Origin: a virus
Length of the DNA stretch: 37,572 bases
IMG/VR virus record: IMGVR_UViG_3300030090_005215
Location: 947 to 38,518 of that record
Strand: one strand, 5' to 3'
Made by a program: the position numbers and the translations under genes
Part shown: piece by piece, positions 1 through 37,572 of the stretch
Layout of the letters: each line of letters begins with the position of its first letter
Position numbering within the stretch: position 1 is the first letter of the stretch
The notes under the pieces: model-generated
Database searches by the model: none
The model's input: the letters and a program-made list of their open reading frames with translations, nothing else
Told to the model about the DNA's origin: nothing

Positions 1-304
1 TAAGTATATACTCAAAGCCAGGAACATCAAGAACATGAAGCATACCCACATGTATGTGCGGAAATCTTTTCGTATATCTTGCGTGATACCCGCCAACTTT
101 TCTAAGATCCAATTGGTAAGTACCATCCGGTATTCTCGTTTCGCCATAAACTTTTGTATCTCTTTTTTCATCTTCTAATGTATACGCTAAAAATTTTTTC
201 TGTTGCCACAGTCCATCTATATCATTGCCTTGTTCTATTACTTCTAATAATATACCGTTAGTACTATCAGTACCACTTGAAAATCTAATTACTTCTAATT
301 TCAT
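1..304 (-). CDS. DUF5675-like phage protein, 3' end missing
   Basis: The gene opens with ATG at 302-304 and runs off the left edge, giving about 101 codons. I translated it by hand: it begins MKLEVIRFSSGTDSTNGILL, then has a 'YTLEDEKRDTKVYGETRIPDGTY' region and a 'RFPHIHVGMLHVLDVPGFEYIL' region. The TLED...GETxIPxGxY and HxGxxxxDxxG pattern is what I associate with DUF5675, a family of about 130-150 aa found in phages, often near lysis genes, with no settled function. The start abuts the stop of the preceding 95-aa gene (no gap), so the two are probably translationally coupled. The family call rests on remembered motifs; a role in lysis or cell-wall processing is inference only. Confidence 0.7.
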   Translation of the reverse strand, partial: MKLEVIRFSSGTDSTNGILLEVIEQGNDIDGLWQQKKFLAYTLEDEKRDTKVYGETRIPDGTYQLDLRKVGGYHARYTKRFPHIHVGMLHVLDVPGFEYIL

Positions 305-592
305 TTATTGAATTATTATTGTTATATCAGCTGCGCTGTCTGTTGTTATTTTTAAATTGTAAGTATTAGCATCAAAGCTTAAATTATCACTTAAAACTAA
401 AGTAACTTGAGGTGGTATTACTGTTTTAGTTATAATATAACTGTTTGTCCCATCATCTAAAAACAACTTTACAGTGCTAGACGTGGCTGTGGCTTGATTA
501 GCTATTGTTATTTTTCTAATACTACCACCAGGGCTACCTTTAGTTATTAAAGTAGTTGTAGTTGGTGAAGATACATTTTTATATATTGCCAT
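305..592 (-). CDS. Small beta-rich virion-type protein (95 aa)
   Basis: A 95-aa protein with no signal peptide or membrane segment. It is rich in Thr, Ser, Ile and Val, with alternating hydrophobic strands: 'IRKITIANQAT', 'VKLFLDDGTNSYIITKTVIP', 'VTLVLSDNLSFDANTYNLKI'. This pattern suggests a single small beta-sandwich. Similar short proteins with a 'kITIAN...LyLDDGtn...iPp.vTLvLddnLsFd' theme occur in many marine phages next to tail-fibre genes. I know of no proven function; a head or tail decoration protein or small fibre accessory is plausible. It lies 9 nt after the fibre-like gene and directly before the DUF5675-like gene. Its start context is TAATTATGG, with no Shine-Dalgarno sequence. 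Confidence 0.8.
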   Translation of the reverse strand: MAIYKNVSSPTTTTLITKGSPGGSIRKITIANQATATSSTVKLFLDDGTNSYIITKTVIPPQVTLVLSDNLSFDANTYNLKITTDSAADITIIIQ

Positions 593-601
593 AATTATAT
601 T

Positions 602-1993
602 TTAAACTGTTGCTAAAGTTAGTTTAACACTATATATTATATCTGTACTTGCATTTGGGTTTAATGTCACAAGTGCTACAGCAGTGTTAGAACTTGTTAT
701 AGCGGTAGACAGCGTTCTATCTGAATTCCACGTTCCCGTTGCTAAAGCACTACCTCTTGTACCATCAGTAGGATTTAGTTGATATATACTAGCGTCTGTG
801 CTTGAAGTAGTATTACCATAAGCATGCATCTTAATTACTTTAAATCCTTTTGGTATTTGATACCATGCCCAACTTTCTAATCCAGCATCCTGCCAAGTAC
901 CACCATAATCAGAACCAGCATCATCTGCTGCATATAAATAACCTCTAACAAAAGCAGCATCATTAACAATAAAATCACTTGGTAGCAAATATTTAACAGT
1001 ATCAACTATTTGAAGCGTGCCCGTGGCTTCAGGTAACTCTATTACATTATTTGTAGACATGTTTTGTTGAGGTCTAAAACTAATAAAATTAGTACCATTA
1101 TCTGAATCTTCATATAATCGTATGCTCCCTGTATCGCCAGATTGCCCATATAGATTTAAACTAGGCTCACCAAAATCAAATTCAGCATGTAAATCAGAGC
1201 CATCTTTAAATGTTATATTACCACCATCTGCATTTAACTCTATATCAGCAGATGAATCTAATGTCATGTTACCAGTAGAATCTAATTCTAAAGTTCCACC
1301 TGGAGTAATAGTTAAATTACTAGCAGCTGTTACAGCATCTCCATCAATATCTAAATCACCAGCTATTGTAGTAATAGATGTAGCACCATTACCTATAGTT
1401 ACATCTACTTCATCTTCAGCGTTACCAGATGCTATAGTTAACCCTGGTTGTATCTCCCCATCGTGACTAGCTACACTTAATATTAATTTACCTTCTTCAT
1501 CACCATCAGAGGCCTCAGCTATTTCCCCAGCTATTTGTGCATATGTAGTAAGTGATGGAGTACCATCATCCATTCCTTGAAAATATATTGTACCAAGATT
1601 ATCTCCATTAACACCATCAAGTGAATTTCTATTGTTGCTAAGAATAAAAATAGGACCATTAGCATCGTTAACGGTATTAGTCATTTGCATGGATATACTA
1701 CCAGCATTTGTCATAGCAAAAGCAGCAAGACTATCAACATTAAGATTAGTACCACTATAAGTAAAATTTGATTCAGCGTTTAAACCAGAGCCGCCAGTAG
1801 ATGTGACGACTCTAGTAGGATTAGCGTTAGTTATAGTTAAATCACTACCACCTAACGTAGTATTCTTTGTTACCTTACCATCTGAGTCAACCACAAGGAC
1901 ATTTTCTTCTGATGACGTTTCTAAGTTTTCAATATAAACTGTAGAACGAAATCTAGATATAAAATCCCATATGTGTTGACCTATCCATTTCAT
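602..1993 (-). CDS. Tail fibre / appendage-like protein (463 aa)
   Basis: The N-terminus (MKWIGQHIWDFISRFRSTVY, residues 1-20) is an amphipathic aromatic segment, probably the part that docks on the tail. A 'NVLVVDSDGKVTKNTTL' linker follows. Residues ~50-330 are a low-complexity Gly/Asn/Asp/Thr/Ser series of short strands such as 'DLDIDGDAVTAASNLTITPG' and 'GTLELDSTGNMTLDSSADIE'. This register is typical of beta-helical, trimeric phage fibres. From residue ~330 on, the composition changes to a more globular, aromatic domain ('GTWQDAGLESWAWYQIPKGF'), the likely receptor-binding tip. Its place downstream of the giant ejection protein matches T7 gp17. No chaperone or enzymatic motif is visible. 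Fibre identity is inferred from composition and position. Confidence 0.75.
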   Translation of the reverse strand: MKWIGQHIWDFISRFRSTVYIENLETSSEENVLVVDSDGKVTKNTTLGGSDLTITNANPTRVVTSTGGSGLNAESNFTYSGTNLNVDSLAAFAMTNAGSISMQMTNTVNDANGPIFILSNNRNSLDGVNGDNLGTIYFQGMDDGTPSLTTYAQIAGEIAEASDGDEEGKLILSVASHDGEIQPGLTIASGNAEDEVDVTIGNGATSITTIAGDLDIDGDAVTAASNLTITPGGTLELDSTGNMTLDSSADIELNADGGNITFKDGSDLHAEFDFGEPSLNLYGQSGDTGSIRLYEDSDNGTNFISFRPQQNMSTNNVIELPEATGTLQIVDTVKYLLPSDFIVNDAAFVRGYLYAADDAGSDYGGTWQDAGLESWAWYQIPKGFKVIKMHAYGNTTSSTDASIYQLNPTDGTRGSALATGTWNSDRTLSTAITSSNTAVALVTLNPNASTDIIYSVKLTLATV

Positions 1994-1994
1994 T

Positions 1995-2072
1995 TTATTT
2001 CTTTTTTACTGCTATTTTAAATATTATTAAACCTACAATAGCAGCTGTTGTACATATTGGACAAGGGCACAT
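1995..2072 (-). CDS. 25-aa Cys-rich membrane micro-protein
   Basis: Hand translation of the gap between the 60-aa gene and the fibre gene gives a complete 25-codon reading frame, MCPCPICTTAAIVGLIIFKI followed by AVKKK and TAA. It starts at an ATG (2070-2072) that overlaps the upstream stop as TAATG and ends one base before the fibre ATG, so it fills the gap exactly. The product has a CxCxxC cluster at its N-terminus, about 13 uninterrupted hydrophobic residues (a single membrane span) and a Lys-rich tail. That makes a plausible small phage membrane protein, for example lysis-related or a membrane anchor, but I do not recognise a family. The exact fit and coupled start argue that it is real; its length makes chance possible. 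Confidence 0.6.
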   Translation of the reverse strand: MCPCPICTTAAIVGLIIFKIAVKKK

Positions 2073-2254
2073 TATAGCCCTATTTCAAATCCAAAGTTTA
2101 ACAACATTAATCTAAATTTGTTTTTACAACAATCTTCTGGTTTACACGAAGCACACCATTTTATCTCCCATATTGTTAACCATCCAAATCTAAAAGTAAA
2201 ATCTATTTTATTTTTTTTGTTACTTGATTTCCAAGAATTTATCCAATTTATCAT
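2072..2254 (-). CDS. Small Cys/Trp-rich protein of unknown function (60 aa)
   Basis: A 60-aa protein. The N-terminal third is basic and polar (MINWINSWKSSNKKNKIDF). The middle is aromatic ('FRFGWLTIWEIKWCASC') and leads into a tight Cys cluster, CxxCxxxxCC (CASCKPEDCC). The C-terminus is hydrophobic ('LMLLNFGFEIGL'). The cysteines could bind a metal or form disulphides. It starts 36 nt after the stop of the 3803-aa gene, behind an A-rich leader without a Shine-Dalgarno sequence, and its stop overlaps the start of the 25-aa gene (TAATG). The two tiny Cys-containing proteins therefore look like a coupled pair between the ejection module and the fibre gene. I recognise similar short ORFs from marine phages but no function. 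Confidence 0.65.
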   Translation of the reverse strand: MINWINSWKSSNKKNKIDFTFRFGWLTIWEIKWCASCKPEDCCKNKFRLMLLNFGFEIGL

Positions 2255-2290
2255 ATTTTTATTTTTTGGTTCTATATTATAATTACACGT

Positions 2291-5200
2291 TTATTGGTGA
2301 GCATAACATTTTTTATTTTTATTCTCAGTCTTGTTTTTACATCTATCGCCATTACTTTTTATAGCTATACATCTATATTCTTTTATTCCATCACCATCTG
2401 TATCACTGCCATCTATGAATGGTTTGTGATGAACACATAACCATGTTTCATCTGCCGTTTCTGTAGTATTACCACATCTTTCACCGTTTGATCTAATACC
2501 AGAACACCTAATAGTTTTAATTCCTTTTTCTTTCTTTTCCTCTTCTTCTTTCTTCTTTTCCTCTATTTTTTCTTTTTCTTCTTCCGCTTTCTTTTCTTCT
2601 TTTTCTTTTTTCTTTTCAGCTTCTTTCTTTTCTTTTACTGCCTCTTTTGCTTCTACAACTTCCTCGTCTTCAATTCCTAATTGCCACCTGTTCCAACCTA
2701 AAAACATAGCAATTCTTTTCCATGTTTCATGGTTACCCGTTATAGCCTCTTCTAAGTTATTAGCTTTATTAAGTAATCTCATTAAAGGAATATTAGTAGT
2801 AGCCTCTATAATGCTAGCCCATTTTTGTAGTTGTGGATTTTCTATTCTAAAGCCTAATTCACCTGCTATACCTTTATTATATTTTTCCGAATAATAAGCA
2901 TTCATTATTTTTCTTACTTTACTACCTATTGGAGGAGAAAGATTTATTACTTCTAATATTATTTTTTCAGGCGCGTCTTGTCCATAACCTTTTTTAGACT
3001 GCAAGTGCCATTGTATTATTGTGTTTTTAAGTGTTGATACTAAAGCTCCATATAAACCCGTGCCTCTTAAAAAGCTATCTAAAGCACTATTAAATGTTCT
3101 AGTAGTTCTGTCATCTATATCTTCTTCGTCTTCTCCCCACATCATAAACGCTAATCCATTTTGTAATGCGGCAAATATTATATTATTTACAAAGCCATAA
3201 AAAAGTATTTTTGATATATTAGTCTTCATATCACCTCTACGATTAACTAAATCAGATAATGCTTTTTTATTTAATCTTCCGTACTGCATTGTAACATTTT
3301 GGAAAGCTAATATTAATCTACCTAATACGCTAGCTTGCTGTTGAGATACAAGATCTTCTCTAGAAGATTGTTGTGTTTCTTCCGCTATCTCTTGAAATTC
3401 CAACATCGTTCTCTCTTTAGCTTTAATTGGAGACATTCCTTGTTTAATGTATTTATTGTATCTATTTCTATAAAAAGATGCACCACCAAAAGCAATAGCA
3501 AAACTATCTGCTATTTGTGTAGGTAAAAAACCTTTTTGTAATAAATAACTAACAACAGTAGCAGGATTGTATCCATTTTCAGCAAAAGTTTTTGTTAATT
3601 CAGCTGCTGATACATCTGTTTGCAAACCCTTTCTTCTTTGTTTTAATTGAGGAGAATTAAATAACATTACAAAATCTTTCCAAAACTGAGGCTGATTAGC
3701 AAATGCGGCAGACGCTTTAAACATATTATTGTCTGACCAATTAATAAAGTTTACCGTAGACATTGTTTGTAGTAAAGCAGACCTCATATTAAAGAACATA
3801 ATCGCACCAATAGATCCATTTATCCAATCAGTGAAATCGTTAACCATTTTATTACTGCCTTGCTTTCTATTCCCACCAAACTCCATACGATATAATATAT
3901 CTTCTAAAGCTGATCTAAAGCTAGTTCCATATATAGCTTCAATTTTGTTTAAATTTTCTTTTGAGAATATTATATCTTTATTATCAACCCATTCTTGTAA
4001 AAATTCTTTTCTACCAATTTTATCAACAACGTTTCTTAAATCAGTTGGTATACTTTCCATCATCCAATTTTTACTAGGATTAACATATCCTTCTTTTCTA
4101 CGAGTTAATATTGATAAGCCATTAGCAAACGCTTTTATATTAGGATTTTTGTTTACGTGATTTACTAATTTAGTTTGTAATGATTTTGATATACCTGGTA
4201 TTTCAACACCCATTTTATTCCATAAATAAACTCTAATAGCCGTGTCGTTAGTAAAACTTGTATTAGGTACTTTATTATTTAGTTTAATATTAGGAAATCT
4301 TTTTCTTAAAGCATTATATTCATTAACCATATTTTGCTTGTAATTGTTCCAGTTTCTTATACCTTTTGCAAATGGTTTAAACAACGTGTTTTCAAAAAAC
4401 CTTAAATCAGCTTCACCCTGCTTACCTTTTCCTAAGAAATAATACATTAATCCTTTAAAATCCTCAGCTGATGGTGGTATATATATATCAAACTTCCATT
4501 TAGCACCTCGCTTTCTAGCTTCGGCAGAAGAAAATCTTTTATTAGCAGCGACGCCCTTTTTTCGTTCAATCATTTCATTAAACTCTCTGTTAATAGTTGC
4601 ATCAGGATCTGGTTCAATTATTTTACTATAAGAAGCGTCATTTCCAGGTTTTAAGTTTCTATTATTTTTGTTTAATTTAGCTTGAACAACTTTTGATTTA
4701 ATATCTAATTGATCTAAAACATTTTTAACAGCATCAACGTTTTGTATAGCGTCATCAACAAAGTACATATCATTGTATCCTTCAGCAAATTTATCTAACA
4801 TCCATTGAGCCTTAGCGTCACCAGTACTATTTGCTAGCCCAGTTATATTTTTTATTGGTATATCCAAACCTTGTCCTTTTAAAAACTGTTGTATAGCAAA
4901 AGCAGACTCTTGTGGTCTAGCCGTTAAAACGAACATGTCTTTTGTACCAAACTTTTTAGCTCTCTTTCTAGCTTTTTCAAGTAATGGACCTGGTGTACCA
5001 TCAACAACTTTATTAAATTCTGAGAAATCAAATGTTGCTCCTTGGTCTAATAATTCACCACCTCTACTAGCAAACTCTTCAGCTGTTAATCTACCTTTAA
5101 TGTATGAATTAGAAAAATCATTTATTTTATTAACAAACCCTTTAGGTAAAGGACTTCCTTGTTTTAATCTATTAGTGTTAATTTCAGCAAAGTTTTTACC

Positions 5201-8200
5201 AAACTCTTCTTTAAAAGCTTTTTTATTTTTTTGTACAGCCTTCCAGTTACGCTCAACTATAAAATCTTTTAATGATCTTTCTTCTCTAGCTCTATTTCTT
5301 TTTAATGCCGTTTCTAGTGAACTATCTACAAATATCATTTGAACATCATACCCAGCATCTTTAAACTTTTGTACTTGAGTAAACATTGATATAGTGCTCG
5401 CCCCAGTTCCATCTACTACAACGCCATCTCCTCTACCTTTGAATTTCATTTGTTTACGCTGTGCTATATCTCTAGCTTCCCATTGTAAGCTACCCCATTT
5501 ACTAGCTTGTTCAGGCGTAAAATCCCTCATGTTAGTAGGTAGTCCAGAGTTTTTTACTAACCATTCTAATGATATGTCTTGATTAACTATTTTATATCCT
5601 TGTCCTTCTAAATCTAATTGCTTTACAACATTTGATTTACCACTACCAGCGCTACCAGCTAAGAATATAACTTTTCTACCAACAGCAGACTCTCCAGTGT
5701 TGTTTGGCATAGTATATCTAACACCTGATTTCGTTCTAGCTAACGTATCATCAAAATCAAAAGTAGACATACCTTTTACCTCTTTAATATCTTTACTGTT
5801 TCTATTATTTAAAAGATCATTTAATTTAGCAGTTGTTACCCCCTTTTCACTTACTTTGTCTATAGAGTTTATACCATCTATCTCTAATTGACTAATTGTT
5901 TCAGCGGCTTCATCTTTTGTTATTTTGCCAGTTGCTACCTCTACTACTAAATTATTTTGAAACTCTATTATAGTTGGCGTTATATCACCCTGTTTAGCCG
6001 TTATATTAACACCAAATTCTTGAGCCACTGTTTTACCAGTAGGAGCCCAAACTAAATTATTTAAATTAATATATTTTGTTTTACCACTATGTTGCTGTGG
6101 CACTGCATATCTAACAAAAGTTGACAAACGAGGATCTATAGATAATTTTCCATCTATAATAGCTTTAGTTACTTCTTTATAATATATTTCTGGGTGACCA
6201 TGTTTATATAATCCATTAACGACTGTATCATCAATTTTTGGCAAAGCGCCTTGTATTGTCCCTGCCTCTAATATTGGCCATATATTATCCACTATATTAG
6301 CTCTAGCTGCGTTAAGCCCTATATTACCAAATTCTTTCTGGGCAGAAGCGTGTTCTTCTACTACCTCTACTTTGAGATCTATATTACCATCTTTATTTAT
6401 AACATAAAATAACGACGGAACTTGAATTCTAGTATAAGCGCCACTTTGATTACTAGTGGTATTACGTAGTATTTCATTAAATACCACAAAGTCATTTGGA
6501 TTATCTTTTAAATAAATTTCTAAATTTTTATAATACTTATATAAAACTAAAGGTCTATTATTTTTAATATCTTCTTTAATTTTCTTTATAGTATTTTTAG
6601 TTTGATATTTTTTAGACGTGTATTTATTTCTTGGATAATAACTTTGTTTAATCTCTTTTCCGTTTTTATTTTTTGGAATTTTACCAAACTTAGCCTCGAA
6701 CTCAGCTTTGGTACCATGTATTGTACGCGTTATGCTACCTGTTGTTGTATAGTATATTAAATTGTAATCTTGTGGGTTTAATTCTAAGTATTTTTTAGTA
6801 GCTTGATCTATGTGTTCTTGTTGTGTAATATTCAAAAGATTACCATCTCTATCTTTAGCAAATTGCGATATTGCTGTTGGGTCTATAAATGGACTTTCTC
6901 TTTCAACTCCTTTCTCGTCAACAAAAGTCATTTTAACTGTTTCAAAAGTTTCAGTTGGAGCTTGCTTTAATTTATTAAATTCTTTACCAGGATTGTTATC
7001 AAAGGCCTGACTATACATAGTTTCAGATTTACCATCTTTTAATTTAGCTATAATACTAGAAGATGCTAAATTATTTTGTACAGCATTTAATCTTATTTCT
7101 TGGTTAGCGGCTAATTGTGCTATTTGGATTATTAACTCTCTAATTGCTCCATCTGCTTTAGTACCTGGTTGCAAAGATCCATCAGCATTTATTCCAAATA
7201 AATCTAGTAATTCTTCTTTAGTAACATCAACTCTTTTATCTTGAGCAAACTTTTGTCCTAAATCTTTTCTTGCTCCTTCTTTTACTGTTAATCTTTCACC
7301 TTTAGTATAAAATTGTCCAAGTTTTGTATTTGCTATACCAGTAGCCCTACCATCTCTATCTTGACCCTCTGGTAAAGCATTAAAAAGATTTTCATTATAA
7401 GATCCATCTTCATTTGTAGTTTGTGAAAATATATATTCTTGAGCAGCTTTTCTTTGTGCTCCATTTAAATCTTGTTTTGCTAGTATTCTAAGTGGATCAA
7501 CCCCAAATTCAGTTGATATAGCATTTAATGTTTCAAATAAAGGTCCAGTTGGAACAACATTTTTCTCTGAAGTAGCCTTACCTTCCATAGATAATATTAG
7601 ACCTCTAATACCTTTATATGTTAAACCATCCAGTATTACGTCAGCAGACGCTATATTTTGTTTTACGGCTTGCTTAACATCATTTGGTAGATTAAGCATT
7701 TCCATGACCATTGTTAAATCTCTAACATCTTTTATAGATTCGTCTTTAATTTCAGTTGACATGTCAGAGTTTTCTATTTCATCTATCATCCTGTCTTTAT
7801 CAGCCTCTAAAATATCCACATAACTTTGTCCTTCTGTTGTTTGCCTGTCTATAGACCGCCTACCTGTACCACCTTCTTTTTCAACATAATCTTTTGAAAC
7901 ATCTTTTTTAGCATGATACAAAACGCCATTTTTACCAAATAAATAACCTGCAGCGCTTTCGTTTTTTGAAGGATCAAAGTTTTTTAACCATCTCTCTTGA
8001 AGATTATCTTTTACTTTTCTTATGTAGTCTTGTTGTGCTTCAAAAGGTAATCCTTTAGGATCAAAATCCCCTTGTTCTTCTAGTATTCTACTATCTAAAG
8101 AACCTTTACCAGATTCCGCAATGTATTGCCATACAGCAACATTATCAGCTTGACCTCTTTCTTGCCATTCTTTTTTGTTTTTATATTTTTTAGAACCATC

Positions 8201-11200
8201 CTCGTTTCTAGTGTGCTTATCATATTTATTTACTATTTCAGGATTATTTTTCATCCACTCAGCAGTAGACATGCTATAAGTAATCAAACTTTCTTTATCT
8301 TGAGCCGTTTTAGCATTTTCAAATAAAGTACCTTTAGCTCCTTTTTCCATCAAACGAGCTATAGCTTTACTAGGTCTATTTTTCTTAATAGAATAACTAT
8401 AATCTTTTAAGAAGTTTTTAATATCATTGGCATTATTAAATTTATAATCAATACCAAACGTATTCATGGACCACCTTCTAAACATATCAGCTAAATCAGT
8501 TAGTATATTTGATTCTATCTGTACGTCATCTTTAACTAACAATTCTGATATTAACGCTAACTTTTCCTCACCTCTGTGATTTATATTATATTGAGCTATT
8601 TTCTTATTGTATAAATTTTGTTTATTACCAAATGGATCATTTTTAAAAGTTATACTAGCGTCATCTAATAGAGCATCAATCGCGCCTCCCACGTTTACTC
8701 TCATAGCGGGATCTGACTTTAAAGTATTAGCAAATATAGCGTGTGTTATTTCATGAGCAACTGTTGCCCAAGCGCCGTCTTTTATAGCCTTTTCTTTGTT
8801 TATAACTATTTTTAACTTTTCTATTTGATTAGTGTCCTTATTATATATTGGCACCATTTTTCCATAAGCATTAGTACTTAATATATTGTTACCAATAAAT
8901 ACATTTCTAGATATATCCCCATCTATAGCTATTTTATTTCTAGCATCATCTTTATTTTCTTTTTCCTTGTTTATTATTTCTTTTTGTTCGTCTACTTTTT
9001 CTTTTTTATTTGTTTGCTCTTGTTCTATTAGAGTTGTTTGTTCTTTAATAAAATCATTTTTTTCAGAAATAATATTATCAATTTCAATTTTTACGCCATT
9101 TATTAATATGGTTTTTCTTGATTGTGATATTTTATTATCGTTTGTAATTTTGTTTATATCTTCAAAAAGATTTTGAATTTTTGTATCAAAAATATTACCT
9201 TCAATTTTTGTATTATTTTTTATATTTTTAATATTGTTAGAAGCATTTTCTTTTATATTTTCTATTTCACTTTTTGCATTAGTTATAGCATCATTAGATT
9301 TTTCTATAGCTTCTTCATAAGCGTCAAGTTGAGCTGAGTTATCTAAAACAACATCCTCAAACTCTTCTCTAGTTACAGCACCATCTTGGGTGTCTGTTAT
9401 TTCTTCTGTTATAAAACCATCATTATTTGTTTCTACTAATTCTACAGGAATATTATCAACTAGTTCTAGTTGAGACAGCCCAGCTTTAATAACGTTTTCG
9501 TAATGAGAGTCAACATCTTCTTTTTTTACAGTATCTAATATAGCTTGTTTTTGTGTAGTATTATTTTCTACTTCTTTTTGAATATCAAGCGCTTCTTTAG
9601 TTTTTCGCTCAAGAGACATTGTAGGATGTGCCCATATTCTATCTATTTCTTTTTTAGCACGTGAGTTATATTCATGTATTTCTATAAGTCTTCTTTTTTG
9701 TTTGTTACTAAGTAAGTCTACTTTGTAACAATCTCTTGTTAGTAGTAATTCTATTTCTACACCATAATTATCAAACTCTTTTTGTATTTGTTCTTTTCTT
9801 TTATCGGTTATATTCTTACTATCTAACTCCGCAGTTAATTTTATTAATTCAATATTTATATCTGATAACCTAGCATTTGTACTTTGAGAAACAAAAGGAT
9901 CTACAAACGCAGATTTAAACATAACTGGTGAGTGTAAAAATCCTGATAAAAATGCTCCATTAATAGCCGCTTCATCTATTCCATCAAAAAATGTTGCTCC
10001 ATCTACACCTGTTAGCACATCCATGTAATTTTCGGTAATTTGTGTCATAACCTCTGAAAATGCCTCTGAACTCATATTAAAACCTAGTTTTCCAGTTGTG
10101 CCTAGTAATCCTTTAGGACCGTATAACTCGAAAAGCTTATTTGCAAATTTTTTATCAAATCTACAAGACTTCATCATTTCTTTTTTGAAAGAATTGACGG
10201 CACCAGGTCTTGTTTTAAAATACTTCAACGCTCTTATTTGTCCAAATGTTACTCTTTCCCAAAAAGCTTCACCAAGACCAGTAACCATAGCATTGGAAAA
10301 CATTTCAAGAAAAGTAAAGCTTTCACCCTGCTTACCTCCTGTTGCTACGTATAAATTATTTTCCCTACGCATGTGATCATATTTTTCAGCAGCTGTGTAT
10401 GTAAACATAACTGACAAAGACCTTCCTTTACTTAACATTGCTATAGTTATAATAGGCACGTATTCAGTCATGCTAGTAAACAAGTAATCAAACATATCTC
10501 CAGCAGACCTAACATTATTCCACGTTGTCTTTGCCCTTAAGTCGCTTCTCCACGCGTCACTTTTAGCTTTAACATCATTACCAAAATCATCAGCCCAATC
10601 TTCTATATCTTGTAATATTTTAAAACCAATGGATTCTTTATCAAGTATTCCAGTTTTTTCAAAAACAGCTTGTGCTATATCTGATGTTGATGCCGTTAAA
10701 GAGGCAAAGCCGCCATAAACAGTATCCCAAATAGCGGCACCAAGGTTTGTTCCATAATATGTTCCTGGCGCATATTTTTTTCCAATTAATTCAGATAAAA
10801 CATCAAGTTCAACTTCTTCAATCGCAAGTTTATCAAGCTCTTGTACGGCCTCATTGTATATTTTTTGATTAGCTGGTAAAGTTTCTTTAACTAATACGAG
10901 TAGTTGATTATATAAATTAGAATATTCTAACTCGTATTCACTTATCTCGCTTTTAATAACCGCATTAGTTAAAACGCCAGTTTCAAACCATTGACTTTTT
11001 AATTGAGGATATTTTTCTGTTAATTGCTCCATAAACTCATTTGGAGAAGGCATATCCGCAATTTGTTTTTCTATGTCAGCAATATTATCATGTACTTCAG
11101 TTATATTATTATATGCAATATCTAATTTAATTATACCTTCAGAATATTCTACTATATTTTCTTGTACTTTTTTATTAATAGCTTTCTCGGTTAAACCTTT

Positions 11201-13702
11201 CCATTCTCCTTCTGAAAATAAATATGCAGACGATTTTTCTATTTGATCTTTTACGTTCTCTGTTAATATTTTTACTCTTTGGTTATTAAGAAACTGTGTT
11301 TGAACAAAATCTTTTTTGTCTTTTAAATAAACTTCGTCTTCATATAAAGATACTAATACTCCTTTAAATGCATCGGAACTTATTAATCGATCATAAGCAT
11401 GTTTATAATCTGGATTGTTTTTAAGTTCGTCCCAAGATATATTCATATCAGGACCTCCTCCAATAATATCTCTAGGTGAACTATATAGTGATTGTATTTT
11501 TTGATAAGCATTAGCCTCATCATATGACGCGCCTATTGTTAATATCTCGAATTTAGTTTCCCTTTTAGTAAGCGGGGTATAAACACTATCAAGAGAATCA
11601 AACTTAACTCCGCCCAACTCTAAAACTGTTTCTCCAAAACGAGACGCGACGTCTCCACCTTCTGATATAAACTCAGTACCGACTATTAAGTCAAAAGGCT
11701 CGTCTTCTTTAGTATAAGTATCATTATAAAATGAAGAACTATAATAATCTAAAAGATCTTTATCTGTAATTAATTTATTAGGTGATATGATGAATCCGGA
11801 TTCACTTTGACTGCTCTCTCTTAAATTAGAAAATTCAAGTAACGACTTTTCAAACGTCATGTTGATATAATTTCTTTCGTCTATATTTATATCAGATAGT
11901 GTTAAAAGCGCATCATCTAATGTACCAAGATTATAACTATCATGTGCTATTGACGTTTTTTTTATGTACTCATTAAACTCGTTCATAGCTTTACGCATGC
12001 CCTTTTCGTTTGTTTCAGAGTATCCAACTTCAATATATGTAGTGGCCATTTCTTTAGCCTTTTCCCAAGTTATTGTTGCTCGATTTTGACCAAACTGATC
12101 TGTTTTGAAACTGCCTTCATATATAAACCTAGCATAAGGTTCAGAATATAATTTTATTGTATTTATACCTTTTTCGTTTGATTGAAATATTTGCCATCCG
12201 TTTTTGTATAACCAAGCATTCATAGCGTCAACAATACCTTCTTCACTATATGAGAATATATAGTGATCAAACCGAGCATCTACTTGCCCGGGCGAATAGT
12301 CGTCATATGTGGATACTGAGTTAGGAAAAAGATGACTCCAGTCGTTAAAATCTTTGATTAACATATTGTTATCAAGAAAAACTTCGTTTGTGTAATTTTT
12401 CTTAACAAAATCATTATAATTTTGAAAGCTTGTGTTTTGTTGTTTAGAGTAAATAACGTCGGATTCTTTTACTTCAATAGGCGTTTCTAATTGAACTAAC
12501 TCATCAGTAGCAGGGTTATAAGCGTGTGTACCAGCAAATACCTTATCTCTAACTTCTTTATTTCTTAAGTGATCTTTTTCGTCCCAATTTGAAATATGTC
12601 CATATATATCAAATGATAAATAACCACTATAATGTTGGCCATATAATTGATACTGTCCTAAAGGAGCTAAACTATCTGGCGTGCTTTTATTTTCGTATAA
12701 ATCAAGATACTCATTCCATTGAAGACCATAGAGCTGTATAGCATTTATTTTTTCATCATATTGTATAATTCCATCTTTATTAAGATCAAGAAATTTTTCT
12801 TGAAATAAATTAGAATTTATATCAACAAAGTTAGCTGTTTTAATTTGATTATTCCAAACGCTAGCCTCAGAACGTAAATTCCAGTAATCTGGGGCATTAT
12901 TTAAATTAATAAACTGATCTGGTGACGTCCAAGCGAAATCATAACCATCTCCTATAACGTAAGACGTTATATCATTATTACTAATTATTCTATCCGAAGT
13001 AGTATCACTTTGCTTATCAGGGGCGTTATCCCATATTTCTGGAGAAACAAAGTATGGTCTAAAAGAATTCGCTGAATCCATACCATATATTTCTGTCCAA
13101 CCAAAAGTGTTTTCTACCTCAGGTATATTTATTTCAGTGCCGTTAATATTATCAAAAATTAAACCCTTATCTTTTGCTTCTGACTCTAATACAAAAAAAT
13201 CTACCATAGCTCTTTCAGACTCCATTTTAAGCATTCCCTCATCATCATAAGTTCTAAAACTATCAAATCCGGGTGCTTTTATTTTTACGTATGTTTCTCC
13301 GTTATAATCGTACTTATTTAATTGCGGCGCTACCACATTAATATCTTGTAGCATAGAATCAGGGGTTTCACCTGTTATGTTTGTAAGATCTAATTCTCTA
13401 TTTAAAGGTTCTACAACTTCTGGTTCAGCATCTTTCGCTTCTCCCCATTGATCAACTTTTGGATTTAACCAATTTATTGTTCTTTCTTTAGTATTCTTAA
13501 GTTTTTGTGAAAAGTTTTTTAACTTACTTTTAGCGAGTTCTTTTTTAGTAAGCCCACCAGGAACGGCGTCGTATTCTGTATTTGGATTTAACTCTAGCGT
13601 AGCAGTTAAACCCTGTTCTTGTGTTTTTTGTAAAAAATCTGATTCGTCTTCTGGTAAAACCGTTACTGTCTTACCATTAGATAGTTTGTATATTTTTCCC
13701 AT
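2291..13702 (-). CDS. Giant multidomain virion/ejection protein (3803 aa), T7 gp16-position
   Basis: About 30% of the window. Visible parts in order: an EF-hand-like loop DLNKDGIIQYDE (306-317); long helical stretches; a hydrophobic region near 1080-1105 with a conserved-looking helical domain to ~1250; a Lys/Glu coiled coil ~1400-1600; a zincin motif HEITH (H1650, E1651, H1654); a segment resembling sigma-70 region 2 (around N1908-F-D-P); a long unassigned region; a HAD phosphatase motif DFDDT (2649-2653) interrupted by a P-loop kinase (GSAGSGKS, 2683-2690), with HAD motifs resuming at T2927 and DD2983-2984; helical membrane-active regions ~3290-3320 and ~3488-3515; an E/K-rich linker ~3680-3730; and two CCCH repeats at the C-terminus. 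It follows two small ejection-type genes, in the T7 gp14-15-16 order, so it is probably a capsid-internal protein delivered with the DNA. T7 gp16 is about 1300 aa. Its start is not preceded by a Shine-Dalgarno sequence. The individual motifs are clear; the ejection role is inferred from position. Confidence 0.85.
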   Translation of the reverse strand: MGKIYKLSNGKTVTVLPEDESDFLQKTQEQGLTATLELNPNTEYDAVPGGLTKKELAKSKLKNFSQKLKNTKERTINWLNPKVDQWGEAKDAEPEVVEPLNRELDLTNITGETPDSMLQDINVVAPQLNKYDYNGETYVKIKAPGFDSFRTYDDEGMLKMESERAMVDFFVLESEAKDKGLIFDNINGTEINIPEVENTFGWTEIYGMDSANSFRPYFVSPEIWDNAPDKQSDTTSDRIISNNDITSYVIGDGYDFAWTSPDQFINLNNAPDYWNLRSEASVWNNQIKTANFVDINSNLFQEKFLDLNKDGIIQYDEKINAIQLYGLQWNEYLDLYENKSTPDSLAPLGQYQLYGQHYSGYLSFDIYGHISNWDEKDHLRNKEVRDKVFAGTHAYNPATDELVQLETPIEVKESDVIYSKQQNTSFQNYNDFVKKNYTNEVFLDNNMLIKDFNDWSHLFPNSVSTYDDYSPGQVDARFDHYIFSYSEEGIVDAMNAWLYKNGWQIFQSNEKGINTIKLYSEPYARFIYEGSFKTDQFGQNRATITWEKAKEMATTYIEVGYSETNEKGMRKAMNEFNEYIKKTSIAHDSYNLGTLDDALLTLSDINIDERNYINMTFEKSLLEFSNLRESSQSESGFIISPNKLITDKDLLDYYSSSFYNDTYTKEDEPFDLIVGTEFISEGGDVASRFGETVLELGGVKFDSLDSVYTPLTKRETKFEILTIGASYDEANAYQKIQSLYSSPRDIIGGGPDMNISWDELKNNPDYKHAYDRLISSDAFKGVLVSLYEDEVYLKDKKDFVQTQFLNNQRVKILTENVKDQIEKSSAYLFSEGEWKGLTEKAINKKVQENIVEYSEGIIKLDIAYNNITEVHDNIADIEKQIADMPSPNEFMEQLTEKYPQLKSQWFETGVLTNAVIKSEISEYELEYSNLYNQLLVLVKETLPANQKIYNEAVQELDKLAIEEVELDVLSELIGKKYAPGTYYGTNLGAAIWDTVYGGFASLTASTSDIAQAVFEKTGILDKESIGFKILQDIEDWADDFGNDVKAKSDAWRSDLRAKTTWNNVRSAGDMFDYLFTSMTEYVPIITIAMLSKGRSLSVMFTYTAAEKYDHMRRENNLYVATGGKQGESFTFLEMFSNAMVTGLGEAFWERVTFGQIRALKYFKTRPGAVNSFKKEMMKSCRFDKKFANKLFELYGPKGLLGTTGKLGFNMSSEAFSEVMTQITENYMDVLTGVDGATFFDGIDEAAINGAFLSGFLHSPVMFKSAFVDPFVSQSTNARLSDINIELIKLTAELDSKNITDKRKEQIQKEFDNYGVEIELLLTRDCYKVDLLSNKQKRRLIEIHEYNSRAKKEIDRIWAHPTMSLERKTKEALDIQKEVENNTTQKQAILDTVKKEDVDSHYENVIKAGLSQLELVDNIPVELVETNNDGFITEEITDTQDGAVTREEFEDVVLDNSAQLDAYEEAIEKSNDAITNAKSEIENIKENASNNIKNIKNNTKIEGNIFDTKIQNLFEDINKITNDNKISQSRKTILINGVKIEIDNIISEKNDFIKEQTTLIEQEQTNKKEKVDEQKEIINKEKENKDDARNKIAIDGDISRNVFIGNNILSTNAYGKMVPIYNKDTNQIEKLKIVINKEKAIKDGAWATVAHEITHAIFANTLKSDPAMRVNVGGAIDALLDDASITFKNDPFGNKQNLYNKKIAQYNINHRGEEKLALISELLVKDDVQIESNILTDLADMFRRWSMNTFGIDYKFNNANDIKNFLKDYSYSIKKNRPSKAIARLMEKGAKGTLFENAKTAQDKESLITYSMSTAEWMKNNPEIVNKYDKHTRNEDGSKKYKNKKEWQERGQADNVAVWQYIAESGKGSLDSRILEEQGDFDPKGLPFEAQQDYIRKVKDNLQERWLKNFDPSKNESAAGYLFGKNGVLYHAKKDVSKDYVEKEGGTGRRSIDRQTTEGQSYVDILEADKDRMIDEIENSDMSTEIKDESIKDVRDLTMVMEMLNLPNDVKQAVKQNIASADVILDGLTYKGIRGLILSMEGKATSEKNVVPTGPLFETLNAISTEFGVDPLRILAKQDLNGAQRKAAQEYIFSQTTNEDGSYNENLFNALPEGQDRDGRATGIANTKLGQFYTKGERLTVKEGARKDLGQKFAQDKRVDVTKEELLDLFGINADGSLQPGTKADGAIRELIIQIAQLAANQEIRLNAVQNNLASSSIIAKLKDGKSETMYSQAFDNNPGKEFNKLKQAPTETFETVKMTFVDEKGVERESPFIDPTAISQFAKDRDGNLLNITQQEHIDQATKKYLELNPQDYNLIYYTTTGSITRTIHGTKAEFEAKFGKIPKNKNGKEIKQSYYPRNKYTSKKYQTKNTIKKIKEDIKNNRPLVLYKYYKNLEIYLKDNPNDFVVFNEILRNTTSNQSGAYTRIQVPSLFYVINKDGNIDLKVEVVEEHASAQKEFGNIGLNAARANIVDNIWPILEAGTIQGALPKIDDTVVNGLYKHGHPEIYYKEVTKAIIDGKLSIDPRLSTFVRYAVPQQHSGKTKYINLNNLVWAPTGKTVAQEFGVNITAKQGDITPTIIEFQNNLVVEVATGKITKDEAAETISQLEIDGINSIDKVSEKGVTTAKLNDLLNNRNSKDIKEVKGMSTFDFDDTLARTKSGVRYTMPNNTGESAVGRKVIFLAGSAGSGKSNVVKQLDLEGQGYKIVNQDISLEWLVKNSGLPTNMRDFTPEQASKWGSLQWEARDIAQRKQMKFKGRGDGVVVDGTGASTISMFTQVQKFKDAGYDVQMIFVDSSLETALKRNRAREERSLKDFIVERNWKAVQKNKKAFKEEFGKNFAEINTNRLKQGSPLPKGFVNKINDFSNSYIKGRLTAEEFASRGGELLDQGATFDFSEFNKVVDGTPGPLLEKARKRAKKFGTKDMFVLTARPQESAFAIQQFLKGQGLDIPIKNITGLANSTGDAKAQWMLDKFAEGYNDMYFVDDAIQNVDAVKNVLDQLDIKSKVVQAKLNKNNRNLKPGNDASYSKIIEPDPDATINREFNEMIERKKGVAANKRFSSAEARKRGAKWKFDIYIPPSAEDFKGLMYYFLGKGKQGEADLRFFENTLFKPFAKGIRNWNNYKQNMVNEYNALRKRFPNIKLNNKVPNTSFTNDTAIRVYLWNKMGVEIPGISKSLQTKLVNHVNKNPNIKAFANGLSILTRRKEGYVNPSKNWMMESIPTDLRNVVDKIGRKEFLQEWVDNKDIIFSKENLNKIEAIYGTSFRSALEDILYRMEFGGNRKQGSNKMVNDFTDWINGSIGAIMFFNMRSALLQTMSTVNFINWSDNNMFKASAAFANQPQFWKDFVMLFNSPQLKQRRKGLQTDVSAAELTKTFAENGYNPATVVSYLLQKGFLPTQIADSFAIAFGGASFYRNRYNKYIKQGMSPIKAKERTMLEFQEIAEETQQSSREDLVSQQQASVLGRLILAFQNVTMQYGRLNKKALSDLVNRRGDMKTNISKILFYGFVNNIIFAALQNGLAFMMWGEDEEDIDDRTTRTFNSALDSFLRGTGLYGALVSTLKNTIIQWHLQSKKGYGQDAPEKIILEVINLSPPIGSKVRKIMNAYYSEKYNKGIAGELGFRIENPQLQKWASIIEATTNIPLMRLLNKANNLEEAITGNHETWKRIAMFLGWNRWQLGIEDEEVVEAKEAVKEKKEAEKKKEKEEKKAEEEKEKIEEKKKEEEEKKEKGIKTIRCSGIRSNGERCGNTTETADETWLCVHHKPFIDGSDTDGDGIKEYRCIAIKSNGDRCKNKTENKNKKCYAHQ

Positions 13703-13730
13703 ACTGTTTCGTAGTTACCCGTTGTTATAT

Positions 13731-14696
13731 TTATACTGTTAATGTAGAAGGATCGTTAGGATTATATATATTTCTTTTTTTAGTTTTTGTATTATTATTA
13801 TTTGTATATATTTTCTTAGCAATATCAGCTTCTTTATTTTCTTTATTATGTTTTTTAGGTATATTAGCATTCCATTGCTTTTCTATAATTTTCGTATAGT
13901 AATTAGCAAGTTCTTCTCTAAGTTCTGGTTTGTCTTCAAATTCAAATTTATCTACTATTACTCTAGCGTCTTCAGGTGTTATTCGTCCATCTGGAGTAGG
14001 ATCTAAAGATTCGATTTCATTAGTAGTAATACCTAGTTCTTCATATGTTCCTTGGGTAATTCTTTCAACTAAACTATCTTTCCAAGATTTATTACCAAAG
14101 TTTTTATGATTCGCTATAGAATATATATTTGACTCATCACTATTTATAACATTATTTAATATATTGTTATAAACACTTTCAAAAGGAAACTCTTCACTGT
14201 CCCCTTCTTTTATATTTCGTATTTGATTTATGTTATTATTTATTAAGCCCTCGAAAGTACTTACAAATCTTTCGTCTTTTTGAAACTCTTGAGTTTTTTC
14301 TATAACTTGAGATATTGCAAATGGCTCTTCAAAACCTTCAGGAGTATTGTCTGTATAAGCATATTTTATACTCCCGTCCTCTTCTGTGATTTTTTCAACA
14401 TTATTTTCGACAATATCGGCCATAACCCTAAATATTGGCAATCTTCCATCAAACTCCATTTTGTCTAAACCCGTTTCCGCCAAATCAGATCTACCTTTCG
14501 CGTCACTTTGTTCTTCTTGAGCAAATTTTAATATTTTTCTTTCTAGGCTATTTTTTGTTTGCTCGTCTGAAGCGTTTTCATATTCTGTTTTCCACGGACC
14601 TAGTTTTGATCGAATTTCGGCTTCCTTAGCATCATCTAGAGAAACGTCTCTTTCCATTTCTCTTTCCATTATTTGTTTAAACTCTGACTTATTCAT
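13731..14696 (-). CDS. Candidate internal virion protein, T7 gp15-position (321 aa)
   Basis: A highly charged, mostly helical soluble protein. The N-terminus (MNKSEFKQIMEREMERDVSL) and residues 20-80 are Glu/Lys-rich coiled coil. An EF-hand-like sequence, DPTPDGRITPEDARVIVDKF, lies around residues 233-252, with acidic ligand positions and the central Gly. The C-terminal ~60 residues are basic and Asn-rich ('KIYTNNNNTKTKKRNIYNPN'), possibly DNA- or partner-binding. It lies between the 271-aa gene (11-nt gap) and the 3803-aa giant (28-nt gap), the place T7 gp15 holds between gp14 and gp16. I see no sequence identity to gp15, so the role in the ejection complex is inferred from synteny, charge and helicity. 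Start context is TTTAATTATG, shared with several virion genes here. Confidence 0.6.
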   Translation of the reverse strand: MNKSEFKQIMEREMERDVSLDDAKEAEIRSKLGPWKTEYENASDEQTKNSLERKILKFAQEEQSDAKGRSDLAETGLDKMEFDGRLPIFRVMADIVENNVEKITEEDGSIKYAYTDNTPEGFEEPFAISQVIEKTQEFQKDERFVSTFEGLINNNINQIRNIKEGDSEEFPFESVYNNILNNVINSDESNIYSIANHKNFGNKSWKDSLVERITQGTYEELGITTNEIESLDPTPDGRITPEDARVIVDKFEFEDKPELREELANYYTKIIEKQWNANIPKKHNKENKEADIAKKIYTNNNNTKTKKRNIYNPNDPSTLTV

Positions 14697-14707
14697 AATT
14701 AAATTTT

Positions 14708-15523
14708 TTAACCTATTCCTAAACCTCCCATGGCAATGTTACCAACCCCACCAATTATTTGTTGTGTTGCTTGAGCTTGTGCTTGTTCTGCTGCCACCAT
14801 TTCTTGTCTACGTTGATTATATCTTTGTTGTTCCATGCCCATTAACTTTAACGTCTTTTGTTCTTCTTTATTTCTAGACCAAACATCACCTTCTCTTTCT
14901 TTAGATTGTAATGTACCAGCCATTCTAGCAGCGGCCATTTGATTTCTTTGTTCTTGCTGACCTATACTAGCTGAAGCCTTTTGTGACGCTAATTGTCCTT
15001 GCTGTGCTAGTGATTGAGCTAATGCTGCTATACCACTACCACCTGCAGCACTTCTAAGTCCTTCCATTATATTAGCTTGACTTTGTTGAAATGACTGTCT
15101 TTCAAAATCTGCCTGCTTTTGATTTATAGTAAGATCTTCCATTGTATTCTCCATATTTAGATATGGATTACTAGTGTCTAAATTTTTATAAATATTTTCC
15201 TGTTCTTTTAATTTTTTTTCAGCAGCTCGCATTTGTCTTTCTGCTCTTTTTTTATCCCTTCTAGCTTTTATACCCGCAAATATACCACCAACTACACCAA
15301 AAGCACCAGTGACCATGCCAAAAGGGTTCATTCCCTTACTGACCAAATCAGCACCAAGTCCAGATGTATTTACGCTACGGTTGTTAGTCGTTCCAGTGTA
15401 ATTTTGCGCGCCACCAATGAAATCATAGTTCATTGGGTCAATTAATGTTCCAGCGTTTTCTTGCGCGGCTGCTTCGGACCACGAATACCCTGCTTGTTGA
15501 TTAAATGGTGATGTTTTTTGCAT
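14708..15523 (-). CDS. Internal virion/ejection protein, T7 gp14-like (271 aa)
   Basis: Residues ~60-85 form a Gly-rich hydrophobic helix ('MVTGAFGVVGGIFAGIKARR') followed at once by a basic patch and a long helical region (KKRAERQMRAAEKKLKEQEN). The middle holds the 'AAGGSGIAALAQSLAQQGQLA' motif, which I associate with gp14-type internal core proteins and their marine-podovirus counterparts. The rest is Gln/Ala-rich coiled coil ending in a Gly-rich hydrophobic tail ('QQIIGGVGNIAMGGLGIG'). This is the usual build of a small ejection protein: one membrane-inserting helix plus an Ala/Gln-rich helix that packs in the virion core and forms the outer-membrane part of the ejection channel. It is the first of three consecutive candidate ejection genes. 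The function is inferred from architecture, motif and order. Confidence 0.7.
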   Translation of the reverse strand: MQKTSPFNQQAGYSWSEAAAQENAGTLIDPMNYDFIGGAQNYTGTTNNRSVNTSGLGADLVSKGMNPFGMVTGAFGVVGGIFAGIKARRDKKRAERQMRAAEKKLKEQENIYKNLDTSNPYLNMENTMEDLTINQKQADFERQSFQQSQANIMEGLRSAAGGSGIAALAQSLAQQGQLASQKASASIGQQEQRNQMAAARMAGTLQSKEREGDVWSRNKEEQKTLKLMGMEQQRYNQRRQEMVAAEQAQAQATQQIIGGVGNIAMGGLGIG

Positions 15524-15567
15524 GTTACTTGTTGTTTGTTATCTATTATAATTACATTTTTTACTTG

Positions 15568-15999
15568 TTATTTACTACTTTCTGTGATTTCACATGAGAC
15601 AGAAAATAGCTCTGCTTCAGATGTTGACGTGTTTATAAACTTAGCAGATCCGTAATAACCTAAAATAGACGAAAGGTTAACACGTGGATTTTTTCTAAAA
15701 AAAACAAAGTCACTAGTAGTTGGCTGTGTGACACTAGCCCCTATATTTACCGTTATGCTAGTAGTTAATGTGCCATCTTCTAGAGAAGTAGTGTGGTCAA
15801 TAACTTTTACTTTACCCATTTCTGTCATCTCCTCGTCCGGGTTGTTTATATTAAAACCGCCTACACTATTAACGGTTACAGTAGTCGTACCGTCATCATT
15901 TTCTGTTTCAGTACTATCCATAGTAGCATAGTAAGCGACGTCACCTACTTGTAAAGATGGGTAATCTGCTCTTGGAAATTGTATTATTAAATCTGGCAT
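15568..15999 (-). CDS. Small virion structural protein (143 aa)
   Basis: A 143-aa, beta-rich, acidic protein. It has 'QVGDVAYYATMDSTE' near the N-terminus and a Thr/Val-rich middle. The distinctive C-terminus has the theme 'VNLSSILGYYGSAKF' then 'NTSTSEAELFSVSCEITESS'. I recall this C-terminal pattern (NlSSllGYYaevkf.N.StekAELFav..E..eSSK) from small structural proteins in many marine phages, including T4-like ones, without an established function. Lying between the 605-aa beta protein and the first ejection protein, it is most likely a minor tail or head-tail component. Its upstream 15 nt, including the ATG, are identical to those of the major capsid gene. Confidence 0.7.
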   Translation of the reverse strand: MPDLIIQFPRADYPSLQVGDVAYYATMDSTETENDDGTTTVTVNSVGGFNINNPDEEMTEMGKVKVIDHTTSLEDGTLTTSITVNIGASVTQPTTSDFVFFRKNPRVNLSSILGYYGSAKFINTSTSEAELFSVSCEITESSK

Positions 16000-16011
16000 A
16001 ATTTATATTTT
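15997..16011 (-). promoter_or_regulatory. Second copy of the shared start leader
   Basis: This is identical over 15 nt (AAAATATAAATTATG) to the leader of the major capsid gene at 28934-28948 and ends in the ATG of the 143-aa gene. As there, no Shine-Dalgarno sequence is present. Confidence 0.4.
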
Positions 16012-16021
16012 ATATTATTAT

Positions 16022-17839
16022 TTAAGCTGTATCAAAAGCGGGGTCTAAATCTAGAGTCATAGTAACGTCATCTGTTCCCCACTGTTTTACGCAAACATCC
16101 ATTGTTAACGTTAAAGTGCTGCTACTAAGTCCAGATGCGGTTATGTTAGATATTTCCACATGTGTACCACCGTTACCAGCTATAGTAGACGCACCATACC
16201 TAGAAACTATGTCTTTATATACAGAATAGGTCCAGCTAGAAGCAGTTGAATCAGTACTAGACCACTTTGGGAGAGTTGTGTCTTTATGACGCCAGTTGTT
16301 ACTGGTTGCCGCTAAAGTATATGTTATTTTAAAGTTATTTTTATTAGAATAATTAGTAATAGTTGCATTAGCACCACCAATAGCACCTTGATCGTTTTTT
16401 AAATAATAACCTGATTTATTCGCTCTACCAACATATATAACATCACCCGGATTAACGCCACTAGAAGATGTGGTTACTAACTTTAATATTGGATTATTAT
16501 ATTGCTTTATAGTGAAATTTGGTTTTGTTATTGATATATTAGGACCTAATACTGTATTATTTCTAGGGTATACATTTAAATTATACGTTTCGTTTCTTAC
16601 GAATTTTACAGTAGAGTTAATATCAGCTGTAATACTTTCTGAAACTGTCAACGTATTTGCACCACTTGGATCTATTGCTGTTACTTTTATTGTTTTACCA
16701 CCAGGTATTTTTTCCATAATAACTTTATCACCTATTGCTACGCCAGAATTACTTGCAACACTCATTGCTGTACTTGATATTCCGCCGCTTAATGTCGTTT
16801 CTGCTACAGTATTCATTGAAAATTTTTGGAAAAAAGTACAACTTGATATAATGTTACTATTATCCATATTATTCAAGTCTGTATTGTACGACGTTATTTT
16901 TTTTCTAATACCAGTAATAGTTCCAGCGGGTGTGAAAATATTTGTAGTAGGAGCTAAAGAAGGATTAATAACTGAATAAGCCTCATCAGTACTTTTAGTT
17001 ATAGTTAAATCAAACTCCGCATCTACGTTTCCATATACCGTTACTTTAACATCACCTCCAGTATAAGGTATTTCAGTATTACTTAAAACAACCCTTGTGA
17101 TTTCATTTTTCTTTGTAGGTATTTTTATAGCTGAATATATAATAAAGACAGGTTGTTGATCATTGATATAAACATCACTATCGCTACTAAACATTATATC
17201 AAAAGTATAACTTGTAATATATTTATCATTTTTTGTTGTTGATAATTGTTTTAAATAAACATTTTTATTATTTGAGACTTTTAAATAAGGTTTCTTGTTA
17301 AAAAAATAACCATCATCAGCTGTTATAGTTATTGTACCTATTTTACTTACAATATTTTTAGTTGCGCTACCAGTTATAATATCTGTAAAAATATCAAATA
17401 CACCATTTAAACCAACTTCTTTTGTTGACTCTAATATATAATTATTAAATTTACTTATAGTTGAAGAACCAAAAGTGTTATTATTTTTATTATCAATTAT
17501 TTTTACACCAACGCTAACTACTTGATCTTCTTTTTTAAATACCTTAGCGTCACCTATTATATTTAATTTTATTTTTAAGTTTTCGGTTACAACAAAATTA
17601 TCAGCAAAAGTGGAGGTTACAGTAACCTTATTACTAATATCACCAGCTGTCGCTGTGTCAGTAAACACAACAGAAGCCAATTGACTAGGTAATTTAGAAA
17701 TCGAAAAATCTGCAGCAGAAACAACAAAACCAGCTTTAGGTGTTATAGTCATAGTTCCACTAGCGGTCATATTTCTATTGAATATAGAATCACCTATTTT
17801 CTCCGTGACATTAAATTTTGTTATAGTGTAATTTTTCAT
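16022..17839 (-). CDS. Beta-rich tail/appendage protein with repeated modules and BACON/Ig-like segment (605 aa)
   Basis: A long beta-sandwich-type protein. Residues ~27-100 and ~165-240 look like two copies of one module. Each opens with GTxTITxxxG[FY] ('GTMTITPKAGFVV', 'GTITITADDGYFF') and ends ~70 residues later in a hydrophobic strand. At ~245-290 a segment 'LSNTEIPYTGGDVKVTVYGN' has the look of a BACON or other Ig-like domain: a Gly-Gly turn, alternating strands, then 'VDAEFDLTI'. Residues ~290-460 contain a strand-loop domain with 'GVAIGDKVIMEKIPGGKTIK', and the C-terminal ~90 residues form another beta region. It lies between the nozzle gene (19-nt gap) and the 143-aa gene, consistent with a tail or appendage protein; BACON domains occur in crAss-like phage tail proteins. 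The domain label is tentative. Confidence 0.65.
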   Translation of the reverse strand: MKNYTITKFNVTEKIGDSIFNRNMTASGTMTITPKAGFVVSAADFSISKLPSQLASVVFTDTATAGDISNKVTVTSTFADNFVVTENLKIKLNIIGDAKVFKKEDQVVSVGVKIIDNKNNNTFGSSTISKFNNYILESTKEVGLNGVFDIFTDIITGSATKNIVSKIGTITITADDGYFFNKKPYLKVSNNKNVYLKQLSTTKNDKYITSYTFDIMFSSDSDVYINDQQPVFIIYSAIKIPTKKNEITRVVLSNTEIPYTGGDVKVTVYGNVDAEFDLTITKSTDEAYSVINPSLAPTTNIFTPAGTITGIRKKITSYNTDLNNMDNSNIISSCTFFQKFSMNTVAETTLSGGISSTAMSVASNSGVAIGDKVIMEKIPGGKTIKVTAIDPSGANTLTVSESITADINSTVKFVRNETYNLNVYPRNNTVLGPNISITKPNFTIKQYNNPILKLVTTSSSGVNPGDVIYVGRANKSGYYLKNDQGAIGGANATITNYSNKNNFKITYTLAATSNNWRHKDTTLPKWSSTDSTASSWTYSVYKDIVSRYGASTIAGNGGTHVEISNITASGLSSSTLTLTMDVCVKQWGTDDVTMTLDLDPAFDTA

Positions 17840-17858
17840 ACTTTATAATTATTAAACA

Positions 17859-20800
17859 TTATGATGGTGGTATATAAGTTTCTTCAAAATCCGCAGCAGT
17901 CTCTTGCATATTATCATAATTTTGGTATTGACTTATATAAATTAAGAAATTGTAACTATTATCAGTATTACCATTTTCCACTACTACTGCTGGATAATAA
18001 CCCAGTGCTAAACCAGTTATAAAAGGATCGTTTGTAGCAACTTCAACTAGTTCACCATCTATATTTTGACTAACGTAAATAGAGTAAGTTTCAAGAAACT
18101 GGGATGAGCTTGTTTCGCCATTTATTGAATTAAATTGTATAGCATATGTACCAGAAATTGGCCCATATAATATAGTATAAACAACGCTATCTGGACCTAA
18201 CTCTGTTATTGGTTCTTCAAATATTTCTATTCCAGCTTCAGTTTGCGTCTCCGTGTCAGAAGAAGGAGTAGCACCAATAAGAGATGGAAACCCTATACCT
18301 TGAACAAAGAGTTCTTCAACATGCTCTTCAACAGCTGTTAAACCACTATCATCATTTCTAATTCTATTAAACCATTTATTTTCCTTTTTTATAAACTCCT
18401 TTATATCACCGGATTGCATGTCAGTATTAATATAATCTAAGTACCATCCTTGCGCTCCTTCTAAATTGTAGTAATCACCATATACGAATACGTTATCAGA
18501 ATTAGCATTGTTAAGGGGTACTGAATTACCTAAAACGTCAAAAGTATTAGAAGTTGACACATTACTAGATTCTATTATTCTACTTTGACTACCTTCATAA
18601 TTCATTGCATGAAACGATTTAACAACACTTGGTAAATCGTTAAATACTATTTCAATTTCAGAATTGTAATAATCATTATAAAAAGTATTTCTAGCGCCTA
18701 CACCATGTTGATATATCCAATGTGTTCCTCCACCGCTAAGAGATCTTTTATGTACATTATTTGATGCTGTAAAATATTTACCACTTATTGATACTCCACA
18801 ATCAATTATAAAAGACTTGAAACTAACCCAACCTTTAGATCCTTCATTAAAAGAAACTGTTATAGGTTCCTTTTGTGATACCTCGTTAAAATCTAATGTT
18901 ACGTTATACTCTCCGTTTAACCAATCAAATGTACCAACTATATTATTACAATCACTTAAATTTTCTCTAAACCAAGTCTTCATTCCTACACTAGAAATAG
19001 GCGTTAACCCATCTTGTGATAATCTTAATACCGCTCCTCTTTGTTTATCAGTAAAGTACATTCTATATTGATCCCAAGCTAGTGATTCTGGATTCTTTGA
19101 TATCCCATAATCTCCAGCAAATGGTATTGTTTGCCCAAGCACTTTATTCGTAGCTGTCAATTGTGTGTTTCCATCAGCGTTGAATACAGCGTCTTTATTA
19201 GCCAATATTTTTAATATTTTATCCTCACAAAAAGTAACTAAATCGGTATCCCTTGTTTTTAACGCTTGTATAGAACCATACACGGGATTTAAATTTTTTG
19301 TTATTTTTTGAGCCATACTAAACTCATTTAATCCATTAACGCTAGATGTATCATTATATAAACCTGATGAATGTATTAATCCACTACTTATAGTTTCTTC
19401 TTTATAATCTAAAAATGTTGATGATGCTTTAAATCCATTATCTATTTGTGGAGCATTAAAATCGTCTCTAATTCTATCTGACTCAACACCATTTCCAAAT
19501 GAATAGCAATTAAACCAATTTAATTCAACTGGGTATTGCCAAACTTCAGTATCTATTTTATAATAACCAGTTGTTTTTACAATGCGAAAATTTTGTTCTA
19601 CTGTATAATTTTGCTCAACATCTTTACTTAATCCAAGGCCTATAAGAAAATTATTTCCTACTGGAACAGGGCCAAGCACAGAGGTTAAAAAAGTTCCTTT
19701 TTCTAAGTTTGATCCAAAAACTTCACTACCAATATTATCAGTCATTAAAGCTATTTCTTGATTAGCTCCACCTAAACTATTAATTTGATAAACTATTAAA
19801 CCAAATTGAGGGCTATCAACACCTCCTAAAGCAGATGAAAATACCACAGCAAATCTAGTCCATCTATCAGAAAGTACCATTGCTCTTGCGATATCTTCAT
19901 CAGAATCTTCAAATACCACTGGTTGCATGTGCTCTAAAATCTTAGATTGAGTAACTAGACCATTAGGGTGTTTAAATTGAATTAAATCATCTATAGCAAC
20001 ACCATTCGCTATAGATTGACTATTTCCATCAAAAATGTTATTATCTCCATTATTACCTTCAATTAAGTTACTTGCAGAAAAACCGGAAATTATTGTTTCA
20101 ATATTATTAGGAGGCGAACTCCAACCAACTCTAACATCAATAATATTATTTGATATAGTACTATATACCCTTGCGGTTTCGTCTAAATCAACATTTTCCA
20201 CAAAAGGTATAGATGGCGACGCTCCACCATCTACCATAATTTCGTACTTTCTAGGTAATATACTTACTCTGCTAGCTAATTTGCCGTTAGTACTTGGCTT
20301 TGTAAAAGTATTTATATTACCTTCAGTATTTAACTTCATAGGTATAGCATTACTAGCCTCATAATATATATCTATATCTATATTTTCTTTTGGTTCAGTT
20401 TCAAAGCAAGCCTTACTTGTAACCACACCATCTTCTATCACACCATTTGCTCCAACCTGCTCTAGTATTTGTATTACCATAGACCCAGTTCCATTGTGGT
20501 TTACTGTTCCCCTTGGATCCCAATCTTCAACATTTATTCCAATTCCCCCATACCCTGTTGCAATACCTGCAAATTGTCCACCGTAATTAGGATCATACAT
20601 CTCTACTCCAGTATCTAGGTCTATTCTAACAAATCTAGTTATTATAGAACTTCTTTTAGCTGATGGATCGTTAGTATTTGTTATATCAGTACCGTAAGTA
20701 TGATTAGATATATTATCTATATCTACAGTTCCAAACCACTCTTGATCTGGCTCATCTCCAGGGTTGTAATCAAGCATCCAATGTAACATAATTATTTTAT

Positions 20801-23800
20801 AAACACACTGTTCTGGATCATCTTGAAATCTAAAAAAAGTACCGGGTGTTTGCATTGCTGTTTTAAATTCTCCAGCTTCTCCACTCCAAGGACTTGCTCC
20901 AACATTAGAAAGAGTTAATTGCCCTAAAGTACCATTCGCCGCCACACCTTGTGATAAACCATTTGGATGGTAATTTCTATATAAACCCTCTTCAGCTAGT
21001 AAATCAAAAGGCAGCGGAGCAAGTTCGTTAGGTTTAGCGTATATTTGATTTTCCGGTTGTAGCACACTTATTGGACCATTGAACATCTGGCCACCCCAAG
21101 CGGGTCCAGCAGTAATATAACTGTTGTTTTTTATAGCGCCAATAAAAAATGGTAAATCATATTCAACTCCATTGCCAGATGGCACCATGTCCGGAAATTC
21201 TCCTATATCACCAAACCAACCAGCATCTTCACCTCCTTCTAACACCCAACCTCCAAATGGCACAGTAACTATTTTATTAAAACCATGACGAGCCGAAGCC
21301 TCATCAATAAATATCTTTGGAGTATCTGGATCATTATACCAGGTGTTCCAGAAATTTGATGTACGTGGTTCAGAAAAGCCGAAAAACGGAACAGCACCGC
21401 CATTAAATACAGCATCTTCATAGTCAGTTGCACCACCTGTAAAAACCAAAAATTCTTGATTTTCTGGATCCCCGTCTGAATTATACACACTTGTGTCTAG
21501 TATAGAACCGTTAGTTATACCGCCATAAGATGTCCATAATTGACTTACTGTATCACTAAAATTTTCAGCAGGACTAAACTGAGTACTAGCTATATAGCCT
21601 ATTTCATATGCAGCTAAAGGACTGTATGCTATATTACCAGCTTGTGTAACAACTTTTTCAGATAACATATCGTCTATTGAAACTTTTACAAAAAATCTTC
21701 CATCAAACTCAGGTTTATTTTCCACAACCTCATCTCTAAATTCCATATAGTATTGTATATAAGAATCAGTATCTGATGGGTTATCAACGTTAGCTTGGTT
21801 TATTGTATTATCTAAAATAATTAAAGAAGCAAAAAGGTTAACCTCTGCTCCCGTCCAAGCTTTTGCAATATCACAGCCATGTGCAACAGCAGCATAACCC
21901 TCAGATAATGGTAATTGTATTTTAGAAACAGTTCTCCAAGGGCTTTCAGCTCTTATTGATGTATTTGACGCTTTTTCAGCTACTATTCTAACTTTTGGAG
22001 TACCTTTAAAACTTTCTCTTGTTATAGGTTTATCATTCCACGATTGTGGATCTGTTCTTATTTCTAAAGTATCAATTAATCCTATGGGCACAGTACCTGA
22101 TCCAGAAGGGCCATATACTCCTGACAGACTTATTTTTATTTTGCCCATTGTCCTATAATCAGTTTTTATATAATCTGGAGCTTCATTTTCTATAGCTAAT
22201 ATCTTATATCTAGCCTTTTCTACAACAGGACTTTGTGAGCCATGCTCATTTTTAAGTATCAGATAAGTTTCTTCATCAACTTTATTTCTATCAACAGATG
22301 GAAATGATAACCATATAGTCGAGTCACCAGCATCGTACCACCTATCTAATATTAAATTATAATATTCATTAGAAGTTTCTTTTATATAATACTTAGCATA
22401 CTCCATCCATGCTTCAGGTTCATTAACCCAACTTTGTGTTACTTTAAATCTATTACTAAGATGTGCTAAGCTTTTTTCTACGGTAACGTCACCACTTAAA
22501 ACACCTCCCATATTTGTTTTTGCCCCTCCTGCTAAAACTGGTGTTTCTCTTCCATACTTATCACCAAAAACCACACCCCATTTGTAATTCCTTATAGATT
22601 TTAAAGATTTTTTAGGTATAGGAAAAGTTACAGCTTCCGATAATATTGTCTGTTTTAAGCTAACAACATTTTCTATATTATATCCTTGAGTGTAGTTACC
22701 ATAAACAAGTCTACTACCTGTTATTTCTTGAGTTAAAGCTTTTTTAGGTACATTATCCCAATTTCTTAGGGCTTGATCTGAAGATAAAGTCCTATGTATC
22801 ATTTCTGACGTCATTATTAATCTACCTGTATTTTCAATATCATTAAGATCCCATTCGCTATCTCTAGCCCTTGTTATGCTTTTTATTACGTAAACATTTT
22901 GATCATCCGTTGTTTTCCACAATATGTCTATCTTTTTAACATCACTAGGTCTTACAGAGTCATCTGGTATAAAATCACTTATTTCTAATTGTCTGACTTT
23001 ATTGGACATACCCTCATTATAACCATCTTTAGCTGAATAAAGAAAACCACTTGGTAAAAAAGCTAACTCAGACCACGGAGAGAATGAAGAGTATTCGTTA
23101 TCTTCATATTGATATCTATATCCAACTCTACCAAACTTTGTTTCAAATAAAGGATCTTCTTTTTCTAAATTAACATTCCAATTAGTAGGCTCTTGTAAAC
23201 TTAAACTTTCGCTAACGAATATTATCTGTAATTCAATTGTATCACTTTGAGACTCATAATCGGTTACCCTAGCAGTAACTATAGCTGGATTTAGATTATT
23301 ATCCGCATTAGTGAATCTTAAAACATCGTTAATTCTAATATCGATATTTATAAGTACAGAATTGGTTATTGTTTTTATATCACCAAATTGAGTGGTTATT
23401 TCACCCTCAGCAATCATATTAAAATTTTCAATTGTAAAACTTGTCGCTGATGTTCTAGTAGTATCCCTCATGGTTAAATGAGGAGCGGTAATTGGGGCTT
23501 TTTTTATTACAGTGACATTTTCTTTTTTAATATCTGAAGTTTTTAAGCTCCATTCTAATTCAGATGCTAAAACAAATTCTGGTGTACCAGTTATGTTTGT
23601 ATTGTTTACAAAAATTTTTGTGTGTTTAGGAATTTCTAGATAACTTTCTGCCGTTTGCTCGATATTAGGATAATCCTCCATAGCATCGATAATAGTACCT
23701 TTTTTAGATCTTGTTATATTAATTTTTTTTGGTTCATTATTACCATCTGTATAAAATATTGAATCATGAATTATATTAATATTTGGTATTAATTTATTAT

Positions 23801-24788
23801 AATCAAATTCTAATACTCTTTCTGGATATATAAATTTAAAAGCACTTTGCCAAGTTATATTATTGTTATCAAACTCTTGTTGTAAGTCTACTGCTTGTGG
23901 AGATGATAAGTATAATAAGTTATCTTGTATATCTAATATTTTAACACCAAATTCACCATTTTCATCAAAAAATTGATGTTCTCCTTCATTATTATAAAGA
24001 TATACAGTCATACCTATTCTATATGCACTTCCATCAAAAACTGGTAGCACACTAAAACCAGATGTTGGTAGCGGAGGAGTGATTCCCATTCCTGGACTTG
24101 GGTGCATAACATCAACCCATCTTCCAGTAATACCAAATAAATCAACAAATATAGGTGTTCCACGTCCTTCCATAGGGATATTTCCTTCTGCGTTAATAGT
24201 AGCATCTATTTCTATTATACTATCTACCCAATATTTTAAAAAATAATTACTTTGATATAACTGCGAAGCGGCTCTTGCGCTATCTAAGTCACTATTTGGC
24301 TGAAAGTCATCAAGATCTTCAATGCCAAAACCAATAAAAGTATCAGGCGTGTTTAAAATATTATTACCAGTTATATTATCTGTCCATGCTTGAGTGCGTT
24401 GTGCTTGATTAATTTGGTTATTCATTATATCGGTATAAGGAATATCTAATATTGTACCCACTAATGGAGCAGCCGCAAAGAAATAAGCTTTATCATTTTT
24501 TTCGTCTGAAACACATCCAACAAATTTCGTGTAAATAGCTGAAGTAGGTTGAGCCTCACTTATTCCCCCTTCCCAATCATTATAATCAGAAGTTCTGTAA
24601 GCCCTTGAATGTGGTTCGTTACCTTTTAAGTTTTGAACAACACCTGCATCACCAACGCCACTATAATCACCGTCAGTAGTTCTAACTTTTATATTTAAAG
24701 CATCTCTATATTCGCCGTTTTTAACAAGTCTCTCATCAAGATCCTTGTTCATTTTACCGGCTGTAAATGTTCTTTTAATTTCCGGCAT
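17859..24788 (-). CDS. Tail nozzle / 'stabilization' protein, strongly enlarged (2309 aa)
   Basis: The N-terminus has the conserved nozzle signature 'GKMNKDLDERLVKNGEYRDA' then 'LNIKV' (residues ~11-35). The C-terminal part (~1800-2070) has the beta-propeller-like tract typical of crAss-like 'stabilization/muzzle' and T7 gp12-like proteins: 'LKTRDTDLVTFCEDKILKIL', 'RMYFTDKQRGAVLRLSQDGL', 'KGWVSFKSFIIDCGVSISGK', 'IEIVFNDLPSVVKSFHAMNY'. In such phages this protein forms the tube tip below the adaptor rings, through which DNA passes, and anchors fibres. T7 gp12 is about 800 aa, so roughly 1500 residues of extra beta-rich, aromatic and Asn/Gly-rich material separate and follow the conserved ends. 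It starts 2 nt after the adaptor-like gene, with the start context GTAATTATG. The family call is from memory of motifs, the role from family and order. Confidence 0.8.
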   Translation of the reverse strand: MPEIKRTFTAGKMNKDLDERLVKNGEYRDALNIKVRTTDGDYSGVGDAGVVQNLKGNEPHSRAYRTSDYNDWEGGISEAQPTSAIYTKFVGCVSDEKNDKAYFFAAAPLVGTILDIPYTDIMNNQINQAQRTQAWTDNITGNNILNTPDTFIGFGIEDLDDFQPNSDLDSARAASQLYQSNYFLKYWVDSIIEIDATINAEGNIPMEGRGTPIFVDLFGITGRWVDVMHPSPGMGITPPLPTSGFSVLPVFDGSAYRIGMTVYLYNNEGEHQFFDENGEFGVKILDIQDNLLYLSSPQAVDLQQEFDNNNITWQSAFKFIYPERVLEFDYNKLIPNINIIHDSIFYTDGNNEPKKINITRSKKGTIIDAMEDYPNIEQTAESYLEIPKHTKIFVNNTNITGTPEFVLASELEWSLKTSDIKKENVTVIKKAPITAPHLTMRDTTRTSATSFTIENFNMIAEGEITTQFGDIKTITNSVLINIDIRINDVLRFTNADNNLNPAIVTARVTDYESQSDTIELQIIFVSESLSLQEPTNWNVNLEKEDPLFETKFGRVGYRYQYEDNEYSSFSPWSELAFLPSGFLYSAKDGYNEGMSNKVRQLEISDFIPDDSVRPSDVKKIDILWKTTDDQNVYVIKSITRARDSEWDLNDIENTGRLIMTSEMIHRTLSSDQALRNWDNVPKKALTQEITGSRLVYGNYTQGYNIENVVSLKQTILSEAVTFPIPKKSLKSIRNYKWGVVFGDKYGRETPVLAGGAKTNMGGVLSGDVTVEKSLAHLSNRFKVTQSWVNEPEAWMEYAKYYIKETSNEYYNLILDRWYDAGDSTIWLSFPSVDRNKVDEETYLILKNEHGSQSPVVEKARYKILAIENEAPDYIKTDYRTMGKIKISLSGVYGPSGSGTVPIGLIDTLEIRTDPQSWNDKPITRESFKGTPKVRIVAEKASNTSIRAESPWRTVSKIQLPLSEGYAAVAHGCDIAKAWTGAEVNLFASLIILDNTINQANVDNPSDTDSYIQYYMEFRDEVVENKPEFDGRFFVKVSIDDMLSEKVVTQAGNIAYSPLAAYEIGYIASTQFSPAENFSDTVSQLWTSYGGITNGSILDTSVYNSDGDPENQEFLVFTGGATDYEDAVFNGGAVPFFGFSEPRTSNFWNTWYNDPDTPKIFIDEASARHGFNKIVTVPFGGWVLEGGEDAGWFGDIGEFPDMVPSGNGVEYDLPFFIGAIKNNSYITAGPAWGGQMFNGPISVLQPENQIYAKPNELAPLPFDLLAEEGLYRNYHPNGLSQGVAANGTLGQLTLSNVGASPWSGEAGEFKTAMQTPGTFFRFQDDPEQCVYKIIMLHWMLDYNPGDEPDQEWFGTVDIDNISNHTYGTDITNTNDPSAKRSSIITRFVRIDLDTGVEMYDPNYGGQFAGIATGYGGIGINVEDWDPRGTVNHNGTGSMVIQILEQVGANGVIEDGVVTSKACFETEPKENIDIDIYYEASNAIPMKLNTEGNINTFTKPSTNGKLASRVSILPRKYEIMVDGGASPSIPFVENVDLDETARVYSTISNNIIDVRVGWSSPPNNIETIISGFSASNLIEGNNGDNNIFDGNSQSIANGVAIDDLIQFKHPNGLVTQSKILEHMQPVVFEDSDEDIARAMVLSDRWTRFAVVFSSALGGVDSPQFGLIVYQINSLGGANQEIALMTDNIGSEVFGSNLEKGTFLTSVLGPVPVGNNFLIGLGLSKDVEQNYTVEQNFRIVKTTGYYKIDTEVWQYPVELNWFNCYSFGNGVESDRIRDDFNAPQIDNGFKASSTFLDYKEETISSGLIHSSGLYNDTSSVNGLNEFSMAQKITKNLNPVYGSIQALKTRDTDLVTFCEDKILKILANKDAVFNADGNTQLTATNKVLGQTIPFAGDYGISKNPESLAWDQYRMYFTDKQRGAVLRLSQDGLTPISSVGMKTWFRENLSDCNNIVGTFDWLNGEYNVTLDFNEVSQKEPITVSFNEGSKGWVSFKSFIIDCGVSISGKYFTASNNVHKRSLSGGGTHWIYQHGVGARNTFYNDYYNSEIEIVFNDLPSVVKSFHAMNYEGSQSRIIESSNVSTSNTFDVLGNSVPLNNANSDNVFVYGDYYNLEGAQGWYLDYINTDMQSGDIKEFIKKENKWFNRIRNDDSGLTAVEEHVEELFVQGIGFPSLIGATPSSDTETQTEAGIEIFEEPITELGPDSVVYTILYGPISGTYAIQFNSINGETSSSQFLETYSIYVSQNIDGELVEVATNDPFITGLALGYYPAVVVENGNTDNSYNFLIYISQYQNYDNMQETAADFEETYIPPS

Positions 24789-24790
24789 AA

Positions 24791-25690
24791 TTACTTAATT
24801 TGTTTACCCATACCTTTAAGTACTTGGGCAAATTCTTCTATTTTAATATTGGATAATCTTATTTTTGCTTTTCTAGTTTCAGCAAATCTTTCTTTTTTAT
24901 ATCTCTGAACTATATATTCAGGCATATTAGACCTTGTAGACAATATACCATATGCTATGTGTTTATAACAAGCCTCTTCGCAGAATTTATGTACAACCAT
25001 TTCTGAATCCTTACCTAATCCATCACTTACATAATGTAATGTTATAGTTTGTCCAGCTAAAGAAGATCCAAATTTTATTAACCCTCTTAAGTTGTCTATA
25101 AAAAAACTACCATTTATTTGAGCATACTGAGGGTCTAAACCATACTTTCTACCTTGCGTTGATATTTCTATATCATTAGCATAATTAATATCATATAACT
25201 GATAATTAGTAGGCGTGTCATCTGTAAAACTATTAGTAGTATTACTTGGGGACTGTTCTATTACTGAGTCCAACATTGCATCAAATGGTTGAGTATCTTC
25301 AAATAAATAGTCACCATTTTCGTTTTGAGTTACAGCAAAAGGATTAGACGTTTTTCTAGCCGGATATAATGTTCTTTCTATACCATCACCACCAACTCTA
25401 ACTACTCTTATATAATTAACATAATCTTGTGGTAGTATCATTGACAACGTATTTGGAACTTCTATTTCTTGAGATTTAAAAGACTTGAGTACATCATATG
25501 ATAATTCTTGTATAGCTCTCATAGCATGGAATTGAACATCTGTTCTATTAGCTTTAGATATAACTTTTCCTTCACCAACGTATATATACATAAAAGCGTT
25601 GATAATATTTTCTAGTGTAACAAATTGATAATTTCCAAAATCATTACCACTATAATACTCATATTGAGTTTGATTATCTAGTAAACCCAT
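24791..25690 (-). CDS. Tail adaptor/ring protein candidate, T7 gp11-like position (299 aa)
   Basis: A soluble protein of about 300 aa. Its N-terminal segment reads 'NYQFVTLENIINAFMYIYVG' followed by 'AIQELSYDVLKSFKSQEIEV' and 'LPQDYVNYIRVVRVGGDGIE'. The order is a helical bundle, then a beta region with a 'LPxDYVxYIRV' strand, a variable insertion (~110-200), and a helical C-terminus with many Cys/Lys/Arg residues ('CEEACYKHIAYGILSTRSNM'). The layout of helices around a small beta-sandwich, and the place directly before the nozzle gene, match podovirus adaptor (gatekeeper/tail tube A) proteins and crAss-like ring proteins, which form a dodecameric collar between portal and nozzle. Gaps on both sides are 2 nt. 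The assignment is by architecture and synteny. Confidence 0.65.
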   Translation of the reverse strand: MGLLDNQTQYEYYSGNDFGNYQFVTLENIINAFMYIYVGEGKVISKANRTDVQFHAMRAIQELSYDVLKSFKSQEIEVPNTLSMILPQDYVNYIRVVRVGGDGIERTLYPARKTSNPFAVTQNENGDYLFEDTQPFDAMLDSVIEQSPSNTTNSFTDDTPTNYQLYDINYANDIEISTQGRKYGLDPQYAQINGSFFIDNLRGLIKFGSSLAGQTITLHYVSDGLGKDSEMVVHKFCEEACYKHIAYGILSTRSNMPEYIVQRYKKERFAETRKAKIRLSNIKIEEFAQVLKGMGKQIK

Positions 25691-25692
25691 AA

Positions 25693-26424
25693 TTAACTAT
25701 TTTGTTCTTGTTTTTCCATTTGAATACCTGCCATAGCTGATTGTTGTAAATCAGGTTGTTTCATTGTTAATCCAGCTAACATTAATATTCTATAAACTAA
25801 ATTCCCTTCTTCAGATCCGTGTAATTCAAAATTTATACTAGTATTACTATTGTATAAAGCCTCTCCTTGTAATAAAACATATCCAAACATAGGAGCGGTT
25901 GGTCTTTTATAATAACTTACTTCAAAAGATTCTTGATCAAAATTGCCATCTGAAGTTGTGTCTATATCATATGTGGCAGAAGACGGTGCTGGGTAAATAG
26001 TTACTACACCAGAATCTTCTCTAACAAAACTTGATCTAACTAAATTAGCTTTTAATAACGGATTATTTTCAGTATACGCAACTTGACTTTTGTTTAGTTG
26101 CGTTACTTTACTACCATTTCTTGTTATACCTATTAATTTGTAAGTATTTGTAGGAAGAGTTAAGCTAGCTGTTGCCGTATTAACAGATTCATCTACGTGA
26201 AAAGGATGTAATTTTTCTTCTAACATCTCTACCTCGTCAGCATAGCCCATTTGATTTTTAGGTTTTACTTCAGCCATTTTAGTTTTATGAAAATAATTCT
26301 CAAATATTTCAAGTTGAGCTTTATCAGCAAATAAGTTAAATTCCTGGGGTGTTATATAACCTCTTTGTTCTTTATTTGCCAACGCTAAAACCTTTTGATA
26401 AACACGATTTATATCTATTGCCAT
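25693..26424 (-). CDS. Head-tail connector/ring protein candidate (243 aa)
   Basis: A 243-aa protein. A helical N-terminus contains 'GYITPQEFNLFADKAQLEIF', recalling the opening of connector proteins in marine and crAss-like phages. A beta-sandwich follows, with 'TASLTLPTNTYKLIGITRNG' and 'VTIYPAPSSATYDIDTTSDG', then 'FEVSYYKRPTAPMFGYVLLQ'. The C-terminus is helical ('NLVYRILMLAGLTMKQPDLQ'). The sequence 'SYYKRPTxPxW/Fxy' and the helix-sandwich-helix order suggest a ring protein that stacks on the portal. It is the first gene after the second terminator hairpin (117-nt gap), so it may have its own promoter or depend on read-through. It is in tight series with the 299-aa and nozzle genes, probably one translational unit. 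Function inferred. Confidence 0.6.
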   Translation of the reverse strand: MAIDINRVYQKVLALANKEQRGYITPQEFNLFADKAQLEIFENYFHKTKMAEVKPKNQMGYADEVEMLEEKLHPFHVDESVNTATASLTLPTNTYKLIGITRNGSKVTQLNKSQVAYTENNPLLKANLVRSSFVREDSGVVTIYPAPSSATYDIDTTSDGNFDQESFEVSYYKRPTAPMFGYVLLQGEALYNSNTSINFELHGSEEGNLVYRILMLAGLTMKQPDLQQSAMAGIQMEKQEQNS

Positions 26425-26541
26425 TTGTTTATTTTTAAATATATTTTACTATATTATAGTTACATAATAAAGTGGAAGGTTAGCCCCTAAATAAAAATAG
26501 CCACCCAAAATGAGTGGCTATTAATATTAGTTAAAAGATTA
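26425..26541. other. Longest non-coding gap in the window
   Basis: This 117-nt gap between the 277-aa and 243-aa genes holds the terminator hairpin at 26496-26522 and an AT-rich stretch next to the 243-aa start. Read on the minus strand, a TATAAT-like string lies just upstream of the gene, but I find no convincing -35 partner and no Bacteroidota-type TAnnTTTG box. A promoter for the tail module here is possible but not shown. No ORF fits in it. Confidence 0.6.
26496..26522 (-). terminator. Intrinsic terminator after the 277-aa gene
   Basis: A perfect 9-bp inverted repeat, AATAGCCAC / GTGGCTATT, with a 9-nt loop (26505-26513). On the minus strand the right arm runs into a T-rich tract (TTTATTT). 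It lies 20 nt past the stop of the 277-aa gene. The orientation, GC-containing stem and U-tract fit a Rho-independent terminator for leftward transcription. Confidence 0.8.
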
Positions 26542-27375
26542 TTAATTCATTCTTTTTTCTATATTAGAATAAATTTCCATCCCTTCATCAGTTTTAAACC
26601 AAGCAGCTAACGCTGAATATGGATGTTCGTCAAAAGGAACTGTCATTAATTTTCTATCGTTAGATCCCCAACTAAAGGTTCTTTGATCTGTAGATAGTTT
26701 AATTATCCCCATTTCTGTAGCTTTAATACCAAAGTTTCTAAGTTGAATATTTTTATCAGTAACTAATTCTAACATTAAATTTGGACTTCTTCTAGCAAAT
26801 AGCAATAAATCTCTTCTAAGCTCTTTAGAACTCAACTCTGACACCTTAGATCCAATCTCTACTCTCATAATAGCTTCCGCTAAATCAATATCAATGTTTT
26901 TAGCCGCGTTTAAAGCCGCTATCTCCATTTCTAACCAAGCTATTTGATTTTTAGCTTTTGCAACTGGTTTGTCTTCATAATATAAAACGTCTCTATCTGG
27001 ATGATATAAAGAAAGTAGTTTTTGTAAAACTGTCTTTTCTTTTGGTACCATTAAAAACCCTGATCTAAACACAATATGCTCTAATCTTTGGTCACCTTGC
27101 ATTTCATCAACAAAAGGAGTTTTTTGATTAGAAGTATGTTTTAGTTCTCTTTCATATCCTTTTTCTTCATCAAACCAGTGTATATTTGCAGATCTAATAG
27201 ATCTAGATAAAGGTTTTTTACCACCTTTTAAATAATACATTCTATCTTTTATTTCCCAAGTATTCTTTGGTTTAGCTTTTATTTCAGGAACTTCAACCTT
27301 AGGTTGTTCTTTTACAACCACTGTTTCTTCAACTATAGGTTCATTTACCTTAGTTGTTTCTTTTTTCTTTGCCAT
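26542..27375 (-). CDS. Virion-module protein of unknown function next to capsid gene (277 aa)
   Basis: The first ~40 residues are Lys/Glu/Val/Pro-rich and disordered (MAKKKETTKVNEPIVEETVV). A folded domain follows, starting 'NTWEIKDRMYYLKGGKKPLS', then 'GFLMVPKEKTVLQKLLSLYH', a helical region (~150-210, 'AWLEMEIAALNAAKNIDIDL') and 'SKELRRDLLLFARRSPNLML'. The end, 'SALAAWFKTDEGMEIYSNIE', is helical. I recognise the pattern (GFLxVPK..xLLxKxLSLhPD... ELRRDxLxxARrNP... FxTDEGxExYxxIE) from uncultured Bacteroidota and marine phages directly after the capsid gene, without a known role. Because it sits between two terminators it forms its own transcription segment, consistent with a separately dosed head or neck component. 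No enzymatic motif is visible. Confidence 0.7.
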   Translation of the reverse strand: MAKKKETTKVNEPIVEETVVVKEQPKVEVPEIKAKPKNTWEIKDRMYYLKGGKKPLSRSIRSANIHWFDEEKGYERELKHTSNQKTPFVDEMQGDQRLEHIVFRSGFLMVPKEKTVLQKLLSLYHPDRDVLYYEDKPVAKAKNQIAWLEMEIAALNAAKNIDIDLAEAIMRVEIGSKVSELSSKELRRDLLLFARRSPNLMLELVTDKNIQLRNFGIKATEMGIIKLSTDQRTFSWGSNDRKLMTVPFDEHPYSALAAWFKTDEGMEIYSNIEKRMN

Positions 27376-27405
27376 AATATAATATATAATATAATTAATA
27401 AAAAT

Positions 27406-27432
27406 ATAAGGGCGATACTAGACCGCCCTTAT
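27406..27432 (-). terminator. Intrinsic terminator after the major capsid gene
   Basis: A perfect 9-bp inverted repeat, ATAAGGGCG / CGCCCTTAT, with a 9-nt loop (27415-27423). Read leftward it is followed by ATTTTTATT. It begins 14 nt beyond the capsid stop codon. The GC-rich core in an otherwise AT-rich gap and the U-tract make a good Rho-independent terminator. T7 has its late terminator (T-phi) at the same relative place, after gene 10. Confidence 0.85.
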
Positions 27433-27445
27433 AAAATAAATAGTT

Positions 27446-28936
27446 TTACTTCATTAACATAAAGTTGTTAGCACCTTGTGTAACTAAACATCTTTCTGAT
27501 AACATATGTAATTGCATTGCATCTAAAGCAGATGTAGTAGCTCCAACAGAACCAGTAACCCAAGTTTTCATTTTTCGGTTATCAGTTTGAGAAGCTCTAT
27601 ATCTAACGTGTAAGAATGGTCTTTTTAAGTTCTTACCTAAAGATTGATCATACACAGTAGATGTACCAGCTGGGATCATAACACCTCTAATTGCAGCAGA
27701 TCCCGCAATTCTGTTTATTTCCCCTCTAGTAGCTTTGTCATTTAAGTATCTGAAATCAGATTTATAGAAGTCATAAGAACCTCTTCTAAATCCTGAGAAA
27801 CCTAAATTTAAAGCCATATCTTCGTCATTGTCGAATACTCCATAAGAAGTACCTCCAGCTCCATAAGAATTCATTGAAGCTAACATGTCGTCAATTGCTA
27901 GAGACGTAGCTCTATTAACAAACATCATATTTTCTTCAATAGCACCTTGTTTATCGAATTCAGCTAAAATAGCATCAAACTCTGCTAAATCAGTAGCAGC
28001 GTTAACACCAGTAACACCAGAAGTAATATTACCTCTTGACTCTATAGCTGCGAATAAACCTTCAGTACCAGCTCCACCAGCTCCAGCATCAGCAGTACCT
28101 CTAATTTGCTTATCAGCAAAACCAATAACAGAGTTAGCAGCAGTTTTTTCAGCTTCTAACATTGCCATTTCTAAGTAATCAGTGAATCTAGCTCTAGTAT
28201 CGCCTTCAGCTTTTAAGTACCATAAGTAACCGTTTTGACCTTCTTCTCCAGTAACTTCAACCCAGCCAATTTGTGATGCATCAGATCCAGATATTTCGTA
28301 ATAATCTTTCATGATGATTGGTTTGTTAGTAAAAGACTTGAAAGTAGGTGTTATTGCAGTTCTTCTTTCAGAGTTATGTGTACCAGTGTTATCAGAGTAA
28401 GATTGTCCTTTGCCATACTCAGAACCAACAACTAATAAAACAGAACCAGATGCAGTTGTTGCATGTCCAGTTAAATCTGCTTTATCATAAGGTTCAACTG
28501 AAACAACAGCAGACTCTGGAGTTTCTACTACTAAACATTTAGTAACTATACCAGCAGTTGCTATAAGTACGATATCATTTACTCTAATACCATGAGTAGT
28601 AGTTAACGCGTTTCCGTCGATATCAGATACTACTGTAAAAGTACCATTAGTATCACCAGCTGTTGCTACTGTACCAACGTACGATAAATGTAATCTTGAT
28701 TGTTCAGACCAGATAACTTGATCAGCCGTCATAGCCTCTTCCGCTCCAACTTGAGATAAAAAACCTGAAATAGTTCTTTGACCGAATACTTCAGCTTCTT
28801 TTTCCATTAAGTCAGGCAGGTATTGTTGAGCCCAACCAGCCGTAGCTGAGCTTGTAAAATCGATGTAATTTGACGCTAGTGTTTGTTGCTGTGAAGCCGC
28901 AACACTATTCAAATTATCTCCATTTGTAATTGCCAT
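27446..28936 (-). CDS. Major capsid protein, HK97-fold type (496 aa)
   Basis: Gene position (portal - acidic scaffold - this gene - terminator) and length fit a major capsid protein. It has an Ala/Ser-rich N-arm ('NSVAASQQQTLASNYIDFTS') and a 'WAQQYLPDLMEKEAEVFGQR' helix, comparable to the E-loop/spine region of crAss-like capsid proteins. A beta insertion (~85-170) follows, then 'GVTGVNAATDLAEFDAILAE' and 'NMMFVNRATSLAIDDMLASM', typical of the P-domain 'mfvn..t...id' helix. The C-terminus reads 'QLHMLSERCLVTQGANNFML'. The MCP should be the most expressed virion protein, consistent with the terminator after it. Start context is AAATTATGG with no Shine-Dalgarno sequence. The fold is inferred from position and pattern, not from a structural match. 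Confidence 0.85.
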   Translation of the reverse strand: MAITNGDNLNSVAASQQQTLASNYIDFTSSATAGWAQQYLPDLMEKEAEVFGQRTISGFLSQVGAEEAMTADQVIWSEQSRLHLSYVGTVATAGDTNGTFTVVSDIDGNALTTTHGIRVNDIVLIATAGIVTKCLVVETPESAVVSVEPYDKADLTGHATTASGSVLLVVGSEYGKGQSYSDNTGTHNSERRTAITPTFKSFTNKPIIMKDYYEISGSDASQIGWVEVTGEEGQNGYLWYLKAEGDTRARFTDYLEMAMLEAEKTAANSVIGFADKQIRGTADAGAGGAGTEGLFAAIESRGNITSGVTGVNAATDLAEFDAILAEFDKQGAIEENMMFVNRATSLAIDDMLASMNSYGAGGTSYGVFDNDEDMALNLGFSGFRRGSYDFYKSDFRYLNDKATRGEINRIAGSAAIRGVMIPAGTSTVYDQSLGKNLKRPFLHVRYRASQTDNRKMKTWVTGSVGATTSALDAMQLHMLSERCLVTQGANNFMLMK

Positions 28937-28948
28937 AATTTATATTTT
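28934..28948 (-). promoter_or_regulatory. Translation-start leader shared with another virion gene
   Basis: The 15 nt reading AAAATATAAATTATG on the minus strand end in the capsid ATG. The identical 15 nt precede and include the start of the 143-aa virion gene (15997-16011). There is no AGGAGG-type site. It may be a late-gene initiation signal or an AT-rich unstructured leader; coincidence is possible in such AT-rich DNA. Confidence 0.4.
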
Positions 28949-28954
28949 TTTAAG

Positions 28955-30148
28955 TTAATTCCTCTTTTTAATTTTAAAAGATCTGTTTTTAATATCAGAA
29001 GAAGATTGACCTAACGCCCTTACTTTAACTCCACCAACGTTTATTTCGCCATGAGTTTGTCTTGGGTTTAAATTAATATTTTTATCTTTAGCAACTCTAT
29101 CTTTGATTGCATCTGCTTTACCTTGTTCATAAAAATGTTTAGCAATAGCATCTGCATTCATAGCTGTGTATAAAGATTTATGATAACCCATGGTATCTTC
29201 AATAGTTGATTTATCATCACCTACGAATTTATTAACAAAATTATTAATATCACTTTGAGTATCTTTAACTTTATTAACGTCTTTAATATTAAACCTATAA
29301 CGCTTGTCACCTACATTATATTCAAAACCTTTGAATTTTTCGTTAAACAAGTTATCAGTTTTCTTTAAAAACGTTTTTTTGTTTGCTTCAGATATTTTCT
29401 TCTGTTCTTCAGATTCTTTATTGTATCTATTAAAGAAATCGATAGCTTTTTGTTGTTCTTCGGTCAACTTTGACCCAGCTTTGATATCTTCATAGTATTT
29501 AGACTTTTGCCTGTCTAAGTGGGCTCTAGCCTCGGCAACTTGCTCTTTAAGGGCTATCTTTTTTTTACGTATTTCTTTTTCATCATCAACACTGTCGTCA
29601 TATCCAAAATTATCTTCTAATAAAAAAGATCTTTCTTCTGGCGTTAAATGAGATTTTGTACTTTTATAGTATTCATTTAACACGTCAGAGTCGTCCATTT
29701 CTGATACGTTTCTGTTTAATTTTACGTAGTCATTTACGTCGCCACCAGTTTCGTTCATGAACTCTACTAGTTTTTGAACTCCTTCTGGTAAAGGTTTCCC
29801 AGTAACTTCTGAATCAGAAACTGTTTCTTCAACTATTTCTTGTATTTCTTCTACTTTTTCTTCATCAGTAACCTCTTCCATCACTGGTTGTTCTTCTACA
29901 ATCTCTTCAGCAATCTCCTCTATAGGTTTTTCTTCTACGTTTACTTTTGTTATATTCTCCTCTTTATTTTGTTGAGGAGGTTTACTTAAATCTACTTTAA
30001 TAACGCTGTCATCTCCAGCACTTTTAAATTTAGATTCATCTATTGGTTCTTCAACAACCTCTTCTACGGATTGTTCTGTATTTTCGTCTGTTATTTCTTC
30101 AACAGAGCCAGTTACTTCTTCAGTAACTTCTTCATTTAGTTCTATCAT
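28955..30148 (-). CDS. Scaffold-like acidic protein (397 aa)
   Basis: Residues ~1-125 are extremely Glu/Val-rich and disordered ('EEVTEEVTGSVEEITDENTE', 'EEPIEEIAEEIVEEQPVMEE'). A long helical, charged central part (~190-290, 'EIRKKKIALKEQVAEARAHL') follows, then a C-terminal domain with 'KGFEYNVGDKRYRFNIKDVN', 'DTMGYHKSLYTAMNADAIAK' and a basic tail (KNRSFKIKKRN). An acidic disordered N-terminus, coiled-coil middle and small basic C-terminal tail is the classic build of a capsid scaffolding protein, and the slot between portal and capsid genes is the usual one. The basic tail would contact the capsid protein. No protease motif is visible. Function from architecture and position. Confidence 0.75.
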   Translation of the reverse strand: MIELNEEVTEEVTGSVEEITDENTEQSVEEVVEEPIDESKFKSAGDDSVIKVDLSKPPQQNKEENITKVNVEEKPIEEIAEEIVEEQPVMEEVTDEEKVEEIQEIVEETVSDSEVTGKPLPEGVQKLVEFMNETGGDVNDYVKLNRNVSEMDDSDVLNEYYKSTKSHLTPEERSFLLEDNFGYDDSVDDEKEIRKKKIALKEQVAEARAHLDRQKSKYYEDIKAGSKLTEEQQKAIDFFNRYNKESEEQKKISEANKKTFLKKTDNLFNEKFKGFEYNVGDKRYRFNIKDVNKVKDTQSDINNFVNKFVGDDKSTIEDTMGYHKSLYTAMNADAIAKHFYEQGKADAIKDRVAKDKNINLNPRQTHGEINVGGVKVRALGQSSSDIKNRSFKIKKRN

Positions 30149-30167
30149 AATAAAATTTTATAAAATA

Positions 30168-32597
30168 TTAAATATTTGGACCTGCAGATCCTGCACCTCC
30201 TGTAATTATATCATTACCTGATGACTCAAATCTTTTAACAGGTCTATCCTCAGTTATTTTTTCCTTGTTATCTTGTTTTCTTTGTTCGATCATTTGCATT
30301 TGGTGCCCAGCTTGCCTATCTACTCTAGCATCTTTTCTGTCTTCTTTAAAACTTTCTTTTTGAGCATTAACTTCTAATTCCATGTTTTTAGTTTTAGAAT
30401 TTAATTCAAATTCAAATTGCATTAATTCTTTTTTAGCCTCAACTTCTTTTTGTAAATACTGAATTTGTAGTTCATTTTTAGTTTGCTCTAATTGTGCATC
30501 AGCTTGAGCTTTTGCTTGTGTTTTTTGCATTTCAGATTGAGCAATCGCTTGTTGTGCTTGAGCTTGTGCTTGAGATTGTGCTTGAATATTTTGTTGTTGC
30601 ATCTGCTGCTCCATCTCCATTTTTCTTTTTCTTTTAACTTTAAGAAGTTGATTAGCTAGTTTTATATTTCTAACTTCCCTCAAATCAATAGCGTCAGATA
30701 AATCAATTGATTGTTGAGATAATGCCATTTGTATATTATTTTCTAATATAGCCTTTTCTTCCTCATCTGGGGTTAATTCTATAAATATACCAAAATCGTG
30801 AAGATGAAGATTTTTTAATTCATTTAATGTGGCAACGTTATGAGCTCCAATAGCGTTTATAAAAGCTTCTTTAGTTGGTGAGTATTCTACAATATCAGAT
30901 ATACGAAGAGATAAGCATTCAGCTGCTTCAGCCGTTAAATATAACATAGATTGAAGTATATGTCTAGTTGCCGTATTTGAATTTGCAGCTGCTAGTTTTT
31001 GAACTCCAACTAAAGCATTTTTATCTGGCGTAACAGCATCTCTAGCTTCATTTAATCCAGTTGTATCTCTTATCATTTGAAGATAATAGTTGTAAGTGCC
31101 TATTAAACTTTGTAATTTACCACCATTAACCCCATTATTTATTTGTTGTATAGGTACTTTACCAGGATTCATATCTCCTTCAGAGGTAAAACTTCTACCC
31201 ACGACACTACCAGTTTGGAAGAACATATTTAATGCTTCTTGAGGGTTATAATTAGTTCCATTACCAAGATCAACTTCTGCTAAACCATCTACATCAAGAT
31301 ATACACCATCTGGTACCATACGTGCCATTACTTGTTGCAACTTTAAATGAGTTAATTGAATCATATCAGCAAAACCCGTTATTCTACTAACTAATGATTC
31401 TATTTTACCTCTATACATTCTTGGCGCTATAACTTGATAGCTCATTTTTACGCTATTAAAATTAGAATCAGTTCTCATCATATTATCCATCATCTTCCAT
31501 TTTAATAACTTATCGCAACCTACTAAATATACTCCCTCATAAATACACTCAACAACCCTTTCTAATTTACTAAATTCTCCGTCCATATTTTCTGTTGGAG
31601 GATTAAAGGTGTCATCTTTTTCAATAATTTTTTCTGCGCCACTACCCAATGTTTTTAATTTATAAACATTATTCATGTGAGTTTTATAGTTAAAATATAA
31701 AACTTGTACTTTATTTTTATCGTGATTTGAATTATAATTACCGTTTCTATAAAGATTACTTCTAGAGTTAATTGTTATCTCTTTAATTTCTTCTTCTGAT
31801 AAATCTGGAAATTCTTTCACTAATTCGTTGATAGGTACTTCTTTTACTTCACCTATATAATATATATCATCAAAATAAGGAGATTCTGTATAAGAATAAA
31901 TCAAATTAGCAGGATCAACGTATTTAACTTTAGCGCCATCTGACCAATCAAACGTAGTTTTAGTAGCAGATATACCTAGTACTGTTAAATCATATAAACA
32001 CCTTCTTCTTACTAAATCATAATTACTATTTTCCATTAAAGTATTTATAGCCTGCTCTTCAGCTAGTTCTACAGCTTGCTTATAATTAAGTTGCATGTGT
32101 AATGCTAATTCTTCTTCTGTATCTGGTAATTCTTCTTGACTATTTTCCTGAAGATCAATTTGAAAGTTTTCTTTAGCTAATTTGTTAAAATTTTTAGAAC
32201 GCATATCACGTAGCATAGATTCCATATACTCTGTTCTTTTACTAACGCCAAATTGGTCTTGTGAAAACGCTTTTATTTCATAGTTTCTTTGGGACATTCC
32301 ATTAACAACTATATCAACAAATTTAGGAATAATTGGAACAGGTTTCCAATCTAAGTTAAGGTAGGATAAATCACCATTTATAGATAATTCATTTTTATAT
32401 TTTTGTATAGGTTGCTCTCCTCTAGCATATAATCTTAAATAGTGATAACTATTTAAATTACCATCAAATCTTGATGTACTTCCGGTAAACCATTCTTGTC
32501 TTATAGCCTTCGCTACCTCAAGTCCGTATTTCTCATTTAATTTCTCTAAGTCACTAACCGCTTGGGATGGAAAGTTTATATGCTGATTTATGTTCAT
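30168..32597 (-). CDS. Portal protein (809 aa)
   Basis: The N-terminus includes 'LNLDWKPVPIIPKFVDIVVN' with 'YEIKAFSQD' and 'RTEYMESMLRDMRSKNFNKL'. This is the arrangement seen in crAss-like and marine podovirus portals, where a wing domain follows a conserved DW.PV.iiPKfvdivv strand. The middle has 'VLGISATKTTFDWSDGAKVK' and 'YVDPANLIYSYTESPYFDDI'; the crown/stem part has 'QSLIGTYNYYLQMIRDTTGL' and 'NALVGVQKLAAANSNTATRH'. The last ~180 residues are a Gln/Ala- and Lys/Glu-rich coiled coil ('QNIQAQSQAQAQAQQAIAQS') ending in a Gly-rich tail. Portals form a dodecamer at one vertex, bind terminase and conduct DNA. The start overlaps the terminase stop by 4 nt (ATGA). Confidence 0.85.
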   Translation of the reverse strand: MNINQHINFPSQAVSDLEKLNEKYGLEVAKAIRQEWFTGSTSRFDGNLNSYHYLRLYARGEQPIQKYKNELSINGDLSYLNLDWKPVPIIPKFVDIVVNGMSQRNYEIKAFSQDQFGVSKRTEYMESMLRDMRSKNFNKLAKENFQIDLQENSQEELPDTEEELALHMQLNYKQAVELAEEQAINTLMENSNYDLVRRRCLYDLTVLGISATKTTFDWSDGAKVKYVDPANLIYSYTESPYFDDIYYIGEVKEVPINELVKEFPDLSEEEIKEITINSRSNLYRNGNYNSNHDKNKVQVLYFNYKTHMNNVYKLKTLGSGAEKIIEKDDTFNPPTENMDGEFSKLERVVECIYEGVYLVGCDKLLKWKMMDNMMRTDSNFNSVKMSYQVIAPRMYRGKIESLVSRITGFADMIQLTHLKLQQVMARMVPDGVYLDVDGLAEVDLGNGTNYNPQEALNMFFQTGSVVGRSFTSEGDMNPGKVPIQQINNGVNGGKLQSLIGTYNYYLQMIRDTTGLNEARDAVTPDKNALVGVQKLAAANSNTATRHILQSMLYLTAEAAECLSLRISDIVEYSPTKEAFINAIGAHNVATLNELKNLHLHDFGIFIELTPDEEEKAILENNIQMALSQQSIDLSDAIDLREVRNIKLANQLLKVKRKRKMEMEQQMQQQNIQAQSQAQAQAQQAIAQSEMQKTQAKAQADAQLEQTKNELQIQYLQKEVEAKKELMQFEFELNSKTKNMELEVNAQKESFKEDRKDARVDRQAGHQMQMIEQRKQDNKEKITEDRPVKRFESSGNDIITGGAGSAGPNI

Positions 32598-34828
32598 ATT
32601 TTATTCTTAATTATCTGTGATGAAAATCCCTTATTATTATATTTTGATATATTCAAGTTTAATGGTAATTTTTCTTTATTAGGATTTGGTTTATATAAAT
32701 GTCTATTACAAGCCATTATTGCTAATCCAGAACTTATTGACGCATCATGTTTTGTTCTCTTGTTTATATCAAATCTAGACCAATCATTTAACGTTTCATT
32801 AAAATACATAGTACCATATGTACCATCTTGTAGTAAACCGACGTGGTCGTTAATATACATTTCAATAGCAGCTGCATGAGCCTGTTTAATATCTTCACTT
32901 GAGTTTGGTATTCCTCCTATTTCCTTTTCTGCTACTGATAACTTATTCCATATTTTATCTGGTCTATTCATACTAAATCCTCTATAACCTCTTCTACGTA
33001 AATAGTACAGTAATCTTGGTTTATTATTTTCTGCTAGTATTGGCATTCCATAAAAAGCTAATGCCATTAATATGTCTTCAAAAAATATTTCAGCTGTTTG
33101 GGGTCTAGCTATATATTCTAAAAAAAATGTATTAGCTGGAGCACTTTCCATTGAAAATTTTGTTAACCCATGTAAAGCGCCTTTAGATCCCGCTCCATCT
33201 ACTGTTCCTGATATGTCATATGAGTCACAACCAAACGCTCCTATATGCTCGTTACCTGGGTACTTTACGCCATTTTTTAAAATAACATTATTTTGTAACT
33301 CACTATCTGGTACCCAACTTATGTTAAATCTACCATTGGGATTTGGATTAAAAATAACTTGAGTGTCTTTAACGCCATTTGCCCATTGAAAGTTACCAGG
33401 AGTTAATACAGATGAGTTTCTATTTCCTTCATTATAATCTATTTGCTCATATATTTTTATGAGATTAAATAAACTATTCTTTGTTTCATCTCTAAAAGCA
33501 TGTTCTTCTGTTCTAGGAAACTGACGATAAAATTCATTTAAAGCATCTTGATCGTCTTTAAGTCCGTCGGCTTCGTTTTCCCAATGATCTATTACTCCAT
33601 AATCTATTTCTAATCCGTGTGGATCAAATGACTGTTTTCGAGGAGTATTGAATACAGGCTGTCCGTACTCGTCGATGAAACCTTCGTAATTCCATTCCAT
33701 AGGAATAAACAAAGAATATAGTCCTGACTTAGTCTGTCCATTACGATTTCGTTTTGTAACATCTGAGTTATAATATAAGTTTTTAAAATTATCACCTCCT
33801 TTATCTAACGCATTACTAGTGCTACCCATCATACACTTACCAACTACTCTACTACCTAATCTCAAACAAGTTTTTGTAACCCTCCAATTGTTTTTTATAT
33901 TATCAGGTCTTTCCCATTTACCACTTTCATCGTGTACTAATAAGGAAAGTTTCTCACCATCATAACTATTATCACCTGTGTTTTTCCAGTCAATAGTTGT
34001 ATCTAGTCCTTCCATATCATCTTGTTCTTCTCGTTCCCTCATTTTTCTACGGGTAAACTTTTTTGCGGGAACTCTATAAGCGAGTTCGGACTTTGGTCGG
34101 TCCATACCGTCCTGTATTGGTTTAAAGAAGAAAGGATAATTGATACTAATAGGCACTACTTTATCTGTAAACATCTTTTTCGCATCAGCACCAGTTTTAG
34201 AAAGTATCCCAAATCTACTATCACTAGCTAAAGTCGCTAAATTAACAGTTTCAGCTGAACTCATAAATGAAAAACCAGAACGTCTATTTTTTAAATAACA
34301 CATTCCGTAACTCCTGTGATCTGCTTTACAAGCCTCCCAAAATATAAAGAATAATCTGTTTGCCTCTCTATAATCTGGAGCACCAACATCAATCTTACTC
34401 CACTGTAAATACATATAATGTGTACCTGTTATATATGTTGATTTACCATTATTCATAAACCAAAAACCTTCTTCTCTTCTTCTAAATTCTTCGTCTATAT
34501 AACTATAGTTTCTTTCTTTAAAATCATCTGGATAAGTTTGCCAATCAAACACCGTTTTAATTCTTTTAAAATCAGGATTAGCTGGAAATTGCTCCCACTT
34601 CTGTTCTGATTTTACCTTGCTTCGGCTATACACGTTTTTAGGTTCTTTTGGTAAAGCTATTTGAAATCCTTGTATTTCAATAATTTCACCTATCATACCA
34701 GTTTTAGATATACAAACTATATCAGCTTCTTTGTTGTAACCATATTTCCATTTTTTAGATTTGTTAAGTCTTTTAATGGTGTTTATTTTTACAGGTTCTA
34801 CAACCTTGACTAATGTTTGCTTGTACAT
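32594..34828 (-). CDS. terL: Terminase large subunit (744 aa)
   Basis: This is the DNA-packaging ATPase/nuclease. Visible parts: the conserved lead-in 'YITGTHYMYLQWSKIDVG' (~130-150); a deviant Walker A, KNRRSGFS (K180-S187), with the lysine at the start of the loop as in lambda gpA (KSARVGYS); Walker B 'LSLLVHDE' with D300/E301; a coupling motif 'MMGSTSN' (~340); and a C-terminal RNase H-like nuclease with D535 ('GAFGCDSYD') and D695 ('KHDASISSGLAIMA'). The length is larger than the usual 500-600 aa but in the range of crAss-like terminases. The start overlaps the stop of the 91-aa gene (TAATG) and the stop overlaps the portal start, so the three are coupled. Family is confident; affinity to crAss-like phages is from memory. 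Confidence 0.92.
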   Translation of the reverse strand: MYKQTLVKVVEPVKINTIKRLNKSKKWKYGYNKEADIVCISKTGMIGEIIEIQGFQIALPKEPKNVYSRSKVKSEQKWEQFPANPDFKRIKTVFDWQTYPDDFKERNYSYIDEEFRRREEGFWFMNNGKSTYITGTHYMYLQWSKIDVGAPDYREANRLFFIFWEACKADHRSYGMCYLKNRRSGFSFMSSAETVNLATLASDSRFGILSKTGADAKKMFTDKVVPISINYPFFFKPIQDGMDRPKSELAYRVPAKKFTRRKMREREEQDDMEGLDTTIDWKNTGDNSYDGEKLSLLVHDESGKWERPDNIKNNWRVTKTCLRLGSRVVGKCMMGSTSNALDKGGDNFKNLYYNSDVTKRNRNGQTKSGLYSLFIPMEWNYEGFIDEYGQPVFNTPRKQSFDPHGLEIDYGVIDHWENEADGLKDDQDALNEFYRQFPRTEEHAFRDETKNSLFNLIKIYEQIDYNEGNRNSSVLTPGNFQWANGVKDTQVIFNPNPNGRFNISWVPDSELQNNVILKNGVKYPGNEHIGAFGCDSYDISGTVDGAGSKGALHGLTKFSMESAPANTFFLEYIARPQTAEIFFEDILMALAFYGMPILAENNKPRLLYYLRRRGYRGFSMNRPDKIWNKLSVAEKEIGGIPNSSEDIKQAHAAAIEMYINDHVGLLQDGTYGTMYFNETLNDWSRFDINKRTKHDASISSGLAIMACNRHLYKPNPNKEKLPLNLNISKYNNKGFSSQIIKNKI

Positions 34829-35103
34829 TATTTAGATCTTCCTTCTGCAAATCCTTTAAAAGTGTTCTTTTTCTCTTCTTCTACAGGTTTTCCTTCTAAC
34901 ATATTTTCTTCTTCGTGGATTCTGTTTAATATCTCAAATGCATCAAATATAGCTAATTTTTTTGTAGCCGCTGCATTTTTTAATCTATCCGCTGACACAT
35001 CTTCATCTGTATCAATTATTTCTTCTTTAGCAACTTTAATTAGCTCTTCAACCGCTTTGTGCCCAGCTTGGATTATATTCTTTTTCGTTTCCTTGATATT
35101 CAT
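34828..35103 (-). CDS. Candidate terminase small subunit or packaging accessory (91 aa)
   Basis: A small, helical, charged protein directly upstream of the large terminase (TAATG overlap), the classical place of the small subunit. It has 'AGHKAVEELIKVAKEEIIDT', 'SADRLKNAAATKKLAIFDAF' and an Arg/Lys-containing C-terminal tail (KGFAEGRSK). I see no clear helix-turn-helix. Sequences of the form 'vAdRLKNAAATKKlAifDAFeIL' recur before terL in marine phages; the 'AdRlknA...' theme resembles small-subunit oligomerisation helices. It overlaps the preceding 195-aa gene by 56 nt, a large overlap that could also mean an annotated start too far upstream; no later in-frame ATG would remove it without losing half the protein. 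The function is inferred from position. Confidence 0.55.
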   Translation of the reverse strand: MNIKETKKNIIQAGHKAVEELIKVAKEEIIDTDEDVSADRLKNAAATKKLAIFDAFEILNRIHEEENMLEGKPVEEEKKNTFKGFAEGRSK

Positions 35104-35635
35104 ATTTAATTGTAATAAAATTATTTAAAACTCTGTATAACCTTTCATCGTCAATAATAAACTCGTACTCACTATTAGGTTTAAAACCTACTAATTCATT
35201 TTTATTAAATGTTCCATCAGAATATTTAATTATACCTACTAATGGTCTTTCGTCTTCTACATTGAAACTATTTACCGCTTGTAATGGTTTTACAAAACTA
35301 AAACCAGGCATAGCTTTCCAACCATCTTGTTTATAAAGAAATATCTGATCTTGTGAAATTATATATTTATTATCTTTCCAATACGATCTACTATTTTTCT
35401 CCCTACCTTTAACATCATTCCATCTTCTAAATATATTATGATGTACTATTACTTCATCGCCTTGTTTTAATGGTGAATTAAATAATAAAGGAGTATCAAT
35501 AATCTTTGCATTTCTATTCACAAACTGATGATTATAAATCTCGGTATTAAGTATTAAATTTTTATCACCAACTTTTTTAGAATTATTATATCTTTCTCCT
35601 ATTGGTGATATTATAAAGTCTTTATAAGCTCTCAT
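35048..35635 (-). CDS. Unknown protein with possible GroES-like beta-barrel (195 aa)
   Basis: The stretch 'IIDTPLLFNSPLKQGDEVIV' followed by 'HHNIFRRWNDVKGREKNSRS' and 'KYIISQDQIFLYKQDG' (residues ~45-110) has the order seen in co-chaperonins. A turn precedes a 'vGDeVi' strand, then a long mobile loop-like segment, then a 'YIISQDQI..Y' strand like the GroES '(e/y).(i/v).e.dIlA' end. T4 gp31 and similar phage proteins have this fold with poor sequence identity. The C-terminal ~80 residues (with 'DERPLVGIIKYSDGTFNKNE') are a separate beta domain. I cannot show the fold from sequence alone; it could equally be an unrelated small beta protein. It overlaps the gene before it by 14 nt and the gene after it by 56 nt. 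Confidence 0.6.
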   Translation of the reverse strand: MRAYKDFIISPIGERYNNSKKVGDKNLILNTEIYNHQFVNRNAKIIDTPLLFNSPLKQGDEVIVHHNIFRRWNDVKGREKNSRSYWKDNKYIISQDQIFLYKQDGWKAMPGFSFVKPLQAVNSFNVEDERPLVGIIKYSDGTFNKNELVGFKPNSEYEFIIDDERLYRVLNNFITIKYEYQGNEKEYNPSWAQSG

Positions 35636-35873
35636 TTTTTTCTATTGGCGTCTCTATAACAATTTCTCCAGGAAATTTATAATTTTTACCAGGTTTCATT
35701 ATTTTAATGTTACCTAAATTATCCTCTCCTTTTATTTCTATCTCAACACCTTCCATTGTTATATCTCCACTTGGTATTATATTAAAATCATTATTAACAT
35801 CTGGGCTATCTTTTTTATATCCAGTTCGCGTAATATTTCCTTTTAGTATTCCTTTTAGTGGTGAATTTCTCAT
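35622..35873 (-). CDS. Small basic/beta protein of unknown function (83 aa)
   Basis: This begins MRNSPLKGILKGNITRTGYK. The 'RNSPLKG' opening is common to small phage proteins of marine Bacteroidota viruses, but I cannot name a family. The body alternates acidic and hydrophobic residues ('ITMEGVEIEIKGEDNLGNIK') with a 'FPGEIVIETP' strand, so a small beta fold is likely. No membrane segment or enzyme motif is present. It lies one base after the 74-aa gene and overlaps the 195-aa gene by 14 nt, in a compact run of five small genes before terL. Confidence 0.6.
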   Translation of the reverse strand: MRNSPLKGILKGNITRTGYKKDSPDVNNDFNIIPSGDITMEGVEIEIKGEDNLGNIKIMKPGKNYKFPGEIVIETPIEKNESL

Positions 35874-35874
35874 A

Positions 35875-36099
35875 TTAATATTCTAGATTATATTCTATAG
35901 ATATAGCCATATTTTTATTAAAATCTTTCCAAGGTATAACAGCTTTATCTTTCTTTATATATATACAGTATTTATCTTCTTCTTCTATTATATCACAGAT
36001 TTTATGACCACCATACACTTCCTGGTTTACAGCGTAATGCATGGAATCGTTTTTATAATCTTTACCTATAGTAATTTTTCTTATAATATTATTTTTCAT
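35875..36099 (-). CDS. Small conserved-looking phage protein (74 aa, internal start chosen)
   Basis: The reading frame is open from an ATG at 36150, but that start would overlap the upstream coiled-coil gene by 62 nt with a non-conserved-looking hydrophobic leader (MVLMMLILKTGLLIG). I prefer the ATG at 36097-36099, giving 74 aa beginning MKNNIIRKITIGKDYKNDSM and overlapping by 11 nt. The protein has 'MHYAVNQEVYGGHKICDI', 'YCIYIKKDKAVIPWKDFN' and ends 'ISIEYNLEY'. The pattern (IRKItIGKDYKnaMhY.Vgq...G...I..I......Y.IYI.k....i.WK..N...Ip.siEYNl.f) is one I associate with small proteins of Bacteroidota phages; the function is unknown. Confidence 0.6.
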   Translation of the reverse strand: MKNNIIRKITIGKDYKNDSMHYAVNQEVYGGHKICDIIEEEDKYCIYIKKDKAVIPWKDFNKNMAISIEYNLEY

Positions 36100-36361
36100 C
36101 CTTTGGCCAATTAATAGTCCCGTCTTTAATATTAACATCATAAGAACCATATTCTTTATTTAATGTATCTTGAAAATCTATAATTTTTTTCTGTGATAAA
36201 CCTAGCTCATGTAACAAGTTATGTTTTTGTCCTTCTAGTTTACCTACATTAAACTGTAAATTATTTATTGTATTTACTATTTCTTGCATTTCTTTTAAAT
36301 GCTCGTCAGATATTTTATCTACCTTTGGTTTTAAGTCAACCAACTTTTCTTTTTTTCCCAT
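36089..36361 (-). CDS. Coiled-coil small protein of unknown function (90 aa)
   Basis: A 90-aa protein. The N-terminal two thirds is one amphipathic helix with heptad-like spacing ('DEHLKEMQEIVNTINNLQFN', 'VGKLEGQKHNLLHELGLSQK'). The last ~20 residues form a short beta hairpin ('YGSYDVNIKDGTINWP'). The combination of 'NxLQxxvGklEgqKH.LL.eL' and 'YGsxdVNIxdGxI' is typical of a small protein family seen in many marine and Bacteroidota phages near the structural operon. Its role is not known to me; a helical hairpin chaperone or assembly factor is conceivable. It lies 21 nt after the 116-aa gene. Confidence 0.65.
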   Translation of the reverse strand: MGKKEKLVDLKPKVDKISDEHLKEMQEIVNTINNLQFNVGKLEGQKHNLLHELGLSQKKIIDFQDTLNKEYGSYDVNIKDGTINWPKDEK

Positions 36362-36382
36362 TATATTTAATTTAATTTAATT

Positions 36383-36733
36383 TTATTTACAACCTTGTGT
36401 TGCCGAAACTCTGCCATTTGTCACTGTTATAGCCATATTAGTAGAACCACCTGCCTGCATTTTGTAAGTACCATTAGGTAACCAAAATTGCTCATGAGCT
36501 CTTTTTATACTAAAAACAAAGTCGCCATTAACCGGTAGCGTGCCGGTACCATCATGATAATACGTATTAGACATATCTGCTAGTGCACAAGCATCAGCCG
36601 CGCCAGGGGCGCTAGGAGATCCATTTACAGCATTATAGTCTTTTGCATTAAAAATCTCTTTTGTTCTTCTTACTATTACAGGTTTGTTCTTACCCCTAGA
36701 TTGAGCAGATGAGTTAGCGTTTCCTAAAGCCAT
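36383..36733 (-). CDS. Small virion or appendage protein with flavobacterial-type motif (116 aa)
   Basis: This begins with an unstructured, basic start (MALGNANSSAQSRGKNKPVI). The middle has 'AADACALADMSNTYYHDGTG' running into 'TLPVNGDFVFS', and the end 'LPNGTYKMQAGGSTNMAITV' closes with 'NGRVSATQGCK'. The YYHDGTGTLPxxGDxVf... motif followed by NGxYkm...itVtnGrVs..xC is very similar to one I know from flavobacterial secreted or phage proteins, where it forms a small beta domain. It is a clue that the host may be a Bacteroidota. The two cysteines could pair. Its start overlaps the stop of the 121-aa gene (TAATG), so both are probably made together. No signal peptide is present. Confidence 0.7.
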   Translation of the reverse strand: MALGNANSSAQSRGKNKPVIVRRTKEIFNAKDYNAVNGSPSAPGAADACALADMSNTYYHDGTGTLPVNGDFVFSIKRAHEQFWLPNGTYKMQAGGSTNMAITVTNGRVSATQGCK

Positions 36734-37098
36734 TAGTAACCAAAATAAGCTATTATACCTCCATTTCCTTGCGCTGCATTTAAACTAACCGCGGTCCATC
36801 TACCATATATTGTCATTCCAGCTGGAAAAGATGTATTACCATCTATAGCTTCGCTGTTACCACCTTCGTTAGCTGTTGTTCCGATACCAAAATAAACATC
36901 GTTACTTTCTGTACCACTATACACAACTGAATTACTAGTATCGCAAGTTAGTATGTCAAAAACTGTAGCATCTATCATAGTGATAGCCACTATAACCATT
37001 CCGTCTGGTGGAGTAAGTGTTTCACCATTATCGTTGTGCATGTGCGCACTACCTAGCTGTCCAAAGTTATAAGCCGTTGCTGTTGAATTAATTCCCAT
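36733..37098 (-). CDS. Small beta-rich protein (121 aa), possible virion component
   Basis: A 121-aa protein without a signal peptide or membrane segment. It has 'NFGQLGSAHMHNDNGETLTP', 'DGMVIVAITMIDATVFDILT', 'CDTSNSVVYSGTESNDVYFG' and 'GMTIYGRWTAVSLNAAQGNG'. Alternating hydrophobic strands and Gly/Asn/Thr loops suggest a beta-sandwich of the decoration-protein type, and 'TIYGRWTAVSL..aqGngGIIaYfGy' is a pattern I have met in marine phage structural genes. It follows the holin-like gene by 2 nt and is coupled to the 116-aa gene. Start context TAATTATGG matches that of several virion genes in the window. The function is unknown. Confidence 0.7.
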   Translation of the reverse strand: MGINSTATAYNFGQLGSAHMHNDNGETLTPPDGMVIVAITMIDATVFDILTCDTSNSVVYSGTESNDVYFGIGTTANEGGNSEAIDGNTSFPAGMTIYGRWTAVSLNAAQGNGGIIAYFGY

Positions 37099-37100
37099 AA

Positions 37101-37529
37101 TTATTTATTGTTATTTTGTTGTTGTTCATTTTTCTTAGACGATCCGCCGAAAAAGAAATCGACAACCGTATTTACTTTAGCGCTCATAGCGCCAAATATT
37201 GTTGATATAAAGCTTATTTCGAATTCCCCCATTTCAATATCACCCATCACAAAGTATCTAAACATCATAAAGCTTAATCCAAAGTATGCTGCTGTGAAGA
37301 GCGTTGCCAATATTTTTTGAATAAGAGCATCGTCTTTATACATATCTCTAGCGCTCTTTCTGTCTTCAACTTCTTTCGCGAAAGCTTCTTTTTCGGCTTC
37401 AAGTAAAACCCTTTTAATTGCGAGTTTTGCCTCATCACGCTCTTTGTCTGTTGTAATAACTTTGTCAAGTATTCCTTCTGCATTATCTACTATTTTGCCG
37501 AATAAGCCACCTACTAAATTTTTCATCAT
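37101..37529 (-). CDS. Holin-like membrane protein (142 aa)
   Basis: An N-terminal region with a hydrophobic stretch (MMKNLVGGLFGKIVDNAEGI) precedes a charged helical segment ('EAEKEAFAKEVEDRKSARDM'). A strongly hydrophobic span follows ('ILATLFTAAYFGLSFMMFRY', ~71-90), then a C-terminal region ending 'SAKVNTVVDFFFGGSSKKNE'. The 'K.V..FyFGsS' ending after membrane helices and the charged leader are the features I associate with the 3-TM GTA/phage holin family (PF11351). Its job would be to permeabilise the inner membrane for lysis. Two ATGs are adjacent (37527-37529 and 37524-37526); I use the first, which overlaps the upstream stop by 4 nt. Lysis genes in the late cluster, ahead of terminase, occur in other podoviruses. 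Confidence 0.7.
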   Translation of the reverse strand: MMKNLVGGLFGKIVDNAEGILDKVITTDKERDEAKLAIKRVLLEAEKEAFAKEVEDRKSARDMYKDDALIQKILATLFTAAYFGLSFMMFRYFVMGDIEMGEFEISFISTIFGAMSAKVNTVVDFFFGGSSKKNEQQQNNNK

Positions 37530-37572
37530 CTTTCATTATCTTTTATCATATCATCGATAGACTTATTCATGA
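37526..37572 (-). CDS. 3' end of an upstream gene
   Basis: The reading frame at the right edge, MNKSIDDMIKDNER then TGA at 37526-37528, overlaps the holin-like start as ATGA. An ATG is present at 37568-37570, but the frame is open to the edge of the window, so the true start probably lies outside. Only about 15 codons are visible and no function can be given. The 4-nt overlap shows that the holin-like gene is not the first of this operon. Confidence 0.45.
   Translation of the reverse strand, partial: MNKSIDDMIKDNER

Follow-up and report, generated by a model that had tools for sequence, protein, structure and literature searches.

A giant candidate ejection protein with a constant frame, exchangeable modules and a nested kinase-phosphatase in a marine podovirus

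The 3803-residue protein encoded in the virus record IMGVR_UViG_3300030090_005215 is probably a polyvalent protein that is packaged in the virion and ejected into the host, working like the N4 vRNAP but with other enzymes in the place of the RNA polymerase. The giant would travel inside the capsid, where it would probably be the third protein of an ejection cassette (small, middle, giant), and would enter the host by threading through the short tail, together with the DNA or before it. Its C-terminal helical core, perhaps together with the zinc repeats, would serve as a constant packaging or assembly frame, while module M would contact or insert into the host membrane. The HExxH peptidase would release the cargo by cutting the chain, either while still in the virion or once inside the host, and the cargo would then act within the first few minutes after infection begins. 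In this phage it would include a HAD phosphatase with a nested polynucleotide-kinase-like domain and three further modules.

The analysed window of 37,572 nt covers most of the 38,518-base IMG/VR record (positions 947 to 38,518), and the giant ORF takes up approximately 30% of it. As the first-pass annotation had reported without giving a strand, the reading frame is single and uninterrupted; it lies on the minus strand and runs from an ATG start with no internal stop (Table 1). Transcription passes through the terminase, portal, capsid and tail genes and the genes for proteins of 605, 143, 271 and 321 aa before it reaches the giant and then the 463-aa fibre-like gene, which agrees with the order proposed earlier (small hydrophobic protein, middle protein, giant, fibre-like protein). 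The start MKWIGQHIW of the fibre-like protein was also found downstream of the giants in L113, L114, L115, L119 and L159 (L-numbers label the related sequences compared in this analysis), with C-terminal parts of differing length; the fibre-like proteins behind the giants combine a conserved N-terminus with a variable tail.

Table 1. Features of the giant protein and its neighbours, with positions in the window.
Feature	Residues	Position	Strand	Basis
Giant ORF, putative virion polyvalent/ejection protein	3803 aa	2291..13702	-	ORF and collinear 3789-aa homologue L113/L137
N-terminal region	1-800	11303..13702	-	only in source phage and L113/L137
Module M, helical, conserved hydrophobic stretch near 1082	1047-1403	9494..10564	-	common to giants of phi38:1, phi13:2, elemoA
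Zincin-like metallopeptidase, HEITH 1650-1654 and distal Glu	1631-1790	8333..8812	-	motif conservation
Optional module P2	1809-1982	7757..8278	-	profile search of giants
Optional module Q, helical	2058-2232	7007..7531	-	profile search of giants
Optional module R, invariant Glu-His and Arg	2295-2605	5888..6820	-	profile search of giants
HAD-superfamily phosphatase, split by kinase insert	~2643-3010	4673..5776	-	motifs, predicted fold
Polynucleotide-kinase-like P-loop kinase nested in HAD, Walker A GSAGSGKS	2676-2864	5111..5677	-	Pfam, predicted fold
All-helical C-terminal core, conserved anchor of the family	3037-3695	2618..4594	-	alignment, predicted fold
Two C-C-C-H zinc-binding-like repeats	3732-3803	2294..2509	-	recurrence in giants
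Protein at T7 gp15 position	321 aa	13731..14696	-	homologues sit directly upstream of other giants
Protein at T7 gp14 position, one strongly hydrophobic stretch	271 aa	14708..15523	-	profile homology
Fibre-like protein after giant gene	463 aa	602-1993	-	N-terminus MKWIGQHIW

Terminase and capsid proteins group the phage with Bacteroidetes podoviruses (Flavobacterium Elemovirus, Cellulophaga Callevirus of the Pervagoviridae and Baltivirus of the Pachyviridae) and with the circular metagenomic genome MW202828; the host of this marine phage is probably a Flavobacteria-type bacterium. Giants occupy the equivalent locus in elemoA of Flavobacterium (3694 aa), phi38:1 of Cellulophaga (1691 aa), phi13:2 (1990 aa) and MW202828 (3859 aa), and in related IMG/VR contigs the locus is taken up by a single ORF of 2150-3860 aa, in a few cases truncated by the contig end (for L127, the longest ORF listed is a tail gene and not the giant). 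Searching IMG/VR with the C-terminal alignment yielded at least 517 encoding stretches, and the 80 stretches fetched contained 66 complete giants of 2248-4134 aa (median 2938), each in one ORF.

Profiles made from each stretch of the window protein and searched in all giants revealed a constant module order of M, metallopeptidase, P2, Q, R, kinase and HAD/core, with a variable N-terminus ahead and often CCCH zinc repeats behind. Among 67 giants, the HAD/core was present in all 67 and the peptidase in 65, followed by Q (37), M (25), the kinase (13), R (12) and P2 (10), where the counts for diverged modules vary with the sensitivity of the profiles and represent lower bounds. The N-terminal region is regarded as variable because of its narrow distribution (Table 1). 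PDB sequence searches with the core, M, Q and R returned no convincing match, P2 had neither a Pfam family nor a convincing PDB match, and the predicted structure of the M-peptidase-P2-Q region (mean pLDDT 74) had no PDB match. By eye, P2 resembled sigma regions 2/3; this assignment was rejected, with Pfam empty, no sigma factor in the PDB sequence search and a probability of 0.6% in hhalign comparisons with four E. coli sigma factors.

The metallopeptidase that had been proposed from the HEITH motif is well supported. All 31 aligned relatives have HExxH together with a Glu that follows it by approximately 60 residues, and HExxH itself occurs in 65 of the 67 giants. The pattern fits the zincin-like MPTase described for polyvalent proteins (PMC5512222); a PDB sequence search with the peptidase gave no convincing match. 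Such a conserved HExxH...E peptidase would also suit a polyprotein that cleaves itself before packaging and is present in the virion as several separate proteins. P1 DdrB is processed before packaging (PMC5512222), and L159 (~7994-8066) and L208 (~9959-10011) each have two overlapping ORFs in place of a single giant one, with the break just ahead of the HAD/core. However, a frameshift error, a programmed frameshift and a true split are all conceivable for these two, and they may reflect sequencing errors. No cleavage site is visible within the giant, and the vRNAP of N4 enters the particle uncut, with its HExxH domain still in place (PMC5512222, PMC12633501). We consider early self-cleavage possible but somewhat unlikely; apart from the timing, it is compatible with the ejection of a polyvalent protein.

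With regards to the smaller features, residues 306-317 (DLNKDGIIQYDE) have the sequence of a canonical EF-hand-like loop, but this 12-residue loop is absent from the closest relative, L137, and the EF-hand module was rejected as not conserved. Membrane-active helical regions had been proposed as well. The hydropathy of the giant shows modest peaks, with a maximum of 1.32 over 19 residues, and no canonical TM helix was found, although one peak, at residue 1082 in M, recurs at the same place in relatives and reaches up to 1.67 there. The zinc repeats, in turn, proved recurrent, with C-C-C-H repeats in 51 of 94 giants versus 0.15 expected from shuffling. One or two copies stand at the extreme C-terminus in L114, L115, L119, L125 and others, and the repeats possibly act as an assembly or DNA-binding tag.

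The HAD phosphatase carries motif I as D2649-F-D-D-T2653, the motif II threonine T2927 in LT2927ARP and motif IV as VD2983-D2984. Motif I (DFDxT) was found in 67/67 giants and motifs II and IV in 66, the region being interrupted in L210. In 13 of the 67, the window protein included, a kinase lies inside the HAD domain at a constant position. The Pfam matches of the window kinase to AAA_33 (3.5e-9) and Zeta_toxin (1.4e-7) are both above the Pfam cut-off. Motifs I and II are mostly 77-80 residues apart where the kinase is absent and exactly 277 apart in all 13 giants that have it, indicating a clean insertion. Both units are removable: L123 retains the kinase but lacks the remainder of the HAD domain, and L124 lacks both. 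An AlphaFold model of residues 2640-3700 (76 sequences, mean pLDDT 79, pTM 0.55) shows both folds, and its best PDB matches were Clostridium polynucleotide kinase, T4 PNKP and Pnkp1, followed by zeta toxins and adenylate kinases; T4 PNKP and Pnkp1 align over both domains. The features of a polynucleotide kinase-phosphatase are present, namely a PNK-fold kinase with Walker A and a HAD domain with the DxDxT, Thr and DD motifs. The HAD/kinase module of the first-pass annotation is retained on the strength of motifs, Pfam and T4 PNKP/Pnk folds, as one nested unit and not as two neighbours. T4 Pnkp likewise joins a P-loop kinase of PNK fold to a HAD phosphatase, but its domains stand in tandem, whereas here the HAD domain hosts the kinase as an insertion and the pair belongs to a giant protein of virion type.

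Most simply, by analogy, the HAD-kinase unit would be an end-healing enzyme for RNA or DNA breaks. T4 PNKP heals tRNA cut by host anticodon nucleases. Since most relatives keep the HAD domain without the kinase, the main substrate of the HAD domain may be a different one. Alternatively, the kinase might phosphorylate UDP-sugars in the manner of zeta toxins and so weaken the wall of the host, in keeping with the Zeta_toxin match and with the occurrence of zeta kinases in polyvalent proteins of phages and conjugative elements (PMC5512222). This is rather doubtful, as AAA_33 outscores Zeta_toxin, the fold is nearer to PNK than to zeta (target-normalised TM of 0.73 and ~0.49, respectively), and the kinase is always nested in a HAD phosphatase, the partner that it has in PNKP. 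The Walker A Ser/Thr is replaced by Gly in 11 of 18 relatives, while the window protein keeps its Ser; the GGAGSGKG copies (L138, L140-L142, L144-L147, L149, L151, L185) are possibly inactive or altered kinases, judging by this motif. Both this loss and the resemblance to zeta toxins were counted against an ejected end-healing cargo. A stand-alone relative of the kinase was found in T4-like marine phages such as HTVC008M.

The C-terminal core of ~650 residues is all helical in the AlphaFold model. Its best viral structure matches were four uncultured-virus proteins of the giant family, one of them labelled UDP-N-acetylglucosamine kinase, followed by C-terminal chunks of very long phage proteins (E 1e-12 to 1e-6 over 700-1200 columns, TM ~0.3-0.45). 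Several of these chunks come from proteins whose BFVD labels mark them as polyvalent, among them 'large polyvalent protein associated domain' and 'ART-PolyVal'. We read this likeness of predicted folds as a common helical frame and not as proof of one family. Together with the swappable modules in constant order across the 66 complete relatives and the invariant HExxH...E, the polyvalent-like core fold was counted in favour of an ejected polyvalent protein.

Evidence for a location in the virion comes from GenBank. The records of the Cellulophaga phages phi18:3 and phi40:1 carry the note 'annotation based on experimental MS/MS proteomics analysis' on the giant of each (gp123 and gp101, respectively) and on its two upstream neighbours (phi18:3 gp120 and gp121; phi40:1 gp99 and gp100). 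The giant of phi18:3 is 87% identical to phi13:2 gp127, and that of phi40:1 is 99.9% identical to phi38:1 gp101. An M profile built without the isolates matched phi38:1 gp101 (E 2.4e-45) and elemoA gp21 (E 3.4e-43), values that are optimistic because the profile members were recruited in searches that included the isolates. The 271-aa protein is a profile homologue of phi38:1 gp99, elemoA gp23 and phi13:2 gp124, with phi40:1 gp99 and phi18:3 gp120 as its syntenic MS/MS counterparts; for the 321-aa protein, no sequence homology to its positional counterparts phi40:1 gp100 and phi18:3 gp121 was detected. Three relatives contain LPD14, and the giant of one (L176:1586-12445, plus strand) has a GH108 muramidase at its N-terminus, above the Pfam cut-off; both are expected of injected or penetrating proteins and were counted for ejection, as were the MS/MS giants at the same locus, the homology of M, the homologous small upstream gene, the late-gene position after the tail genes and the PNK-like fold of the kinase/HAD unit. 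This supports the virion-delivered multi-enzyme giant in the third ejection position that had been proposed from the sequence.

The window giant is linked to the giants with MS/MS annotation by M, position and the neighbour gene only. Profile searches detected none of the HAD, kinase, peptidase and family core in the giants of phi38:1, phi13:2 and elemoA, which was counted against ejection together with the lack of a canonical TM helix and of a visible cleavage site. A virion location, a large helical core and a near-universal peptidase would also be found in a passive structural or core protein of tape or scaffold type that stays in the particle and whose motifs serve assembly, for example the peptidase as a maturation protease. 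However, swappable enzymatic cargo, a PNK-type kinase, GH108 and LPD14 are atypical of scaffold proteins, and the third ejection gene of N4 encodes an ejected giant (PMC12633501), which makes a purely passive role improbable.

Iyer et al. had described injected multi-enzyme 'polyvalent proteins' in 2017 (PMC5512222), and N4 provides a known example of a giant enzyme that is ejected (PMC12633501); the 'undescribed system' initially claimed was thus too strong. As in those polyvalent proteins, many unrelated domains stand in one late-gene chain, here with peptidase, phosphatase and P-loop kinase motifs or folds predicted in a single ORF (two or more unrelated activities), and a zincin-like peptidase with HExxH and a distal Glu forms the hub. 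Some relatives share LPD14, one has a lysozyme-type domain, and the core fold recurs in BFVD proteins labelled polyvalent. Unlike them, the giant family has a fixed C-terminal frame and module order throughout, and named LPD families were not detected in the window copy; an LPD38 search of the window genome gave no match, its positive control giving no signal either. The terms 'phosphatase' and 'polynucleotide kinase' do not occur in the main text of PMC5512222. In N4, small and middle ejection proteins accompany a 3500-residue chain that is threaded through the tail and refolded, and that consists of a membrane-type N-terminal domain, an enzyme, a HExxH domain and a large helical C-terminal domain (PMC12633501). 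Crassvirus cargo proteins follow the same logic (PMC10172136). The layout of N4 gp50 (Schitoviridae) is alike in the third position after small and middle genes, the HExxH and the helical C-terminal domain, but the order of enzyme and HExxH differs, sequence similarity is at noise level, and no Pfam or PHROG match to a single-subunit RNA polymerase domain was found in the giant. Homology of M to N4 vRNAP was rejected (E 0.026 in a single comparison, with a second profile not separable from shuffled controls).

The giant family, its combination of a constant frame and interchangeable cargo, and the nesting of the kinase in a phosphatase appear to be undescribed, no description of them having been found in the open literature searched, the coverage of which was incomplete. 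Across hundreds of related phages the frame is retained and the cargo changes, and cultured relatives among Cellulophaga and Flavobacterium phages allow tests of packaging, tail threading, cleavage and cargo function. To our knowledge, detailed accounts of giant ejected proteins come mainly from N4, which delivers an RNA polymerase in this way, and few counter-defences of phages have been described for the very beginning of infection. It is at this stage that the nested kinase-phosphatase, as a repair enzyme brought in by the virion, would act. Tentatively, an abundant family of Bacteroidetes podoviruses might deliver an exchangeable enzyme kit on one threaded chain with a packaging frame, a self-cleaving peptidase and cargo slots, in which a PNK inserted in the HAD slot would heal ends against host RNA- or DNA-cutting defences before phage gene expression.

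The first-pass annotation had also placed the giant in the series of T7 ejection proteins. It does follow genes at the gp14 and gp15 positions, and one relative has an N-terminal peptidoglycan hydrolase, but a true gp16 orthologue enlarged by insertions is very unlikely: the giant is three times longer, hhalign of the core and M against gp16 gave a probability of ~1%, and no Pfam match to a peptidoglycan hydrolase or lytic transglycosylase was found in the window giant. The likeness to T7 gp16 is one of position.

That two genes were joined by an assembly error, or that the ORF is otherwise an artefact, can be practically dismissed, as nothing in its support was found and both a 3789-aa ORF from an independent metagenome (L113 and L137, the same contig fetched twice), collinear over the whole window protein at 49% identity, and the 66 complete one-ORF relatives contradict it. 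The giant ORF is not an assembly fusion.

Two further observations concern long virion proteins of this group. Residues 588-739 of phi13:2 gp127 (L131:26394-32366) are 76% identical to a structural protein of the crAss-like phage phi14:2, and residues 1088-1944 resemble a protein of the N4-like Pseudoalteromonas phage vB_Pun_Y3, matches that suggest module exchange between phage families. In the window, a 2309-aa tail protein (17859-24788, minus strand) matches PHROG 14478, virion structural protein, and is ~50% longer than its 1470-1610-aa counterparts in elemoA, MW202828 and phi13:2.
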